A stretch of 64,000 bases of DNA from Allobosea sp. GTDB lineage: Bacteria > Pseudomonadota > Alphaproteobacteria > Rhizobiales > Beijerinckiaceae. Shown one piece after another: positions 1-64,000 of the stretch. The position numbers and the translations under genes were made by a program. Location of the stretch: NCBI RefSeq assembly GCF_017308075.1, contig NZ_JAFKFX010000023.1, positions 310,001 to 374,000 on the forward strand, given 5' to 3'. Under the pieces are notes generated by a model. The model worked only from the letters and a program-made list of their open reading frames with translations, did no database searches and was not told the DNA's origin. Position 1 is the stretch's first letter, and the number at the start of each line of letters is the position of its first letter.

Positions 1-166
1 CGAGGTGGTTGAGGCGATGGCTGCGAAGGGCGTGCTCGCCGGCGTGCCGGTCTCGCGTCTGCTGCCCGGCGCCGGTCTCGACGATCTCCTGATCGTCGCC
101 AATACGGAAGTGAATACGGATGAGGATCGGGCGGCCTTCGTGGCGGCGCTCGCGGAGGTGCTGTGA
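1..166 (+). CDS. gcvPA: Glycine dehydrogenase (decarboxylating) subunit 1, C-terminal fragment
   Basis: The open frame entering from the left edge encodes the last 54 residues of a protein and stops with TGA at 164-166. That stop overlaps the ATG of the next gene in the ATGA arrangement typical of the split glycine cleavage P protein. The tail (GVPVSRLLP near the start, IVANTEVNTDED near the end) fits the C-terminus of GcvPA. Together with GcvPB it would decarboxylate glycine and load the aminomethyl group on the GcvH lipoyl arm. Identity rests mainly on the neighbour and on this short tail. Confidence 0.85.
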   Translation, partial: EVVEAMAAKGVLAGVPVSRLLPGAGLDDLLIVANTEVNTDEDRAAFVAALAEVL

Positions 167-1740
167 TGCTGAACCGTCAGGGACGCCCGACTGCCGCCGG
201 CGAGGCCGAGAGCCGCAGCCATGAGACCTTCACCGGCAATCGCGCGCTGCAGCAGATCGAGCCGCTGATCTTCGAGATCGGCCATCGCGAATCGACCGGC
301 GTCGACATCGAGAAGCCGGCGCCGTTCAAGAGCCGCCTCGGCAAGCACGCCCGTCAGGGCGAGATCGGCCTGCCCGGTCTCTCCGAACCCGAGGCGATGC
401 GCCATTATGTGCGCCTCAGCCAGAAGAATTACGGCATCGACACCGGGCTCTTCCCGCTCGGTTCCTGCACGATGAAGCACAATGCCCGCCTCAACGAGAA
501 GGTGGCGCGTCTGCCAGGCTTCTCGGACGTGCATCCGCTGCAGCCGACCTCGACCGTGCCCGGCGCGCTCGAGCTGATGCTCGAGCTCGCCCGCTATCTG
601 ATGACGCTGACCGGCATGCCGGCGGTGGCGCTCTCGCCCAAGGCCGGCGCCCATGGCGAAGCCTGCGGCATGATGGCGATCAAGGCCGCGATCGCCGCCA
701 AGGGCGAGGGCGCGACCCGCAATGTCGTGCTCGTGCCGGAATCGGCGCATGGCACCAATCCGGCGACGGCCGCCCTGATCGGCTTCTCGGTCAAGGCGGT
801 CCCGGCCCGTCCCGACGGCACGGTCGCGGTCGAGGACGTCAAGGCGCTGCTCGGCCCCGAGGTCGCGGCGATCATGCTGACCAACCCGAACACCTGCGGC
901 ATCTTCGAGCCTGAGATCGTCGAGATCGCCGCGGCGATGCACGAGGCTGGCGCCTATTTCTACTGCGACGGCGCCAATTTCAACGCCATCGTCGGCAAGG
1001 CCCGGCCGGGCGATCTCGGTGTCGACGCCATGCACATAAACCTGCACAAGACCTTCTCGACCCCGCATGGCGGTGGCGGCCCGGGCGCCGGCCCGGTCGT
1101 GCTGTCGGAGCGGCTGGCGCCTTTCGCGCCCGTGCCTTTCATCCATGTCGAGGGCGGCAAGTCGCGTCTCGTCGAGCACAAGGGCGATGCCCCCGAGGGC
1201 AACGATCCGTTCGGACGGATGACCGCCTTCCACGGCCAGATGGGCATGTATGTCCGGGCGCTCGCCTATATGCTGAGCCATGGCGCCGACGGCATGAAGC
1301 AGGCCTCGGAAGATGCGGTGCTGAACGCCAACTATATCCGCGCCAGCTTGTCCGACCTGATGTCGCTGCCCTTCCCGGACCACCCCTCAATGCATGAGGT
1401 GCTGTTCGACGATGAGTGGCTGAAGGGCACCGGCGTCTCGACGCTCGATTTCGCCAAGGCGATGATCGACGAGGGCTACCATCCGATGACTGTCTATTTC
1501 CCGCTCGTCGTCCACGGCGCCATGCTGATCGAGCCGACCGAGTCGGAGTCGAAGGCGGCGCTCGATCTCTTCGTCGCGACCCTGCGCGATCTCGCCATCG
1601 CGACCAAGGGCAACGACAAGAGCCGCTTCACCGCCGCCCCGCATCACGCCCCGATCCGTCGTCTCGACGAGACCAGAGCCGCGCGCCAGCCAGTGCTGAA
1701 ATGGGAAAAGCCCGCGCCTGTGAAGGAAGCGGCGGAATAG
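166..1740 (+). CDS. gcvPB: Glycine dehydrogenase (decarboxylating) subunit 2
   Basis: A 524-residue PLP enzyme subunit of the usual GcvPB length. The PLP lysine lies in HINLHKTFSTPHGGGGPGAG at about residue 294, the glycine-rich stretch characteristic of the family. The N-terminal half carries the conserved FPLGSCTMKHNARLNEK block. With GcvPA it forms the P protein of the glycine cleavage system, feeding one-carbon units to folate. I chose the ATG that overlaps the gcvPA stop over the GTG one codon upstream. A GC-rich hairpin follows the stop, so gcvPB is probably the last gene of its operon. Confidence 0.97.
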   Translation: MLNRQGRPTAAGEAESRSHETFTGNRALQQIEPLIFEIGHRESTGVDIEKPAPFKSRLGKHARQGEIGLPGLSEPEAMRHYVRLSQKNYGIDTGLFPLGSCTMKHNARLNEKVARLPGFSDVHPLQPTSTVPGALELMLELARYLMTLTGMPAVALSPKAGAHGEACGMMAIKAAIAAKGEGATRNVVLVPESAHGTNPATAALIGFSVKAVPARPDGTVAVEDVKALLGPEVAAIMLTNPNTCGIFEPEIVEIAAAMHEAGAYFYCDGANFNAIVGKARPGDLGVDAMHINLHKTFSTPHGGGGPGAGPVVLSERLAPFAPVPFIHVEGGKSRLVEHKGDAPEGNDPFGRMTAFHGQMGMYVRALAYMLSHGADGMKQASEDAVLNANYIRASLSDLMSLPFPDHPSMHEVLFDDEWLKGTGVSTLDFAKAMIDEGYHPMTVYFPLVVHGAMLIEPTESESKAALDLFVATLRDLAIATKGNDKSRFTAAPHHAPIRRLDETRAARQPVLKWEKPAPVKEAAE

Positions 1741-1749
1741 ATTTCGCTG

Positions 1750-1776
1750 GCGGCGGGAGCGAAGAGCGCCCGCCGC
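1750..1776 (+). terminator. Hairpin after gcvPB
   Basis: An 8-bp perfect stem (GCGGCGGG at 1750-1757, CCCGCCGC at 1769-1776) with an 11-nt loop lies ten bases after the gcvPB stop and is followed by TGCCCTTTCG. The position suggests the transcription end of the gcv operon. The T tract is weak, so Rho help is possible. Confidence 0.5.
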
Positions 1777-1875
1777 TGCCCTTTCGTAACCTGCTTGGGC
1801 CTGCCTTAAGGCTTCCTTGACCATGTGCGAGGAATGCTTGGTTCCGTGCGTATTCTCGCACGCTGGAATCGGCTC

Positions 1876-3156
1876 ATGCAGTGCGTTCGCCTTCGCCATT
1901 CTTTCGCCGCCGTGGTCGCCTTCGCGGCGATGCTGACGGCTTCGCGGGCCGAGGAGCCGGGCTATGGCCCGAAGACTTATGACCGGACGCTGGATGCGCT
2001 GGTGGCGCATGAGGACATCGCCAATCGCGGCGGCTGGCCCAAGGTGCCCGCGGGCGCGACCGCACTGAAGCCGGGAGTGCAAGGGCCGGATGTCGCGTTG
2101 CTCAAGCAGCGCCTGATGCTGAGTGGCGACTTGCCGCCGGCTTCGCTGCCGGGCGACATCTATGACGAGGCGGTGGTCACGGCGGTTAAGCGCTTCCAGA
2201 AGCGGCATGGCCTCTCGGAGCTCGGCACGGTCGGCCGCTTGACCCTGAAGGCGCTCAACGTCCCGGTCGAGGTTCGCCTCAACCAGCTTACCGCGACGCT
2301 GGAGCGGTTGAAGGGCAACGGCTTCAATTTCACCGAGCGCTATGTCGTGGTGAACATTCCCGGCGCCAGCGCCGAGGCGGTCGAGAACGGTCTCGTCCAG
2401 CGCCGCCATCTCGCCATCGTCGGGCGGCCGGACCGGCCCTCGCCGGTGCTCCAGACCAGCATCACCTCGGTCAACCTCAACCCATACTGGACGGTGCCGA
2501 TGTCGATCGTGAAGGCCGACATCATCCCGCATATGCGCAAGGATCCGAACTTCATCGCCAAGTCAAACATGAAGCTGCTCGGCGCCGAGAACCGCGAGAT
2601 CGATCCTGCGAGCGTCAACTGGGCCAGCCTGACCAACCCCTATTTCTACGTCCGCCAGGAGCCTGGCCCGACCAACTCGCTTGGCCAGATGAAGATCGAC
2701 ATGCCGAATGGCGAGGCGGTCTACATGCACGACACGCCGAAGAAGACTCTGTTCCGCAACGATGTCCGCTTCAACTCCTCGGGCTGCGCGCGCATCGAGG
2801 GCGTGCGCGATCTCGCGAGCTGGCTGCTCGAGGGCACCGAGTGGAACCTGCCTGCGATCGAGGCCGAGATCGCCAAGGGCGAGCGTAAGAACATCGTGCT
2901 GAAGAAGCCGGTTCCGGTCGCCTGGGTCTACATGACCGGCTGGCAGGACGCTGCGGGGCTGGTGCAGTTCCGCGACGATATTTACGGGCTCGATACGCCG
3001 CAAGGGATCGTCACTTCGACGATCCAGCCGCGCCGGCCGAAGCCCAAGCCGGCGGCGGTGCCGGCTGCCGGGGCAAGACCGGTCGCCGCCCGGCCGGCGG
3101 CGATGCCGATCCCGGCGGCGCGGCCGATCCTGCCGACGGCCTTGGCGGTTCAGTAA
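1876..3156 (+). CDS. L,D-transpeptidase (YcbB-like, YkuD domain) with peptidoglycan-binding domain
   Basis: About 426 residues from the ATG at 1876. That start gives a clean exported N-terminus (MQCVRLRHSFAAVVAFAAM, then ASRAEE). A GTG at 1825 would add 17 residues. A PG_binding_1 repeat (about 65-120, LKPGVQGPDVALLKQRL) precedes a YkuD catalytic domain. The catalytic cysteine sits in RFNSSGCARIEG, with the conserved His of YMHDTP upstream. The C-terminus is rich in Pro and Ala. Family members make 3-3 cross-links in peptidoglycan in the periplasm. It stands alone, downstream of gcvPB and with its own terminator. Confidence 0.92.
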   Translation: MQCVRLRHSFAAVVAFAAMLTASRAEEPGYGPKTYDRTLDALVAHEDIANRGGWPKVPAGATALKPGVQGPDVALLKQRLMLSGDLPPASLPGDIYDEAVVTAVKRFQKRHGLSELGTVGRLTLKALNVPVEVRLNQLTATLERLKGNGFNFTERYVVVNIPGASAEAVENGLVQRRHLAIVGRPDRPSPVLQTSITSVNLNPYWTVPMSIVKADIIPHMRKDPNFIAKSNMKLLGAENREIDPASVNWASLTNPYFYVRQEPGPTNSLGQMKIDMPNGEAVYMHDTPKKTLFRNDVRFNSSGCARIEGVRDLASWLLEGTEWNLPAIEAEIAKGERKNIVLKKPVPVAWVYMTGWQDAAGLVQFRDDIYGLDTPQGIVTSTIQPRRPKPKPAAVPAAGARPVAARPAAMPIPAARPILPTALAVQ

Positions 3157-3167
3157 GGGGCGGGGAA

Positions 3168-3194
3168 GGGGGCTGGCGCGCAGCGAAGGCCCCC
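3168..3194 (+). terminator. Terminator of the L,D-transpeptidase gene
   Basis: GGGGGC (3168-3173) pairs with GCCCCC (3189-3194), followed by AGGGTTTTCCTTT. It lies 11 bases after the stop codon. Confidence 0.6.
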
Positions 3195-3243
3195 AGGGTT
3201 TTCCTTTGCCCAACTGCATTCCAATCCAGCTTAGAACTTCGTC

Positions 3244-3275
3244 ATTCCGGCTGGAGCGAAGCGGAATGCCGGAAT
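3244..3275. repeat. Intergenic palindromic repeat (ATTCCGGC family)
   Basis: ATTCCGGC (3244-3251) and GCCGGAAT (3268-3275) flank a GCTTCGC-like centre (GAGCGAAGCG on this strand). Related units lie at 39907-39936, 48308-48340 and 49056-49090. The remainder of 3157-3551 holds no gene I can support; a short frame at 3206-3472 runs through the repeat and lacks a ribosome-binding site. Confidence 0.6.
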
Positions 3276-3488
3276 CCATCGTAAGGCTCGGCTTGCCCTT
3301 GGATGGATTTTGGAGCTGCGCCGCTTTGCGGTTTGTCCGGATCGGCGGCTCTGCCCGAACCAAGCTCCGTCTCCAGCGCGGCAAGAGAACAGGCGGGGTC
3401 GGGCGTTCGCTGAAGACTTTGCAGTGGTTCGCGGGCTCGCCGGCGGATGGCGAGCGAGATCCTGATCAGTAGAAGCGGGTCCCTAAAC

Positions 3489-3522
3489 GAAGACGCCGCG
3501 GTCGTTGGACCGCGGCGTCTTC
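3489..3522. terminator. Terminator of the ATP synthase F0 operon
   Basis: A perfect 15-bp stem (GAAGACGCCGCGGTC at 3489-3503, its complement at 3508-3522) with a GTTG loop. It lies 29 bases beyond the atpF stop on the minus strand, where the stem is followed by GTTTAGGG. On the plus strand it is followed by ATTCGTTT, so it could also stop plus-strand read-through. Confidence 0.85.
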
Positions 3523-3551
3523 ATTCGTTTCAGTCGCTTGCGCGTGGCGGC

Positions 3552-4028
3552 TCAGTTGAGCTTGGCCTTGACGTCCTTGAGGCCGGCGGCGACCAGATCG
3601 GCGCCGGCCTTGCCGGCGACCTGGCCTCGCAGGATGACTTCGGCAGCCAGGGTCGCGGCCTCGGCGGCGGCGGCGCGGACTTCCGCGGTCGCCTGGCTTT
3701 CGGCCTGGGCGATCTTGTCCTCGGCCGATTTGGTCCGCCGGGTCACGAACTCCGCCAGCTTCGCTTCGGCGTCCTGGGCGAGGCGCTCGGCCTCTTCCTT
3801 GGCGTTGGCGACGATGGTCTCGGCCTCTGCCTCGGCGGCCTTGCGCTTGGCCTCGTACTCGGCGAGCAGCTGCTCCGCCTCGTGCCGCAGCCGGCGCGCC
3901 TCGGCCAGTTCCTTGGCGACCAGTTCACCGCGCGCATCGAGCCCGGCGAGGATCTTCTTATGGCCGCCGACATAGACGACGATGCCGACGAAGACGAAGA
4001 ACGCGATGCCTACCCAGAAAGTATCCAT
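3552..4028 (-). CDS. atpF: F0F1 ATP synthase subunit b
   Basis: 158 residues: one N-terminal membrane helix (MDTFWVGIAFFVFVGIVVYV) followed by a long charged Ala/Glu/Lys coiled coil, the layout of the peripheral-stalk b subunit. I chose the ATG at 4028 because GAGGAGG lies just upstream and because the homologous start is MDTFW; the frame is open further upstream without support. It is the last of five F0 genes, ten bases after atpF', and is followed by a strong terminator. The F1 genes are not in this window, so the ATP synthase is split into two loci, as is usual in alphaproteobacteria. Confidence 0.96.
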   Translation of the reverse strand: MDTFWVGIAFFVFVGIVVYVGGHKKILAGLDARGELVAKELAEARRLRHEAEQLLAEYEAKRKAAEAEAETIVANAKEEAERLAQDAEAKLAEFVTRRTKSAEDKIAQAESQATAEVRAAAAEAATLAAEVILRGQVAGKAGADLVAAGLKDVKAKLN

Positions 4029-4038
4029 CTGTTCCTCC

Positions 4039-4680
4039 TCAGCGCGCCAGAGCGCTGTCGATGGCCTTGGCGGCCTCGGCGGCACTCGGTGCCTTGCCGG
4101 TCAGCTTCTCGACGATCGCGGCGGCCGTCTCGGCACCAAGATCGCGAACGCTTTCCATCGCCTTCGCCTTGGCGGCGGCGATCGAAGCTTCCGCCTGGCT
4201 GGCCTTGGCCGAGAGCTCGGCTTCGACCGTCTTGCGGCGCTCGTCCGACTGCTTGGCGCTGGTCTCCCGGGCGGTCTGGGCGATGCCCTGCGCACGCGAT
4301 TGGGCCTGCGCCAGAGCCTGCTCATAGGCCTTCGCGCTGGCTTCCGCCTTCGCCTGGGCGCCGGCGGCTTCGTCGAGATCGCGCGACAATGCCGCGGCAC
4401 GGTCGGCGAGAATCCCGCCGATGCGCGGCAGCGCCACCCTGGACATCAGCCAGTAGAGCGCGCCGAAGGAAACCGCGAGCCAGAAGAGCTGGCCGGGATA
4501 GGTCTTGCTGTCGAAGGGCGGGAAGGCGCCCTTGGCAGCACCGGTATCGCTCGCCGCGAGCGCCACCTCCGGCAGGATGAAGACCGCAGCGACCAGGGCG
4601 GTCGCGGCCGTCGTCCGGACGAGGTTCGTGGCAATGCCGATTTGCATCACGACGCCTTTCAGGCTCATCGGATTAGACAC
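4039..4680 (-). CDS. atpF': F0F1 ATP synthase subunit b' (second peripheral-stalk subunit)
   Basis: About 213 residues from the ATG at 4680. In-frame ATGs at 4668 and 4647 are also possible, the last giving MQIGIATNLVRTT. A hydrophobic, signal-like segment is followed by a Gly/Pro-rich stretch (FPPFDSKTYPGQLFWLAVSF), a membrane helix and then a long Ala/Glu-rich coiled coil. This is the duplicated b' form found in alphaproteobacteria and cyanobacteria; it pairs with AtpF in a heterodimeric stator. In rhizobia the gene is often called atpG, which should not be confused with the gamma subunit. Confidence 0.94.
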   Translation of the reverse strand: MSNPMSLKGVVMQIGIATNLVRTTAATALVAAVFILPEVALAASDTGAAKGAFPPFDSKTYPGQLFWLAVSFGALYWLMSRVALPRIGGILADRAAALSRDLDEAAGAQAKAEASAKAYEQALAQAQSRAQGIAQTARETSAKQSDERRKTVEAELSAKASQAEASIAAAKAKAMESVRDLGAETAAAIVEKLTGKAPSAAEAAKAIDSALAR

Positions 4681-4729
4681 GCTCCCGCCGGGCGCGAGGG
4701 CCCTGCGGGAGCGGATGAAGTCGTCGTCC

Positions 4730-4957
4730 TCAGACCACGAAGAGCAGGATCAGCGCCACCACGAAGGCGAAGATGCCCAGACCTTCGGCGAGCGCGGCGC
4801 CGATGAAGGCGCGGCCGAACTGGCCGTCAGCGGCCGACGGATTGCGCAGGGCGCCCGACAGGAACTGGCCGAAGATGTTGCCGACGCCGATGGCGGCGAG
4901 GCCCATGCCGAGACAGGCGATACCGGCAGCGAGGTACTTGGCCGCAGTGAAATCCAT
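4730..4957 (-). CDS. atpE: F0F1 ATP synthase subunit c
   Basis: A 75-residue hairpin of two membrane helices. The polar loop carries the conserved RNP (residues 38-40). The ion-binding carboxylate is Glu58 in GAALAEGLGIFAF, as expected for a proton-coupled ring; no extra sodium-type ligands are apparent. It lies between atpB and atpF', with gaps of about 50-65 bases. Alphaproteobacterial c subunits typically begin with MD, as here. Confidence 0.97.
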   Translation of the reverse strand: MDFTAAKYLAAGIACLGMGLAAIGVGNIFGQFLSGALRNPSAADGQFGRAFIGAALAEGLGIFAFVVALILLFVV

Positions 4958-5021
4958 GGTCTTTCTCCGAGTGAACTTAGGGCGGGTAAGGGGTGTTTAA
5001 CTCTCGCGACGTCTGCGGGCC

Positions 5022-5783
5022 TTAGTGGCCCGGGTGCAGCGCATCGTTGAGATAGACGCAGGTCAGGATCGTGAAGACATAGGCCTGCAGGAACGCGACG
5101 AGGAACTCGAATGCGGTGAGCGCGATCGCCAGCAGCATGGGCAGCGGCGCGAGCACGATGCCGACGCCGATCGTGCCGGTCAGCATCACCACGAAGCCGC
5201 CGAACACCTTGAGCGCGACGTGGCCGGCCAGCATGTTGCCGAACAGACGCAGGCTCAGCGAGATCGGACGGGAAACGAAGGAGACGGCCTCGATCAGCAC
5301 CATGAAGGGCAGCAGCCAGCCCGGCGCACCCTTCGGCACGAACAGGCCGAAGAAGTGGCTGCCATGCTTGACAATGCCATAGACCAGCACCACGCCGATC
5401 ACCAGGAAGGCGAAGGCGGCGGTGACGACGATATGGCTGGTGACGGTGAACGAGCCGGGGATCATGCCGAGCAGGTTCGCGGTCAGCACGAACATGAAGA
5501 GCGAGAAGACGAAGGGGAAGAAGCGCATCCCTTCCTTGCCCATCACGCCCGTCAGCGTCGAGGCGACGAATTCATAGGACAGTTCGGCGAGCGATTGCAG
5601 CCGGCCGGGCACCGTGGCGCGCTGGCGCGAGCCGAAGAGCGTGATCAGCGCGATGACCGCGACGGTCAGCACCATGAACAGCGCCGAATTGGTGAAGGAA
5701 AGATCGAGTCCGAAGAGCTTCAGGCCGACGATCGGCTTGATCTCGAATTGGTGGATCGGATCGATACCGCCGCCGGCCGCCAT
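5022..5783 (-). CDS. atpB: F0F1 ATP synthase subunit a
   Basis: 253 residues, about five to six membrane helices. The essential channel arginine sits in SLSLRLFGNMLAGH, and the N-terminus (DPIHQFEIKPIV) matches alphaproteobacterial AtpB. The subunit forms the proton half-channels against the c ring. The gene follows atpI after 40 bases and precedes atpE. Confidence 0.97.
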   Translation of the reverse strand: MAAGGGIDPIHQFEIKPIVGLKLFGLDLSFTNSALFMVLTVAVIALITLFGSRQRATVPGRLQSLAELSYEFVASTLTGVMGKEGMRFFPFVFSLFMFVLTANLLGMIPGSFTVTSHIVVTAAFAFLVIGVVLVYGIVKHGSHFFGLFVPKGAPGWLLPFMVLIEAVSFVSRPISLSLRLFGNMLAGHVALKVFGGFVVMLTGTIGVGIVLAPLPMLLAIALTAFEFLVAFLQAYVFTILTCVYLNDALHPGH

Positions 5784-5823
5784 TCTCTCAACCCTCTCAA
5801 TGCGGCACTGGGCCGCGAAAAAC

Positions 5824-6174
5824 TCAATCCTTGGGAGCGTTCTGCGCCCGTCCGGAGGTCGGCCGCGCTCCCAGTCGATAGACTGACCGGAAACCGGCGA
5901 TGGTGCCGATCACCAGGAAGGCAATCAGCAGGAACGGCGAGGTTCCCAGCCACCGGTCGCCCAGATAGCCGATCAGGCCACCTGCGATGACGCCGCCAAT
6001 GAGATCCGTCGCCGCACGAAAGCCGGAGGACATCGCGCCCGCAAGCACCTTGTCCCTGTTCTCCGCCTCGACCTTGGCCTCTTCGGCCTTTTCGGTCTGC
6101 CGCAAGGCGGCGGAGAGCGATTCCAGTCTCGTGCGCAACTCCGGATCACTAGGTGTCTTGTCCGGTTCGGACAT
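5824..6174 (-). CDS. atpI: ATP synthase assembly protein AtpI
   Basis: 116 residues with a charged N-terminus and two membrane helices (ATDLIGGVIAGGLIGYLGDR and the PFLLIAFLVIGTIAGF region), the AtpI/AtpZ-type layout. AtpI helps assemble the c ring and may assist cation balance. It is the first gene of the F0 operon. The 220 bases upstream hold a good promoter candidate at 6274-6302. Confidence 0.9.
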   Translation of the reverse strand: MSEPDKTPSDPELRTRLESLSAALRQTEKAEEAKVEAENRDKVLAGAMSSGFRAATDLIGGVIAGGLIGYLGDRWLGTSPFLLIAFLVIGTIAGFRSVYRLGARPTSGRAQNAPKD

Positions 6175-6273
6175 GCCGGGCCTCTTCGTTTGACCGTGAG
6201 ATTGGCACGGTCACGCCAAAAACCTTCGCACACCCATCCCGGCCCGTTCACCGAGCCGTCGTCAGCACGGCCT

Positions 6274-6302
6274 CCTTTATTGGCCGCCCATAAAGCTGTC
6301 AA
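6274..6302 (-). promoter_or_regulatory. Candidate promoter of the ATP synthase F0 operon
   Basis: On the minus strand TTGACA (6302-6297, preceded by GCC) lies 17 bp from TAAAGG (6279-6274), about 100 bases ahead of the atpI start. The -35 is a perfect consensus and the -10 is weak. The rest of 6175-6394 is AT-rich around 6320-6345. It also holds a small plus-strand hairpin, TGCCG/CGGCA plus five T (6346-6365), with no obvious client gene. Confidence 0.5.
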
Positions 6303-6394
6303 GGCAGGGGTTTGGCATTCAACTAATTGAAGTAATTATATATTTTGCCGAGGTGCGGCATTTTTGCTGCATTGTCGCGCCGATTCTGCCCGAT

Positions 6395-9300
6395 TCAGAC
6401 GGCCTCGCGGATGCGCTCGGCGGTGTCGAGGTCGACCGAGACCATCTGGCTGACGCCGCGTTCAGCCATAGTGACGCCGAACAAACGGTCCATCCGCGCC
6501 ATGGTGATCGGGTTGTGGGTGATCAGAATGAAGCGCGTCGCGGTATTGCGCGCCATCTCGTCGAGCAGGTCGCAATAGCGCTCGACATTGGCGTCGTCGA
6601 GCGGCGCATCGACCTCGTCGAGCACGCAGATCGGCGAGGGATTCGTCAGGAATACCGCAAAGATCAGGGCGGTCGCGGTCAGTGCCTGCTCGCCACCGGA
6701 GAGCAGGGTCATGACCTGCGGCTTCTTGCCCGGCGGCCGAGCGATGATCTCGAGCCCGGCTTCGAGCGGATCCTCCGAATCGACCAGGGAAAGCTCGGCC
6801 TTGCCGCCGCCGAACAGCACGCCGAAAAGCTGCTGGAAATGGCCGTTGACCACCTCGAATGCGGCAAGAAGCCGCTCCCGGCCTTCACGGTTCAGCGCGC
6901 CGATCGCCTGGCGCAGGCGCCTGATCGCCTCGGTCAGGTCATCCCGTTCGCTCGCCAGGCCCGAGCGCTTGCCCTGGACCTCCGAGAGCTCGTCCTCGGC
7001 CCGCAGATTGACGGCGCCGAGCCGCTCGCGCTCGGCTTTCAGCGCGGAAAGTCGCCGCTCGGTGGCCTCGAATTCGGGCAGTGCCGCTCCGGGCGCGAGA
7101 CCGGCGAGCCCCCTGAGGCCGGCAATGTCGGTGTCGAGGCTCTCGACGATCTGGCGCACAAGGCCGGCGAGGCGTTGCCTGGCGGCTTCCAGCCTGGCCT
7201 CGGCGCTGGCCCGGCCCTCGCGCGCGCCGGCGAGGCCCTCCAGCGCCGCACGTGCCTGCCTGTCGGCCTCGGCCAATGCCGATTCGCCGGTGGCGAGCGC
7301 ATCGGCCTCCGCTTTGCGCGCCTGCTCCGCCGATTCGATCCCGGCGAGCAGGCGCCGGCGCTCGACCAGGAAGGTGTCGGGCGCATCGAGCAGGGTCTGG
7401 CGTTCGGCCGTCGTCGTCGCGATCCGGCTCCTGGTCTCGGCGGCCGTCTGCTCGCTGGCGCCGGCCCGCTCGCGCCAGGCGCGGATGTCCTGCGCGATCG
7501 CTTCGCGCCGACGCGAGCGCAGCTCCGCCTCGCGGCCTTGCGTCTGTACAAGGGCTCGCGCTTCGGTGGCCGCGCCGCGGCGCTCGGCGAGTTCGGCCCG
7601 GACGGTCAGCAGGGTGTTTTCCAGCTCCACGGCCGGGGCCAGGGCGGCAAGGTCCTTTGCGGCGGCTTCAGCCTGGGCACCGACATCGCCGATGTTCTGG
7701 CCGAGCCGGTCGATGGCTTCGGTCAGGGCCGAGCGACGCGAAGCCGTCTCGCCCGCCTTGCGCTCCGCCGCGGCGGTGCGTTCGCGCGACTGGTCGAGCC
7801 GGCGCCTGGCTTCGCGCACCGATTCGAGCGCCTTCGTTTCCGCCTGGCTGGCTGTGCGGGCCCGTTCCGTCGCCGTGTCGAGCCCGGAGCGGGCCTGCTC
7901 GACCGCTTCGCGGGCGCGCTGCGCCGCGATCTCGAGATCGCCGAGCCGGTTTTTCTCGCTGAGCCGGCGCGCCGCCGGGGAGGGGGCTTCGGCCGCGCTG
8001 GTCAGCCCGTCCCAGCGCCAGACATCGCCTTCGCGCGACACCAGGCGCTGGCCGGGTAGCAGCGACGCACGCAGCCGGGCGCCGTCGCTACGGCTGACGA
8101 GCCCGATCTGGCGCAGCCGGCGCAGCAGGGCGGCGGGACCGCGCACATGCCGGCCGAGACTTTCTGCCCCTTCGGGCAAGGGCGGATCGGAATCGCCGGC
8201 GCCGGTATCGTCCCAATGCGCCGGTGCGGCAGGGTCGGCCGAGGCGTCGAGGTCGTCGCCCAGCGCGGCGGCGAGGGCTGCCTCGTAGCCCTTGGCCACG
8301 GTGATCACGTCGAGGATCGCCGGCCATCGGCCGCCGCTCGCCGGTGCGAGCAGCTTCTGGAGGGTCCGGGTTTCGGTATCGAGCCGTTGTGCCGCGCGGT
8401 CGGCCTCGGCCAGCGGCGTGCGCAGCCGGGTTTCCTCGTCGCGCGCGGCTGCCAAAGCGGCCCGGGCGGTGGAGGCAGCGCGATCGGCAGCCCGCATCGC
8501 GGTCTCGCCGGCGGCGACCTCGCGGCGTAGCCCTTCCAGAGTTACGGCGGTGCCGTCCTGATCGAGCGCCGCCTGGTCGCGCAGCAGCCGGTCGCGTTCG
8601 GTGGCATGGCGGGCCTCGCGCTCGCGGGCCTCGCGGATCGTCCGTTCAAGGGCGCCGCGCCGGGCCGTCAGTTCCGACAGGCGCTGCTGGACCGCCGCAT
8701 GCTCGGCCTCGGCCGCGCTGAGCCGCATCTCGGCTGCAGCCAAACCGGATGCTGCCGACGGACCGGCCGTGGCCGCGGCTTCCGTCTCGCGCCGCAGCGC
8801 CTCGTCCTCTTCGCTCAGCCGGGCGAGCGACTGGCTCGCATCCCGACCGAGATTCTCCTGGCGGGCGAGATCGGCCTGCAATTCCGTAAGGCGCCTGCCG
8901 AGTTCCTCGCTGCGTTGCCTGGCCCGCCGGTTCTCGGCCTCGAGCTCGTCGAGCCCGCGTTTCAGCCGGACCAGGGCAGCGGCGGCCGCCGCCTCGTTCT
9001 CGCGCAGTTGCGGCAGGGCACGGGCGGCGATCGCCTGAAGGCGCGAAGCTTCGGCCTGGGCGCCGGTGCGCATGGCGACCTCGCGGACGGCGGCCTCCAG
9101 CGCGCGTTCGGCGAGCGCATCCTGCTCGCGCGCTTCGCCATGGGCGATCAGCGCCAGCACGGCCTCGGCCCTGCGGATGTCGGCGGCGAGGCTGCGATAG
9201 CGCGAAGCCTGCCGCGCCTGCCGCTGCAGCGCATCGACTTGGCCGTCGATCGCGGCGAGCACGTCCTCCAGCCGGGTGAGATTGTCCTCGGCGCCGCGCA

Positions 9301-9850
9301 GGCGCAGCTCAGCCTCGTGCCGGCGGCTGTGCAGGCCGGCGATGCCGGCGGCATCCTCCAGGATGCGCCGGCGCGATTGCGGCTTGGCGGCGATGATCTC
9401 GCTGATCTGGCCCTGGCGCACCAACGCCGGCGAGCGCGCGCCGGTGGCGGCGTCGGCGAAGAGCAGCTGGACGTCGCGGGCGCGGACCTCCTTGCCGTTG
9501 ACGCGATAGGTCGAGCCTTCCTCGCGCTCGATCCGGCGCGTCACCTCCAGCACCTCGGCATCGTTGAAGGCAGCCGGGGCCTTGCGGTCGCTGTTGTCGA
9601 GGGTGAGGGCGACCTCGGCCATGTTCCGCGCCGGCCGCTCCGAGGAGCCGGCGAAGATCACGTCGTCCATGCCCGAGCCGCGCATGTTCTTGAACGAGCT
9701 TTCGCCCATCACCCAGCGCAGGGCTTCGACGAGATTGGACTTGCCGCAACCATTGGGCCCGACGATCCCGGTCAGCCCGGGCTCGATCGGGAATTCCGTC
9801 GGCTCGACGAAGGTCTTGAAGCCGGCGAGCTTGAGGCGCGTCAGATGCAT
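6395..9850 (-). CDS. smc: Chromosome segregation protein SMC
   Basis: 1151 residues, the usual SMC size. The N-terminal ATPase half has Walker A GPNGCGKS at 31-38. Two long coiled coils rich in Arg, Ala and Glu flank a hinge near the middle (GGRWPAILDVITVAKGYEAA). The C-terminal half has the ABC signature LLSGGEQALTATAL and Walker B ICVLDEVDAPLDD. SMC with ScpAB organises and resolves sister chromosomes. It follows the DsbA-like gene by 27 bases; the DUF721-dsbA-smc order is a recurrent alphaproteobacterial arrangement (recalled, not checked). Confidence 0.97.
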   Translation of the reverse strand: MHLTRLKLAGFKTFVEPTEFPIEPGLTGIVGPNGCGKSNLVEALRWVMGESSFKNMRGSGMDDVIFAGSSERPARNMAEVALTLDNSDRKAPAAFNDAEVLEVTRRIEREEGSTYRVNGKEVRARDVQLLFADAATGARSPALVRQGQISEIIAAKPQSRRRILEDAAGIAGLHSRRHEAELRLRGAEDNLTRLEDVLAAIDGQVDALQRQARQASRYRSLAADIRRAEAVLALIAHGEAREQDALAERALEAAVREVAMRTGAQAEASRLQAIAARALPQLRENEAAAAAALVRLKRGLDELEAENRRARQRSEELGRRLTELQADLARQENLGRDASQSLARLSEEDEALRRETEAAATAGPSAASGLAAAEMRLSAAEAEHAAVQQRLSELTARRGALERTIREAREREARHATERDRLLRDQAALDQDGTAVTLEGLRREVAAGETAMRAADRAASTARAALAAARDEETRLRTPLAEADRAAQRLDTETRTLQKLLAPASGGRWPAILDVITVAKGYEAALAAALGDDLDASADPAAPAHWDDTGAGDSDPPLPEGAESLGRHVRGPAALLRRLRQIGLVSRSDGARLRASLLPGQRLVSREGDVWRWDGLTSAAEAPSPAARRLSEKNRLGDLEIAAQRAREAVEQARSGLDTATERARTASQAETKALESVREARRRLDQSRERTAAAERKAGETASRRSALTEAIDRLGQNIGDVGAQAEAAAKDLAALAPAVELENTLLTVRAELAERRGAATEARALVQTQGREAELRSRRREAIAQDIRAWRERAGASEQTAAETRSRIATTTAERQTLLDAPDTFLVERRRLLAGIESAEQARKAEADALATGESALAEADRQARAALEGLAGAREGRASAEARLEAARQRLAGLVRQIVESLDTDIAGLRGLAGLAPGAALPEFEATERRLSALKAERERLGAVNLRAEDELSEVQGKRSGLASERDDLTEAIRRLRQAIGALNREGRERLLAAFEVVNGHFQQLFGVLFGGGKAELSLVDSEDPLEAGLEIIARPPGKKPQVMTLLSGGEQALTATALIFAVFLTNPSPICVLDEVDAPLDDANVERYCDLLDEMARNTATRFILITHNPITMARMDRLFGVTMAERGVSQMVSVDLDTAERIREAV

Positions 9851-9877
9851 CGGCGCGCCTCAGGCATTGCCGCGGGA

Positions 9878-10495
9878 TCAGCTGCCGAGCAGCGGCTCGA
9901 TGATCTTCTCGAATTCAGCGATGCTGAGTGCACCGGAACGCTTCTGCCCGTTGATGAAGAAGGTCGGCGTGGAGTCGACGCCGGCCTTGGCGCCGCCATC
10001 CTTCACCTGATTGATGGCTTCGTAAATGTCCTGGCGCTTCAGGCAGGCCTCGAACGATTCCTGGGTGAAACCGGCCTGCTTGACCATGTTCGACAGCGCG
10101 TCGACCGGCTTGTCGGTGAAGGCCCAGTTGCGCTGCTGGGCGAACAGCAGATCGGTCATCGGGTAATATTTGTCGTTGCCGTTGCAGCGCGCCAGCATGA
10201 AGCCGGCGGTGGCGAGCGGATCGAGCGGGAATTCGCGCAGGACGAAGCGCACTTTGCCGGTGTCGATATATTTGGACTTCAGGGCCGGCCAGGTGTCGCG
10301 ATGGAAGGTGGCGCAATGGCCGCAGGTCAGCGACGCGTATTCGATGATCGTGACCTTGGCGTCGGGCTTGCCGAGCCAGACATCGCCGAGGGGGCCAGCG
10401 ACACCGATGTCCTGCGCCTGCGCGCTATGGACGGACAGAAGGGGAGAAAGGGCCAAGGCGGCGGTGCCGAGCATCACTTGGCGGCGGCTGGTCAT
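9878..10495 (-). CDS. DsbA-family thiol:disulfide oxidoreductase, exported
   Basis: 205 residues from the ATG at 10495. The start MTSRRQVMLGTAALALSPLL resembles a twin-arginine signal (SRRQVM) and is followed by an AQA cleavage site. The thioredoxin-fold active site is CGHC (58-61), and the cis-proline loop is DSTPTFFING. Proteins of this type oxidise cysteines of exported proteins. The much longer open frame upstream to 10669 has no homologous content. It is co-directional with DUF721 upstream and smc downstream. Confidence 0.9.
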   Translation of the reverse strand: MTSRRQVMLGTAALALSPLLSVHSAQAQDIGVAGPLGDVWLGKPDAKVTIIEYASLTCGHCATFHRDTWPALKSKYIDTGKVRFVLREFPLDPLATAGFMLARCNGNDKYYPMTDLLFAQQRNWAFTDKPVDALSNMVKQAGFTQESFEACLKRQDIYEAINQVKDGGAKAGVDSTPTFFINGQKRSGALSIAEFEKIIEPLLGS

Positions 10496-10583
10496 GGGCA
10501 GTTCCTTGATGGCGATGTCAGGTTGCGGACCATAATGGCCGCGAGGATTGTGGCAAGATCGGTTCGGGTCACTGCTGCGCCAC

Positions 10584-11111
10584 TCACGAAGCCGTGTCGT
10601 CGCGGGCGTCCCGGCGCCGCTGGGCGATGCCCTGTCCCAGCCGGGCCAGGGCATCGCGCAGGCCGGCATCCTCGACCTGGGCCACCTGGGCCGCGATCCG
10701 GGCGAGTGTGGCCGCGTCCGGCGGGGCCGGAGGCAGGGGGCGGGGCGGCGGCGCGACCGGGCCCTGCTTGAGCACGAGCTTGCCGACGGCGCGCCAGCCG
10801 AGATGGGTGTTGACCCGCTCCAGCACCAGCGGCCCGAGTTGCTGCATCTCCAGTGCGAAGGCGCTCTCGACGCGCACCACCAGCGTCGCCGGATCGGCGG
10901 TCTCGCCGGGCGCGTTGCGCCGGCGCGGCCAGTCGATCTTGAGCGGTCGCGTCCGCTCGGCCAGGCGCTCGCCGACGATCTCCGGCCAGTAGGTCACGAC
11001 CGAACGCCCGGCGAAGCCCTGCGCGGCCAGCGCCGGGGCGAGGCAGTCATCGATCAGTTCGGCGAGGGGTTTTGCGGCCATCCGCCATTTTGCGCGAGCA
11101 GCCGGGGGCAT
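10584..11111 (-). CDS. DUF721 (DciA-like) protein
   Basis: About 175 residues from the ATG at 11111, or 165 from the ATG at 11081 (MAAKPLAELID). The N-terminal domain (to about residue 110) has the DUF721 pattern: a helical start, then TYWPEIVGERLAERTRPLKI and VRVESAFALEMQQLGPLVLERV. A Pro-rich linker and an Ala/Arg-rich tail follow. Some DUF721 proteins (DciA) load the replicative helicase. Whether this one does cannot be told from sequence alone. It heads the DUF721-dsbA-smc set. Confidence 0.8.
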   Translation of the reverse strand: MPPAARAKWRMAAKPLAELIDDCLAPALAAQGFAGRSVVTYWPEIVGERLAERTRPLKIDWPRRRNAPGETADPATLVVRVESAFALEMQQLGPLVLERVNTHLGWRAVGKLVLKQGPVAPPPRPLPPAPPDAATLARIAAQVAQVEDAGLRDALARLGQGIAQRRRDARDDTAS

Positions 11112-11402
11112 GGCAAGCCGATCCGGTCGATCACCCGCAAGCATCGGGCAGGTCGGGACGGCAGTATCGGGGGCAGGGGGTATGCCGGTAGATGCGTCAA
11201 CGGCCGCCGCCCGGAAGCGGGCAGGTGTGGGCTGGGAGAGGGCCGCGGCCCCGGAGCGTCTGCCATTAAAGGTGGATTTACCGACCCTTCGTTTTTTCTC
11301 CGTGCTTTCGGACGCCTTCGCGCCTCCGTCCCGTGCCATTCACCGTTGTTGCAGATGTTGTCCTTAGGAAATGGCCGTGCATCAAACACGGAGAAAAATC
11401 GT

Positions 11403-12503
11403 ATGCGCCCTTGGGTTCGAGGCCTCGCCAAGCGGGCCACCGCGGTGGTCCTGGCAGGCTGGGCGGCTGGCGTCATGCCGGCTCAGGCCTGCACCAATAT
11501 CTTGCTGATGGCGGCTGACGGAACGCCGGTCTACGGCCGCACGCTGGAATACGCGCTCGAAACCCAGTCCGACGTCGTCGTCGTGCCGCGCAACCACCAA
11601 TTCGTCGGAACCCGCCCGAACAACGTACCGGGCGCCAAATGGACCTCGCGCTACGCTTTCGTCGGCGTCATGAGCTTCGGCCAGCCTTTCGTCTCTGACG
11701 GCATGAACGAGAAGGGGCTCGCTGGCGGCGCCCTCTATTTCCCCGATTTCGCCAGCTATACTCCGCCGGCCAAGGCCGACCCGAATACTGCGCTCGCGCC
11801 ATGGGAGTTCCTGAGCTGGGTCCTGTCGAATTTCGCGACCGTCGCCGAGGTCAAGGCCGCGCTCGACAAGGCGGTGATCGTCGATCTGCCGGCGCCGATG
11901 GTGAACTTCACGCTGCCCTTCCATTTCCCGATCCATGACGCGACCGGCGCCTCGATCGTGATCGAGCCGATCGACGGGAAGCTGAAAGTCTACGACAACC
12001 CAATGGGTGTCCTGACCAATTCCCCGCCCTTCGACTGGCACCTCAACAACATCCGCAACTACGTGAAAATGTCGCCGGTCGCGGCCGATCCGTTGAAGAT
12101 CGGCGGAAAGACCTTCGAGCCGTTCGGCCAGGGCTCGGGCCTGCTCGGCATCCCCGGCGATCCGACGCCGCCTTCGCGCTTCATCCGCGCCCTCGGCTAT
12201 GCCGCTTCCGCCAAGCAGCAGCCCGACGGCCCGCAGACCGTGCGCCTGGTCGAGCACATCATGAACAATTTCGACATCCCGATCGGCTTCATCGATTCGG
12301 CCGCGAAGGGTGGCGAGCTCGAATACACGCAGTGGACTTCGGTCGCCGACCTGCGCGCCAAGAAGTACTACATCAAGGGCTACCGGGATCAGGTTCTGCG
12401 GATGGTCGATCTCAGCAGCTTCGATCTCGATGCCAAGGGGCTGCGCGTCGCGCCGTTCAAGATCAACCTGACGCCGCCGCCGCTGGAATTCGCCAAGCCC
12501 TGA
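11403..12503 (+). CDS. Choloylglycine hydrolase / penicillin V acylase-family enzyme, exported
   Basis: 366 residues. A signal peptide ends in PAQA and the next residue is Cys30 of ACTNILLMAADGTPVYGRTL. In this Ntn-hydrolase family the cysteine becomes the N-terminal nucleophile once the leader is removed. The family includes bile-salt hydrolases, penicillin V acylases and Gram-negative members that cleave acyl-homoserine lactones. The open frame extends far upstream, but only the ATG at 11403 gives the leader plus Cys layout. It stands alone, between the divergent DUF721 set and the convergent MetA-like gene. The substrate is not predictable. Confidence 0.88.
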   Translation: MRPWVRGLAKRATAVVLAGWAAGVMPAQACTNILLMAADGTPVYGRTLEYALETQSDVVVVPRNHQFVGTRPNNVPGAKWTSRYAFVGVMSFGQPFVSDGMNEKGLAGGALYFPDFASYTPPAKADPNTALAPWEFLSWVLSNFATVAEVKAALDKAVIVDLPAPMVNFTLPFHFPIHDATGASIVIEPIDGKLKVYDNPMGVLTNSPPFDWHLNNIRNYVKMSPVAADPLKIGGKTFEPFGQGSGLLGIPGDPTPPSRFIRALGYAASAKQQPDGPQTVRLVEHIMNNFDIPIGFIDSAAKGGELEYTQWTSVADLRAKKYYIKGYRDQVLRMVDLSSFDLDAKGLRVAPFKINLTPPPLEFAKP

Positions 12504-12563
12504 CCTGGCGTATCGGTTCCGGGCGCGACATTACCCGTGGGCCCGGAGTCAAACTGAAGTTCT

Positions 12564-12598
12564 GAACGGCCGCGCCGGTTCTGCCAGCGCGGCCGTTC
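12564..12598. terminator. Bidirectional terminator between two convergent genes
   Basis: A 12-bp perfect stem (GAACGGCCGCGC at 12564-12575, complement at 12587-12598) with an 11-nt loop. It sits midway between the hydrolase stop (12503) and the MetA-like stop (12608). Confidence 0.75.
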
Positions 12599-12607
12599 GT
12601 CAATCGC

Positions 12608-13615
12608 TCATCGCGCCGCTGACAGGGGGAGCGAGACCGTGAGCAGTCCCACGGTTCCGCGCGCCCGGTTCTCGACGCTGAATTCGCGCAGCACCTTGCT
12701 GCGGGTGGAGATCGGCGTCTCGCCGAGCTGGAAATTATAGGCGACCGTTCCGCCCAGGGCGGTGGTTCGGCCCTTGTACGGACCGAGCTGCGCACCGGCG
12801 CCGCTGTCGCCCGTGACCTGCTGGTAGTGATAGCCAATAACGCCTGCCGAAAGCGCGCTGGTGAGGGCCTTCGAGGCCGCCCATTCGACATGGAACTCGG
12901 TTCCTGTCCGGTAGTCTGTCGCGCGGTTCGTGCCGTTGAAGGTCACGCCGACGGCCGTGGAAAGGTCGATGCCCGTCTCGGGATCGAACCAGGTCAGGGC
13001 GCCGGAAAGATCACTCGCCCAGCGGTGGAAGGCGAGGTTGGCGAGCTGTCCGTCGCGATAATCGCCAGCCGGGGCATTGACCAGCGCGGTCGTGCTCCAA
13101 TGGAATTTGCCGGAATGCCAGCCCAGAGTGGCGGACAGGACGGGATCGCCGACCATGGTTGCCGTGTCGCGTAGCGAGCTCCCGATGATGGTCCTCGTAC
13201 GCGGCGAATCGATCTCGACGCCGGCCGAGACCGCGACGCGCCCGACGGGTAGGACGGCACCGACCGCGAAATTGCCGCCGAAAAACTCCCAGGGCGTCAC
13301 CCAGGTCCCGTTCAGAAAGTCGGCGCGGGCCTGGCTGCGCACGTTCGCGATCACTCGGCCGCCCGCCGGAAGCGACTTCCGGGCATCGAGCTTGGCGTCG
13401 TAGGAATAGGTATCGCTCTCGAAATAGAAGCCGGGCGGTGGGAGGTACCCCGCCATCGGTCCGCGGCCTCCGAGCAGATAGAAGCCCGTGCCGTTCTCCG
13501 CCGCCCGTGCCGCATCAGGGGCCAGCGCACCACAAGCGGCGACACCCAGCACGGCAAGCGCCTGCGCCATCCGCAACCCGGACGGTTGCCGCCGGGCTCC
13601 TCTTCGCCGAAACAT
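12608..13615 (-). CDS. Transporter of the SphA/MetA phenol-degradation family (outer membrane)
   Basis: About 335 residues from the ATG at 13615, or 320 from the ATG at 13570. The start contains a secretion signal (MAQALAVLGVAACGALAPDA then ARAAENG). The remainder alternates short amphipathic strands rich in Gly, Thr and aromatic residues, as in a beta-barrel, and opens with GTGFYLLGGRGPMAGYLPPP, characteristic of the COG4313/MetA_phenol_deg family. Members are outer-membrane proteins found in aromatic-compound pathways, but no such pathway is present here. Function is therefore inferred by family only. Confidence 0.78.
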   Translation of the reverse strand: MFRRRGARRQPSGLRMAQALAVLGVAACGALAPDAARAAENGTGFYLLGGRGPMAGYLPPPGFYFESDTYSYDAKLDARKSLPAGGRVIANVRSQARADFLNGTWVTPWEFFGGNFAVGAVLPVGRVAVSAGVEIDSPRTRTIIGSSLRDTATMVGDPVLSATLGWHSGKFHWSTTALVNAPAGDYRDGQLANLAFHRWASDLSGALTWFDPETGIDLSTAVGVTFNGTNRATDYRTGTEFHVEWAASKALTSALSAGVIGYHYQQVTGDSGAGAQLGPYKGRTTALGGTVAYNFQLGETPISTRSKVLREFSVENRARGTVGLLTVSLPLSAAR

Positions 13616-13745
13616 CCCCGTAGCCCCTGATCGCAACGTCGCCGTTGCCTCGGCGAATCGTTGTCGCGACGCTACTGGCTGAGACTTGCAGAAACCAGCG
13701 CGCGCCAGGCGTCGCACACGTGTTTCCGCAAGGTCGGGCGCTGCC

Positions 13746-14546
13746 TTAGGGAGCGATGCCGCGGCAGGCCCAGGCGGTGGCCGCGAAGGAGCGCGCGCCG
13801 TCCGGCTTTCCGGCTTCATAGGCGGCCCTGACGGCCTGGTTGAGCGTCGTCCGGCGCGTCTCATCGAGCCCCGCGACATATTTGCCGATCGGTCCCTCGC
13901 CGGCCGAGATCGGCTCCCAGTAATCGGCGAAATTCTCGTAGTCCATCCGGATCGTCAGTGCGCTTTCCGTGACGTCGCGCAGGCCCCGGGCGACGAAGCT
14001 CCGGCGCATCTCGCCGGGCCCGGTCATCGGCTGGAAGCAGTAGCGGCTGCGCGGTGCTTGCGCCTCCTCGTCGAGGGCCGCCGCCGTATCCCAGAGCATG
14101 CGCATGCCCGACATCCCACCGAAATGGTCCCAGACCGCTGCGGCGACCACGCCGCCGGAGCGTACGACCCGGCGCATCTCGGCCACCGCCTTGTCGGCCT
14201 CGGGCACGAAATGCAGCACCAGCAGCGAGAGCGCTCGGTCGAAGCGCCCATCCTCGAAGGGAATGGCCGTGGCGTCGCCTTGCCGGATCGTGACGCGCGC
14301 GTCGCGATTGCGCTGCTGCGCCTCCTCGACGAAGACCGGCGAGAAGTCGATCGCCGCGATCTCGCCGATCGCGGCCGCCTGCGGCAGCGCGAAGGTCAGG
14401 CTGCCGGTGCCGCAGCCGACATCGATGACCCGCTCGCCATCCTCGAGACCGGCGAAACGGATGAAGGGCTCTGCAAGCAAGCGACTCCAGCGGCCCATGA
14501 GGCGCTCGTAGCCGGCGGCGCTGCGGACATTGAAGCTCGACGACAT
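13746..14546 (-). CDS. Class I SAM-dependent methyltransferase
   Basis: 266 residues of the UbiE/Methyltransf_11 type. Motif I is VIDVGCGTGSLTFALP (about 41-56), the acidic residue after strand 2 is in AAIDFSP, and motif post-II is QGDATAIPFEDGRFD. The substrate is unknown. The gene is divergent from mutY across 208 bases. The stop at 13746 is 130 bases from the MetA-like start, so the two could be co-transcribed. Confidence 0.88.
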   Translation of the reverse strand: MSSSFNVRSAAGYERLMGRWSRLLAEPFIRFAGLEDGERVIDVGCGTGSLTFALPQAAAIGEIAAIDFSPVFVEEAQQRNRDARVTIRQGDATAIPFEDGRFDRALSLLVLHFVPEADKAVAEMRRVVRSGGVVAAAVWDHFGGMSGMRMLWDTAAALDEEAQAPRSRYCFQPMTGPGEMRRSFVARGLRDVTESALTIRMDYENFADYWEPISAGEGPIGKYVAGLDETRRTTLNQAVRAAYEAGKPDGARSFAATAWACRGIAP

Positions 14547-14754
14547 CGTGCTGCTCCCTGCTCGCCCGGAAGCCCCGCTGCCGGTTCCGTGCCGCGGCGC
14601 GCAGCCGGCGGCGGGCGTCGGCGCACCCTTCGGAACCGGAGCGGGAGATTTTACCAGTCCGGGCGCCGGCGCAATGCGTCTTCGCTGGCAATTCAGGCTG
14701 AGGCGGATCGGTGCGCGCTCTTGCGGCCCGCCCGGCGCGCGTTAAACCGGGACC

Positions 14755-15822
14755 ATGGACGCCATCGTTCGCCAGCCCGACGCCGCCGACCTTCTCGCCT
14801 GGTATGACCGGCATCGCCGGGTGCTGCCCTGGCGCGCCTTGCCGGGTGAGCAGGCCGACCCCTACCGGGTCTGGGCCTCCGAGATCATGCTGCAGCAGAC
14901 CACCATCACGGCGGTGAAGCCCTATTTCGAGCGCTTCATGGCGCGTTTTCCGACTGTCGAGGCACTGGCCCAGGCGCCGTCGGACAGCGTGATGCAGGCC
15001 TGGGCGGGCCTCGGCTACTATTCCCGCGCCCGCAACCTGCATGCCTGTGCCAAGGTCGTGGCCAGCCAACATGGCGGCCGTTTCCCCGACACCGAGGAAG
15101 GCCTGCGCGAATTGCCCGGCATCGGCGCCTATACGGCCGGCGCCGTGGCCGCGATCGCCTTCGACCGGCCGGCAGCGGCCGTCGACGGCAATGTCGAGCG
15201 AGTGATGACCCGGCTCTTCGCGATCGAGGAGGAGATGCCCGGCGCCAAGCCGCTGGTCCGCGGGCGCGTGCTGGCGCTGATGCCGGATCGTCCCGGCGAT
15301 TTCGCGCAAGCCCTGATGGATCTCGGCGCGACGATCTGCACGCCGCGCTCACCAGCCTGCGGGCTCTGCCCCTGGCGCGAGCCCTGCCGGGCCCGCATCG
15401 CCGGCACGCAGGAGACCTACCCGCGCAAGGCGGCGAAGAAGACCGGCAAGACCCGCTATGGCGCGGCCTTCGTCGCGCGGCGCGAGGATGGCGCCGTGCT
15501 GGTGCGCACCCGTCCGGTCAAGGGGTTGCTCGGCGGCATGGTCGAGGTTCCCGGAGGCGAGTGGCGGGCCGACTATCCGCTCGGCGAGGCTTTGCGCGAT
15601 GCGCCCCTGGCCGCGCAATGGCGCCGGCTGATGGTACCGGTGCGGCACGTCTTCACGCATTTCCCGCTGGAGCTGACGGTCTTCGTCGCCGCGCTGCCAT
15701 TGGACGCGCAGGCGCCCGATGGCATGCGCTTCACCCCCTTCGCGAGGTTGCGGGAGGAAGCCTTTCCGAGCGTCTTCCTCAAGGCGCTCGAAGCCGGGCT
15801 GGAGGCGCTGCAGCGACGTTGA
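14755..15822 (+). CDS. mutY: A/G-specific adenine glycosylase MutY
   Basis: 355 residues. The HhH-GPD domain contains the catalytic Glu in SEIMLQQTT and the catalytic Asp in VDGNVERVMTR after the ELPGIGAYTAGAV hairpin. The 4Fe-4S ligands follow as C-x6-C-x2-C-x5-C (CTPRSPACGLCPWREPC). A NUDIX-like C-terminal domain (GLLGGMVEVPGGEW, then HVFTHFPLEL) recognises 8-oxoG. The enzyme removes adenine mispaired with 8-oxoguanine. The start codon at 14755 is the first plausible one. Confidence 0.97.
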   Translation: MDAIVRQPDAADLLAWYDRHRRVLPWRALPGEQADPYRVWASEIMLQQTTITAVKPYFERFMARFPTVEALAQAPSDSVMQAWAGLGYYSRARNLHACAKVVASQHGGRFPDTEEGLRELPGIGAYTAGAVAAIAFDRPAAAVDGNVERVMTRLFAIEEEMPGAKPLVRGRVLALMPDRPGDFAQALMDLGATICTPRSPACGLCPWREPCRARIAGTQETYPRKAAKKTGKTRYGAAFVARREDGAVLVRTRPVKGLLGGMVEVPGGEWRADYPLGEALRDAPLAAQWRRLMVPVRHVFTHFPLELTVFVAALPLDAQAPDGMRFTPFARLREEAFPSVFLKALEAGLEALQRR

Positions 15823-15939
15823 CGGCATGGAAGGCCGGTGGCCTGTCCCGTCACCACATGTTCTAATCCCGGTGCCGGCATTGCTGCCGCAGGACGAAGC
15901 GCGCCATCTGGCTGGCCGCACGAATTGCCAGAGGCCGCG

Positions 15940-16194
15940 ATGACCGAAGCCGAGCAACCGATCGCCGGGCCCGAGCTTCACAGCGAGATCACCTGCCCGG
16001 AGTGCGGACACCGCAAACGCGAGGCGATGCCAGAAGGCGCCTGCCAGTTCTTCTATGAATGCGAGTGGTGTGGCAGCGTGCTGCGGCCGAAACCGGGCGA
16101 TTGCTGCGTGTTCTGCTCTTACGGCTCGGTGCCCTGTCCGCCGATCCAGCGCGATGGGCGGTCATCCGGCGCAGGCGGTTGCTGCGCCGGATGA
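15940..16194 (+). CDS. Small GDCC-type Cys-rich zinc-ribbon protein
   Basis: 84 residues from the ATG at 15940. Ten or more cysteines: a ribbon with CPECGH and CEWCGS, then GDCCVFCSYGSVPCPPIQ and a C-terminal GGCC. The GDCCVxC signature matches a widespread family that, as I recall, is annotated as a (seleno)protein because some members carry selenocysteine in this motif. Here all positions are cysteine codons. Members are often near metal or mercury genes; here the neighbours are mutY and ccrM. The upstream extension of the frame to 15838 has no family similarity. Function unknown; metal binding or redox chemistry is inferred. Confidence 0.8.
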   Translation: MTEAEQPIAGPELHSEITCPECGHRKREAMPEGACQFFYECEWCGSVLRPKPGDCCVFCSYGSVPCPPIQRDGRSSGAGGCCAG

Positions 16195-16206
16195 TAATTC
16201 AGTCCG

Positions 16207-17439
<1,233 letters not shown>

Positions 17440-17543
17440 TCATGATCTTGGGCCGGTCAGGGTAAAGACCGGGTTTCCGGCTTGAAAAAAATGCGTCCCA
17501 TTCTGGGGCTGCAAGATTTGCCTAGTCCGTTGAATATGTTGAT

Positions 17544-17580
17544 GAATCGGTAACGGAAGTTAAGGAAGGGTAAGCGGTGC
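17544..17580 (-). promoter_or_regulatory. Helically phased TAA-containing decamers and a GANTC site upstream of ccrM
   Basis: On the plus strand GTAA, TTAA and GTAA begin at 17550, 17560 and 17570, exactly one helical turn apart, each followed by a G/A-rich tail. A GAATC site is at 17544-17548. The TTAA cores resemble CtrA half-sites, but the spacing is 10 rather than the canonical 11, so CtrA binding is only a suggestion. Confidence 0.35.
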
Positions 17581-17666
17581 CTGCCTGCCGTTGCGGCAGT
17601 TTGGAAAGCCGCTTCGCTTGCCGTCGCGTGCCGATCGAGAGATCGGATTTCGCCTGGACGCAGGCG

Positions 17667-18278
17667 TCAACGCGTCCAGACGCCCTTCACCGGTGCGAAG
17701 GAGTAGCGATGCGCCGGGCAGGGGCCGTGCTCCTTGATCGCGGCGCGGTGCTTCGCGGTGCCGTAGCCGGCATGACAGGCGAAGCCATAAGCCGGATAGC
17801 GCTGGCCGAGCCGTGCCATCATGCGGTCGCGCGTCACCTTGGCGATGATCGAGGCGGCGGCGATCGAGCAGACCAGGGCATCGCCGCCGATGATCGCCTC
17901 GCAGGGGCAGGGCAGTGCCGGCGGGTCATTACCGTCGACGAGGACGAGGCCGGGCGCGAGCGACAGGGCCGCAACCGAGCGTCCCATCGCCAGCAGCGTC
18001 GCCTGCCGGATGTTCAGCCGATCGATCTCGATTGCCGAGGCGCTGCCGATGCCGACGGCGAGCGCCTGCTGGAGGATGGTGTCGAACAGCACCTCGCGCC
18101 GCGGGGCGCTGAGCAGCTTCGAATCGGCGAGCCGGTCCGGGATCGCCTGCGGATCGAGAATGACCGCTGCCGCCACGACCGGGCCGGCGAGCGGACCGCG
18201 GCCGACCTCGTCGACGCCGGCGACGAGTTGGCATCCCTGCGCGATGGCGCGCGCCTCATGGCTGAAATCGGCGAACAT
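17667..18278 (-). CDS. rnhB: Ribonuclease HII
   Basis: 203 residues. The N-terminal [19 protein letters not shown] supplies the first two acidic residues, LADSKLL follows, and VLVDGN and the [20 protein letters not shown] segment supply the remaining catalytic and substrate-recognition parts. The enzyme nicks RNA-DNA hybrids and misincorporated ribonucleotides. The ATG at 18278 fits the family length. It is upstream of ccrM on the same strand with about 340 bases between the coding regions, most of which look regulatory. Confidence 0.95.
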
Positions 18279-18359
18279 GGCGGCAGCCTATGCCAGATCG
18301 CGCCGCTGCGGTCTGCCCTGACGAGGCCGGCTTCCACAGTGCAGCACCGGCCGGCTTCG

Positions 18360-19550
18360 TCAGAACAGGCTGAGCTGCGCCTTCTCCTTCTCGGGCTTGA
18401 CGAAGAGGTCGCTGCGCAGCCGCAGCCGCGCCGTGTTGAAGCCGAGGCGTTCGGCCGCCATCTCGAAGCGCCGGCCGATCATCCAGGCATAGGGGCCGGA
18501 GCCGACCTGGCGCTGGCCCCAGGCCGCGTCGTAATCCTTGCCGCCGCGCGTCGAGCGGATCAGCGAGACGACATGGCGCATCTTGTCGGGATGGTGGGTG
18601 ACGAGCCAGTCCTGCACCAGGTCCTTGACCTCGAGCGGCAGGCGCAGAAGCACATAGCCGGCCTCGCGTGCCCCCGCCGCCCTGGCGGCGTCGAGGATGC
18701 GCTCGATCTCGTGCTCGTTCACCGCCGGAATGATCGGCGCCACCAGCACGCTCACCGGAATGCCGGCCTCGGACAGCTTGCGGATTGTTTCCAGCCGCTT
18801 CGACGGCGCTGCCGCCCGCGGCTCCATGCCGCGCGAGAGCTTGGCGTCGAGTGTCGTCACCGAGAGCGCGACCTTGACCAGACCCTTCTCGGCCATCGGC
18901 GCGAGGATATCGATATCGCGCTGCACCAACGCCGATTTGGTGACGATGCCGACCGGGTGGTTGAACTTGGCCAGGACCTCCAGGATCTGGCGCATGATCC
19001 GCAGCTTCTTCTCGATCGGCTGATAGGGATCGGTATTGGTCCCGATCGCGATCGTGCGCGGCTGGTAGCTCGGCGAGGACAGCTCCCTTTCGAGTAGCGC
19101 CGCCGCATCCGGCTTGGCCGTCAGCTTGGTCTCGAAGTCGAGGCCCGGAGACAGGCCGAGATAGGCATGGCTCGGCCGGGCGAAGCAGTAGACGCAGCCA
19201 TGCTCGCAGCCCCGATAGGGATTGATCGAGCGGTCGAACGAAATATCCGGGGAGTCGTTGCGTGTGATGATGGTCCGCGGCTTCTCGAGCGAGATCTCGG
19301 TCTTGAACGGCGGCAATTCGCCGAGCGAGCCCCAGCCATCATCCTCGTCGAAGCGCTGCTCGGCCTCGTAGCGACCGCCCGGATTGAGCGTCGCGCCGCG
19401 CCCGCGCCGCCGCTCCGGATCGATGCGGTGGCCGGCAAACGCCAGCGGGTCGACCGGCGCGATCCGGGCGGAGATCGAGGCCGGCTCGGCATCGCGGCGC
19501 TTCAGCGCCTGCGTCGTCGGCGGTCTCGCGGAGGGGCGAGCTTGGGCCAT
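18360..19550 (-). CDS. PA0069-family radical SAM protein (SPL-like)
   Basis: 396 residues from the ATG at 19550, which has AAGGAG at good spacing. The radical-SAM cluster motif is C-x3-C-x2-C in RGCEHGCVYCFARP (C115, C119, C122), as in spore photoproduct lyase relatives. Further family marks are GTNTDPYQPIEKK and APIIPAVNEHEIE. Function in this family is not established; a role in nucleic-acid repair is plausible. The promoter carries a consensus alphaproteobacterial LexA box (19597-19611), which would place it in the SOS regulon. Confidence 0.88.
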   Translation of the reverse strand: MAQARPSARPPTTQALKRRDAEPASISARIAPVDPLAFAGHRIDPERRRGRGATLNPGGRYEAEQRFDEDDGWGSLGELPPFKTEISLEKPRTIITRNDSPDISFDRSINPYRGCEHGCVYCFARPSHAYLGLSPGLDFETKLTAKPDAAALLERELSSPSYQPRTIAIGTNTDPYQPIEKKLRIMRQILEVLAKFNHPVGIVTKSALVQRDIDILAPMAEKGLVKVALSVTTLDAKLSRGMEPRAAAPSKRLETIRKLSEAGIPVSVLVAPIIPAVNEHEIERILDAARAAGAREAGYVLLRLPLEVKDLVQDWLVTHHPDKMRHVVSLIRSTRGGKDYDAAWGQRQVGSGPYAWMIGRRFEMAAERLGFNTARLRLRSDLFVKPEKEKAQLSLF

Positions 19551-19596
19551 GGGATTTCTCCTTGCCGGAATCGCCGGCTTCACGATGAATGAATGT

Positions 19597-19611
19597 GAAC
19601 AAAAAGAGAAC
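19597..19611 (-). promoter_or_regulatory. LexA (SOS) box
   Basis: On the minus strand GTTC-N7-GTTC (GTTCTCTTTTTGTTC) is the direct-repeat SOS box of alphaproteobacteria. It lies 47 bases ahead of the radical SAM start. It overlaps the spacer of a possible promoter: TTGCCA, 17 bp, CACATT. It also lies 55 bases ahead of the divergent glycosyltransferase gene. Confidence 0.8.
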
Positions 19612-19665
19612 ATATGGCAAGTGGCGGGATTGCGACATGTTGCGCTGCGGCATAGGCTCAGGCCC

Positions 19666-20151
19666 ATGCTCTCAGCTGTCATTCGCGCCAATGGCCGTAC
19701 CGAAGCGCTGGCCGCGACCCTGTCGGTCCTGATTCCAGCGGTGGCGGGCGGCACGATCGGCCATGCCGTGGTGATCGGCACGGGCGACGACAATGAAACC
19801 GAGCGGCTCGCTGATGTGACGGGGGCGAGCTATGTCGCAGCCCGCAACGGCGCCGGCTGGGCGCCCGGGGTCGAGCGGGCGCGGGGCGACTGGGTGCTCC
19901 TGCTCGAGGCTGGCGACCTGCCCGAGCCAAATTGGACCGAAGCCGTGGAGCGGCATCTGATGACGGCTGCGGCGACGCCGGCCCTGATGCCATTGCGCGG
20001 CATCGCCGCGCTACGCGAATGGGGGGCGGTTTCGCTGCGCTCGCGCGGAGTCCGGGCCGGGCTGATCGCGTCGAAGAAGCAGCTTCTCTCCGGCCGCCTG
20101 CCGGCCTCGCCGCGCCGGCTCGCCGTGCGCCGCGGCCGGGCGCAGGCGTAA
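19666..20151 (+). CDS. Small family 2 glycosyltransferase-like protein
   Basis: 161 residues from the ATG at 19666. The N-terminus (MLSAVIRANGRTEALAATLS) and the ARGDWVLLLEAGDLPEPNW segment, equivalent to the DxD region, match the start of a GT-A fold. The protein stops early, so it lacks the second half of typical GT2 enzymes. The C-terminus is strongly basic. It is divergent from the radical SAM gene and shares its LexA-box region. Enzymatic activity is doubtful. Confidence 0.65.
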   Translation: MLSAVIRANGRTEALAATLSVLIPAVAGGTIGHAVVIGTGDDNETERLADVTGASYVAARNGAGWAPGVERARGDWVLLLEAGDLPEPNWTEAVERHLMTAAATPALMPLRGIAALREWGAVSLRSRGVRAGLIASKKQLLSGRLPASPRRLAVRRGRAQA

Positions 20152-20171
20152 GACCCGCGAGCCGGGTTTCG

Positions 20172-21062
20172 TCAGAGCCGGTCGGTCTGGAAGGTGTTGC
20201 AGGCCTGCATCGAGCCTGAATTGAAGCCGGCGTTGAACCAGCGCATGCGCTGCGCCGACGAGCCGTGCGTGAAGGAATCCGGCACTACGGCGCCACGCCC
20301 GGCCTGCTGCTGCAGCTTGTCGTCGCCGATCGCGGCGGCGGTGCGCATCGCCTCCTCGATGTCGCCGGGCTCGATACGGTCCATCGCCTTGATATTGTAG
20401 GCCCAGACGCCGGCGAAGCAGTCGGCCTGCAATTCGACGCGCACCGAAAGCTGGTTCGACTCGCGTTCGGAGAGCCGCTCGCGCATCTGGTTCACCTTGG
20501 GCAGGATGCCGAGCAGATTCTGGATGTGGTGGCCGACCTCGTGGCCGATCACATAAGCATAGGCGAAGTCGCCGCCGCCGCCGAGCTTGCGCTGCATCTC
20601 CTGGAAGAAGGAGGTGTCGAGATAAACGCGCTGGTCGTTCGGGCAATAGAACGGCCCCATCGCCGATTGGGCGGTGCCGCAGCCCGAGCGCGTCACGCCG
20701 TCGAAGACGACGAGGCGCGGCGGCTGGTATTTCCGGTTGGCCTGCTGCGGCAGAACCTTCGACCAGATGTCCTCGTTCTGCGCCAGCACCGCCGAGATGA
20801 AGCGGCCCATCTCGTCCTTCGGCGGGCCGGCGGATTTGCGCTGCTCCTGCGTCGGTGCGCTGCGCCCGCCGATGCCGCCGATCATCTCGGCGCCGCCGAT
20901 CAGGATGCGCGGATCGATGCCCAGCGCCCAACCGACCAGCCCGAGCACCACCATGGTGCCGATGCCGATGCCGCCGCGGCCGCCCGGCAGGCCGGCGAAC
21001 TCGCCGCCGCCGCCACGCCTGTCCTCGAGGTTTTCGGACTGGCGGTAATCTTCCCAACGCAT
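20172..21062 (-). CDS. YpfJ-family neutral zinc metallopeptidase
   Basis: 296 residues. After a Gly-rich N-terminus there is one membrane helix (about 33-50). The zinc motif is HEVGHH (174-179), with the downstream glutamate in VRVELQADCFAG. Conserved cysteine-containing segments SGCGTAQSAMGPFYCP and the C-terminal HGSSAQRMRWFNAGF identify the family PF04228. The protein is anchored in the membrane; substrates are unknown. It is the last gene of the minus-strand block starting at cydA but is separated from cydB by 100 bases. Confidence 0.9.
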   Translation of the reverse strand: MRWEDYRQSENLEDRRGGGGEFAGLPGGRGGIGIGTMVVLGLVGWALGIDPRILIGGAEMIGGIGGRSAPTQEQRKSAGPPKDEMGRFISAVLAQNEDIWSKVLPQQANRKYQPPRLVVFDGVTRSGCGTAQSAMGPFYCPNDQRVYLDTSFFQEMQRKLGGGGDFAYAYVIGHEVGHHIQNLLGILPKVNQMRERLSERESNQLSVRVELQADCFAGVWAYNIKAMDRIEPGDIEEAMRTAAAIGDDKLQQQAGRGAVVPDSFTHGSSAQRMRWFNAGFNSGSMQACNTFQTDRL

Positions 21063-21162
21063 CGTGAGGCCCTTGCTGAAGCCGTGCCAATCTCCGGCAG
21101 GCGCGGCCGGAACTCAAGCCTTCATTCGGCTTCGTCCCGCTTGGGCCGATGCGTCGAGGCGC

Positions 21163-22167
21163 TCAGTGATAGCCGCTATCGGCTTTCACCTTGCCGCGGA
21201 AGGTCCAGTACACGAAGGCGGTGTAGAACAGGATCATCGGCAGCAGGAAGCTCACCCCGATCAGCACGAAGATGTGCGAGCTCGGCGCTGCCGCAGTGTC
21301 CCAGATCGTCAGGCCGGGCGGCACCAGATATGGGAAGTTCGAGATCGCCAGCCCGAGGAAGCAGAGCACGAAGATCGCGATCGTGAAGGCGAAGGGCGTG
21401 AACTCGTGGTTCCCGCGCAGCCGCTTCCAGACCATGTAGCCGCAGAAGGCGGTCAGCACCGGGAAGGGCCAGAGCAGCATGAGGTTCGAGGGCGTGAACC
21501 AGCGCTCGGCGATCCGCGGATGGGCATAGGGCGTCCACAGCGAGATCAGCGCCGCGAAGGCGAGCAGGCCGAGCAGCAGGACCTTGGCCTGCCGACGGGC
21601 CCGGTCGGCGACCGGACCTTCGGTCTTGAAGACGAGCCAGGTCGCGCCGAGCAGGGCATAGCCGACGACGACGCCCGCCCCGCACATCAGCGTGAAGGGC
21701 GTCAGCCAGTCGAAGGGGCCGCCGGCGAACTGGTTGTCGACGACCTTGATGCCCTGGATCAGCCCGCCGAGGATGACGCCCTGGGCGAAGGCGGCGCTGG
21801 TCGAGCCGAGCCAGAAGGCGAGATCCCAGATCCTGTGCTTCGGCTTCGCCACCCAGCGGAACTCGAAGGCGACGCCGCGGAAGATCAGCGAGAGCAGCAT
21901 CAGCGTCACCGGCAGATAGAGGGCCGGCATGATCACTGCGTAGGCCAGCGGGAAAGCCACCCAGAGGCCGGCGCCGCCGAGCACCAGCCAGGTCTCGTTG
22001 CCGTCCCAGAACGGCGCGACCGAGTTCATCATCTGGTCGCGCTCGCCTTCGTCCCCGGTCGTCGGGAACAGGATGGCGATGCCGAGGTCGAAACCGTCCA
22101 GCACGACATAGAGCATCACGGCGGTGCCGATCAGCCCGGCCCAGATCACGGGGAGATACCATTCCAT
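21163..22167 (-). CDS. cydB: Cytochrome bd-type quinol oxidase subunit II
   Basis: 334 residues, about eight to nine membrane helices, starting MEWYLPVIWAGLIGTAVMLY at the ATG 22167, with GAGGAGA just upstream. Conserved elements include VLDGFDLGIAIL and VAPFWDGNETWLV. It pairs with CydA 11 bases upstream. The open frame reaching 22578 on the same strand is the antisense of cydA and is not part of the gene. I find no CydX-like mini-protein between cydB and the metallopeptidase. Confidence 0.95.
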   Translation of the reverse strand: MEWYLPVIWAGLIGTAVMLYVVLDGFDLGIAILFPTTGDEGERDQMMNSVAPFWDGNETWLVLGGAGLWVAFPLAYAVIMPALYLPVTLMLLSLIFRGVAFEFRWVAKPKHRIWDLAFWLGSTSAAFAQGVILGGLIQGIKVVDNQFAGGPFDWLTPFTLMCGAGVVVGYALLGATWLVFKTEGPVADRARRQAKVLLLGLLAFAALISLWTPYAHPRIAERWFTPSNLMLLWPFPVLTAFCGYMVWKRLRGNHEFTPFAFTIAIFVLCFLGLAISNFPYLVPPGLTIWDTAAAPSSHIFVLIGVSFLLPMILFYTAFVYWTFRGKVKADSGYH

Positions 22168-22178
22168 CTGGGGTCTCC

Positions 22179-23609
22179 TCAGAGCGCCGGCTGGATCTTG
22201 TCGTCGCCGGGCTTGCCGTCGCCGAACAAATGGGAGGCAGGCCCCTGGGCCGCCTTCAATGTCCGCTTCGAGGGCTGCTCGGGCGGATCCTCGGGGCTGA
22301 TCTCGTCGGGTCCCTTGGCGATCAGGCGGTTGATCAAGAGGATGCCGGCGGTGAACACCACGCAGTAGACGAAGACGAACAGCGCCAGCGAGATCGCGAC
22401 CTCGGCGGTGGTGATCGGCGACACCGCATCCTTGGAACGCAGGATGCCGGTCGCGATCCAGGGCTGGCGCCCGACCTCGGTGACGAACCAGCCGGCGAGG
22501 ATGGCGACGAAGCCGGCCGGCCAGGTGTACTGGGCGATCCAGAGCCAGCGTCGCGATTCGAAGATCCGGCCGCGCCACCAGAACCAGGCGCCGACCCAGC
22601 CGAACAGGATCATCAGCGTGCCGAGCCCGACCATCAGGCGGAAGCCGAAGAAGGGGATCAGTACCGGCGGCCTGTCCTCGACCTTGAAGTCCTTCAGGCT
22701 CGGGAACAGCGCGTCCATGCTGCCATGGGTGAGCAGGCTGGCGACGCCGGGGATCGAGATCTCGAAACGGTTCAGCTCGGCCTTCTCGTCGGGCCAGGCG
22801 AAGAGCACGAGCGCGCCGGGCTTCGAGGAATCCCAGTGCGCCTCGATCGCGGCGAGCTTGGCGGGCTGGTAGATCGCGGTCTGCTTGCCGTGGAAGTCAC
22901 CGATCAGGGCCTGTAGCGGTGCAGTCAGCGCGATCATGAGGATCGCCATCCGCACCATCGTCTTGGCCGATTCTGTGCGGTGGCCGGCGAGCAGATGGCG
23001 CGCCCCGGTCGCCAGCACCACGAAGGCGGTGGTGAGATAGGCCGCCGTCATCATGTGCGCATAGCGCAGCGGGAAGGTCGGGCTGAAGACGATCTTCATC
23101 CAGTCGACGGGATAGGCGATGCCGTCGCGGACCTCGTGGCCGACCGGGTACTGCATCCAGCTATTGGCCGAGAGGATCCAGAAGCCCGACAGCGCCGTGC
23201 CGCCGGCGACGATCACTGCCGAGAGGAAATGCAGCCAGGGCGGCACCCGCTTCCAGCCGAAGAGCAGCACGCCGAGGAAAGAGGCTTCCAGGAAGAAGGC
23301 GCTCAGCACCTCGTAGCCGATCAGCGGGCCCAGCACATTGCCGGTGACGGCCGAGAACCGGCTCCAGTTCGTGCCGAACTGATAGGAGAGCACGATGCCG
23401 GAAACCACGCCCATGGCGAAGGAGACGGCGAAGATCTTGGTCCAGAAGCGGGCGAGAAGGTGGAATTTCTGGTCGCCGGTCTTCAGCCAGAGGCCGAGCA
23501 GCGTCGCGATATAGGCGGAGAGGCCGATCGTGAAGGCCGGGAAGACGATATGGAATGAGATCGTGAAGGCGAATTGAATGCGGGACAACAGAAAGGCGTC
23601 GATTTCCAT
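22179..23609 (-). CDS. cydA: Cytochrome bd-type quinol oxidase subunit I, CIO-like
   Basis: 476 residues. Heme axial ligands are visible at His20 (TISFHIVFPAF), at the histidine in LRYAHMMTAAYL and in the LTAPLQALIGDFHGKQTA region. The quinol-binding Q loop is short, and total length is below the roughly 520 residues of the E. coli enzyme; this is the pattern of the cyanide-insensitive (CioA) subgroup. It is a terminal oxidase of the inner membrane, favoured under low oxygen or with poisoned heme-copper oxidases. A TGATTAATCA palindrome lies 75 bases upstream. Confidence 0.94.
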   Translation of the reverse strand: MEIDAFLLSRIQFAFTISFHIVFPAFTIGLSAYIATLLGLWLKTGDQKFHLLARFWTKIFAVSFAMGVVSGIVLSYQFGTNWSRFSAVTGNVLGPLIGYEVLSAFFLEASFLGVLLFGWKRVPPWLHFLSAVIVAGGTALSGFWILSANSWMQYPVGHEVRDGIAYPVDWMKIVFSPTFPLRYAHMMTAAYLTTAFVVLATGARHLLAGHRTESAKTMVRMAILMIALTAPLQALIGDFHGKQTAIYQPAKLAAIEAHWDSSKPGALVLFAWPDEKAELNRFEISIPGVASLLTHGSMDALFPSLKDFKVEDRPPVLIPFFGFRLMVGLGTLMILFGWVGAWFWWRGRIFESRRWLWIAQYTWPAGFVAILAGWFVTEVGRQPWIATGILRSKDAVSPITTAEVAISLALFVFVYCVVFTAGILLINRLIAKGPDEISPEDPPEQPSKRTLKAAQGPASHLFGDGKPGDDKIQPAL

Positions 23610-23683
23610 CGCGTCGCTCCGGTAATCCGGCCAGATACATCAGGCCGCGAGGCCCTGCGGGCCACAGGGTCTACTTAGAAACC

Positions 23684-23693
23684 TGATTAATCA
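23684..23693. promoter_or_regulatory. Palindrome TGATTAATCA upstream of cydA
   Basis: A perfect 10-bp palindrome, 75 bases before the cydA start. It resembles an FNR box but has two rather than four central bases, so FNR/Anr binding is not supported; another dimeric regulator is possible. Confidence 0.35.
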
Positions 23694-23750
23694 AGGCGAG
23701 ACGCGCGGGCAGCGCCCGACGATGCCGCAGCGTCGCGATGTCGCGATGCG

Positions 23751-24533
23751 TCACAATGCGTCGATCGCCGCTTTCAGGGTCCGCAGATCCCGCCAGGCCA
23801 GGCGCTTGTCGAGCGGGCTGCGCAAGAGATAGGCCGGGTGCAGGATCGGCAGGGCAGGGATGGTGCGGGTGCCATTGTCGTATTCCAGCCAGCGCCCGCG
23901 CGCGGCCATGATGCTCTTGACGTCGAGCAGCGCCATCGAGGAGGGCCGGCCGACACAGACCAGGATGGCCGGATCGACAAGCTCGATCTGGCGCTGGATG
24001 AAGGGCAGGCAGATCGCCACCTCCTGCGGCGTCGGCGTGCGGTTCCCCGGCGGCCGCCAGGGCAGGAGATTGGCGATGTAGACCTGCTCGGCTCGTGTCA
24101 GCCCGATCGCTGCCAGCATCCGGTCCAGCAATTGCCCGGAGCGGCCGACGAAGGGCAGGCCGGCGCGGTCCTCGTCGGCGCCGGGCGCTTCGCCGACCAG
24201 CATCACCCGGGCCGCCGGATTGCCATCGGCGAAGACCAGGTTCTTGGCCGTGGCCTTCAGCGCGCAGCCTTCGAAACCGGCCATGGCGGCCTTGAGTTCG
24301 TCGAGCGTCCGCGCCTCCCGCGCCAGAGTCCGCGCCGAAACAGCCGCCTCGTCCGGTGCGGTCGCCGCGGCAGCATGGCGCAGCGGCGCCGCCGGTACCG
24401 GGGCGAGAACCGGGCGGGGCGCTGGCCGGGGCGCGGCGAAATGGTTGTGCGGCGTCTCGTCGAGCGCCTCGGATACGCCCATTTCGGCATACCAGGCGAT
24501 GATTTCGGCGGGATGCGGCGTGGCTGGCGACAT
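23751..24533 (-). CDS. Uracil-DNA glycosylase, family 4-like
   Basis: 260 residues from the ATG at 24533 (a GTG at 24551 adds six). An Ala/Pro-rich N-terminus precedes the catalytic domain: motif 1 [20 protein letters not shown] and motif 2 [11 protein letters not shown]. Family 4 enzymes bind a 4Fe-4S cluster with four cysteines. Here I see three ([25 protein letters not shown]); the first cysteine of the usual CxxC is Phe. The enzyme would excise uracil from DNA. Confidence 0.9.
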
Positions 24534-24803
24534 GGCGTCGTGAGCTAGCACGGATCGTACTGGTGAGGCGACCCGTCCGCCGCCCTTGCTCGCATCGATG
24601 CTGCCGAGAGCCGGCGGATCAGGCAGGCTGCACGTCTCACGGCCACCTCGTCGTCATGCCTTTCGCAGTTGCAAATTGCCTCTTACGCCCGGATAGAAGG
24701 TTTCCAATCTCGATACCGCCCGATCTTGCGCGGGCGTTCATGATCGTTCACATATAAACTATCCTGCGGATCGGGACAGGTCGGGCCGTTGGCGGAGGGC
24801 AGA

Positions 24804-26483
24804 ATGACACTCGAGGAAGCGCAGAGCACCCCGCGCGAAAGCATGGAATACGACGTCGTCATCGTCGGCGCCGGTCCCGCGGGGCTTGCTGCGGCCATCC
24901 ACCTGAAGCAGCTCGACGAGAATATTTCGGTCGTCGTGGTCGAGAAGGGGTCCGAGGTCGGCGCCCATATCCTCTCCGGCGCGGTGATCGATCCGCTCGG
25001 CCTCGACAAGCTCCTGCCCGACTGGCGTGAGGATGAGGCCCGCCCGCTGCACACCCAGGTCAGCGAGGACGTCTTCTACTTCCTCGGCCCGGCCGGCGGC
25101 GCCCGCCTGCCGAATTTCGCCATGCCGAAGCTGATGAACAATCACGGCAATTTCGTCGGTTCGCTCGGCCTGGTCGCGCGCTATCTCGCCGCTCGCGCCG
25201 AGGCGCTCGGGGTCGAGATCTATCCGGGCTTCGCCGCCGCCGAGCTCCTGTTCAACGAGGATGGTTCGGTCGCCGGCATCGCCACCGGCGACATGGGCAT
25301 CGCCAAGGACGGCAGCGTCTCGGACCGCTTCACCCGTGGCATGGAGCTGCGCGGCCGCTATACGCTGCTCGGCGAGGGCGCCCGCGGCTCGCTCTCCAAG
25401 ATCGCGATCAAGCGCTTCGCCCTCGACGAGGGCCGCGAGCCGCAGAAATTCGGCATCGGCCTCAAGGAGATCTGGCAGGTCAAGCCGGAGAAGTTCAGGA
25501 AGGGGCTGGTGCAGCACTCCTTCGGCTGGCCGCTCGACATGTCGACCGGCGGCGGCTCCTTCCTCTATCATTTCGACGACAATCTGGTCTCGGTCGGCTT
25601 CGTCGTCCATCTCAACTATACCAACCCGACTCTCTCGCCCTTCGACGAGTTCCAGCGCTTCAAGACGCATCCGATGATTCGCGACGTCTTCGAGGGCGCC
25701 AAGCGGCTCTCCTACGGCTCGCGCGCGATCACCGAGGGCGGGTTCCAGTCCGTGCCGAAGCTGACCTTCCCGGGCGGGGCGCTGCTCGGCTGCGCCGCCG
25801 GTTTCGTCAACGTGCCGCGCATCAAGGGCAGCCACAACGCCATCCTGTCCGGCATGCTGGCGGCGGAGCATCTCGTGCCGGCGCTGGCCGCCGGCCGCGC
25901 CCATGACGAGGTCGCGGAGATCGAGGCGAGCTGGCGCGATTCCGAGATCGGGCGTGATCTCAAGCCGGTGCGCAACGTCAAGCCGCTCTGGTCGAAGCTC
26001 GGCACCTTCGGCGGCGTCGCGCTCGGCGGCATCGACATGTGGCTGAACCAGCTCTTCGGCTGGTCGCCCTTCGGCACGATGGCGCATGGCAAGCCCGATT
26101 ACGCCACGCTGAAGCCGATCAGCGAGGTCACGCCGATCGTCTACCCGAAGCCCGACGGCAAGATCTCCTTCGACAAGCTCTCCTCGGTCTTCCTCTCGGC
26201 GACGAATCACGAGGAGGACCAGCCGGCCCATCTGAAGCTGACCGATCCCAATGTGCCGGTGCTGCGGAACCTGCCGCTCTATGGCGAGCCGGCGCGGCTC
26301 TACTGCCCGGCCGGCGTCTATGAGATCGTCTATGCCGATCCCGAGGCCAAGACCGAGCCGCGCTTCGTGATCAACGCGCAGAACTGCGTGCACTGCAAGA
26401 CCTGCGACATCAAGGACCCCGCCCAGAACATCACCTGGACGGTGCCGGAAGGGGCAGGCGGCCCGAACTATTCCAACATGTAG
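24804..26483 (+). CDS. Electron transfer flavoprotein-ubiquinone oxidoreductase
   Basis: 559 residues from the ATG at 24804, with GGAGGG upstream; a TTG at 24789 adds five. The FAD-binding Rossmann motif is VVIVGAGPAGLAAAIHL. The ubiquinone- and membrane-binding middle follows. The C-terminal ferredoxin-like domain holds the 4Fe-4S ligands, LYCPAGVYE and CVHCKTCDI, ending GGPNYSNM as in mitochondrial ETF-QO. It passes electrons from acyl-CoA dehydrogenases via ETF to ubiquinone; an acyl-CoA dehydrogenase is encoded at 49103-50260. It has its own promoter region. Confidence 0.97.
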   Translation: MTLEEAQSTPRESMEYDVVIVGAGPAGLAAAIHLKQLDENISVVVVEKGSEVGAHILSGAVIDPLGLDKLLPDWREDEARPLHTQVSEDVFYFLGPAGGARLPNFAMPKLMNNHGNFVGSLGLVARYLAARAEALGVEIYPGFAAAELLFNEDGSVAGIATGDMGIAKDGSVSDRFTRGMELRGRYTLLGEGARGSLSKIAIKRFALDEGREPQKFGIGLKEIWQVKPEKFRKGLVQHSFGWPLDMSTGGGSFLYHFDDNLVSVGFVVHLNYTNPTLSPFDEFQRFKTHPMIRDVFEGAKRLSYGSRAITEGGFQSVPKLTFPGGALLGCAAGFVNVPRIKGSHNAILSGMLAAEHLVPALAAGRAHDEVAEIEASWRDSEIGRDLKPVRNVKPLWSKLGTFGGVALGGIDMWLNQLFGWSPFGTMAHGKPDYATLKPISEVTPIVYPKPDGKISFDKLSSVFLSATNHEEDQPAHLKLTDPNVPVLRNLPLYGEPARLYCPAGVYEIVYADPEAKTEPRFVINAQNCVHCKTCDIKDPAQNITWTVPEGAGGPNYSNM

Positions 26484-26556
26484 AGCTCGCGTTTCCCGGA
26501 GCGCTTGACGCTTCTGGCGGGTGGAATTCTGCAGTCTTCCACCCGGTACAAGAAAA

Positions 26557-26581
26557 GCCGCGCCGGCTGGACCGGCGCGGC
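26557..26581 (-). terminator. Terminator of the mini-lipoprotein gene
   Basis: A 10-bp perfect stem (GCCGCGCCGG at 26557-26566, complement at 26572-26581) with a 5-nt loop. Read on the minus strand it is followed by CTTTTCTTG. It lies 26 bases beyond the small lipoprotein stop and also faces the end of the ETF-QO gene. Confidence 0.8.
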
Positions 26582-26606
26582 CTTGAAGCAGCGGCGGGCC
26601 CGCGAA

Positions 26607-26717
26607 TCAGCCCTTGCGAATGACCGGAGCGGTTTTTTCGGGCGCAGGCGTCGCGCAGCCGCCAGCGAGGCTGGCGAGAGCGAGGACGGCCGCGAGCGCA
26701 AGCGAGACCTTCTTCAT
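26607..26717 (-). CDS. 36-residue lipoprotein
   Basis: A very short gene. The product starts MKKVSLALAAVLALASLAGG and then has Cys21, giving a lipobox of the type L-A-G-G-C region, followed by ATPAPEKTAPVIRKG. After lipidation only about 16 residues would remain, basic and Pro-rich. Support: a canonical lipoprotein signal, and a terminator with a T-rich tail directly downstream on the same strand. The ribosome-binding site is weak (GGGACAG). Function unknown; such mini-lipoproteins are often missed by gene callers. Confidence 0.7.
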   Translation of the reverse strand: MKKVSLALAAVLALASLAGGCATPAPEKTAPVIRKG

Positions 26718-26976
26718 TCGAACTGTCCCAAGCGAATCGTCGCGAAAGGCCGCGACAGCTCGGAAGACTACGCCCGATTTCTTCATGAAATCTGTCGGGA
26801 ATGCCGATAGTTTCTCGCGGCCCGCCCTTTCACGTCAGCGTGGCGCGTCTTCTGCAATGCAGCGGCAGGCTTGTCGGGCCGCCCGGAAACAGCCATGTTG
26901 CGCGCTTAACCGATCAGGTCACGGTCCAGTCCACGGACATGCTCCCGGCGGCGGGCGAGGGGCGGACCGAGGGAGA

Positions 26977-28758
26977 ATGGTAAACGTGACGTTCAAGTGC
27001 GACGGCCGCGGCCGCAGCGCCGTGTTGGCGCTGGCTTTCCTGGCGCTTCTGCAGAGCGGCGTGCCATTTTCGGCGCAGGCTCAGGCGCGCCCCGTCGAGA
27101 AGTTCGAAGCGGCGGAAAGCCTCGAAGGCAATTATCTCGCGGCAGTGGTCGCAGGTGCGGGGCGCGACCTTGCCGCCGCATCCGCTTATCTGCGCGAGGC
27201 GATCAAGGATGATCCGCAGAACAGCGATCTACTCGAGCGGGGCTTCGTGGCTTTCCTCGCCGACGGAGCCATGGGCGACACCTTCCGCGCTGCCGAAAAA
27301 TTGGTGCAGCGCGATCCCTCGAACGGCCTGGCGCAGCTGGCGCTCGGCGTGCGGGCTCTGAAGCAGAAATCCTACGCGACAGCCCGCAATCAGCTGCAGC
27401 GCGGCGGGCGCGGCCGCTCGGCCGACATCACAGCGACATTGCTGGCGGCCTGGGCCTATTCCGGCTCGGGCGACACCAAGCGTGCGCTGGATACCCTGGA
27501 GCGGCTGCGCGGCGAATCGACCTTCGACCGCTTCCGCGACTTTCATGCCGGGCTGATCCTCGACATTGCCGGGCGCAAGAGCGAATCGACCCGCCGGCTC
27601 AAGGCGGCCTATGAGGCCGAACGGACCAATCTGCGCCTGGTCGATATTTGGGCGCGCCATCAGGCGCGGGCCGGCGATCGCGAGGCCGCTCTGGCGACGC
27701 TCAACGAATTCGAGCAGCGCGTCCGTCCCAACCATCCCGTGGTGCGCGATGCGCTTGCCAAGGTCGGTGCCAAGGAGCCGCTGCCGCGCATCGTCGCCAG
27801 CACCCAGCAGGGCGCGGCCGAGGTGCTCTATGGCCTGGCCAGCGCCGGAATCCTGCAGGGTGACGAAGCCACGGCCCTGCTCTACCTCAGGCTCGCGGTC
27901 TATCTCGACCCCAGCCATGATCTCGCCGTGCTGACGCTCGGCGACATCCTCGAACGTGCCAAGCAGAGCGAGGACGCGGTCGATGTCTATCGGCGCATGC
28001 CGGAGAATTCCGCCTTGCGTCCGGTGGCCGACATCCAGATCGGACTCGGCCTCGAGACGCTGGGCAAGACCGAGGAGGCGGTGAAGCATATGGAGGCGCT
28101 GATTGCGGCGCGTCCGGACGATGTCGAGGCGATTTCCGCCCTCGGCAACATCTACCGCTCGCGCAAGCGCTTCGAGGAGGCGGCCGACGCCTACAACAAG
28201 GCGATCGGCAAGCTGGCCTCGCCCGGCCGCTCGAATTGGGATCTCTTCTATTCGCGCGGCATCTCCTATGAGCGCACCAAGCGCTGGCCGGAGGCGGAAG
28301 CCGATCTGCGCAAGGCGCTGGAGCTGATGCCGGAGGCCCTCGGCCGCGAGCGGGCGCTGGTCCTCAACTATCTCGGCTATTCGCTGGTGGACCGGAACCT
28401 CAAGCTCGACGAGGCGCTCGGCATGCTGCGCCGCGCCGTCGATTTGCGGCCCCGCGACGGCTACATCATCGATTCGCTGGGCTGGGCGCATTACCGGCTC
28501 GGCCGCTATGACGAGGCCGTGGTCGAGCTCGAGCGCGCCATGGAGTTGCGCCCCTCCGATCCGGTGATCAACGACCATCTCGGCGACGTCTACTGGCGCA
28601 CCGGCCGCCCGCTCGAGGCGAGGTTCCAGTGGAACCATGCCCGCGATCTCGGCCCGGAACCGGAGGATCTGGAGAAGATCCTGCGCAAGATCGAGAAGGG
28701 GCTCGACGAGGCGCCGCCCTCGGCGAGCGCCGCCGAGCCGAAGAAGGATGGCGGCTGA
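26977..28758 (+). CDS. Exported tetratricopeptide-repeat protein
   Basis: 593 residues from the ATG at 26977, behind GGGAGA; the open frame upstream to 26614 has no support. A signal peptide (about 12-35, ending SAQAQA) is followed by at least ten TPR-like helical pairs. The clearest are in the C-terminal third: GNIYRSRKRFEEAADAYNKA, SLGWAHYRLGRYDEAVVELE and HLGDVYWRTGRPLEARFQW. It likely acts as a periplasmic scaffold. It is followed at once by ispE (3-base gap), so they share a transcript. The partner is not deducible. Confidence 0.88.
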   Translation: MVNVTFKCDGRGRSAVLALAFLALLQSGVPFSAQAQARPVEKFEAAESLEGNYLAAVVAGAGRDLAAASAYLREAIKDDPQNSDLLERGFVAFLADGAMGDTFRAAEKLVQRDPSNGLAQLALGVRALKQKSYATARNQLQRGGRGRSADITATLLAAWAYSGSGDTKRALDTLERLRGESTFDRFRDFHAGLILDIAGRKSESTRRLKAAYEAERTNLRLVDIWARHQARAGDREAALATLNEFEQRVRPNHPVVRDALAKVGAKEPLPRIVASTQQGAAEVLYGLASAGILQGDEATALLYLRLAVYLDPSHDLAVLTLGDILERAKQSEDAVDVYRRMPENSALRPVADIQIGLGLETLGKTEEAVKHMEALIAARPDDVEAISALGNIYRSRKRFEEAADAYNKAIGKLASPGRSNWDLFYSRGISYERTKRWPEAEADLRKALELMPEALGRERALVLNYLGYSLVDRNLKLDEALGMLRRAVDLRPRDGYIIDSLGWAHYRLGRYDEAVVELERAMELRPSDPVINDHLGDVYWRTGRPLEARFQWNHARDLGPEPEDLEKILRKIEKGLDEAPPSASAAEPKKDGG

Positions 28759-28761
28759 GCC

Positions 28762-29646
28762 TTGCAGGCTCGTCTCACCACCCGCGCCCCGGCCAAGGTC
28801 AACCTCAGCCTGCGCATCCTCGGCCGGCGTGCCGACGGCTACCACGAGCTCGACAGCCTCGTCGCCTTCGCCGGTGTCGGCGACGCGCTGACGCTGCTGC
28901 CGGGCGCGGAGAGCGGGATCGCGATCTCCGGCCCCTTCGCTGCCGGGCTTTCGGTGGCAGCCGACAATCTGGTGCTGAAGGCGGAAAACGCCCTGCGCGA
29001 TCAGGTGCCGGGACTGCGGTCCGGCCGTTTCCTGCTCGTGAAGCGCCTGCCGGTCGCATCCGGCATCGGCGGCGGCTCGGCCGATGCCGCTGCCGCGCTG
29101 CGCCTGCTCGCGCGGCTGAACGGGCTGCCAGCGGAGGCGCCCGTGCTCTATGCCGCCGCGGCGCGCATCGGCGCCGATGTCCCGATCTGCCTCGCGGCGA
29201 AGACGCGCATCATGCAGGGCATCGGCGAGCGGCTCGGCCCGCCGCTGCGACTGCCGCGCCTGTTCGCGCTGCTGGTCAATCCGGGCGTCGCGGTGGAAAC
29301 AGCTGCGGTGTTCCGCGATCTCGGTCTCCTGCGGGGGCAGGAGCATGCGGCAGGGGCGAGCGCCTTCGCGCTGAATGGCCAACATGCGGCCTCGCAGGAG
29401 GCCTTTGCCACCGCGCTGGCTGTGTCGGGCAATGATCTGGAGGCGCCAGCCAGGGCGGTCGCGCCGGTCATCGGCGAAGTCCTGGCGCTGCTCGCCGCCT
29501 TGCCCGGATGCCGGTTGGCACGCATGTCGGGCTCGGGCGCGACCTGCTTTGCCCTGTTCGATGATTGTCGGGCGAGCGCGGCAGCGGCCAGGGCGCTTGC
29601 GCGCCGGAAGCCGGGCTGGTGGATCAGGCCGACGGTGCTTGGGTAG
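28762..29646 (+). CDS. ispE: 4-diphosphocytidyl-2-C-methyl-D-erythritol kinase
   Basis: 294 residues starting at TTG 28762, three bases after the TPR stop; no ATG or GTG fits the required N-terminus [16 protein letters not shown]. The GHMP-kinase ATP loop is [20 protein letters not shown], and the C-terminal [12 protein letters not shown] motif is present. The enzyme phosphorylates CDP-methylerythritol in the MEP isoprenoid pathway. The polyprenyl synthase at 30272 uses the products of that pathway. Confidence 0.95.
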
Positions 29647-29663
29647 CGGTCCGCACCGGCGAT

Positions 29664-30275
29664 CTAGCGGCCGGTCACCCCGAAGCCCGGCAGCAGGCCC
29701 TTGAGCGTCAAGAGCCCGATTGCGGCGACCGTGGTCGCGTCTCTGATGGCGCCGTTCTCGATCATCGCTGCCACCTCGGCAGCGGAGAAGCGCCGCGTGA
29801 CCAGGCCCTGTTCCTCATGGTCGAGTTGGCGCGGCACCGCACTGAGCTGCCGCGCCAGGAAGATGCGGCAGCCCTGGTTCGAGTAGCCATAGCATTCGTA
29901 GAGATAGCCGGCCTGGATCATCTCGCCGGCCTCGAGCCCACATTCCTCGCGCAACTCGCCGCGGGCGACGGTGAGCGGGTCGGCCTCCGGCAGGTTCTCC
30001 CAGGACCCCTGTGGGATTTCCCAGAAGCGGCCTCCGACCGGATAGCGATACTGCTCGACGAGATGCAGGTCGCCATTCGCCTCGACGGCGACGATGGCGA
30101 CGAAATCCGTCTTCTCGACGACGCCGTAGATTCCTCTGGAGCCGTCCTGCCGGAGGATCTCGTCCTCCCGCACGCGCATCCAACGATTCTCGTAGACGAG
30201 GCGGGATGACAGCGTGGCGATCTCGGCCGGCTGTTCCTGCATCTTGCCGGAAGGCGTTCCGGGAGCGTCGTTCAA
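29664..30275 (-). CDS. NUDIX hydrolase, ADP-ribose pyrophosphatase-like
   Basis: 203 residues. The Nudix box is GSWENLPEADPLTVARGELREECGL-like, with REECG preserved and a slightly longer spacing than the G-x5-E-x7-REUXEEXGU consensus (an insertion after the first glutamate). Upstream QYRYPVGGRFWEIPQG is typical of ADP-ribose and nucleotide-sugar hydrolases. Its ATG overlaps the polyprenyl synthase stop by four bases (ATGA), so it is translationally coupled. Confidence 0.88.
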   Translation of the reverse strand: MNDAPGTPSGKMQEQPAEIATLSSRLVYENRWMRVREDEILRQDGSRGIYGVVEKTDFVAIVAVEANGDLHLVEQYRYPVGGRFWEIPQGSWENLPEADPLTVARGELREECGLEAGEMIQAGYLYECYGYSNQGCRIFLARQLSAVPRQLDHEEQGLVTRRFSAAEVAAMIENGAIRDATTVAAIGLLTLKGLLPGFGVTGR

Positions 30276-31288
30276 TGGGCCCGCGCCACGCAGAAATCGA
30301 CGGCGTCGTTGAGCGCCTGCTTCATCGGCGATTGCGGGAACAGGCCGAGCGCGTCCTTGGCCATCTTGGCGTAGTGGCGGGCGCGCTCGACCGTGTCCTC
30401 GATCGCCCGGTGCTTGCGCATCAGCGCCTGCGCTTCTGCCAGATCGCCTTCGCCGATCTGGCCTTCCTGCAGAGTGCGGCGCCAGAAGCCGCGCTCGCTC
30501 TCATCGCCGCGCCGGAAGGAGAGCACCACCGGCAAGGTGATCTTGCCCTCGCGGAAATCGTCGCCGGTGTTCTTGCCGAGCGCGCCGGACGAGCCGCCAT
30601 AATCGAGGGCGTCGTCGATCAGCTGGAAGGCGATGCCGAGATTGAGCCCGTAGCTGCGGCAGGCCGCGGCATCGGCCTTGGGCGAGCCGGCGATCACCGG
30701 CCCGACCTCGCAGGCGGCGGCAAAGAGCTCGGCGGTCTTGCCGCGGATCACGGCGAGATATTCGTCCTCGGTCGTCTCGGTATTCTTGGCGGCGGCGAGC
30801 TGCATCACCTCGCCCTCGGCGATGACGGCCGCGGCGGTCGAGAGGATGTCGAGCGCGCGCAGCGAGCCGACCTCGACCATCATCTTGAAGGCCTGGCCGA
30901 GCAGGAAGTCACCGACCAGCACGCTCGCCTCATTGCCCCAGAGCATGCGGGCGGCGGCCTTGCCGCGGCGCATGTCGCTCTCGTCGACGACGTCGTCGTG
31001 CAGCAGCGTCGCGGTGTGCATGAACTCGACCGAGGCCGCGAGCTTGACATGCCCCTCGCCGGCATAGCCGCAGAGCGCGGCCGTCGCGAGCGTCAGCATC
31101 GGGCGCAGACGCTTGCCGCCCGAGGAGATCAGATGGTTGGCGACCTCCGGGATCATCGTCACCTGGGAGCCCGTCCGCGACAAGATCATCGCGTTGACGC
31201 GTTCCATATCGGCGCGGGTCAGGCCGACCAGGGCCTCGATCCCGGCCTTGCCGGCTTCCTTGTCCTCGAAGGCTACGACGACGCCCAC
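30272..31288 (-). CDS. Polyprenyl (octaprenyl-type) diphosphate synthase
   Basis: 338 residues from the GTG at 31288 (MGVVVAFEDKEAGKAGIEAL), which matches the start and length of alphaproteobacterial homologues; the frame is open further up. First Asp-rich motif LLHDDVVDES, second QLIDDALDY, and SSGGKRLRPML for IPP binding. It elongates FPP or GPP to the side chain of ubiquinone; the exact chain length cannot be read reliably. It is divergent from the DUF2007 gene across 186 bases. Confidence 0.93.
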   Translation of the reverse strand: MGVVVAFEDKEAGKAGIEALVGLTRADMERVNAMILSRTGSQVTMIPEVANHLISSGGKRLRPMLTLATAALCGYAGEGHVKLAASVEFMHTATLLHDDVVDESDMRRGKAAARMLWGNEASVLVGDFLLGQAFKMMVEVGSLRALDILSTAAAVIAEGEVMQLAAAKNTETTEDEYLAVIRGKTAELFAAACEVGPVIAGSPKADAAACRSYGLNLGIAFQLIDDALDYGGSSGALGKNTGDDFREGKITLPVVLSFRRGDESERGFWRRTLQEGQIGEGDLAEAQALMRKHRAIEDTVERARHYAKMAKDALGLFPQSPMKQALNDAVDFCVARAH

Positions 31289-31474
31289 GCTCAAACTCCG
31301 ACTTTTCCGGCGCGGCTGATGCGCCCTGTCTTTGCTGCAATGCCCTTTGCCACGAGCGTCGCATGCGTGACCAGCCCCGGCAATCACCGTCGCGCCGCAC
31401 TATCTGGTGCGTTGGTGTCGCAGCGCGGCGATTTTGCGCTTGCGCGGCTTATCGGCCACGGGCTCCATGGCGCC

Positions 31475-31699
31475 ATGCACGAACTGGTCCGCTCCAATGA
31501 TCTCGTCCTGCTCGGCGCCATCGAGGCGCTGCTGGCCTCGGCCAATCTGGACTGCCTGATCGCCGATCAGCACATCAGTGCGCTCGAAGGCATGATCGGC
31601 GCCTTTCCGCGCCGGCTGCTGGTGCGCGAGGCCGATCGCAAGCGCGCCCGGGCCCTGCTGGTCGAGGCCGGCTTTGGCGGCGAATTGCGACCGGAATGA
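31475..31699 (+). CDS. DUF2007 domain protein
   Basis: 74 residues from the ATG at 31475: MHELVRSNDLVLLGAIEALL, then DCLIADQHISALEGMIGAFP and RRLLVREADRKRARALL. This is the complete DUF2007 (putative signal-transducing) domain. The open frame extends far upstream, antisense to the synthase gene, without relevance. It is followed six bases later by the methyltransferase, so they form a pair. Function unknown. Confidence 0.88.
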   Translation: MHELVRSNDLVLLGAIEALLASANLDCLIADQHISALEGMIGAFPRRLLVREADRKRARALLVEAGFGGELRPE

Positions 31700-31705
31700 C
31701 ATGCC

Positions 31706-32491
31706 ATGACCGGTGAGAGCATGACCTATGAGATCCTGCCGGGCCTCGGCGCGATCGGCGAAGATCGCCTGCTGGGCGGCCAGCTTCGCCTGCTGCAACC
31801 GAAAAAGGGGCACCGCGCCGGTTCGGATGCGATTCTGCTGGCCGCCGCGCTGCCGGCGCTGGCGGAAGGGCCGCTTGTCGATTTCGGTGCCGGGGTCGGC
31901 ACGGCCGGCCTCGCCGCCGCGACACGTCAGCCTGCACTCTCGGTCGTGCTGCTCGAACGCGATCCGGAGCTCGCGGCGCTTGCGGCGCGCAATGCCGGCC
32001 TGAACGGCCTCGATCAGCGCGTCCGGGTCGTCCTCGCGGCGATCGGCGAGCGCGGGGACGGCGCCTTGCTGGCAGGGCTGCCGGACGGATCGGCCGCCTG
32101 GGTCGCGATGAATCCGCCGTTCTTCGAAGCGGGTGCGACCCGGGCCTCACCGGTGCCGAACCGGCGCGCCGCCCATGTCGCCGACACGCCGCTGACCCTC
32201 TGGTTGAAGGCGGCAAGGCGGGCTCTACGACCGCGAGGCGGGGTGACGATCATCCACCGCGCCGAAGCGCTGGGCGAGATCCTGGCCGCGCTGGCCACGG
32301 GGTTCGGCGAGGTCGCGATTCGGCCGGTGCAGGCGCTGGCCGAGCGCCCGGCGATCCGCGTCATCGTCTCGGCCCGGCTCGGCAGCAGAAAGCCGGCAGT
32401 CTTGCTGCCGGCTTTGATTCTGAATGGGCCCGATGGCCGTTTCACCCCGCAGAGCGAGGCGCTCCATCGCGGCGAGGCCTATCTCACCTGA
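31706..32491 (+). CDS. TrmN6-like tRNA1(Val) adenine-N6 methyltransferase homologue
   Basis: 261 residues. SAM motif I is LVDFGAGVGTAGLAAA, and the N6-adenine catalytic motif NPPF is present in WVAMNPPFFEAG. The N-terminal QPKKGHRAGSDAILLAAAL segment is typical of the TrmN6/YfiC family, which methylates A37 of tRNA-Val. Assignment of the substrate is by family. The stop codon abuts the stop of the convergent mini-protein gene with no space (TGATCA). Confidence 0.87.
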   Translation: MTGESMTYEILPGLGAIGEDRLLGGQLRLLQPKKGHRAGSDAILLAAALPALAEGPLVDFGAGVGTAGLAAATRQPALSVVLLERDPELAALAARNAGLNGLDQRVRVVLAAIGERGDGALLAGLPDGSAAWVAMNPPFFEAGATRASPVPNRRAAHVADTPLTLWLKAARRALRPRGGVTIIHRAEALGEILAALATGFGEVAIRPVQALAERPAIRVIVSARLGSRKPAVLLPALILNGPDGRFTPQSEALHRGEAYLT

Positions 32492-32770
32492 TCAGCGGCA
32501 GATGCGCCGCTCGCGCACGACCCAGCCCCAGCCATCCCAATAGCGCACCGGGCGGTAGAAGCAGCGCGGCCCGTAATAGGGGCGGCCATAGCCGTAGCCG
32601 GGACGGCCATAGCCGTAAGAGGGCCGGTCATAGCCGCCGCCCCAGCGTGGCCCCGCATAGTAGCCGTCGCTGAAGGGCTGGGCCATGGCGGGGGTCGGCA
32701 TGGTCGAGGCGAGGCCGGCGACGCCGAGGGCAGCCGCGGCCGAAACGCCGAGAAGCAGTTTGCGCAGCAC
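32492..32770 (-). CDS. Secreted Tyr/Gly/Arg-rich mini-protein A
   Basis: 92 residues from the GTG at 32770, preceded by AAGGAGG eight bases upstream; an ATG at 32797 would add nine residues that contain that Shine-Dalgarno. A signal peptide (LRKLLLGVSAAAALGVAGLA, cleavage after AMA) is followed by tandem YGRPGYGYGRPYYG-like repeats and a C-terminal block PRCFYRPVRYWDGWGWVVRE ending RRICR. The two cysteines may form a disulfide. It is paralogous to the next gene. Function unknown; envelope localisation is inferred. Confidence 0.8.
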   Translation of the reverse strand: MLRKLLLGVSAAAALGVAGLASTMPTPAMAQPFSDGYYAGPRWGGGYDRPSYGYGRPGYGYGRPYYGPRCFYRPVRYWDGWGWVVRERRICR

Positions 32771-32849
32771 GTTCTGGTCCTCCTTCGCGATGTCCATGGC
32801 GTCTGCCTGAGCAATCGCGTGTTGCTGTGGGAGGCAATCTGCGGCCTGG

Positions 32850-32883
32850 CGGCTGAACGGCGGTGGAGCGAGCCGTTCAGCCG
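32850..32883. terminator. Hairpin between the two mini-protein genes
   Basis: A 12-bp perfect stem (CGGCTGAACGGC at 32850-32861, complement at 32872-32883) with a 10-nt loop, 20 bases beyond the stop of mini-protein B. No T tract follows on the minus strand. On the plus strand CTTCATTTT follows. Confidence 0.5.
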
Positions 32884-32903
32884 GCCTTCATTTTCCGGAC
32901 GGG

Positions 32904-33197
32904 TTATCGGCAGACGCGCACCGGCCGGATCACCCAGCGATAGCCGTTCCAGACGCGCCGGTCGGTATAGAAGCAGCGCGGCCGATAGACCGGGCGGCCA
33001 TAATAGCGCGGCCTCGGGCGGTAATGCGGCCGGCCGTAATGCCAGACCTGCTGGAGCAACCCGCCATCGGCGCTGGCGCTGGCGGCGGGCGCACTACCTG
33101 CGCCGACCGGCGCTGCCGAGGCGGGAGCGGCGATCAGCGCCGCGGAAAGGAGGACGCCGGCGCCGAGCATGGCGGCGGCAAGACGGTTGGACAGCAT
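32904..33197 (-). CDS. Secreted Tyr/Arg-rich mini-protein B
   Basis: 97 residues. A signal peptide (LAAAMLGAGVLLSAALIAAP, then ASA) is followed by an Ala/Gly linker, a basic repeat HYRPRPRYYGRPVYRPR and the block RCFYTDRRVWNGYRWVIRPV ending RVCR. The C-terminus matches mini-protein A as RCFY-x3-R-x-W-x-G-x2-WV-x-R-x3-CR, so the two are a tandem duplication. Upstream lies a 7-bp inverted repeat, GCGTTCG/CGAACGC (33235-33250). Function unknown. Confidence 0.8.
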   Translation of the reverse strand: MLSNRLAAAMLGAGVLLSAALIAAPASAAPVGAGSAPAASASADGGLLQQVWHYGRPHYRPRPRYYGRPVYRPRCFYTDRRVWNGYRWVIRPVRVCR

Positions 33198-33429
33198 CGC
33201 AAATCTCCTGCTGCTGGACGCTGGTCCGGCTCAAGCGTTCGCCCCGAACGCCGCGGACCGCGATGGCTCGCATATTAGGTACGCCTTAATGAACGCAGAC
33301 CTTTCGTCGAGGTTCAGCTGGGGTTCATGCGTCCGCGCTTGACCTGCCGCGCCGCCAGACCCTAAGCACACCGCCTGTTTCCTGAAATTTCGAAGGCTTG
33401 AGCCCTTGGCCGCGTCGCCCTCCGCTTCG

Positions 33430-34338
33430 ATGAATCCGACCCGCTCCTTCCAGGGGCTGCTGCTGACCTTGCAGCGCTTCTGGGCCGAACGCGGCTGCGT
33501 CATCCTCCAGCCCTACGACATGGAAGTCGGGGCCGGCACCTTCCATCCGGCGACGACCTTGCGCGCGCTGGGTCCCAGGCCGTGGAACGCGGCCTATGTC
33601 CAGCCTTCGCGCCGCCCGAAGGACGGGCGCTATGGCGAGAACCCCAACCGGCTACAGCATTACTACCAGTTCCAGGTCATCCTGAAGCCGTCGCCGCCGG
33701 ATCTGCAGCAGCTCTATCTCGACTCGCTCAAGGCGATCGGTGTCGACCTTGCCCTGCACGATGTCCGCTTCGTCGAGGATGACTGGGAGAGCCCGACGCT
33801 TGGTGCCTGGGGGCTCGGCTGGGAGTGCTGGTGCGACGGCATGGAAGTCAGCCAGTTCACCTATTTCCAGCAGGTGGCGGGCGTCGAATGCGCGCCGGTC
33901 GCCGGCGAATTGACCTATGGGCTCGAGCGCCTGGCGATGTATGTCCAGGGCGTCGAGAACGTCTACGATCTCAACTTCAACGGCCTCGAGGGTGAGGATC
34001 GCGTCAGCTATGGCGACGTCTTCCTGCAGGCCGAGCAGGAGTTCTCGCGGCATAATTTCGAGCATGCCAACACCGAGATGCTCTTTCGCCACTTCGCTGA
34101 CGCTGAAGCCGAGTGCAAGGCGCTGCTCGCTGCTGGCGAGGCCGATGGCGGCGCCAGGCACCAGCTCGCTCTGCCCGCCTATGACCAGTGCATCAAGGCG
34201 AGCCATGTCTTCAACCTGCTCGATGCGCGCGGCGTGATCTCGGTCACCGAGCGCCAGAGCTATATCCTGCGCGTGCGCGAGCTCGCCAAGGCCTGCGGCG
34301 CCGCCTGGCTGAAAACCGCCGGCGGGGGAGCGAACTGA
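33430..34338 (+). CDS. glyQ: Glycine-tRNA ligase alpha subunit
   Basis: 302 residues from the ATG at 33430 ([18 protein letters not shown]); a TTG at 33406 would add eight. Class II synthetase motifs are clear: [20 protein letters not shown], the [18 protein letters not shown] motif 2 region and [11 protein letters not shown] motif 3. This is the catalytic half of the bacterial alpha2-beta2 enzyme. Its TGA overlaps the glyS ATG by one base (TGATG). Confidence 0.96.
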
Positions 34339-36662
34339 TGCCTGATCTCCTGCTCGAACTCTTTTCGGAAGAGATCCCCGCCCGCATGCAGCGCAAGGCG
34401 GCGGAGGATCTGAAGAAGCTTGTCACCGATGCGCTGGTCGAGCGCGGCCTGGTCTATGAGGGGGCGAAAGCCTTCGCCACGCCACGCCGGCTGGCGCTCA
34501 CCGTCGCTGGCCTCCCCGTGCGCGGGCGCGATGTCCGCGAGGAGCGCAAGGGGCCGCGCGTCGGCGCGCCGGACGCCGCGGTGCAGGGCTTCCTCAAGGC
34601 TGCCGGCCTCGCCTCGCTCGGCGAAGCGACCATCGTCAGCGATCCGAAGAAGGGCGATTCTTACGTCGCGATCATCGAGAAGCCCGGGCAGGAGACGATT
34701 GCGGCCATCGCCGAGATCGTGCCGGCGGTGATCCGCGCCTTCCCCTGGCCGAAGTCTATGCGCTGGGGCAAGGCCTCGGCCGCCGGCGCCAGCCTGCGCT
34801 GGGTACGTCCGCTGCACTCGATCCTCTGCACCTTCGGCGCCGAGACCGAGGATCCGGAGATCGTCGCCTTCGAGGTCGATGGCATCACCTCCGGCAACAC
34901 CACTTATGGCCACCGCTTCCATGCGCCGGGGCCGATCACGGTCCGCCGCTTCGACGACTATGTCGCGAGCCTGGAGCGGGCGAGGGTCGTGCTCGATGCC
35001 GACCGCCGCAAGGAGATCATCGCGACCGACGCCAGGAACCTCGCCTTTGCCGCCGGACTCGAACTGGTCGAGGATGAGGGGCTGCTGGAGGAGGTCGCCG
35101 GGCTGGTCGAATGGCCGGTCGTGCTGATGGGCTCCTTCGAGGAGCGCTTCCTCGACATCCCCGGCGAGGCGATCCGGGCTACCATCCGCGCCAACCAGAA
35201 ATGCTTCGTGCTGCGCGATCCCGCGACCGGCGAGCTGGCGAACCGCTTCATCCCGGTGTCGAACCTCGTCGCCAGCGATGGCGGTCAGGCGATCACCGCC
35301 GGCAATGGCCGGGTCGTGCGCGCCCGGCTCTCCGATGCCGCCTATTTCTGGGCGACCGATCGCGGCCCGCTGCCCGATCTCGATACGCTGAAGGCGAGCG
35401 CGGAAAAACTCGACCTCCAGCTGGACAAGCCGCTCGACCAGCGCATGGCCAAGCTCGACAAGCTCGGCGTCGTCTTCCACGCCAAGCTCGGTACGCAAGG
35501 CGAGCGCGTCCAGCGCATCGCGGCGCTGGCCAGGGAACTGGCTCCAATCGTCGGCGCCGACCCGAAGCAGGCCGAGCGTGCGGCGAAGCTCGCCAAGGCC
35601 GATCTACCGACCGAGATGGTCGGCGAGTTCCCGGAACTGCAGGGGCTGATGGGCCGCAAATATGCGGAGCTGCAGGGCGAGGATGCCTCGGTCGCGGCAG
35701 CCATCGAGGAACATTACAAGCCGCTCGGCCCCTCCGACCGCGTCCCGGCCGATCCGGTCTCAGTTGCGGTGGCGCTCGCCGACAAGCTCGACACCCTCGT
35801 CGGCTTCTGGGCGATCGACGAGAAGCCGACCGGCAGCAAGGACCCCTATGCGCTGCGCCGCGCGGCTCTGGGCGTGATCCGGCTGGTGGTGGAGAATGGG
35901 GTGCGGCTGCCGTTCATGAAGTTGGCCGTACAACTTCAAATTAGAATCATCAGGCAATTGGCGGATTCTCATCGTAGAACGCTGATGGCTCCTTTGATCG
36001 CTTATGATGAGATTGCGGAGATGCCGGTCACTGAAATTCGTGATGGCTCGCTAAATTTCATTTTTAGGAGGCTCGAAAAGACAAACGCTTCTGTCGCAGA
36101 GGCTGTCTATGAGGGACTTCAGGATCTCCTCTCTTTCTTCCACGACCGCCTGAAAGTGATGCTGCGCGACCAGGGCGCGCGGCATGATCTGGTCGATGCG
36201 GTGCTGGGGGAGGGCGCTTCCGGCAATGACGACCTGCTGCTGATCACCCGCCGCGTCGCCGCGCTCGGCCGTTTCCTCGAAACGGAGGACGGCAAGAGCC
36301 TGCTCGCCGGCTACAAGCGCGCCGCCAACATCCTCAAGGCCGAGGAGAAGAAGGATGGCGAGGGCGCTTTCGCGGCTGCCGCCGATCTCCAGCTGATCGC
36401 CGCTGCCGGTCTGATCGAGGAGAAGGCGCTCGCCGTCGCGCTGGCGCAGGCGACGCCGAAGGCCGAAGCCGCCATCGCCGCCGAGGATTATGAGGGCGCC
36501 ATGGCGGCGCTCGCCGAGCTGCGCCCGGCGGTCGATGCCTTCTTCGACAAGGTCACGGTCAACGATCCCGACCCGGCCCTGCGCGCCAACCGCCTCAAGC
36601 TCCTGAACCAGCTCCGTGAGGCGACACGCGCCGTGGCGGATTTCGGGCGGATTGCGGGTTAA
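34338..36662 (+). CDS. glyS: Glycine-tRNA ligase beta subunit
   Basis: 774 residues, longer than the roughly 690-700 usual for the family. It begins [20 protein letters not shown] and ends with the HD-like and anticodon-binding C-terminal part ([20 protein letters not shown]). The subunit binds tRNA-Gly. The extra length includes a block of about 68 residues (codons 35922-36126) placed between [20 protein letters not shown] and [20 protein letters not shown], which are normally nearly adjacent. That block has lower GC and different codon use; see separate entry. The frame stays open, so the gene is probably functional. Confidence 0.95.
35922..36126 (+). other. In-frame low-GC insert within glyS
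   Basis: By hand count, 84 of 180 bases in 35941-36120 are G or C (about 47 percent), against 43 of 60 in the line ending at 35880. Codons rare in the neighbours are frequent (AGA, AGG, CTA, GTA, ACA, ATT). It contains a 7-bp inverted repeat, TGAAATT (36032-36038) / AATTTCA (36054-36060), followed by five T. Its ends are estimated from composition only. Confidence 0.65.
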
Positions 36663-36672
36663 GCCGCTCGTC

Positions 36673-36762
36673 ATGCTCGCCCTTGTGGCGAGCATCCACA
36701 TCTTGGACACTGTCTTGGACCAGCGAAGCGAAGACGTGGATGGTCGGGACAAGCCCGACCAT
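36673..36762. repeat. Pair of intergenic hairpin repeats after glyS
   Basis: Hairpin 1: ATGCTCGC (36673-36680) with GCGAGCAT (36688-36695). Hairpin 2: ATGGTCGGG (36740-36748), 5-nt loop, CCCGACCAT (36754-36762). The arms of hairpin 2 recur exactly at 61567-61589. Probably a REP-like family; the first hairpin may also end glyS transcription. Confidence 0.7.
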
Positions 36763-36808
36763 GACGGCATCAAGTGCTTTGTCTAAAGCCCAAGCCAGCG
36801 ATCCTCTC

Positions 36809-36834
36809 GGAACCTTTTCCCTAGGCTCCACGTT
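36809..36834 (+). promoter_or_regulatory. EcfG (general stress) sigma-factor promoter
   Basis: GGAAC (36809-36813), 17 bp, CGTT (36831-36834): an exact match to the alphaproteobacterial sigma-EcfG consensus. It lies about 85 bases before the ATG of the small membrane protein at 36920. Confidence 0.7.
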
Positions 36835-36919
36835 GTCTTACCGAGTGCTATGCTTGCGATCGGCTGGCAAGCAGTGCCTCGGGGGGCCGGCTTTCGGCCG
36901 CGACAAGAGGATTTGAGCC

Positions 36920-37081
36920 ATGGGTCTTTTGATTTCGCTTTTCATCACCGTGCTGGTCATCGGCCTGGTGCTTTATCTCGTGCGGATGCTGCCGCTCGAC
37001 GGCAACATCAAGAACATCCTCCAGATCATCGTCATCATCATCGGCATCATCTCGCTGCTGCGCTATCTCGCGGTGTTCTAG
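36920..37081 (+). CDS. Thivi_2564-like small two-helix membrane protein
   Basis: 53 residues: two hydrophobic helices (GLLISLFITVLVIGLVLYLV and the IIVIIIGIISLLRYLAVF end) joined by RMLPLDGNIKNILQ. The MDxxIKxIL-type linker and size match the Thivi_2564 family of tiny inner-membrane proteins. A sigma-EcfG-type promoter precedes it, suggesting induction in the general stress response. The exact function of the family is unknown. Confidence 0.82.
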   Translation: MGLLISLFITVLVIGLVLYLVRMLPLDGNIKNILQIIVIIIGIISLLRYLAVF

Positions 37082-37252
37082 TAGGGGGCCGCCGTCACTC
37101 CCGCCTTCGCGGTGGGTGTCCACGAGCAGGCGTCGATCAGACAACAACGTGGCGCGGCGTGGATGGCCGAAGAATGTCGGCCGTGACGGCGAGCGGCGCA
37201 GGAGTCTGCCGGAACCCGCCGATTGACGGTTGCATCGCGCTGATCCACTCTT

Positions 37253-37310
37253 TCGAATGGTCCAAAAGGGCCCCGGGGCGCTGCGCGTCACGGGGCCCTT
37301 GTCCATTCGA
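37253..37310 (+). promoter_or_regulatory. Long leader hairpin before the URC-like operon
   Basis: TCGAATGG (37253-37260) pairs with CCATTCGA (37303-37310). Inside, AAGGGCCCCG (37266-37275) pairs with CGGGGCCCTT (37291-37300). The structure ends 15 bases before the ATG of the GTP cyclohydrolase II-like gene, next to its Shine-Dalgarno region. It could be an attenuator, a translational control element, or a repeat that landed there. Confidence 0.5.
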
Positions 37311-37325
37311 GAAGCGAAGCTGCCG

Positions 37326-38588
37326 ATGACGTCGCAGAACCGCACGAGCCATATCCGACTGACCTCCCATCCCGAGCCCGGCGGTGCCGCGGCCCGTTTC
37401 CCGATCCATTGGGGCGCGGCGACGCCAGAGGAGCGCGGCCCGGTCATCGCCTCGACCACCAACCCCGCCGATCGCAATGTCATCGGCGCCCATGGCGGCT
37501 CCTATTCGGTTTATCGGGCGCTCGCGATCTCGGCCCGCGCCATGAATCCGGCACAGCGGCCGGACCTGACCAACACCCACCCGACCGCCGAGATCCTGCC
37601 GCAGCCGCAATGGTTCGAGCCCGGGAAGATCGTCTCGCTCGACCCGTTCGGCCATCGCGTCGCTCAGGATTTCGGCCAGTGGATCGGCGAGGGCGTCGAC
37701 ATCCGCCCGACCATCGCCGTCACCAAGGCGAGGCTCAACCTGCCGGAAATCCTCGCCGCCATGGCTGGGCACCGGCTCGCCGCCGACGGCCATATCCTGC
37801 ACGGCTCCGGCGACATCAGCGTCACCAAGATCGCGGTCGACCCGGTCTGGCATCTGCCGGGCATCGCCGAGCGCTTCGGCACCAGCGAGAACCTGCTGCG
37901 CCGCACCCTGTTCGAGCAGACCGGTGGCATGTATCCGGAATTGGTGACGCGGCCCGACCTCAAGGTCTTCCTGCCGCCGATCGGCTCGATCACCGCCTAT
38001 GTCATCGGCGAGGTCGCGGCGATCGCCGATCCCGGGCGCAAGCTCGCCTGCCGCGTCCATGACGAGTGCAACGGCTCCGATGTCTTCGGTTCCGACATCT
38101 GCACCTGCCGGCCTTATCTCGTGCACGGTATCGAGGAGGCGGTTAAGGAGGCGCAGGGCGGCGGCGTCGGCCTGATCGTCTACAACCGCAAGGAGGGCAG
38201 GGCGCTCGGCGAGGTCACCAAGTTTCTCGTCTACAACGCCCGCAAGCGTCAGGAGGGCGGCGATTCCGCCGCGACCTATTTCGAGCGCACCGAATGCGTC
38301 GCCGGCGTGCAGGATGCCCGCTTCCAGCAATTGATGCCGGATGTGCTGCACTGGCTTGGCGTCAGGAAGATCGACCGGCTGATGTCGATGTCCAACATGA
38401 AGTATGACGCCATGGTCGAGAGCGGCATCGAGATCGGCGAGCGCGTCGCGATCCCGCCCGAGCTGATCCCGCCCGACGCCTCGGTCGAGATCGAGGCCAA
38501 GAAGGCCGCGGGCTATTATTCGCCGGACGGCACGCCCGGCGACAACGCGCTGAAATCCACGGTCGGCCGCGACCTCGAGAAATTCTGA
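37326..38588 (+). CDS. GTP cyclohydrolase II-like protein, URC1 type (uracil catabolism)
   Basis: 420 residues from the ATG at 37326 (MTSQNRTSHIRLTSHPEPGG), with a weak GAAGCGAAG upstream; the longer frame runs through the leader hairpin. The C-terminal half holds the GTP cyclohydrolase II zinc ligands, C-x10-C-x-C in DECNGSDVFGSDICTC, and the NRKEGRALGEVTKF region. The N-terminal half (GPVIASTTNPADRNVIGAHG) is specific to the URC1/Urg1 branch rather than to RibA of riboflavin synthesis. It is followed five bases later by the DUF1688 gene and then upp, the order expected for a bacterial URC pathway. Confidence 0.85.
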   Translation: MTSQNRTSHIRLTSHPEPGGAAARFPIHWGAATPEERGPVIASTTNPADRNVIGAHGGSYSVYRALAISARAMNPAQRPDLTNTHPTAEILPQPQWFEPGKIVSLDPFGHRVAQDFGQWIGEGVDIRPTIAVTKARLNLPEILAAMAGHRLAADGHILHGSGDISVTKIAVDPVWHLPGIAERFGTSENLLRRTLFEQTGGMYPELVTRPDLKVFLPPIGSITAYVIGEVAAIADPGRKLACRVHDECNGSDVFGSDICTCRPYLVHGIEEAVKEAQGGGVGLIVYNRKEGRALGEVTKFLVYNARKRQEGGDSAATYFERTECVAGVQDARFQQLMPDVLHWLGVRKIDRLMSMSNMKYDAMVESGIEIGERVAIPPELIPPDASVEIEAKKAAGYYSPDGTPGDNALKSTVGRDLEKF

Positions 38589-38593
38589 GTGCC

Positions 38594-39811
38594 ATGCCTG
38601 ACTCCAATCCCGAAGCCGTCCGCCAGTTGCTGAAGCCAGCCGTCATCCGCGAGCGGGCGCAGGAGATGCTGCAGCTCGGCCTCGACGGCCGGCTCTCGCA
38701 TTTCAGCGTGCATCCCGAACGGCTCGATGTCTGCGCGGATTATGTCCTGGCGACGATCCGCAAGAACTATCCGACGCTCGATATTCCCTTCCATGCGCGC
38801 TGGCGGCATTTTGTCGTCGCCGGCGTCGACCGTTGGCGCAGCCTCGACGAAGCCGCCGGGTTCGCCGATGCCGGTGCGCGCGGCCGCGCCGCCTATGACC
38901 TCGCCATCGTCAGCGTGCTGCTCGACGCCGGCGCCGGCCCGGCCTGGCGCTATCGCGACGGGCTGACCGGTATGCTCATCGGCCGTTCGGAAGGGCTGGC
39001 GCTGGCTTCGCTCGACATGTTCGCCGCCGGCTTGTTCTCCGGCGATCCCGCCGACCCGCTACGCGTCGACAGCGACGTGCTGAAGCGGCTCGATGCGGCG
39101 AGCTTGGCCGAAGGCTTCCAGGCCGGCGAGGCCAATCCGCTGGTCAGCCTCGAAGGCCGCGCCGCCCTGCTCAACCGGCTCGGAGAGGAGCTCGAAAAGC
39201 ATGGGCTCGACCGGCCCGGCGGCCTGTTCGACCGGCTGTTCGCGGCGGCCGAGGGCGGCACGCTCCGCGCCAGCTATATCCTGTCGCAGGTGCTGGAGGT
39301 GCTCGGCGGCATCTGGCCCTCGCGCCTGAGCTATGCCGGCATCCCGCTCGGCGACAGCTGGAAGCACCCGCTGATCGCGCAGGGCAGCGTCACCGCCGGC
39401 ATCATGCCCTTCCACAAGCTTTCGCAATGGCTGAGCTATTCGCTGATCGAGCCGCTGCAATGGGCCGGCATCGAGGTCGTCGACATCGACGAGCTCACGG
39501 GCCTGCCCGAATATCGCAATGGCGGCCTGTTCCTCGATCTCGGCGTGATCGCGCTGAAGCAGGAGGAGGATCGCTCCGGCGCCCATGCGGTCGGCTCCGA
39601 GATCGTGGTCGAATGGCGGGCGCTCACCGTCGCCCTGCTCGACCGGATCGGAGCGCTGGTGCGCGAGCGTCTTGGTCTGACCCGCGAGCAATTGCCGCTC
39701 GCCAAGGTGCTCGAAGGCGGTACCTGGTCGGCCGGGCGCCGTATCGCCGCCGAGAAACGCGAAGGCGGCGGGCCGCCCTTGACCATCGTCAGCGACGGCA
39801 CGGTATTCTAA
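38594..39811 (+). CDS. DUF1688 protein, URC4/Urg3 family
   Basis: 405 residues covering the full DUF1688 length. Recognisable stretches are HFSVHPERLDVCADYVLATI, PFHARWRHFVVAGVDRW and LPEYRNGGLFLDLGVI. The fungal homologue URC4 is required for growth on uracil as nitrogen source, but its biochemical step is unknown. It is tightly coupled to the URC1-like gene. No signal peptide, so cytoplasmic. Confidence 0.88.
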   Translation: MPDSNPEAVRQLLKPAVIRERAQEMLQLGLDGRLSHFSVHPERLDVCADYVLATIRKNYPTLDIPFHARWRHFVVAGVDRWRSLDEAAGFADAGARGRAAYDLAIVSVLLDAGAGPAWRYRDGLTGMLIGRSEGLALASLDMFAAGLFSGDPADPLRVDSDVLKRLDAASLAEGFQAGEANPLVSLEGRAALLNRLGEELEKHGLDRPGGLFDRLFAAAEGGTLRASYILSQVLEVLGGIWPSRLSYAGIPLGDSWKHPLIAQGSVTAGIMPFHKLSQWLSYSLIEPLQWAGIEVVDIDELTGLPEYRNGGLFLDLGVIALKQEEDRSGAHAVGSEIVVEWRALTVALLDRIGALVRERLGLTREQLPLAKVLEGGTWSAGRRIAAEKREGGGPPLTIVSDGTVF

Positions 39812-39906
39812 ACCTCGATGAGGTAAAGGCTCGGAAATCTGCCGTCATCCCGGACGGCCGCAGGCCGCTCCGGGAGCCATCGAAGGGCGGAGAACTCTAT
39901 GATGGA

Positions 39907-39936
39907 TCCCGGCGCTCCGCTTCGCTGCGGCCGGGA
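39907..39936. repeat. Intergenic palindromic repeat (TCCCGG family)
   Basis: TCCCGG (39907-39912) and CCGGGA (39931-39936) around a GCTCCGCTTCGCTGC centre, resembling the unit at 3244-3275. A second half-unit (GTCATCCCGGACGGC) lies at 39843-39858. The rest of 39812-39991 has no recognisable gene. Confidence 0.6.
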
Positions 39937-39991
39937 CGGCAGCTTTGCTTCAGGGAACCTATCCCATCGCCGCTACAAGGGGGCATAACGA

Positions 39992-40633
39992 ATGACCACG
40001 CATTCCGACGGCGTCACCGTCGTCGACCATCCGCTGGTGCAGCACAAGCTGACGCTGATGCGCGAAAAGGAGCGCTCGACCAAGAGCTTTCGTCAGTTGC
40101 TGAACGAGATCGGCATGCTGCTCTGCTACGAGGTGACGCGCGACCTGCCGACCGAGATGATCGAGGTCGAGACGCCGCTGCAGAAGACGATGCAGCCGGT
40201 GATCTCCGGCAAGAAGCTGGTCTTCGCGCCGATCCTGCGCGCCGGCGTCGGCTTCCTCGACGGCATGCTCGAACTGGTGCCGGCCGCCCGCGTCGCCCAT
40301 ATCGGCCTCTACCGCGATCCCGAGACGCTGCAGGCGGTCGAGTACTATTTCAAGGCGCCCTCCGACATCGCCGACCGCATGATCGTGGTGATGGACCCGA
40401 TGCTGGCGACGGCCAACTCGGCCGTCGCCGCCGTCGACCGGCTGAAGGAGCGCGGCGCCCATGATCTGCGCTTCGTCTGCCTGCTCGCGGCGCCCGAGGG
40501 CATCGCCCGCATGCGCGACGCCCATCCCGATGTCCGGATCTGGACGGCGGCCATCGACGAGCGTCTCAACGATCACGGCTACATCGTCCCCGGCCTCGGC
40601 GATGCCGGCGACCGCATGTTCGGGACGCGCTGA
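39992..40633 (+). CDS. upp: Uracil phosphoribosyltransferase
   Basis: 213 residues. The PRPP-binding loop is [20 protein letters not shown], and the C-terminal uracil-binding segment is [20 protein letters not shown]. It converts uracil and PRPP to UMP. In yeast the corresponding enzyme (URC6) is the entry step of the URC route, which fits the two genes upstream. About 180 bases with a repeat separate it from the DUF1688 gene, so it may have its own promoter. Confidence 0.96.
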
Positions 40634-40643
40634 GCGCCTGTCC

Positions 40644-40686
40644 TTGTCGTTTTGGCGATATGCCCCTATTCTGTAGGCATATTGCC
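40644..40686 (+). promoter_or_regulatory. Promoter and operator of the RES-Xre module
   Basis: TTGTCG (40644-40649), 17 bp, TATTCT (40667-40672) form a good sigma-70-type promoter. An 11-bp inverted repeat with one mismatch, GGCGATATGCC (40654-40664) and GGCATATTGCC (40676-40686), has an 11-nt centre that contains the -10. A repressor bound here would block transcription, consistent with autoregulation by the Xre antitoxin. Confidence 0.75.
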
Positions 40687-40695
40687 AGGGAGACG

Positions 40696-41127
40696 ATGGT
40701 GACGACGATCCGTGCAGTGGACGTGGTGGGTGGCCCGGAGGTGATCGGTGCTCCGCTCGACAGTGCGCGCGCGATCATCGCGGCGGTCCGGCGCGGCTTT
40801 CCGGTGGCGGCGGTGGAACATGTCATCGCCAGCGGCCGCATGACGCTGGCCGAGATCGACGAGGTCGTGCTGCCGCGCAAGACGCTCAGCCACCGGCGCA
40901 AGATCGGCACCTTGACCAGCGAGCAGTCCGACCGGCTGGTCCGGGCCGCCCGGGTCATCGCAGAAGCGGAGGAGACCTTCGGCTCGCAGGAAAAGGCCGG
41001 CAGATGGCTGCGCCGGCCGACCGAGGCACTGGGCGGCGAAAAGCCGATCGCGCTGCTCGACACCAGCGCGGGTGCGGCCGAAGTCGAGACGCTGCTCGGC
41101 CGGATCGCGCACGGCATCGCTGCCTGA
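40696..41127 (+). CDS. Antitoxin Xre/MbcA/ParS, DUF2384 type
   Basis: 143 residues from the ATG at 40696 behind AGGGAG; an in-frame ATG at 40660 falls inside the operator and before the inferred transcription start, so it is unlikely. The N-terminal helical Xre-like part (MTLAEIDEVVLPRKTLSHRR) is followed by the DUF2384 C-terminus WLRRPTEALGGEKPIALLDT. That part binds the toxin active site in solved RES-Xre complexes. Its TGA overlaps the toxin ATG. Confidence 0.9.
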   Translation: MVTTIRAVDVVGGPEVIGAPLDSARAIIAAVRRGFPVAAVEHVIASGRMTLAEIDEVVLPRKTLSHRRKIGTLTSEQSDRLVRAARVIAEAEETFGSQEKAGRWLRRPTEALGGEKPIALLDTSAGAAEVETLLGRIAHGIAA

Positions 41128-41573
41128 TGCGGGTCTGGCGCGTCTGCCGCGCCGCCTTCGCCGATCTCGGCGGGGAGGGCGCGAGGCTTTATGGCGGGCG
41201 CTGGAACTCGCCGGGGCGGCCGGTCGTCTACACCGCCGAGAACCCCGCCCTGGCCATATTGGAGGTCCGCGTCCATCTCGATCTCGAGCCGGACCTGATC
41301 CCCGATGATTATGTCCTGATCGAGATCGACCTCGCCGGGGCCGCTTGCGAGGAGGTGGCGGCCTTGCCGGAGGATCCGAAGCAGGTCGGCGACGCCTGGC
41401 TGGCGGAAGGCCGCACGCCGGTGCTGAAGGTTCCCTCTTTCGCCGCACCGCGCAGCGCCAACTTTCTGATCAACCCTGCCCATGCCGGCCGGAGTTCCGT
41501 CGCTGTGATCGGGCAAGAGAAGTTCAGCTTCGACCGTCGCCTCTGGCTGCCGCTATCCGGCACGATCTTGTAA
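41127..41573 (+). CDS. RES-domain toxin
   Basis: 148 residues. The RES domain signature is present: arginine in LYGGRWNSPG, then VVYTAENPALAILEVRVHL with the glutamate, and the serine in NPAHAGRSSVAV. Characterised RES toxins degrade or ADP-ribosylate using NAD, stopping growth. Translationally coupled to the antitoxin by a 1-codon overlap (TGATG). A strong hairpin at 41598-41621 ends the operon. Confidence 0.92.
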   Translation: MRVWRVCRAAFADLGGEGARLYGGRWNSPGRPVVYTAENPALAILEVRVHLDLEPDLIPDDYVLIEIDLAGAACEEVAALPEDPKQVGDAWLAEGRTPVLKVPSFAAPRSANFLINPAHAGRSSVAVIGQEKFSFDRRLWLPLSGTIL

Positions 41574-41597
41574 GTGCGGCGCGCCTGTCATGCGAAA

Positions 41598-41621
41598 GGC
41601 CCGCCCATTTCTGGGCGGGCC
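41598..41621. terminator. Terminator after the RES toxin gene
   Basis: A 10-bp perfect stem (GGCCCGCCCA at 41598-41607, complement at 41612-41621) with a TTTC loop. It sits between convergent genes and may serve both. On the minus strand it is followed by TTTCGC. Confidence 0.75.
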
Positions 41622-41686
41622 CCCGCTGCCGGCTTTCACTCAGGCCGCGATGGCGCGAGCTCAGCCGGAGCTCCGAAACCGGCCGC

Positions 41687-42106
41687 TTATTCGATGATCT
41701 GGACGATGCGACGGGACTGCGGATCGACCAGGACCGTGCGATCGTTGACGACGGTGTAGCGGTAATTGGTCTCGCCGAACTCGCGCGGCACCTCATAGTA
41801 GCGGACGCCCTCGCGCGGCAGCGTCGCGCCGACGACCACCGGCTCGGCATAAGTATAGGACGGGACGCGCTGCTCGACCACATAGGTCTTGAAGCGTGGG
41901 GTGTTGTCGCCGATGATCGCGCCGACCACGGCACCGCCGACGCCGCCGACGACGGCTCCGACCGGGCCGCCCACCACCGCGCCGCCGACCGCGCCGGCCG
42001 TGGCACCGCCCAGAGCGCCGCCCTGGGCGCCCTGAGGATTCTGCTGGGCCAAGGCCGCGGCCGGGGTGATGGCGAGGGCGGTAACGAGCGCAAGCTTCTT
42101 GATCAT
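41687..42106 (-). CDS. DUF1236 protein with glycine-zipper segment, exported
   Basis: 139 residues from the ATG at 42106, with GAAGGAGAAC upstream. A signal peptide (MIKKLALVTALAITPAAALA) is followed by a Gly/Ala/Val stretch with GGAVVGGPVGAVVGGVGGAV periodicity, which could insert in a membrane. The C-terminal DUF1236 domain is GVRYYEVPREFGETNYRYTV and VLVDPQSRRIVQII. A sigma-EcfG-type promoter lies 37 bases before the ATG. Its job is unknown. Confidence 0.88.
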   Translation of the reverse strand: MIKKLALVTALAITPAAALAQQNPQGAQGGALGGATAGAVGGAVVGGPVGAVVGGVGGAVVGAIIGDNTPRFKTYVVEQRVPSYTYAEPVVVGATLPREGVRYYEVPREFGETNYRYTVVNDRTVLVDPQSRRIVQIIE

Positions 42107-42142
42107 GTCCGTTCTCCTTCTGAGGGAAACCTCGGCAGCAAG

Positions 42143-42168
42143 AACGGCAAAGGCGAGCGCGGGGTTCC
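42143..42168 (-). promoter_or_regulatory. EcfG (general stress) sigma-factor promoter
   Basis: On the minus strand GGAAC (42168-42164), 17 bp, CGTT (42146-42143): consensus sigma-EcfG elements, with the DUF1236 ATG 37 bases further on. Confidence 0.75.
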
Positions 42169-42175
42169 GCCCATA

Positions 42176-42208
42176 CGCGTTCACGAGCTGTGACGATTCG
42201 TGAACGCG
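42176..42208. repeat. 11-bp inverted repeat between the ureidoglycolate lyase and DUF1236 genes
   Basis: CGCGTTCACGA (42176-42186) and TCGTGAACGCG (42198-42208), perfect arms, 11-nt centre. It lies 22 bases beyond the lyase stop and just upstream of the EcfG promoter. It can be a terminator of the lyase gene or an operator; on the plus strand GAGGTTTTT follows. Confidence 0.6.
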
Positions 42209-42229
42209 CCTGAGGTTTTTCCCGTCTTG

Positions 42230-42760
42230 TCAGGGGCTTGTGTCGATCACGACGTCGATGCCCACCGCCGCGAGATCATGGACCTGAGTCCGTTGCGGCG
42301 GTTTGCCGGCATTGGCGAAGAGCTCGTCGACGGTGGCCTCCTCGGAGAGGAAGAGGAAATCGGCATAGGCCCCGACCTCTGGATAGGCGTCGATGGCGTG
42401 CCAGGTGCCGCGATGGAACATCACGCCGGTGCGGTCGAGGCGGAAGGCGCGTAGCGCTTCGGGCGCAGGTGGCGTCTCGGCAGGCTCTCCGACCACGATG
42501 ATCGCCGGGGGCCCGCCGAGCGGCAGGCGCGCCTCGGTGACGCAGAGATGGCGTTCGATCACGCCGACGGTGAATGGCCGGGCGTGATAGCGCACGATCT
42601 GCAGGCGCGGCCGGGTTTCGGCTGCGAAGGGCTGGAGCCAGATGTCGTAGCCGTCGCGGCCGGCATCGCGCGGGCCGTCCGGCCACAGCAACCGGCCATA
42701 GGGCGCGAAGGCCTCCGGCGTCAGCGGCGCAACGGCAATGCGAATCGTCCGGTTCATCAT
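42230..42760 (-). CDS. Ureidoglycolate lyase family protein
   Basis: 176 residues of the AllA-type cupin family. Starts MMNRTIRIAVAPLTPEAFAP behind GGAGGAGAC. Key stretches: FTVGVIERHLCVTEARLPLG, and FHRGTWHAIDAYPEVGAYADFL with the conserved GTWH. AllA cleaves ureidoglycolate to glyoxylate and urea in purine breakdown. No other allantoin genes are in the window, so the true substrate is uncertain. A terminator separates it from the tct operon upstream. Confidence 0.82.
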   Translation of the reverse strand: MMNRTIRIAVAPLTPEAFAPYGRLLWPDGPRDAGRDGYDIWLQPFAAETRPRLQIVRYHARPFTVGVIERHLCVTEARLPLGGPPAIIVVGEPAETPPAPEALRAFRLDRTGVMFHRGTWHAIDAYPEVGAYADFLFLSEEATVDELFANAGKPPQRTQVHDLAAVGIDVVIDTSP

Positions 42761-42858
42761 GTCTCCTCCGGAAGCACATGGGCCCCGCTAGATCGCCGCG
42801 CGTCCGAACGGACGCGCTCACGGTGATTTATCTCATTGTTCTCGCATAGGAATTGTCA

Positions 42859-42879
42859 GAAAAGTGGATTCCACTTTTC
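42859..42879. repeat. Perfect palindrome GAAAAGTGGA-T-TCCACTTTTC
   Basis: A 21-bp palindrome with 10-bp arms in the gap between the lyase gene and tctC. The element at 58526-58551 is similar in its core (GCGAAAAA and CCACTTTTTCGC). I recall such sequences as common intergenic repeats of this order; not checked here. Confidence 0.65.
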
Positions 42880-42907
42880 GGTCCGTTGCTATAGGGCCCA
42901 AAAGCAA

Positions 42908-42931
42908 ACGGCGGACCTTGCGGCCCGCCGT
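42908..42931 (-). terminator. Terminator of the tct operon
   Basis: ACGGCGG (42908-42914) and CCGCCGT (42925-42931) form the stem. On the minus strand it is followed by TTTGCTTTTGG. It lies 32 bases beyond the tctC stop. Confidence 0.7.
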
Positions 42932-42962
42932 GACGATGCTGTGCGGGTTCGGCGCCCGGAGC

Positions 42963-43931
42963 TTACTTCGACGCGGCGGAGAGCACCGGCGCGAGCTTGT
43001 CGGCGTCGCGCTTGATCAGCGCGGCAAAGCCGGCGGGGGTGCGCTCTTCCTTGGTCGGGATCACCGTGCCGAGATCGAGCAGACGCTTCTTGACGTTCTC
43101 GTCGTTCAGCGCCTTGTCGAGCGCGTCGACGAGCTTGTCGACGACCTCCTTCGGCGTGCCCTTCGGCGCAGCGAGGCCGTTCCAGGCTTCGATCTGGTAC
43201 TCGGGCAGTCCGGCTTCCTTGGTGGTCGGGATGTTCGGCAGGGCCGGCGAGCGCTCGGCCGAGGCGATGGCATAGGCCTTGATCGTGCCGGCCTTGACCT
43301 GCTCGGAGACGCTGACGATCTGGTCGCACATGAAGTCGATCTGGCCCGAGACCAGGTCGTTCAGTGCCGGACCGGTGCCGCGATAGGCGACGGAGTTCAG
43401 CTTCGGCACGCCGAGCTGGCCCTTGAGCAGGGTGCAGGTCGTCCAGGAGACCGAGCCGACGCCGGCATGCGCTTCGTTGAGCTTGTCCGGGCTCGCCTTC
43501 ACGAGCGCGACGAACTCCTTCAGGTCCTTCGGCGCGAGATCCTTCTTGGCGACGATCAGGATCGGCGTGCCGCCGGCGAGGCCGATCGCCTGCATGCCGT
43601 TGATCGGGTCGTATTTCAGCCCGGGATAGGTCGCAGGCGCCGCCGAGAAGGTACCGAGATGGCCCATGGCGATGGTGTAGCCGTCCGGTGCCGCGGTCAG
43701 CGCGCGGGTGATGCCGGTGGTGCCACCGGCCCCGGCCACGTTTTCGACCACGACCTGCTGGCCGAGCGTCTTCGACATGCTCTCGCCGACGATGCGGGCG
43801 ATGATGTCGGTCGGGCCACCGGCCGCGAAAGGCACGATCATGGTGATCGGCCGCTCCGGATATTTGGTCTGCGCCTGGGCCGGGGCGGCGAGCGCCAGTG
43901 CGGCGACGACGCCGAGGGCGAGCTTCTTCAT
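42963..43931 (-). CDS. Tripartite tricarboxylate transporter substrate-binding protein (Bug/TctC)
   Basis: 322 residues from the ATG at 43931, behind GGGAGGAA. A signal peptide (MKKLALGVVAALALAAPAQA) is followed by YPERPITMIVPFAAGGPTDI and the VENVAGAGGTTG loop that bind the carboxylate in the Bug family. The protein is periplasmic and feeds TctAB, encoded upstream on the same strand. The ligand is not predictable; Bug proteins bind dicarboxylates, citrate, aromatic acids and others. Confidence 0.92.
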   Translation of the reverse strand: MKKLALGVVAALALAAPAQAQTKYPERPITMIVPFAAGGPTDIIARIVGESMSKTLGQQVVVENVAGAGGTTGITRALTAAPDGYTIAMGHLGTFSAAPATYPGLKYDPINGMQAIGLAGGTPILIVAKKDLAPKDLKEFVALVKASPDKLNEAHAGVGSVSWTTCTLLKGQLGVPKLNSVAYRGTGPALNDLVSGQIDFMCDQIVSVSEQVKAGTIKAYAIASAERSPALPNIPTTKEAGLPEYQIEAWNGLAAPKGTPKEVVDKLVDALDKALNDENVKKRLLDLGTVIPTKEERTPAGFAALIKRDADKLAPVLSAASK

Positions 43932-43995
43932 GCGTATTCCTCCCATTAAGCGGTTATCCAGAGATTTGCGGCGCAGGGCCGCCGAGGCAACCCCG

Positions 43996-45498
43996 TCATT
44001 CGGTGAAGACCTCGTCGCGCTTCTTCGCCATCGAGGGCAGCAGCGCGATGACCAGGATCGCGACGGCCACCAGCAGCAGCCCGGCCGAGATCGGCCGCTC
44101 GATGAAGGTCATGAACGAGCCGCGCGAGATGATCAGCGCCTGGCGCAGCTTCTCTTCCATCAGCTTGCCGAGCACGAAGCCGAGCAGCATTGGCGCCGGC
44201 TCGAAACCGAGCTTGATCAAGAGGTAGCCGAACAGGCCGAACAGCGCGGTGAAGGCGACGTCGACCGGCTGGTTGTTCACCGAATAGATGCCGATCGAGC
44301 AGAAGATCAGGATCGCCGGGAACATCAGACGGTAGGGCACCTGCAGAAGCTTCACCCAGACGCCGACCAGCGGCAGGTTGATGATCAGCAGCATCAGATT
44401 GCCGATCCACATCGAGGCGATCATGCCCCAGAACAGCTCCGGGTTCTTGGTCATCACCTGCGGGCCGGGGATGATGCCGTGGATGGTCATCGCGCCGACC
44501 ATCAGCGCCATCACCGCATTCGGCGGGATGCCGAGGGTGAGCAGCGGGATGAAGGCGGTCTGGGCGCCGGCGTTGTTGGCCGATTCCGGACCGGCGACGC
44601 CCTCGATCGCGCCCTTGCCGAAGCGCGAGGGATCCTTGGCGATCTTCTTCTCTAGCGTATAGCTGGCGAAGGGGCCGAGCACGGCGCCGTTGCCGGGCAG
44701 GATGCCGAGCGTGCCGCCGATGAAGGTGCCGCGCAGGCATGGCGCCGTCGACTGCTTGATGTCTTCCCAGCTCGGCAGAAGCCGGCCGATCTTGGCCTTG
44801 ACGACGTCGCGCGCCTCGGGATTTTCGAGGTTGCGCAGCACTTCGGCGAAGCCGAACACGCCCATCGCCAGCACGGCGAAGTCGATGCCGTCGGCGAGCG
44901 GCGGGAAGCCGAAGGTCATGCGCTCCTGGCCTGTCTCGAGGTCGGTGCCGACGGTCGAGAGCAGCAGGCCGAGCATGATCATGCAGAAGGCCTTGAGGAT
45001 CGAGCCGCGCGCCAGCACGACAGCGAAGCACAGGCCCATCACCATCAGCGAGAAATACTCTGCCGGGCCGAACAGCAAGGCGAGCTTGGTCAGCGGCGCG
45101 CCGAGCGCGGCAATGATCAGCGTCGCGAAGCAGCCGGCGACGAAGGAGCCGATCGCCGCCGTGCCGAGCGCCACGCCGGCCCGGCCCTGCTTGGCCATCT
45201 GGTGGCCGTCGAGCGTGGTGACGACGGCGGTCGCCTCGCCGGGGATGTTGACCAGGATGGCGGTCGTCGAGCCGCCATATTGCGCGCCGTAATAGATGCC
45301 GGCGAGCATGATCAGGGCGCCGACCGGATCGAGCCCGAAGGTGATCGGCAGGAGCATGGCGATGGTGGCGACCGGGCCGACGCCCGGCAGTACGCCGATC
45401 AGCGTGCCGACGAGGCAGCCGACGAAGGCGAGGGCGATGTTCTGCAGGCCGAGCGCGACCGAGAAGCCGAGCCCGAGATTGGCGATCATGTCATGCAT
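43996..45498 (-). CDS. Tripartite tricarboxylate transporter large permease (TctA)
   Basis: 500 residues, about twelve membrane helices. Family landmarks: GVLPGVGPVATIAMLLP, GIYYGAQYGGSTTAILVNIP and the second, related half with GILPGNGAVLGPFASY. It is the transport subunit. It follows tctB by four bases and precedes tctC by 64 bases. Confidence 0.95.
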   Translation of the reverse strand: MHDMIANLGLGFSVALGLQNIALAFVGCLVGTLIGVLPGVGPVATIAMLLPITFGLDPVGALIMLAGIYYGAQYGGSTTAILVNIPGEATAVVTTLDGHQMAKQGRAGVALGTAAIGSFVAGCFATLIIAALGAPLTKLALLFGPAEYFSLMVMGLCFAVVLARGSILKAFCMIMLGLLLSTVGTDLETGQERMTFGFPPLADGIDFAVLAMGVFGFAEVLRNLENPEARDVVKAKIGRLLPSWEDIKQSTAPCLRGTFIGGTLGILPGNGAVLGPFASYTLEKKIAKDPSRFGKGAIEGVAGPESANNAGAQTAFIPLLTLGIPPNAVMALMVGAMTIHGIIPGPQVMTKNPELFWGMIASMWIGNLMLLIINLPLVGVWVKLLQVPYRLMFPAILIFCSIGIYSVNNQPVDVAFTALFGLFGYLLIKLGFEPAPMLLGFVLGKLMEEKLRQALIISRGSFMTFIERPISAGLLLVAVAILVIALLPSMAKKRDEVFTE

Positions 45499-45502
45499 CG
45501 TG

Positions 45503-46021
45503 TCAGATCCCGAAGAGCCAGGGCGCCAGCGGGATCGGCAGGCTCAGCGCATATTTGAACAGGAGGGCACAGGCGATCGTCATCGCGATCGCGAAGATCG
45601 TCAGCTCCTTGAGCTTGACGTCCTCGGCGGCGAGTCCGGAGACGAAGACCACGATCGGTCCGGAAACCAGCATGCCGAGCGCGGGAACCTTAAGCGGGCC
45701 GATCTCGAAGCCGCGGATCGTCAGGCCGAACAGGCAGGCGGCGCCGAGCACGAACAGCACGCCGCGCCAGGACCAGCCTGCCAGCTTCTCGCCCTTGTAA
45801 CGCAGCGAGTTGATGCTCAGCAGCAGGCCGAGGGCGGCGCAGATCACCGCGAAGGATTTCGGCAGCATGCCCGGGCCGAGCTGGCGCAGCGTGCCGGTCG
45901 CCAGATCGCGTGAAAGGAACAGCGCGAGCCCGGCCAGGACGATCATGAACAATCCCGCCGCGAAATCCTGGGTCGAGCGGATACGCAATCCCTGCGCCGA
46001 CTCGATCTTGTTCAAACTCAT
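45503..46021 (-). CDS. Tripartite tricarboxylate transporter small permease (TctB)
   Basis: 172 residues from the ATG at 46021, with GGAGG upstream; four membrane helices. The N-terminal DFAAGLFMIVLAGLALFLSR and LGPGMLPKSFAVICAALGLL are typical of TctB. Its ATG lies within the stop of the lysR gene, so the regulator is co-transcribed with the transporter. Confidence 0.9.
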   Translation of the reverse strand: MSLNKIESAQGLRIRSTQDFAAGLFMIVLAGLALFLSRDLATGTLRQLGPGMLPKSFAVICAALGLLLSINSLRYKGEKLAGWSWRGVLFVLGAACLFGLTIRGFEIGPLKVPALGMLVSGPIVVFVSGLAAEDVKLKELTIFAIAMTIACALLFKYALSLPIPLAPWLFGI

Positions 46022-47010
46022 CAATAACCTCCGGCTTGGGTCGCGACGGCGCGCATCGCGGGCTTTCGGGCGTGCACCGGCACGGTGAAGGGTAGGGTTA
46101 TACGTTCGTCGATCAGCGTGACGCTCTCTCGCAGGATGGCGAGAAAATCGTCGCGCGCGGACAGCTTCTGCTGCGGCCGCCAGGCGACGCCGACGAGCGC
46201 ACCGGGCGGCGGCGGGTCGAGCAGCGCGCCGCGCAGGCGGCGCATGGTGACGCCGGGAAAGCTCAGCCGCGACACCCAGTCCGGCGCCAGCGACATGCCG
46301 AGCCCGGCGGCGACCGCCGACATCATCGCCGGCTTCTCGGTCGCCTCGATGATGACGTTGGGGACGGCGCCGACGCTCTCGAAATAGGCCATGACGAGGT
46401 CGTAGGCGAAGGGCCGTATCCGCTTGGATGGCACCACGAAGGGCTCGCCGACCAGATCCTGCATCGTCAGGTCGTCACGCGCGGCGAGCGGGTGCGCTTC
46501 GTTCAGAACGACGATCGGGCGTTCGACCCGCAGCACCTCGAAGGCGCAGTCGGTCGGCTTGCGCGGCGGGCGCAGCAGCGCGAGGTCGAGCTTGCCGGCC
46601 TCCAGCATCTGCACCAGCGGCACTGTCATCGCCTCGACGAACTTGATATCGATGCCGGGATGGTGGGCGCGGAACGTGACCAGCGCTTCCGGCACGAAGC
46701 TCGAGGAGGCGGCATCGATCGCGCCGACGCGCAGGACCTTGCTCGAGGCCAGCGAGGCTTCGCGCACAGAGCGCGAGGCGCGCTCCATCCTGACCAGGAT
46801 CGCCTTGGCTTCCTCGAGCATGATCAGGCCGGCGCGGGTGAGGGCGACCTGGCGCGTGGTCCGCGTCAGCAGGGTGACGCCGAGGCCGTCCTCGAGCGCG
46901 CTGATCTGGCGCGACAATGCCGGTGGCGCGAGACCGAGCCGCTCGGCCGCCCGGCCGAAATGCAACTCCTCCGCCACCGCGATGAAGCATCGCAGTTGCC
47001 TCAGATCCAT
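46021..47010 (-). CDS. LysR-family regulator of the tct operon
   Basis: 329 residues. N-terminal winged helix-turn-helix: MDLRQLRCFIAVAEELHFGR, then AAERLGLAPPALSRQISALE. The C-terminal part is a periplasmic-binding-like effector domain (FVEAMTVPLVQMLEAGKLDL, PFVVPSKRI). It overlaps tctB at the stop. Being upstream and co-directional rather than divergent, it would control its own operon. The region 47011-47238 upstream is AT-rich but I cannot define an operator. Confidence 0.9.
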   Translation of the reverse strand: MDLRQLRCFIAVAEELHFGRAAERLGLAPPALSRQISALEDGLGVTLLTRTTRQVALTRAGLIMLEEAKAILVRMERASRSVREASLASSKVLRVGAIDAASSSFVPEALVTFRAHHPGIDIKFVEAMTVPLVQMLEAGKLDLALLRPPRKPTDCAFEVLRVERPIVVLNEAHPLAARDDLTMQDLVGEPFVVPSKRIRPFAYDLVMAYFESVGAVPNVIIEATEKPAMMSAVAAGLGMSLAPDWVSRLSFPGVTMRRLRGALLDPPPPGALVGVAWRPQQKLSARDDFLAILRESVTLIDERITLPFTVPVHARKPAMRAVATQAGGY

Positions 47011-47238
47011 GGTCGTTGCCGCTCCCCGCTGACGTATCGCTTTTTGTGATATCGTTCAGCTAATTCCGTGATGCCCTTTAGCCTCAATCAGTCATCATGT
47101 AACCCTAGAGCAATTCATAATTTATTGGCAATAAAGCTCGCTGCCACGCTGGCGGCGTCCACAGCGTGAACGTCGCCCCCCGGCCGGGTGATGCGGTAAT
47201 GGCTTGCTCTTGGAAGGGCTGTGCTCGGCCGAGGCCGG

Positions 47239-48180
47239 TCAAGCGGTCGGGGCACCCGCTCGTCCGGCTCTCCACGAGGTGGTGAGGCGGCCGTCGATCA
47301 GCGCGAGCCCGACGAAGATCGCGGCCATCCCGGCGAAATGGCGCGGCAGGAGCTCTTCGCCGAGCAGGCCGGAGCCGAGCAGGATGGCGCTGACCGGGAT
47401 CAGGAAGGTCACGAGCATGACGTTGCTGGGCCCGGCGGTGCGCATGATCCGGAAGAAGATGACATAGGCGAGCGCGGTCGACACCAGCGCCAGGCCGGCC
47501 AGCGCCAGGACGACCTGCAGGGAGGGCAGCGGCAGGGTCCAGGGCGGGTTGACGAGGAGGACGATCGGGAGCGTCATCAGCGTCGAGGCGCTGAGCTGGC
47601 CGGCGGCGGTGACCAGCGGCGGCAATTCGCGGAAGCGGCGGCCATACAGGCCCGAAAAGGCGTAGGAGACCGTCGCGGCGACGCAGGCCAGTTGCGCGAT
47701 GAGGTTGAGCCCGAGGCCACCGAGCGCGTCCGGGCCCATCAGGATGGCGACACCCGCAAGGCCTGCCAGCACGCCGGCGATTTTCGGTCCGGTCGCCCGT
47801 TCATTCCCGAAAATCTGCATCACGATCACGCTGAAGATCGGCGTCATCGCGTTCAGGATCGAGGCGAGGCCGCTGGCGATCTGCTGCTGCCCCCAGAGGA
47901 ACAGGCTGAACGGGATCAGATTGTTGAGAATGCCCATGCCGAAAAAGGCGAGCCAGATCGGCCGGCCGACCGCCATGGAAAGCCCGGACAACCGCACGGC
48001 CAGTTGCAAAGCGAGTGCCGCCAGACCAACCCGGGTCAGCAGCACGGCGAGGGGCGGCCATTCGGCCAGGGTAAGCTTGTTGAAGAAGAAGGACCCGCCC
48101 CAGAGCACCGAGAGGATCGCAAGCAGGAGCCACTCGATCGGGCCCATGCGCAGGGAGCTGGTGGAGGGCGGTGTTGTCAT
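47239..48180 (-). CDS. EamA-family (DMT) transporter
   Basis: 313 residues, ten predicted membrane helices in two EamA repeats. The first contains LWGGSFFFNKLTLAEWPPL, and the second ends near LGSGLLGEELLPRHFAGMAA. Family members export metabolites such as amino acids. No specificity can be read. Confidence 0.9.
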   Translation of the reverse strand: MTTPPSTSSLRMGPIEWLLLAILSVLWGGSFFFNKLTLAEWPPLAVLLTRVGLAALALQLAVRLSGLSMAVGRPIWLAFFGMGILNNLIPFSLFLWGQQQIASGLASILNAMTPIFSVIVMQIFGNERATGPKIAGVLAGLAGVAILMGPDALGGLGLNLIAQLACVAATVSYAFSGLYGRRFRELPPLVTAAGQLSASTLMTLPIVLLVNPPWTLPLPSLQVVLALAGLALVSTALAYVIFFRIMRTAGPSNVMLVTFLIPVSAILLGSGLLGEELLPRHFAGMAAIFVGLALIDGRLTTSWRAGRAGAPTA

Positions 48181-48307
48181 CGCGCAGTCTGTCTTCGCAG
48201 GGCGGGTCAGCCTGCGTCAGTAGGCAGTCGGGCTGGGCCCGGCCACCCGTATTCTGAAGAGTTTCAGGCGGTGTCGAGAGCTGCGCCTGGGAGCGGTCGA
48301 GCCTCCC

Positions 48308-48340
48308 CGTCATTCCGGGACGGCGCGCCCCGGAATGACG
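48308..48340. repeat. Intergenic palindrome CGTCATTCCGGG
   Basis: CGTCATTCCGGG (48308-48319) and its exact complement (48329-48340) with a 9-nt loop. It belongs to the same family as 3244-3275 and 49056-49090 and may also end transcription of the GST gene. Confidence 0.7.
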
Positions 48341-48356
48341 GTGGAATGTCCGTCGT

Positions 48357-49019
48357 TTACGCCGCTTCTGCCTCGCGCGCCGCCCACATCGCCTTGAAGG
48401 CCGGGCGGGCATGGCAGGCCTCGAGCCAGGCCTTGACGTTCGGGGCCGCGTCGAAGAGCTGCGTCGCCGGCTTGGCGTAGCGGATGACCTCGGCGACGTT
48501 GATGTCGGCGACGGTGAAGCGCCCGCCCATGACGTAGCCGCCGCCTTCCGCCAGAGCCTTGTCGAGGACGGCGAAGGGGGCCGGCAGGGCGGCGAGCGCG
48601 GCGGCGACGATGGCCGGATCGCGCTTCTCCGGCGGGTAGGCGGCGAGGTGATAGGTCAGGTTGAGCGCATGGGTCTCGCATTCGGTCGCGGCCCAGAGCG
48701 ACCACATCGCTGCGAGCCCTTCCTCCTGCACGTCCTTGGGCGCCAGCGGCCCGCCATGCTTGCGGGCGAGATAGAGGTTGATCGCCAGCGATTCGTGCAG
48801 GACGAAGCCGTCATCGTCGATCGACGGAATATGTCCGTTCGGATTGACCTTCAGGAATTCGGGGCTGCGGGTGTGGAGCGGCGCGCCGGGGGCGTCTGGA
48901 TCGGCGAGGCGATAGGCCTGGATCACCGGCACCTGCTTGAACGCGATGCCGAGCTCGTTGGCGAGCCAGACATTGCGCGTCGCGCGCGAGCGATGGCAGC
49001 CATAGATGGTCAGGGTCAT
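48357..49019 (-). CDS. Glutathione S-transferase
   Basis: 220 residues. N-terminal thioredoxin fold: [20 protein letters not shown] with the catalytic Ser/Cys region, then [20 protein letters not shown] and the [10 protein letters not shown] glutathione-binding helix. The helical C-terminal domain carries the conserved [13 protein letters not shown] role in detoxification or stress is general to the family. Confidence 0.92.
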
Positions 49020-49055
49020 GGGCGTTTCCGTTTGGTTGAGGCTGACTATTCTCGG

Positions 49056-49090
49056 TCGTTCCGGACCTGCGCTTTGCTTGCCGGGAACGA
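49056..49090. repeat. Intergenic palindromic repeat
   Basis: TCGTTCCGG (49056-49064) and CCGGGAACGA (49081-49090) around a GCGCTTTGCTTG centre; a member of the family seen at 3244 and 48308. Confidence 0.6.
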
Positions 49091-49102
49091 CGAAGGCGGG
49101 TT

Positions 49103-50260
49103 TCAGCCGAGCTGGCGCAAGGTCTCGCGGGCGATGATCAGGCGCTGGATCTCGGAGGTTCCTTCATAGATTCGGGTGATCCGGGCGTCGCGCGCATAGC
49201 GCTCGACCGGGAAGTCGCGGCAATAGCCGGCGCCGCCATGGATCTGGATCGCCGCATCGGTGCAGCGATGCGCAGCCTCCGAGGCGAAGAGCTTGGCCAT
49301 CGAGGCTTCCTTGGAGAACGGTTCGCCGCGGTCCTTCTTCGCGGCAGCGTCGAGGATCAGCAGGCGCGAGGCGTGCAGGTCGAGCTCGCGATCGGCGATC
49401 AGCCATTGCAGTCCCTGGAATTCGGTCAGCGCCTGGCCGAACTGCTTGCGCTCGCGGGCATAGGATTTGGCGGCGTCCATCGCCGCCCGGGCGATGCCGA
49501 GCGAGACCGAGGCGACGCCGATGCGCCCGCCGGCGAGTTCGCCGACCGCGACGCGGAAGCCGTCATTCTCCTTGCCCATCAGCGCGTCGGCGGGGATGCG
49601 GGCGCCTTCGAATCTGATCGTGTTGGTGGCCGAACCGGTCTGGCCCATCTTCTTCTCGGCCTTGCCGACGCTGACGCCGGGCGTATCGGCGGGCACGAGG
49701 AAGACCGAGATGCCCTTGCCCTTCGGCGCGTCCGGATCGGTCACCCCCCAGACGACGAAGAGCCCGGCATATTCGCCCGAGGTGATGAAGATCTTCTCGC
49801 CGTCGAGGACATAGGCGTCGCCCTCGCGCCGCGCGCGCAGTTTCATCGCGGCCGGGTCGGAGCCGGCGCCGGCCTCGGTCAGGCAGAAGGCGCCGGCCGG
49901 ATAGGTGCCGTCGGCGAGCTTCGGCAGATGCTCGGCCTGCTGCCGCGAGCTGCCGACGGCCTGGATCACCTCGCCGACCATGTTGGTCACCGAGGTCGTT
50001 ACCGCCGTCGAGGCGCAGGCGGCCGCCAGCTCCTCCAGCGCCAGCGCGAAGGCGACGGTGCCGGCCTCCGAGCCGCCGAAGCCGGCCTGGATGTTGAGGG
50101 CCATGAAGCCGTTCTCGGCGAGCAGCTTCAGATTGCCGAGGAATTCGGCCCGGCCTTCGCCGCGGTCGAGCGTCTCGGCGAGCGGCGCGAGCCGGTCGGC
50201 CGCGAGCTTGCGGGCGCTGTCGCGGATCAGCTCTTCCTCTTCGCTGAGGGCAAAATGCAT
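49103..50260 (-). CDS. Acyl-CoA dehydrogenase
   Basis: 385 residues from the ATG at 50260 ([20 protein letters not shown]). Conserved FAD/substrate motifs: [14 protein letters not shown] and [12 protein letters not shown]. The C-terminus has [17 protein letters not shown] and the catalytic glutamate in [14 protein letters not shown]. It oxidises acyl-CoA and passes electrons to ETF, then to the ETF-QO at 24804. Chain-length preference unknown. The frame runs on upstream to 50485 without homology. Confidence 0.95.
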
Positions 50261-50557
50261 GCGCGTTCGCTCGCTCGCCGTGACAGGTCGCGCTGAGCTT
50301 AGAACGCCGGGCCGCCCGCGCCAACGCGTGGCGGCGCCCGGCGGCCTTGCAGTTTCTCCCGCTCGCCGGTGCGGCCGGGAGGGGGCTTGACGCCGGCTGC
50401 CAACCGGCCCATGTCGGCTGCGCCCGCCAGCCTGCAGCCCGATGCTGGCCGGCGGCTCCACAGGAACCTTTGAACCCCATGCCAAGCGACAGTCCCGGTC
50501 GACAGTCCTTGCCGTCTCCGGCCCGCCCGGGCGCCTGACCCATGAGGGAAGCGAGCC
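50261..50557 (+). other. Leader region of mgtE, no recognised riboswitch
   Basis: 297 bases without a gene. TTGACG at about 50384 could be a -35. A direct repeat CGACAGTCC occurs at 50487-50495 and 50500-50508, near the mgtE ATG. Several GC-rich inverted arms could fold. I do not recognise an M-box or other known Mg-sensing leader. Confidence 0.4.
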
Positions 50558-51940
50558 ATGAACGCCGCAATCACCGAAATCCTGCCCGCCGAAGCCGTCT
50601 CCGCTCCGGTGCTGGCCGCGGATCTAGCCCGGCGCCATGTCGCCGACATCGTCGTCAGCCTGAACGAATACGAGGCGGCCTTCGTCGCCGCCGTGCTGCT
50701 CGAACTGCCGAGGGCGCTCGCGGCCGACGTCCTCGACCAGCCGGAGCTCTCCCGGATGGCGGCGATCCTCAAGGCGATGCCACTCGATCGCGCCGTCGGG
50801 CTGATCGAGGAGATGTCGGCCGACCGCGCTGCCGACCTGTTCCGCTATGATCTCTCCGAGCCGGAGCGCCATCGCTTCGTGGCGAAGCTCGATGCCGCGA
50901 CCAAGGCCGAGCTGGTTTGCCTGCTCGCCTATCCCGAGCACAGCGCCGGCGCGATCATGACCACCGAATTCGTCAGCGTGCCCGACGATTGGACGGTCGC
51001 GCGCACGCTGGAGCATGTCCGCACCGTCGAACGCAGCCGCGAGACGGTCTATGCGATCTATGTCGTCGACCCCGAGATCGGCACGCTTCGGCAGGCGGTT
51101 TCGCTGCGCCGGCTGATCGCCGCCGAGCCCGGCGCTCCGGTCGGCTCCGCCGCGGCCCGGCGCGAGCCCGTCTCGGTCTCTCCCTTGACCGATCGCGAGG
51201 AGGTGGCGCGGCTGATCGCCAAATACAATCTGCTCGCCGTGCCGGTGGTCGACGAAAAGCAATGCGTGCTCGGCATCGTCACGGTCGACGACGTCATAGA
51301 TGCGATGATCGCCGAGACCACCGAGGACGTGCACAAGCTCGGTGGCATGGAGGCGCTCGGCCTGCCCTATCGCGAGATCGGCTTCTTCAGCATGATCCAT
51401 AAGCGCGCCGGCTGGCTCAGCGTGCTGCTGCTCGGCGAGATGCTGACCGCCTCGGTGCTGCAGCACTATGAGGGCGCGCTCGAGAAGGCGATCGTGCTGA
51501 CCCTGTTCATTCCGCTGATCATGAGCTCGGGCGGCAATTCCGGCTCGCAGGCGACCTCGCTGATCATCCGGGCGCTGGCCTTGCGCGAGCTTGCGCCGGG
51601 CGACTGGTGGCGCGTCGCGCTGCGCGAACTGCCGACCGGGGTCACCCTCGGCGCCATCCTCGGGGCGATCGGCTTCGTCCGCGTCGTGCTCTGGCAGAAG
51701 CTCGGCTTCTACGACTATGGCGAACACTGGCTGCTGGTGGCGGCGACGGTGGGGGCGGCCCTGCTCGGCATCGTCACCTTCGGCTCGCTGACCGGCTCGA
51801 TGCTGCCCTTCGTGATGACGCGGCTCGGCTTCGATCCGGCCAGTGCCTCGGCGCCCTTCGTCGCGACCCTGGTCGATGTCTCCGGGCTGGCGATCTATTT
51901 CAGCATCGCCTCGCTGATCCTGAGCGGGACGTTGCTTTAG
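50558..51940 (+). CDS. mgtE: Magnesium transporter MgtE
   Basis: 460 residues with the full MgtE layout: an acidic N-domain (LARRHVADIVVSLNEYEAAF), two CBS domains (AGAIMTTEFVSVPDDWTVAR and LLAVPVVDEKQCVLGIVTVD) and a five-helix C-terminal channel with IPLIMSSGGNSGSQATSLII and the pore-end Asp region of ATLVDVSGLAIYF. It imports Mg2+ under control of its cytoplasmic Mg-binding domains. Transcribed alone, with the kinase gene convergent. Confidence 0.96.
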   Translation: MNAAITEILPAEAVSAPVLAADLARRHVADIVVSLNEYEAAFVAAVLLELPRALAADVLDQPELSRMAAILKAMPLDRAVGLIEEMSADRAADLFRYDLSEPERHRFVAKLDAATKAELVCLLAYPEHSAGAIMTTEFVSVPDDWTVARTLEHVRTVERSRETVYAIYVVDPEIGTLRQAVSLRRLIAAEPGAPVGSAAARREPVSVSPLTDREEVARLIAKYNLLAVPVVDEKQCVLGIVTVDDVIDAMIAETTEDVHKLGGMEALGLPYREIGFFSMIHKRAGWLSVLLLGEMLTASVLQHYEGALEKAIVLTLFIPLIMSSGGNSGSQATSLIIRALALRELAPGDWWRVALRELPTGVTLGAILGAIGFVRVVLWQKLGFYDYGEHWLLVAATVGAALLGIVTFGSLTGSMLPFVMTRLGFDPASASAPFVATLVDVSGLAIYFSIASLILSGTLL

Positions 51941-51989
51941 ATCATTCCACCGTTGCGGAGCCTGGCCCGAATGCGAGGTTCCCGCCGGC

Positions 51990-54900
51990 TCAGCCGGCCA
52001 GGACCCGTTGCGGCGGGAAGGTGACCTCGACCAGCGTGCCTTCCTTCTTGACGCTGGTGATGGTCAGCGCGGCGCGGTTCGCTTCGACCAGCGCCTTGGT
52101 CAGCGGCAGGCCGAGTCCGGTGCCGCCGGCCTTGCGCGTCGTCTGCACGCGGCGGAAGGGTTCGAGCGCCAGCGCGATCTCCTCGTCGTCCATGCCGATG
52201 CCGGTGTCGCGCACCCGCAGGATCGCCTCGCCCTGATCGCCGAGCGCGGTCGAGACGATCACCTGGCCGCCGGCATCGGTGAACTTCACCGCATTGGAGA
52301 GCAGGTTGAGCACGATCTGGCGCAGCGAGCGCTCGTCGGCGACGACGGGCGGCAGCTTCGGTGCCAGCCCCGAGCGCAGCACGACGCGTCCGCGCTGGGC
52401 TTCCGGCTGGAGCAGGTTCACCGCCGACAGGGCGATGTCGTTCAGGCTGACGCTGACGAAATCGAGGTCGAGCTTGCCGGCCTCGATCTTGGCGAGGTCG
52501 AGCAGGTCGTTGACCAGGCTGATGACATAGCCGCCCGACTGGTGGATGTCGCGCAGATATTCCTTGTAGCGCTCGTTCTCGATCGGCCCGAAGCGCTCCT
52601 CTGCCATCACCTCGGCGAAGCCGATGATGGCGTTGAGCGGCGTGCGGATCTCGTGGCTGATCTTGGCGAGCACGTCCGATTTCTGGGCGCTGGCCTTTTC
52701 GGCGGCCTTGCGGGCCTCGACCAGCTCGCCCTCGGTCTTCTTCCAGGCGGTGATATCGCGCAGTACGGCGCAGAACTTGCTGTCCGGGCCCTCGGCGATC
52801 CGTCCCATGGTCATGAACAGCGGGATGCGGCCGCCCTGGCGGACGCGGCCGACGACTTCGCGGCCGTCGTTCATCAGCGAGGCGACGCCGCCGCCGATCA
52901 GCCCGTCGAGATAGTCGAGCGCCGGCGAATGGCTTTCCGGCGCAAAGAGCAGAGTGAAGAGCTCGCCCGCGACTTCGCGCTGATCATAGCCGAACAGCGC
53001 CTCGGCGCTCTTGTTGAGCGAGAGGATGCGGCCACGCCCGTCGACCGTGACGACGCCGTCGGTCGCCGTGTCGAGCACGGCACTGAGCTCGGCGACGCGC
53101 GATTCATTGGCCGAGCCTTCGAGCTTCAGCGAGGCGACGCGCGCCGCGACCTCTTCCTCTTCGGCCTCGAATTCGGCCGCGAGCTCCTGCTGCTCCGCCT
53201 CTTCCTCGGTCAGCAGCTTGAGGTCACCGCCCGGCACGCTGTTGCGGAAAGCCATCAAGGTCGCCGGCTCGCCCTGCCAGCCGATGCTGGAAAGCCTGCC
53301 GTCGACGCTGACCAGCCCGCCCTTGCGGTCGACCAGGATCATGGCGCCGCCGGCGCTGCGGTTGGCGCCCTTGATCAGCTGGCTGACGCCGCCCGCCGCC
53401 GCCAGATCGTCGAGATCGGCATAGTCGAGCAGGTCGAGCAGGGTGCGATTGGCGTAGAGCGCCGTTTCGTCGCGGTTGACCAGCACAGCGATCGGCAAAC
53501 GGTCGAGAATCTCGGCATGGGCATTGGCGAGGCGCGGCCGGCCTTCGGAGACGGCAGGCACGGCATCGCTGACAGCAGCCGCGCGCTGCGTCGGCGCAGC
53601 CGTCTCGGATGCCGCCGATCTTTCGTCCCGGGCGACCTTGAGAGGCGTCGCCGCCGGCAGGCGTGGTTCGCCTTCGTCATCGCCGGCGATCCGGGCGCCG
53701 AGAGCCTTGGCGATCTCGCGGAAGGCGTTGCGCTCGGCCGACGACAAATGGGCTTTCGACGGTTCGAGCACCGGACGAACCGCGGCGAGCTGGCCATTGC
53801 GCAATGGCACGACATTGCCGGGCGCCGGCTCGGCATCCGAATCCTCGGAGCCGGCAGCGGCCTCGCCGGCCGGTTCGGAAGGCTCGGCCTCGGCGGCCTC
53901 GGCGTCAACGGCCTCTGCCTCCGGCGTCTCGTCGACGGCGGCGGGCTGTTCGGTGACCGGCGAATCGGCCGTCGCCGCGCCGCCGGCTTCGACGTTGTCC
54001 ACAGCTTCGGCAACGTCCGTGATGCTGCTGTCAGCGCTCGCGACATCGGCCTCGCTGGCAGGCCGGTCCTCGCCGGTTGCAACAATCGAGGCTTCGTCCG
54101 TGGCGCTCTCGGCGCCGCTTGCCGGCTCGGCTTCCTCGGCGGCCGGCGCGGCCGCTGTCGTCTCGGCCTCGCGCTCGGGGAAGTCTTCGTTTTCAGCGTG
54201 CCGGACCAGGCCGAAGCCGCGGAAACCGGCCGGGGCGCGCGCCTGGTCGAAGAGCGGGAAGCCGGACAATTCGACTCGCGCGCCTTCGCCCGTCGTGACG
54301 CGCCAGAGGACGGCGTGTCCGCTCCAGGTGGCGGCGCTTGCCAGGCGCTGCGCAAGGTCGCCGTCGAGATCGAGGACGTCCCGGTCGAGGAGTTCGCTCC
54401 AGCGACGGCCGGGCAGGGCGGCTGCCGCATCCGGCCCGGCGAGTTCGGCAAATTCAGGTGAGGCGCTGGCGAAGCGGCCTTGCGCATCGCTTGCCCAGAG
54501 GAAGCGCAGATTGGCGCGGCGCTGGCCTGTGGCCGGGCTGGTCGGCTCCGCTGCTGCAGCTTCGCCCGCGATAACCTCCTGTTCCGCGGGCAGGAAGGTG
54601 TCCGGCGCGGCATTCAGCGCTGCGATGTCGATGCCGAGGCGGCGCAATTCCGAACCGGCGATGCCGAGTGCCAGCGCCTTTCCGGGCGCCCCCTCGACCA
54701 GCAGGCAGGCGCAGGTGACGAGGCCGGAAAGTCCCGTGCCGAAGCGCAGGCGCTCGAGCCGCACGGCCTGGCGTGCGGCTAGGCCGCTGCCGAGCAGGCG
54801 CAGCCGGTCTTGCAAGCCAGCCGGCAACATGGCAGGGCCTTGGGCGAGCAAGGCCTTGCCCGCCGGATTGGCGTGCAGCAGTTTCTGGCCATCGACGGAC

Positions 54901-54998
54901 CAGAGCAGCAAAGCGCCCCCCGCTGCGAACGGCGCAAGCGCGCCGTCCAGCGCCAGCGCGCTGCCCAAGGTCGTCCAATCCTGTTCGGATCCGCTCAT
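51990..54998 (-). CDS. PdhS/PleC-like PAS sensor histidine kinase
   Basis: 1002 residues without a membrane segment. An N-terminal PAS-like region is followed by an acidic Ala/Glu/Asp/Pro linker of low complexity (about 275-395), a second PAS-like region (about 500-600), a coiled coil and a clear PAS (about 645-750, TDGVVTVDGRGRILSLNKSA). Then comes HisKA with phospho-acceptor His782 in KISHEIRTPLNAIIGFAEVM and RFGPIENERYKEYLRDIH, and HATPase (LLSNAVKF, DTGIGMDD, GTGLGLPL). The HisKA sequence is of the DivJ/PleC/PdhS type that acts on DivK. No receiver domain is fused. Confidence 0.87.
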   Translation of the reverse strand: MSGSEQDWTTLGSALALDGALAPFAAGGALLLWSVDGQKLLHANPAGKALLAQGPAMLPAGLQDRLRLLGSGLAARQAVRLERLRFGTGLSGLVTCACLLVEGAPGKALALGIAGSELRRLGIDIAALNAAPDTFLPAEQEVIAGEAAAAEPTSPATGQRRANLRFLWASDAQGRFASASPEFAELAGPDAAAALPGRRWSELLDRDVLDLDGDLAQRLASAATWSGHAVLWRVTTGEGARVELSGFPLFDQARAPAGFRGFGLVRHAENEDFPEREAETTAAAPAAEEAEPASGAESATDEASIVATGEDRPASEADVASADSSITDVAEAVDNVEAGGAATADSPVTEQPAAVDETPEAEAVDAEAAEAEPSEPAGEAAAGSEDSDAEPAPGNVVPLRNGQLAAVRPVLEPSKAHLSSAERNAFREIAKALGARIAGDDEGEPRLPAATPLKVARDERSAASETAAPTQRAAAVSDAVPAVSEGRPRLANAHAEILDRLPIAVLVNRDETALYANRTLLDLLDYADLDDLAAAGGVSQLIKGANRSAGGAMILVDRKGGLVSVDGRLSSIGWQGEPATLMAFRNSVPGGDLKLLTEEEAEQQELAAEFEAEEEEVAARVASLKLEGSANESRVAELSAVLDTATDGVVTVDGRGRILSLNKSAEALFGYDQREVAGELFTLLFAPESHSPALDYLDGLIGGGVASLMNDGREVVGRVRQGGRIPLFMTMGRIAEGPDSKFCAVLRDITAWKKTEGELVEARKAAEKASAQKSDVLAKISHEIRTPLNAIIGFAEVMAEERFGPIENERYKEYLRDIHQSGGYVISLVNDLLDLAKIEAGKLDLDFVSVSLNDIALSAVNLLQPEAQRGRVVLRSGLAPKLPPVVADERSLRQIVLNLLSNAVKFTDAGGQVIVSTALGDQGEAILRVRDTGIGMDDEEIALALEPFRRVQTTRKAGGTGLGLPLTKALVEANRAALTITSVKKEGTLVEVTFPPQRVLAG

Positions 54999-55087
54999 TC
55001 CGTCCCGTTCTTCCGGCGACTCTGCAATCCGGCGTGATTATGCCTAACAAAACTTTAATAGCGACCAAATCCTTGTGAAGCCATGCG

Positions 55088-55112
55088 GGAACCCGCGCTC
55101 TCCCCTGACGTT
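55088..55112 (+). promoter_or_regulatory. EcfG (general stress) sigma-factor promoter
   Basis: GGAAC (55088-55092), 16 bp, CGTT (55109-55112), matching the sigma-EcfG consensus. It lies about 140 bases before the phasin ATG at 55251. Confidence 0.65.
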
Positions 55113-55250
55113 TCCAAACAGCGTTAATGTGCCGGCTGCCGCCCGGTCCGTGCGGCGTTGTCATCGCAGTGCAAAAATGATATTGCAGTGCACAATAGAG
55201 CTTGCCGATCTGTGCGGCGGCCCGGCCTCAACCCAGCAGGAGGATCGATC

Positions 55251-55646
55251 ATGGACGGCAAGACCCCTTACGAGGTTCCTACCGAGATGCGCGAATTCGC
55301 CGAGAAGAGCGTCGACCAGGCGCGCAAGGCTTTCGACGGCTTCATCAATGCCGCTCACAAGGCCGTCGACAGCGTCCATGGCTCCGCCGAATCGGCCCGC
55401 GTCAGCACCCAGGACGCCACCCGCAAGGCGATCGGCTATGCCGAGGCCAATGTCGCGGCCGCTTTCGAACTCGCCCAGAAGCTGGTGCGTTCGCGCGACG
55501 TCAACGAGGTGCTGCAGCACCAGTCCGAGTTTCTGAAGTCGCAGATGGCTTCTTTCCAGACGCAGCTCAAGGAACTGGGCTCGGTGGTCCAGGAAGCCGC
55601 CGCCAAGACGGCCGAGACGGCGGCCAAGGCCACGAAGGCCAAGTGA
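55251..55646 (+). CDS. Phasin family protein
   Basis: 131 residues from the ATG at 55251, behind AGGAGG. The Phasin_2 helical domain is clear: EFAEKSVDQARKAFDGFINA, then AARKAIGYAEANVAAAFELA-like and SRDVNEVLQHQSEFLKSQMA. Phasins coat polyhydroxyalkanoate granules. An EcfG-type promoter lies upstream, linking it to the general stress response. The next gene has a related C-terminus. Confidence 0.9.
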   Translation: MDGKTPYEVPTEMREFAEKSVDQARKAFDGFINAAHKAVDSVHGSAESARVSTQDATRKAIGYAEANVAAAFELAQKLVRSRDVNEVLQHQSEFLKSQMASFQTQLKELGSVVQEAAAKTAETAAKATKAK

Positions 55647-55782
55647 GGCCGGCTGGCAAGTAGCCGGCCGACTGATACCGCCTGCTGCCAGGGCGGCATG
55701 GATCTTGCGGGGCGTAGCCGGGCCTTTGTCCGGCCGCCATTTGAGCAGGTCCACCTTGCCCGAAACATGAAGGAGAACGGTG

Positions 55783-56775
55783 ATGGCGAAGCAGACTATG
55801 CCTGGCAAACCTCCGATCAGCCTCGCTCCGGTCAAGGCGATGAGCGAATCGCAGCCCATTCCAGCCAACATGGTTGCACGGGCGAGCCCGCCGGCTCCCG
55901 CGCCGGTCGCTCAGGCTCCCGCCAAGGTCGAGCCGGCTCCGGTCGCTCCCAAGCCCGCCGAGAACCCTGCCGCGACCGTTCCGCTCAAGCCGGCGCCAGC
56001 GGCCACCGCCAGCGTCGTGGCCGGCCCTGTCGTGGCGAAGACGGTGCCGGCCAGCCCGGCCCCGGTCGCTGCGAAGCCGGCCATCGCCGACGCCGTCGCC
56101 GCCATTGTTGCCCGGCTCCCCGTTTCCGTTGCGCCGACGAAGCCCGCCGAAGCGCCGTCGGCTATCGCGCCTGCGCCGAAGGTCGTGGCCGAGAGCGCCG
56201 GCAAGATCGTTGCCGAGAAGACCGCCGCGGACTCCCCCCGCAAGGCCGCTGCGAAGTCGCCGCGCGCAAAGGCCGCGCCGGACCGTAAGATCGCGGCCAG
56301 CGGCGTCGCCAAGGTCGCTGCCCCGCGCAGCAAAGTCGACGCGCCGAAGGCGGCCAAGCTGGCTCTGGCCAAGCCAGTCCCGACAAGACCTGCTGCGGCC
56401 ATTCCTGCTGTCACGCCTGTTGCGCAGCCCGCCGCTGTGACGAAGTCCGTCGAGGCCGCCGTTCTGCCACCCCCGGCCACGCCGCCGAAACCCTTCATCG
56501 CCGCGATCGAGGTCGCGGCCGAGCCGGTTGCTCCCTGGCTGAGCCAGACCCTGGCGCTGACCCGCGCCTTCGGCGCGATCCAGGCCAAGGTGCTTGACCA
56601 TGCCTGCGCCGAGCTAAAGGCGACGCTGGGCGAGATCGAGACGCTGGCGCACACCCGCAGCGCAGCCGATGCGGTCGCTCTCCAGGCCAAGGCCTTCCGC
56701 CGCGGCTACGAATCGCTGTCGAGCCATCTCGGCGATCTCGCCGCGACCGCCCGCAAGGAGCTTCCGCGTCCCTGA
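55783..56775 (+). CDS. Phasin-like protein with long Ala/Lys/Pro-rich N-terminus
   Basis: 330 residues from the ATG at 55783, with AAGGAG upstream. Residues 1 to about 245 are low-complexity Ala/Pro/Val/Lys sequence with AAKSPRAKAAPDRK and APKAAKLALAKPVP segments, reminiscent of histone-H1-like tails. The last 85 residues (LALTRAFGAIQAKVLDHACA, LAHTRSAADAVALQAKAFRR) are a helical phasin-type domain similar to the previous gene. PhaF proteins combine a phasin with an AKP-rich DNA-binding tail, but there the order is reversed. Role in granule-nucleoid contact is inferred. Confidence 0.75.
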   Translation: MAKQTMPGKPPISLAPVKAMSESQPIPANMVARASPPAPAPVAQAPAKVEPAPVAPKPAENPAATVPLKPAPAATASVVAGPVVAKTVPASPAPVAAKPAIADAVAAIVARLPVSVAPTKPAEAPSAIAPAPKVVAESAGKIVAEKTAADSPRKAAAKSPRAKAAPDRKIAASGVAKVAAPRSKVDAPKAAKLALAKPVPTRPAAAIPAVTPVAQPAAVTKSVEAAVLPPPATPPKPFIAAIEVAAEPVAPWLSQTLALTRAFGAIQAKVLDHACAELKATLGEIETLAHTRSAADAVALQAKAFRRGYESLSSHLGDLAATARKELPRP

Positions 56776-56932
56776 TCCCGCGGCCGGCACAGCTTCTGTG
56801 CGCCGGCCTCAATTTCCCCGTTGCATTCGGCGCGGCACGGCACTAGGTTCCGCGCCGTCGCTGGATCGGGATCGAGCCGGCGCCCGCCGGCCATGTCGGC
56901 AGGGATATGCATCGCGAGTTTCGCGAAGCCGT

Positions 56933-57009
56933 GCAGCCATAGCTCAGTTGGTTAGAGCGCTAGATTGTGGATCTAGAGGTCCCCCGTTCAAGCCGGGGTG
57001 GCTGTACCA
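56933..57009 (+). tRNA. tRNA-His (anticodon GTG)
   Basis: A complete cloverleaf with encoded CCA. Acceptor GCAGCCA (56933-56939) pairs with TGGCTGT (56999-57005), including a terminal G-T wobble. The D arm is GCTC/GAGC, the anticodon stem CTAGA/TCTAG with loop TTGTGGA, and the T arm CCCCG/CGGGG with TTCAAGC. The discriminator is A73 and the base at -1 is T (56932), so the G-1:C73 pair that normally defines tRNA-His is not encoded. Confidence 0.97.
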
Positions 57010-57126
57010 TCCCCTCCACCGAGGCAGACATCCTTCGATTGCAGCGCGCCGCTCCGGCAGCCTAGGCTGCCATACCGCTCCGCAGCCCACGGGCATGCGC
57101 CGCGCTTCGAATCTCGGGGTTTGTCC

Positions 57127-57531
57127 ATGCCGGTGAAGATCGACCGCATCAATCCAGCCGCGCTCGCGCCGCCGGGGCGTTACTGCCATGTCGCGGTCGT
57201 CACCGCCGGCAGGCAGGTCCATATTTCCGGCCAGATCGCGCTCGACGCGATGGGGCAGGTGGTCGGCGAGGGCGATCTTTCGGCCCAGGCCGAACAGGTC
57301 TTCGCCAATCTCGCCGCCGGGCTCGCCGCAGCCGGCGCCGATTTCTCGAAGGTTTTCAAGACGGTCAGCTATGTCGTCGGCCTGGCGCCGGAGAAGGCTG
57401 CGGCGATCCACAAGGTACGGGTGAAGTATCTCGGCGAAGGGCCTTATCCTGCCAGCACCATGGTCGGCGTCACCGCGCTGGTCGATCCGCGCCTGCTGCT
57501 CGAGATCGAGCTGATCGCGGCCCTCGATTGA
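57127..57531 (+). CDS. RidA/YjgF family protein
   Basis: 134 residues from the ATG at 57127. Family marks: ISGQIALDAMGQVVGEGDLS, EQVFANLAAGLAAAGADFSK and TMVGVTALVDPRLLLEIELI. Its alignment lacks the classical RidA catalytic arginine context (the usual P-x-R-x-x near VxxL becomes GVTALVDPRLL, with an arginine at a similar place). RidA removes reactive enamines; other members have unknown roles. The frame reads through from the tRNA and has no start before 57127. Confidence 0.87.
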   Translation: MPVKIDRINPAALAPPGRYCHVAVVTAGRQVHISGQIALDAMGQVVGEGDLSAQAEQVFANLAAGLAAAGADFSKVFKTVSYVVGLAPEKAAAIHKVRVKYLGEGPYPASTMVGVTALVDPRLLLEIELIAALD

Positions 57532-57549
57532 TCCGGGCCCGGTTGCGGG

Positions 57550-57578
57550 CTTGAAGCTGTGGCGGCCGCTCGCCATAT
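57550..57578 (+). promoter_or_regulatory. Heat-shock (sigma-32) promoter of hsp20
   Basis: CTTGAA (57550-57555), 17 bp, CCATAT (57573-57578) matches the alphaproteobacterial RpoH pattern (CTTGAA and CCATAT-like -10). It places the start near 57585, giving a leader of about 85 bases. Confidence 0.65.
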
Positions 57579-57600
57579 CGTCAGCACGCAGTGGGGTTCG

Positions 57601-57665
57601 CCCGCTGCCGGCAGGGTGCTGCGCCAGCGGGCCCTGCGATCTCCGAGAGGCGCCTTTCAAAGGGC
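57601..57665 (+). promoter_or_regulatory. Candidate RNA thermometer in the hsp20 leader
   Basis: Two hairpins in the leader. CCCGCTG (57601-57607) pairs with CAGCGGG (57625-57631); GCAGGG (57611) with CCCTGC (57632) is an alternative. The 3' hairpin GCCTTTCAAAGGGC (57652-57665) covers the Shine-Dalgarno AAAGGG, seven bases before the ATG. The layout resembles ROSE-like or fourU thermosensors; the short loop needs folding to judge. Confidence 0.5.
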
Positions 57666-57671
57666 TTCGTG

Positions 57672-58100
57672 ATGACGCGTCCGCCTAGCCTGTCGCATCC
57701 TTTCCTGCTCGGCTTCGATGATATCGAGCGAGCGCTCGACCGGGTCGCCAAAGGCGCCGGAGAGGGGTATCCGCCCTACAATATCGAGCGCCTGCCGCGC
57801 ACGGAGGATGAGCCCGACAAGCTCAGGATCACGCTCGCGGTGGCGGGTTTCTCGCGCGAACAGCTCGAGATCACGCTGGAAGAGAACCAGCTCAGCATCC
57901 GCGGCCGCCAGATCGACGACAAGACGCGCCAGTTCCTGCATCGCGGCATCGCCGCGCGGCAGTTTCAGCGGTCCTTCCTGCTCGCCGACGGCATGCAGGT
58001 GCTCGGCGCCGATCTCTCGAACGGGCTGCTGGCGATCGACCTCGCTCGTCCGGAACCGGAACGGCTCGTCCGGCGTATCGATATCATGAGCCGCGACTGA
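57672..58100 (+). CDS. Hsp20-family small heat-shock protein
   Basis: 142 residues from the ATG at 57672. N-terminal HPFLLGFDDIERALDRVAKG is characteristic of rhizobial class A (IbpA-like) proteins; YPPYNIERL precedes the alpha-crystallin domain with KLRITLAVAGFSREQLEITL and GLLAIDLARPEPE. It prevents aggregation of unfolded proteins. A sigma-32 promoter and leader hairpins are upstream; the DUF1150 gene follows. Confidence 0.94.
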   Translation: MTRPPSLSHPFLLGFDDIERALDRVAKGAGEGYPPYNIERLPRTEDEPDKLRITLAVAGFSREQLEITLEENQLSIRGRQIDDKTRQFLHRGIAARQFQRSFLLADGMQVLGADLSNGLLAIDLARPEPERLVRRIDIMSRD

Positions 58101-58196
58101 AGGAGGTCGGTTCGGTGAAAGGCATGCGGTTTGCCTTCCGTTCATGATCACGAGTGCACAATCAAACCGCCTCGCACTGCTCTGAAGGAGGGCGCG

Positions 58197-58451
58197 ATGA
58201 CTGAGACCAGAAACAACCCCCTGACCACCGCGGAATTCGCCGCCCTCGGCGCCGGACAGGTCGCCTATCTCAAGCCGATGACCTCGGACGAGCTGGCGCG
58301 GATCTTCCCGCAGGCGCCGCATATCGAGCCCGGCTTGCAGCTCTTCGCGCTGCTCTCGGCCGATGGCGCGCCGATCCTGGTGACCGATTCGCGTGAAGCC
58401 GCGACGGCCAATGCCTGGGAGCACGACCTGAAGATGGTCAGCCTGCACTAG
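58197..58451 (+). CDS. DUF1150 protein
   Basis: 84 residues from the ATG at 58197, preceded by AAGGAGGG. It matches DUF1150: TTAEFAALGAGQVAYLKPMT, ELARIFPQAPHIEPG and TDSREAATANAWEHDL. In related genomes it usually follows an Hsp20 gene (recalled), as here. Function unknown. Confidence 0.9.
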   Translation: MTETRNNPLTTAEFAALGAGQVAYLKPMTSDELARIFPQAPHIEPGLQLFALLSADGAPILVTDSREAATANAWEHDLKMVSLH

Positions 58452-58498
58452 ATCACGCTGCATTTGGACGGAAACATCCAAATGCAGATAACGTGATC
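58451..58498 (+). terminator. Compound hairpin after the DUF1150 gene
   Basis: Outer stem GATCACG (58451-58457) / CGTGATC (58492-58498) and inner stem CTGCATTTGGA (58458-58468) / TCCAAATGCAG (58477-58487), with an 8-nt loop and an ATAA bulge. It starts at the last base of the stop codon. GATTTTATG follows. Confidence 0.7.
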
Positions 58499-58510
58499 GA
58501 TTTTATGAAT

Positions 58511-58562
58511 TAGAGCATGCTTGGCGCGAAAAACCGGGGCCACTTTTTCGCAGCATGCTCTA
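58511..58562. repeat. Nested palindromic repeat (TAGAGCATGCT family)
   Basis: Outer arms TAGAGCATGCT (58511-58521) and AGCATGCTCTA (58552-58562), inner arms GCGAAAAA (58526-58533) and TTTTTCGC (58544-58551), all perfect. I recall such elements as abundant in Hyphomicrobiales intergenic space; abundance here is not tested. Confidence 0.75.
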
Positions 58563-58616
58563 GGCGCCCACGCCGCTCGGCCTTTCGGCCGGGCGGAAAG
58601 GGCGCCGGGCAGGGCC

Positions 58617-59396
58617 TCAGACGGCTGCCGGGGCGCTGCCCTCGACGGCCGCGACGAGGCGCCCGATGTCCTCCGGCGTCGACAGGCGGTGGTCGCCATC
58701 CTTGACCAGGGTCAGCACCACCGGATCGTGCGGCAGATGCTCGACCAGCTTGAGCGCCTGACCATAGGGCACGTCGGGATCCCTCATTCCTTGCAGGATA
58801 TGCACCGGGCAGCCGGTTTCGATCGGCTGGCCGAACATCAGGTGATTGCGCCCGTCCTCGATCAGCGCCCGCGTGATCGGGGTCGGCTCGGGAGAATAGT
58901 CAGACGGGCGCAGCCAGACGCCGTCATCGAGGATCGTTCGGCGAATCGCCTCGGGCATCTGTGCCCACATCAGCTCTTCCGAGAAATCGACCGCCGGCGC
59001 GATCAGCACCAGCCCGGCCGGTGCGCGTTCGGGGGCGATCTCGCGCAGCCGCCGCGTCGCCAGCAATGCGAGCCAGCCGCCCATCGACGAGCCGACGAGC
59101 ACGGCCGGCCCGTCGACGCGGGCAACGAGCACGGCGAGCACGTCGTCGAGCCAGTCCGACAAGGTCCATTCTGCGAAATCGCCGCCTGATTCGCCGTGGC
59201 CGGCATAGTCGAAGCGGATGAAATGACGCCCCTTCGCCTGTGCCCAGCCGGCGAGCGCCTCGGCCTTGGTCGCGCGCATGTCGGACCGGAAACCGCCGAG
59301 CCAGACCACGGCCGGACCCTTGCCGGGTTGGGTCAGGACGGCGATCCTCCGGCTGCGCGCGCCCTCGCCGACGCTCAGAAATTGCGGTTGAGCCAT
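58617..59396 (-). CDS. Alpha/beta hydrolase
   Basis: 259 residues from the ATG at 59396 (MAQPQFLSVGEGARSRRIAV), with GATAGGG upstream; a GTG two codons earlier is possible. The nucleophile elbow is VGSSMGGWLA (serine in SSMGG); the oxyanion turn is WLGGFRSDM and RFDYAGHGES; the acid and base lie in GMRDPDVPYGQAL and KDGDHRLST. Similar proteins are palmitoyl-thioesterase-like (ABHD10 type). Divergent from the glycosyltransferase gene. Confidence 0.9.
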   Translation of the reverse strand: MAQPQFLSVGEGARSRRIAVLTQPGKGPAVVWLGGFRSDMRATKAEALAGWAQAKGRHFIRFDYAGHGESGGDFAEWTLSDWLDDVLAVLVARVDGPAVLVGSSMGGWLALLATRRLREIAPERAPAGLVLIAPAVDFSEELMWAQMPEAIRRTILDDGVWLRPSDYSPEPTPITRALIEDGRNHLMFGQPIETGCPVHILQGMRDPDVPYGQALKLVEHLPHDPVVLTLVKDGDHRLSTPEDIGRLVAAVEGSAPAAV

Positions 59397-59465
59397 ATTC
59401 ACCCTATCTCTCCTGTGACGAGCCGCGGGAATCTGCGCCGGGCCGCTGTGCTTCGCGCAAGCGCT

Positions 59466-60746
59466 ATGCCCATCATGGCGCAGATAGCAAACCCGCCGTC
59501 TGCAAGAAGGCCCTTTCGAACGGTGACGACCAGTCTGCGCTCCGGCGCGCCACTTTCGCTACCCTCCACCGAAACCCACCCGCTGAGTGGGCGCACGGTG
59601 CTGCAGATCATCCCCGAGCTTGAAGCGGGCGGGGCCGAGCGTACCGCCGTCGACATCGCGGAGGGGCTGACCGAGGTCGGCGCCCGCGCCTTGGTCGCGA
59701 CCGAGGGCGGACGACTCGTCGCCGAATTGCAGGCCAAGGGCGGGATCTGGCTGCCTTTCCCAGCGGCTTCCAAGAACCCGCTCGCCATGGCGCTGAACGT
59801 GCGCAAGCTCGCAAGGCTCTGCCGGCAGGAGCGGGTGGACCTCGTCCATGCCCGTTCGCGCGCCCCGGCCTGGGTCGCGCTGGCGGCGACGCGGGCCTTG
59901 AGACTGCCCTTCGTCACCACCTATCACGGCTCCTACAACAGCCGCTCGGTGGTGAAGAACCACTATAATTCGGTGATGGCGCGCGGCGACGTCGTGATCG
60001 CCAACTCCGCCTATACCGCCGATCTCATCCTGGCGCGGCACGGCTTCGCGCGCGATCGCATCCGCATCGTCAACCGCGGTACCGATTTCTCGGCCTTCGC
60101 GCCGGCGGCCGTCGGCCCCGAGCGGGTCAGTGCATTGCGCCGCGCCTGGGGCGTCGAGCCGCATCAGCGCATCGTCCTCCTGCCCGGAAGGCTCACCGGC
60201 TGGAAGGGGCAGAAGGTGATGATCGAGGCGGCGCGGCTGATGCGCGATGCCGGTGACGAGGATACCGCCTTCATCCTCGCCGGCGACGCCCAGGGCCGCG
60301 ACGGTTATGTCCGTGAACTCGATGAGCAGATCGCCAGGGCCGGGCTGGAGAAGCGCGTGCGCCGGGTCGGCCATTGCACCGACATGCCCGCCGCGATGCT
60401 CGCGGCCGCGATCGTCGCCGTGCCTTCGACCGAGCCGGAGGCCTTCGGCCGAGTCGCCGTCGAGGCGCAGGCGATGGGCGTCCCGGTCGTCGTCTCCGAT
60501 CTCGGTGCGGTGCCGGAGACGGTGCTGGCGCCGCCGCAGGTCGCGCCTTCCGAACGTACCGGCTGGCGCATTCCGCCCGGCGACGCGCCCGCATTGGCGG
60601 CTGCGCTGCAGGAGGCGCTGGCGCTGCGGCCATCCGCGAGGGACGCGCTGGCGCGACGGGCGCGCCTGCATGTCGAACGCCATTTCTCGCTGGCCTCGAT
60701 GGTCAACGAGACGCTCGATGTCTATTGCGCCCTGCTCGGGCGTTGA
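59466..60746 (+). CDS. Family 4 glycosyltransferase
   Basis: 426 residues from the ATG at 59466, or 423 from 59475; neither has a good ribosome-binding site. GT-B fold: N-terminal LQIIPELEAGGAERTAVDIA acceptor side, C-terminal nucleotide-sugar site with LLPGRLTGWKGQKVMIEAAR and the E-x7-E motif PSTEPEAFGRVAVEAQAMGV. It probably transfers a sugar for lipopolysaccharide or exopolysaccharide. It stands alone, just upstream of infC. Confidence 0.92.
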   Translation: MPIMAQIANPPSARRPFRTVTTSLRSGAPLSLPSTETHPLSGRTVLQIIPELEAGGAERTAVDIAEGLTEVGARALVATEGGRLVAELQAKGGIWLPFPAASKNPLAMALNVRKLARLCRQERVDLVHARSRAPAWVALAATRALRLPFVTTYHGSYNSRSVVKNHYNSVMARGDVVIANSAYTADLILARHGFARDRIRIVNRGTDFSAFAPAAVGPERVSALRRAWGVEPHQRIVLLPGRLTGWKGQKVMIEAARLMRDAGDEDTAFILAGDAQGRDGYVRELDEQIARAGLEKRVRRVGHCTDMPAAMLAAAIVAVPSTEPEAFGRVAVEAQAMGVPVVVSDLGAVPETVLAPPQVAPSERTGWRIPPGDAPALAAALQEALALRPSARDALARRARLHVERHFSLASMVNETLDVYCALLGR

Positions 60747-60876
60747 GGCGCTGAACGGCTGATCCGGCTTTGCCGCTCCGCGCCGGCGGTGGAGCCTGGA
60801 ATCCTTCGTTTTCGCTCACCATTTGACTTTGCCGTCCATTGACAACGCTACGCGTTGTGCAATGTGTCTGTTCAAC

Positions 60877-60891
60877 GGCGCCCGAGGCGCC
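60877..60891 (+). promoter_or_regulatory. Hairpin in the infC leader
   Basis: GGCGCC (60877-60882), CGA loop, GGCGCC (60886-60891), ending seven bases before the AGGAGA Shine-Dalgarno of infC. Another short stem, ACAACG/CGTTGT, is at 60843-60859. Possible promoter: TTGACA at 60839-60844 with a poor -10. Confidence 0.45.
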
Positions 60892-60911
60892 AGTCACAGG
60901 AGAATACAGCC

Positions 60912-61454
60912 ATTCGTCGTCCGTTCCGTGCAGCACCCACCCCGACCAAGGACGGTCCCCGTTCCAACCGCGACATTCGTGGCGTGCGCGATGTTCAGCT
61001 CATCGATGATGTGGGCGTCAATCGCGGCGTCGTCTCGTTTTTCGAGGCGTTGAAGATCGCCGAGGATGCCGGTCTCGATCTGGTCGAGATCGCCCCGAAC
61101 TCGGAGCCGCCCGTCTGCAAGATCCTCGATTATGGCCGCTTCCGCTTCCTCGAGCAGAAGAAGGCTTCGGAGGCGCGCAAGAAGCAGCGCACCATCGAGA
61201 TCAAGGAGATCAAGCTGCGCCCCGGCATCGACAAGCATGACTACGACGTCAAGATGAAGGCGATGCACGGCTTCTTCGAGGAAGGCGACAAGGTCAAGGT
61301 GACCCTGCGCTTCCGCGGTCGCGAGATGGCTCACCAGGATCTGGGCGTGAAGGTGCTCGAGCGCGTCAAGGCCGATCTGGTCGACATCGCGAAGGTCGAG
61401 AGCGACTGGCAGCTCGAAGGCCGCCAGATGGTGATGGTGCTGGCGCCGAAGTGA
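60912..61454 (+). CDS. infC: Translation initiation factor IF-3
   Basis: 180 residues starting at an ATT codon (60912), with AGGAGA eight bases upstream; no ATG, GTG or TTG gives the family N-terminus [20 protein letters not shown]. Domain [21 protein letters not shown] and [20 protein letters not shown]; domain [20 protein letters not shown] and [17 protein letters not shown]. The AUU start is a known trait of infC and lets IF-3 repress its own translation. rpmI and rplT do not follow directly. A hairpin at 61484-61505 ends the transcript. Confidence 0.95.
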
Positions 61455-61483
61455 GCTGCCGCTCCGTCATGCGAATCCCGACA

Positions 61484-61505
61484 GGCCCGGCCCGCGCGCC
61501 GGGCC
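61484..61505 (+). terminator. Terminator of infC
   Basis: GGCCCGGC (61484-61491) and GCCGGGCC (61498-61505), 6-nt loop, flanked by ACA and TTGTC that extend the stem with one bulge. It lies 29 bases after the infC stop. Confidence 0.75.
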
Positions 61506-61529
61506 TTGTCATGTCTGGTTGAGGTCGTC

Positions 61530-61589
61530 ACCCTCGGACCTGATCCGAGGGTCTCATTGTCGAGAGATGGTCGGGTCACGCCCGACCAT
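61530..61589. repeat. Two tandem 23-bp hairpin repeats
   Basis: ACCCTCGGA (61530-61538) with TCCGAGGGT (61544-61552), then ATGGTCGGG (61567-61575) with CCCGACCAT (61581-61589), each with a 5-nt loop. The second has the same arms as 36740-36762. Confidence 0.75.
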
Positions 61590-61605
61590 GACGCGGACCG
61601 ACCCG

Positions 61606-62337
61606 ATGCCCCAGCCGACCATGACCGAACAGCGCCGCGATCTTGCCGCCGCCTTGCGCCTCGCCGCCAGATTCGAGCTCAATGAGGGTATCTGCAATCA
61701 TTTTTCGGTGGCGCTGCCGGATGGCCCGGACGGGCGCCCGCGCTATCTGATCAACCCCTATGGTGTGCACTGGTCGGAGATGCGCCCCTCCGACCTGCTG
61801 CTAATCGACGAGCACGGCCAGGTGCTGGAAGGCGAGGGCGAGGTCGAGGCCACCGCCCGCAACATCCATGTCGCCGCCCACAAGGCCAATCCGCGCCATG
61901 TCGCCGTGCTGCATGTCCACATGCCCTATGCCACGGCGTTGACCATGGTCGAGGGCGGCCGGCTGGAAATGGCGCACCAGACCGCCTGCCGCTTCCATGG
62001 CCGCACCCTTTACCAGGACCATTTCGGCGGGCTCGCGCTCGATGAGGGCGAGGGCGAGGCGATCGCCGCGGCCAATCGCGAGCAGGGCCATGTCGACATC
62101 ACCTTCCTCGCCCATCACGGGGTCACCATCGGCGGGCCGTCGGTCGCGGTCGCCTTCGACGACCTCTATTTCCTCGAGCGTGCCTGCCGTCAGCAGGTGC
62201 TGGCCATGTCGACCGGGCGGCCCCTGAAACTGATTCCGGAGGGCGAGATCGAGGCCACGGCGCGCGAATGGCGCCAGGTGCTGGTCTATCAGGCGACCAA
62301 GCATTTCGAGGCGCTGCGCCGGATGGAAGGACTCTGA
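61606..62337 (+). CDS. Class II aldolase/adducin family protein
   Basis: 243 residues from the ATG at 61606; an ATG at 61588 lies inside the repeat and one at 61621 is also possible. Family pattern: LAARFELNEGICNHFSVALP, then the metal histidines of LHVHMPYATAL and the later HH in FLAHHGVTIGGPSVAVAFDD. Members cleave or epimerise sugar phosphates, or are unknown. The stop lies only seven bases from the convergent racemase-like gene. Confidence 0.9.
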   Translation: MPQPTMTEQRRDLAAALRLAARFELNEGICNHFSVALPDGPDGRPRYLINPYGVHWSEMRPSDLLLIDEHGQVLEGEGEVEATARNIHVAAHKANPRHVAVLHVHMPYATALTMVEGGRLEMAHQTACRFHGRTLYQDHFGGLALDEGEGEAIAAANREQGHVDITFLAHHGVTIGGPSVAVAFDDLYFLERACRQQVLAMSTGRPLKLIPEGEIEATAREWRQVLVYQATKHFEALRRMEGL

Positions 62338-62344
62338 GCGGCGC

Positions 62345-62974
62345 TCAGCCCAGCAGCCGCCTCAGCTTCCTGACCGCGCTCTCCGGCGTCGTCAGCACCG
62401 GCTTTCCGGTCGCGGTCGCGACCGCAGGCGCAGCCCGTGCCAGGCTAAACTGGGCGAGCGCGATCACATCGCAATCCGCCAGCTCGCCCGCCGCCTGCGC
62501 CGCCAGCCGGTCATGCTCCGGCCCGTCGCCGCGGTCGAGCGCTGCGAGCGCACCCTCGGCCAGCTTGGGCATCACCGTCAGCGACGCCGGAAACTCCGGC
62601 GGCATCGACTGAAGCGTCGGCGCGAAGCTGGCGAGCAGGCCGATGCGGCCACCGAGCGCCTCCGCCTCCTCGATCATCGCCTCGTTCGGCTTCAGAACCG
62701 GCATCGGCGCAAGTTCGCGCTGCACCGCCTCGATGCAAGGGCCGAAGGCCGAGCAGGTGAAGAGGATGCCATCGGCCCCGGTGGCCTTCGCATAGCGGGC
62801 GAGGCTGAGGAAGCGCCCGGTCATCGCCTCGGAGATTCCGCCATCGCGGGCGAGATCGGCCGAGAGGCTGTCGTCGAGCAGGTTCATCAGCCTGGCTTCA
62901 GGCCACAGCCGCGCAAACGCCGCCTCGATCGGCGGCGGCGAATGGCGCAGGGCATGGATCAGTGCGATTCGCAT
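62345..62974 (-). CDS. Aspartate/glutamate racemase-family protein
   Basis: 209 residues. The two catalytic cysteines of the Asp/Glu/hydantoin racemase fold appear at FTCSAFGPCIEAV (first) and as ELADCDVIALAQFS (second). MRIALIHALRHSPPPIEAAF is the N-terminus. The substrate is unknown. It is followed upstream by the amino-acid binding protein gene on the same strand (95-base gap), which may be a functional hint. Confidence 0.85.
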   Translation of the reverse strand: MRIALIHALRHSPPPIEAAFARLWPEARLMNLLDDSLSADLARDGGISEAMTGRFLSLARYAKATGADGILFTCSAFGPCIEAVQRELAPMPVLKPNEAMIEEAEALGGRIGLLASFAPTLQSMPPEFPASLTVMPKLAEGALAALDRGDGPEHDRLAAQAAGELADCDVIALAQFSLARAAPAVATATGKPVLTTPESAVRKLRRLLG

Positions 62975-63069
62975 TTGGAAGCCAGTCCCTTCGGCTCAGG
63001 TGGTTCAGCCCGGCATAAGTCGCGCCGGCGCATGCGGCCGGCGCGGTGTGTTTCGCGGAAGCCGCCGCT

Positions 63070-64000
63070 TCAGCGGATCGGGTGCGGGTATTGCAGCCCG
63101 CCCTTCGAGGCGAGATCGTTCAGCCCGCGCTTCAATTGCAGCTTCGAGCCCATGCCGACGTTGCGCTCGAAGCTCTCGCCGTAATTGCCGACATGCTTGA
63201 TGATCCGGTAGGCCCAGTCGTTGCTCAGGCCGAGGCCTTCGCCGAACTTGCCCTCGACGCCCAGCAGGCGCTTGATCTCGGGATTGGTCGATTTCAGCAT
63301 CTCGTCGACATTGGCCTTGGTCACGCCGAGCTCTTCGGCGTTGAGCATGGCGTAGTGCGTCCACTTCACCAGATTGAACCAGCTCTCATCGCCGCGCTTT
63401 ACGGCCGGGCCGAGCGGCTCGCGCGAGATCAGGGTCGGCAGGATCATGAATTCGTCGGGCTTGGCGAATTTCAGCCGCTCGGCGGCAAGCCCGGAGGAAT
63501 CCGTGGTGAAGGCGTCGCAGCGTCCCGCCTCCAGCGCCTTGACCCCTTCCTCATTGGTGGCGAAGCCGATGATCTCGTATTTCAGATTATTGGCGCGAAA
63601 GAAGTCGGCGAGATTGAGCTCGGTGGTCGTGCCCTGCGTCACGCAGATCGAGGCGCCGCTCAGCCCCTTGGCCTCGCTGACACCGAGGGACTTGCGCACC
63701 ATGAAGCCCTGGCCGTCGAAATAATTGATGATCGGCCAGGACATGCCGGCCGAGGTGTCGCGCGACATGGTGTAGGTGGCGTTGCGGGCGAGCATGTCGA
63801 CCTCGCCCGATTGCACCACCAGGAAGCGCATTTGCGGCGTCGTCGGAATGAACTTGATCTTGTTCGGGTCGTTGAAGATCGCCGAGGAGACGGCCCGGCA
63901 AAGGTCGATGTCGAGCCCGTCCCAGCGTCCGTCCGGACCCTGCAGGCCGAAGCCGGGCAGGGCGATATGGTTGCCGCAGATCAGCTCGCCGCGCGCCTTG
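63070..64000 (-). CDS. Amino-acid ABC transporter substrate-binding protein, C-terminal part
   Basis: About 310 residues, continuing beyond the right edge; the visible frame starts KARGELICGNHIALPGFGLQ. Family 3 solute-binding protein of the AapJ/BztA type: DGRWDGLDIDLCRAVSSAIF, then VDMLARNATYTMSRDTSAGM and the C-terminal GVEGKFGEGLGLSNDWAYRI. It would bind general L-amino acids in the periplasm. The ATG at 63831 inside the frame is not the real start. The transporter genes are not in the window. Confidence 0.92.
   Translation of the reverse strand, partial: KARGELICGNHIALPGFGLQGPDGRWDGLDIDLCRAVSSAIFNDPNKIKFIPTTPQMRFLVVQSGEVDMLARNATYTMSRDTSAGMSWPIINYFDGQGFMVRKSLGVSEAKGLSGASICVTQGTTTELNLADFFRANNLKYEIIGFATNEEGVKALEAGRCDAFTTDSSGLAAERLKFAKPDEFMILPTLISREPLGPAVKRGDESWFNLVKWTHYAMLNAEELGVTKANVDEMLKSTNPEIKRLLGVEGKFGEGLGLSNDWAYRIIKHVGNYGESFERNVGMGSKLQLKRGLNDLASKGGLQYPHPIR

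Follow-up and report, generated by a model that had tools for sequence, protein, structure and literature searches.

The closest described counterpart of the locus analysed here is the fungal URC pathway, in which the same three protein families appear as URC1, URC4 and URC6 of Lachancea kluyveri and as urg1, urg3 and urg2 of S. pombe. In passages of one article (PMC7530994), the pathway is named as one of the four known ways in which pyrimidines are degraded, its steps from uracil to ribosylurea are termed uncharacterised, and the degradation of ribosylurea to urea is ascribed to fungal URC4. The same passages report the use of urea amidolyase by L. kluyveri, whereas the genome studied here carries a urease gene. 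According to part of another source (PMC2174524), urg1, urg3 and urg2 of S. pombe are clustered and induced by uracil. In contrast to the fungal pathway, the three families are encoded here in a bacterial operon that has an RNA leader. Bacterial URC1 and URC4 have already been published, and the cluster by itself is ordinary.

Gene set and separation of URC1 from RibA

In the window (the whole stretch of 64,000 nucleotides of Allobosea sp. DNA that was analysed), the genes for URC1, URC4 (DUF1688) and uracil phosphoribosyltransferase follow one another on one strand, with a hairpin just 5' of URC1 (Table 1). The order, positions and strand agree with the preliminary description, and each gene was matched by profiles. 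The URC4 product matched PF07958 with an E-value of 1.7e-141, and the upp product matched TIGR01091 with 277.3 bits (cut-off, 208); the gene for this phosphoribosyltransferase is linked to both URC1 and URC4. URC4 was adjoined by URC1 in 18/18 carriers in a sample of the phylum, and URC1 was present in 49 of the 53 named loci.

Table 1. Features of the URC locus (positions in the window)
Feature	Position	Strand	Basis or remark
Promoter-like pair TTGACG-N17-CACTCT	37223-37251 (TTGACG 37223-37228, CACTCT 37246-37251)	+	TTGACG conserved in genus
Leader hairpin	37253-37310	+	Fold, genus alignment; conserved core is the GC-rich inner stem
URC1, GTP-cyclohydrolase-II-like (proposed UMP ring-opening hydrolase)	37326-38588	+	Profile matches, trees
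URC4/DUF1688 (proposed N-ribosylurea 5'-phosphate N-ribohydrolase, Qng1 fold)	38594-39811	+	PF07958, predicted structure, profile comparison
Lys275 codon of URC4	39416-39418	+	Aligned with Qng1 Lys199
Glu306 codon of URC4 (PEYRNGG)	39509-39511	+	Aligned with Qng1 Asp231 (FADY)
upp, uracil phosphoribosyltransferase (URC6 role)	39992-40633	+	Profile matches, linkage to URC1 and URC4

URC1 shares the PF00925 domain family and three aligned cysteines with GTP cyclohydrolase II (RibA, RibBA), and differs from it by a separate clade, an N-terminal PF12471 domain and a RibA score below the cut-off. The scores were 265.5 bits for PF12471, 60.7 bits for PF00925 and 740.6 bits for NF005536/PRK07198 (cut-off, 403), against 58.7 bits for RibA (cut-off, 148). 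In a first tree, 28 URC1 rows were split with 100/100 support from 31 RibA rows, consisting of the 30 best-scoring RibA loci and the poorly cut L113. The split was again 100/100 in a check tree with 32 RibA/RibBA rows (among them the two riboflavin-type genes found in the genome itself), for which 16 low-scoring RibBA stretches were added, L113 was recut and every second of the 30 RibA loci was dropped; the RibBA rows of this tree include long branches, which call for caution. The preliminary description had called the gene GTP cyclohydrolase II-like and of URC1 type; grouping with RibA was looked for and appeared in neither tree, and the sub-cut-off scores and the separation in both trees rule out URC1 as a RibA member. 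Cys248, Cys259 and Cys261 are invariant among eight aligned URC1 proteins and align with the RibA cysteines of HSEC and CDC, which we take to be the zinc-site cysteines of RibA. The window URC1 also matches over its full length, with 589 bits, the solved URC1-type proteins 7EEV and 7EJ3, deposited under the name of GTP cyclohydrolase II.

We regard the gene set as a bacterial URC uracil-catabolism operon acting at the nucleotide level, the best explanation with all its steps, at a probability of about 0.7; judged from sequence, the three genes of this soil bacterium probably serve the breakdown of uracil for nitrogen. Upp would convert uracil and PRPP to UMP, the established chemistry of its family. 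URC1, with its three aligned cysteines kept, would then hydrolyse the pyrimidine ring and release a three-carbon piece, which probably leaves via malonate semialdehyde; the three-carbon product in the fungal literature is 3-hydroxypropionate. The other product of URC1 would be an N-ribosylurea retaining the 5'-phosphate, in which URC4 may cut the N-glycosidic bond to yield urea and ribose 5-phosphate, and the urease could then convert the urea to ammonia. The mRNA would start near the conserved hairpin.

Neighbours beyond the three genes were surveyed by clustering 26 diverse and 6 Bosea loci and by Pfam scans of 10 representatives. An ABC-transporter ATPase recurred at 5 loci, an AMP-binding enzyme at 6, a HupE/UreJ protein at 3 and an amidase at 3; no neighbour family held a steady place beside URC in these 26 diverse and 6 Bosea loci, many of which are close relatives. 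Of ten hand-picked flanking ORFs, one in L091 is an Amidohydro_3 gene close to upp, and one in L096 adjoins upp and encodes a kinase of the PfkB type. Inverted repeats were looked for in the gap between URC4 and upp and none was found, and a motif taken from this gap occurs nowhere else in the window.

Fold and proposed activity of URC4

The AlphaFold model of URC4 (pLDDT, 94.8; pTM, 0.93) was compared with PDB entries by Foldseek, and all 11 matches with E ≤ 1e-3 were DUF2419/Qng1 chains, the next match having an E-value of 0.5. URC4 would thus have a nearly whole-chain fold in common with the queuosine-5'-phosphate N-ribohydrolase Qng1, with TM-scores of 0.71–0.76 by target but merely 0.59–0.63 by query (rmsd, 4.6–5.5 Å); URC4 consists of 405 residues, against 315–344 in the matched Qng1 chains. 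Comparison of the URC4 profile with that of four Qng1 proteins by hhalign gave 81% (E-value, 1.2e-5; 282 columns), and the controls gave 0.4% (URC1) and 0.7% (UPP) against the Qng1 profile, with 8 rows per alignment, shallower than the URC4 alignment. No relative of URC4 in PDB was found by HMMER, the sequence similarity to Qng1 being too weak. In Pfam at E ≤ 0.01, URC4 matched PF07958 alone and not PF10343 (Q_salvage), and PF10343 had no match in the own genome or in 249 genomes of the phylum, where the control was likewise silent. Because the PF10343 match is absent despite the shared fold, URC4 is, on its predicted structure, a structural relative of Qng1/DUF2419 and not a member of that family.

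The active-site lysine and acid positions of Qng1 that align with URC4 (Table 1) are the residues altered in 7u5a (K199C) and 7ulc (D231N); the lysine is retained in URC4, whereas the catalytic Asp is replaced by Glu. Lys275, Glu306, Tyr307 and Arg308 are retained in 45 of the 48 URC4 relatives, and the three relatives without them come from loci without URC1. The link between the motif and URC1 is not absolute, because the cyanobacterial locus L098 keeps the motif and has no URC1 in the fetched stretch.

Altogether, the evidence from fold and profile points to a putative N-ribohydrolase, and the earlier statement that the chemistry of URC4 is unsolved is narrowed in this direction. With Glu306 and Lys275 at the positions of the Qng1 aspartate and lysine, respectively, we propose that URC4 cleaves N-ribosylurea 5'-phosphate into urea and ribose 5-phosphate, where the leaving group would be urea instead of the queuine of Qng1. 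It is unlikely that URC4 uses the Qng1 fold for another activity, acting on an intact or another ring-opened nucleotide (for example, UMP itself or ureidoacrylate ribotide) with urea being released later. This alternative gains from the evidence for the proposed activity consisting of the fold and two aligned catalytic positions, one with Glu for Asp, but is opposed by the operon position beside the ring-opening candidate URC1 and by the assignment of fungal URC4 to ribosylurea breakdown in the passages of PMC7530994. As an N-ribosylurea 5'-phosphate hydrolase with a Qng1 fold and two named catalytic positions, this domain of unknown role would become a directly assayable enzyme.

The leader hairpin and its conservation

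Folded alone, the palindrome has an energy of –40.3 kcal/mol, with an outer stem of 8 bp, peculiar to the species of the window and its nearest relative, and an inner stem of 10+5 bp. The URC1 ATG (37326) lies 15 nt past the hairpin; the ORF is open back to a TTG at 37230, and the ATG is assigned as the start because the proteins of relatives align from it. Provided that the promoter-like pair is the promoter, transcription probably starts after the palindrome's first bases. The genus to which the window belongs, probably Bosea, gave 40 distinct leaders. All but one of these have TTGACG 5' of the hairpin (39/40); the exception, L011, was wrongly extracted, and in three further leaders the hairpin is truncated by the 110-nt slice. 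A stricter pattern with CA[CG][AG]NT as the second box fits 31 of the 40 leaders and not CACTCT of the window, where a generic promoter scan gave nothing at the pair. Across the 31 parsed leaders, the second box and the GC stem are separated by a steady 14–16 nt. At exact motif sites across the genus, the promoter-like boxes and hairpin precede URC1 in 36/36 cases; the window's own leader has diverged from this motif and is not matched by it with up to two mismatches allowed, and the sole match in its own genome is on another contig.

An 11-bp helix aligned in 37 leaders has 98.3% of its cells paired, with 19 cells altered on both sides. The hairpin before URC1 exceeds chance, and its fold energy and its conserved place and pairing show that an operon-specific cis-acting element exists directly ahead of the URC1 ATG, where the preliminary description had placed it. 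The regulatory role suspected there is supported by the conservation and some covariation, since the covariation search suggested for related genomes revealed compensatory changes in the stem of the genus leaders. In a second genus, an analogous hairpin precedes URC1 in 29 of the 30 loci fetched from 43 pattern sites, the exact pattern being absent from 18 of 60 genomes. Covariation was not found in the second-genus hairpin (1 cell altered on both sides; score, 0.011 versus 0.028 for shuffled), whose core columns are invariant partly since that pattern served to select 27 of the 31 rows.

No known Rfam family reached threshold at the leader in 11 loci, including the window's copy (L002). Among the 5 matches up to an E-value of 2, only suhB (L048, 600–680) exceeded the gathering score, and it is not at the leader; sub-threshold matches overlapping leader regions were Atu_C7 in L032 (24.3 versus 45 bits) and ctRNA_p42d in L030 (24.2 versus 50 bits).

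Possible action of the leader

One tentative reading, to which we give somewhat less than an even chance, is that the leader is an attenuator, in which the hairpin and U-run would form a start-proximal intrinsic terminator with read-through set by a pyrimidine-related signal. By a terminator-like rule of our own, 27 of the 40 distinct genus leaders have a stem with a short T-run behind it, against 3 of 104 starts of other genes at these loci, taken as long-ORF starts and not as annotated ones. In 13 leaders, G–C is changed to A–U beside the T-run with pairing retained, and in the second genus three to five T lie between the hairpin and the presumed ribosome site, which they adjoin. On the other hand, the T-run is weak (4–6 T per 8 nt across the 31 parsed leaders), an alternative antiterminator fold was looked for by eye and none was found, and the rule accepts 0/36 distinct leaders outside the genus, which were then examined by motif; second-genus leaders are missed by the rule because the stem has a bulge. 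In the window, the GC-rich stem is followed merely by TTGTCC, which the terminator scan does not flag and our laxer rule accepts, and a strong intrinsic terminator is rejected there.

Just as tentatively, the hairpin may be a 5'-terminal stem-loop protecting the mRNA, or a putative site bound by an RNA-binding regulator. The steady distance from the second box would put the stem near the 5' end, and tight spacing between hairpin and ATG is not needed, because four leaders (L004, L007, L008 and L012) have about 24 to 51 extra nt there. However, the sequence conservation of the stem is above what protection alone requires, and no dedicated regulator was found among the window genes scanned.

It is improbable that the palindrome is nothing more than an operator at the DNA level or the upstream gene's terminator: it is palindromic in DNA and in the window starts 2 nt past the second promoter-like box, but the inter-arm distance varies by single bases (13–16 nt in the 31 parsed leaders), and the compensatory stem changes and the upstream TTGACG also argue against this reading, with the variable arm spacing and compensatory changes disfavouring an operator as the entire explanation. 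Leader-peptide attenuation is rejected, as the coordinates would leave no room between the promoter-like pair and the hairpin if the pair is the promoter.

A wider and doubtful proposal is that the Bosea and second-genus leaders together represent a class of cis-acting RNAs not yet described, sensing pyrimidine catabolism and gating the operon, and that URC4 founds an N-ribosylurea-5'-phosphate hydrolase family in the Qng1 superfamily. Should the leader truly act as a sensor, soil bacteria would control uracil catabolism by a compact RNA switch. Candidate signals for such a leader are uracil, UMP/UTP and ribosylurea phosphate.

Gene cluster and its distribution

In the window, URC1 (a GTP-cyclohydrolase-II-like protein), URC4 (a DUF1688 protein) and upp (encoding uracil phosphoribosyltransferase) were found as placed in the preliminary description, all on the same strand, with gaps of 5 nt between URC1 and URC4 and of 180 nt between URC4 and upp. 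A RES–Xre type II toxin–antitoxin pair lies immediately downstream of upp, followed on the opposite strand by a ureidoglycolate-lyase-like gene (PF04115, 53 bits; far under the NCBIfam cut-offs), which may act on another ureido compound, and a set for a tripartite carboxylate transporter.

Positions of the features discussed
Feature	Sequence	Position	Strand
Leader hairpin	window	37253-37310	
URC1	window	37326-38588	+
URC4 (DUF1688)	window	38594-39811	+
upp	window	39992-40633	+
RES-Xre type II toxin-antitoxin pair	window	40660-41573	+
Ureidoglycolate-lyase-like gene	window	42230-42760	-
TctC-TctA-TctB	window	42963-46024	-
Amidohydro_3 gene	L091	12275-13540	+
Frame-split URC4, then folB and upp in pieces	L098	97-3176	

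The URC gene cluster as such is already known. Of 61 genomes in the genus, 57 have DUF1688, as against 18 of 299 sampled across the phylum (own genome counted in both); it is a patchy trait. In all 18 carriers of that sample URC1 adjoins URC4, and upp lies inside the fetched stretch in 15 of them, being missing in L033 and L039, with L036 truncated by the contig end. Among 53 named loci, including those of mycobacteria, an acidobacterium and a cyanobacterium, URC1 occurs in 49 and upp in 53, a few of the upp genes being some kilobases off or on the opposite strand. In the Ramlibacter locus L091, an Amidohydro_3 gene, which we take from its look to be cytosine deaminase-like, is located downstream of upp.

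Separation of URC1 from RibA

URC1 scores 740.6 bits with NCBIfam PRK07198, above that model's cut-off of 403, and falls under the cut-offs of the RibA models, the best score being 58.7 against 148 bits. Two further PF00925 genes of the own genome outscore URC1 (160 and 95 versus 62.9 bits). In a first tree, 28 URC1 and 31 RibA rows stood on opposite sides of one branch (support, 100/100). The RibA rows of this tree had the top scores, and the one of the own genome was poorly cut. A second tree was therefore built from 28 URC1 rows, 15 RibA rows of the first tree, a recut own RibA, and 16 RibBA rows of low score drawn from the phylum. The same split was obtained at 100/100, with a warning of long branches among the RibBA rows, and the joining point of the own RibA pair was weakly supported (36/61). 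The grouping with RibA that would have spoken against a URC-type cluster was thus seen in neither tree, and the model cut-offs and both trees exclude URC1 from being RibA. The zinc-site cysteines of RibA have their aligned counterparts in C248, C259, and C261 of URC1. Close relatives of URC1 (589 bits) have been solved as 7EEV and 7EJ3, both called GTP cyclohydrolase II in their depositions; a literature search for 7EEV found no paper mentioning the term.

Likeness of URC4 to Qng1 and a proposed pathway

The model of URC4 predicted from A1, an alignment of 48 URC4 proteins, has a mean pLDDT of 94.8 and a pTM of 0.93. When compared with the PDB, it matched 11 chains at E ≤ 1e-3, each of them being DUF2419, the enzyme of queuine salvage (Qng1; E, 3.8e-9 to 8.1e-8; rmsd, 4.6–5.5 Å; TM-score, 0.71–0.76 by target and 0.59–0.63 by query), and the next match had an E of 0.5. 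The relation is invisible to sequence searches alone. A profile built from four homologues of Qng1, of which one came from the genome of an acidobacterial record and the other three from genomes within the same phylum, matched URC4 with 81% probability (E, 1.2e-5; 282 columns), and the controls URC1 and UPP, in alignments of 8 rows each, reached 0.4% and 0.7%, respectively. The profile alignment pairs FxKRAQ and LTxFADY of Qng1 with PFHKLSQW and LTGLPEYRNGG of URC4. Lys275 and Glu306 of URC4 thereby correspond to Lys199 and Asp231 of Qng1, the positions of K199C and D231N in the chains of 7u5a and 7ulc, respectively. Qng1 is described as a nucleoside hydrolase releasing queuine both from queuosine and from queuosine 5′-monophosphate (PMC11130926). 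A published link between DUF1688 and DUF2419/Qng1 was not found in literature searched by separate terms, mostly outside subscription papers, and may exist.

Lys275, Glu306, Tyr307, and Arg308 are all retained in 45 of the 48 A1 members. The loci of the other three (L096, L099, and L101) have no URC1, and tblastn found no broken URC1 pieces in them. Other conserved URC4 positions vary in a few members whose loci contain URC1, namely Arg71 (L086 and L077) and Glu340 (L040, L047, and L048). In a set of 101 loci, which contains duplicates, the four residues are kept in 96 of 97 with URC1, the exception (L095) being a gap in a frame-split gene, and the motif is gone in three of the four without URC1, the cyanobacterial L098 retaining it. 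Motif and URC1 are therefore strongly, though not absolutely, linked. The URC4 relatives of L096, L099, and L101 possibly have a different function; these loci retain upp nearby, which in L096 is adjoined by a PfkB-type kinase gene. In L098, from a metagenome-assembled genome, the gene on the other flank of URC4 is presumably folK-like.

The gene set, its linkage, the alignment, and the predicted fold are shown by the analysis, and we infer the substrates, order, and products of a pathway. It is set at the nucleotide level because the operon includes upp and URC4 is similar to an enzyme acting on 5′-nucleotides. Uracil would be converted to UMP by the upp product, URC1 would open the ring with release of a three-carbon piece, and URC4 would cleave N-ribosylurea 5′-phosphate to urea and ribose 5-phosphate. 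The own genome contains a urease gene. Fungal URC4 has already been assigned to ribosylurea breakdown, the earlier steps being called uncharacterised (PMC7530994).

A leader tied to URC1

A leader precedes URC1 and is tied to it. In the window, the hairpin noticed in the preliminary description is present at that place and, folded alone, has an energy of −40.3 kcal/mol. Among 40 distinct leaders of the genus, TTGACG stands at a steady position upstream of URC1 in 39 (the remaining one, L011, was extracted wrongly), and in 31 the sequence CA[CG][AG]NT comes after a 17-nt gap, with a GC stem 14–16 nt further on. The CACTCT of the window does not fit this strict pattern, and a generic promoter scan flagged nothing in the window. 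Four loci (L004, L007, L008, and L012) carry ~24 to 51 extra, repeat-like nt between the hairpin and the URC1 start codon.

An 11-bp helix is paired in 98.3% of cells across 37 distinct leaders, and both sides have changed in 19 cells (0/500 shuffles as high), of which 13 sit at one pair; the changes spread over 3 pairs (59/500 shuffles as high), and the shuffles ignore kinship. The exact core motif has 36 sites in 36 of 61 genus genomes, 35 sharing a contig with URC4 and preceding it by the distance of the leader, and the last preceding URC1 at a contig end. Of 72 other matches with one or two mismatches, four are at the leader, and the remainder is comparable to the reversed-pattern control (62). 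The leaders of the window and its nearest relative (G050), both diverged from the motif, are absent from these matches.

The leader may act as a transcription attenuator or, about equally likely, as a protective or protein-bound 5′ stem. The U-run after the hairpin of the window is weak. The gap between the second promoter-like box and the palindrome is 2 nt, and the outermost bases of the palindrome are therefore probably outside the transcript.

The pattern AGGCCCGTC-n-GGCGGGCCGT was found 43 times in a second genus of the order, spread over 42 of 60 genomes; the reversed pattern gave no site. The sites lie 21–24 nt upstream of URC1 in 29 of 30 fetched loci (L187 is without URC1), and the motif also precedes URC1 in a Xanthobacteraceae record (L094). 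Related genomes showed some covariation of the leader within the own genus; in the second one the hairpin core has none, its invariance being partly selected by the search pattern. By eye, mycobacterial and several other loci have no such hairpin. A search of 11 leaders against Rfam gave no family at threshold; two weak matches below it overlap leaders. In 12 second-genus leaders inspected by eye, a second, variable hairpin is often found upstream of the conserved one; it lies near the presumed start (e.g., L178, L180, and L184) and seems to hold its pairing through changes.
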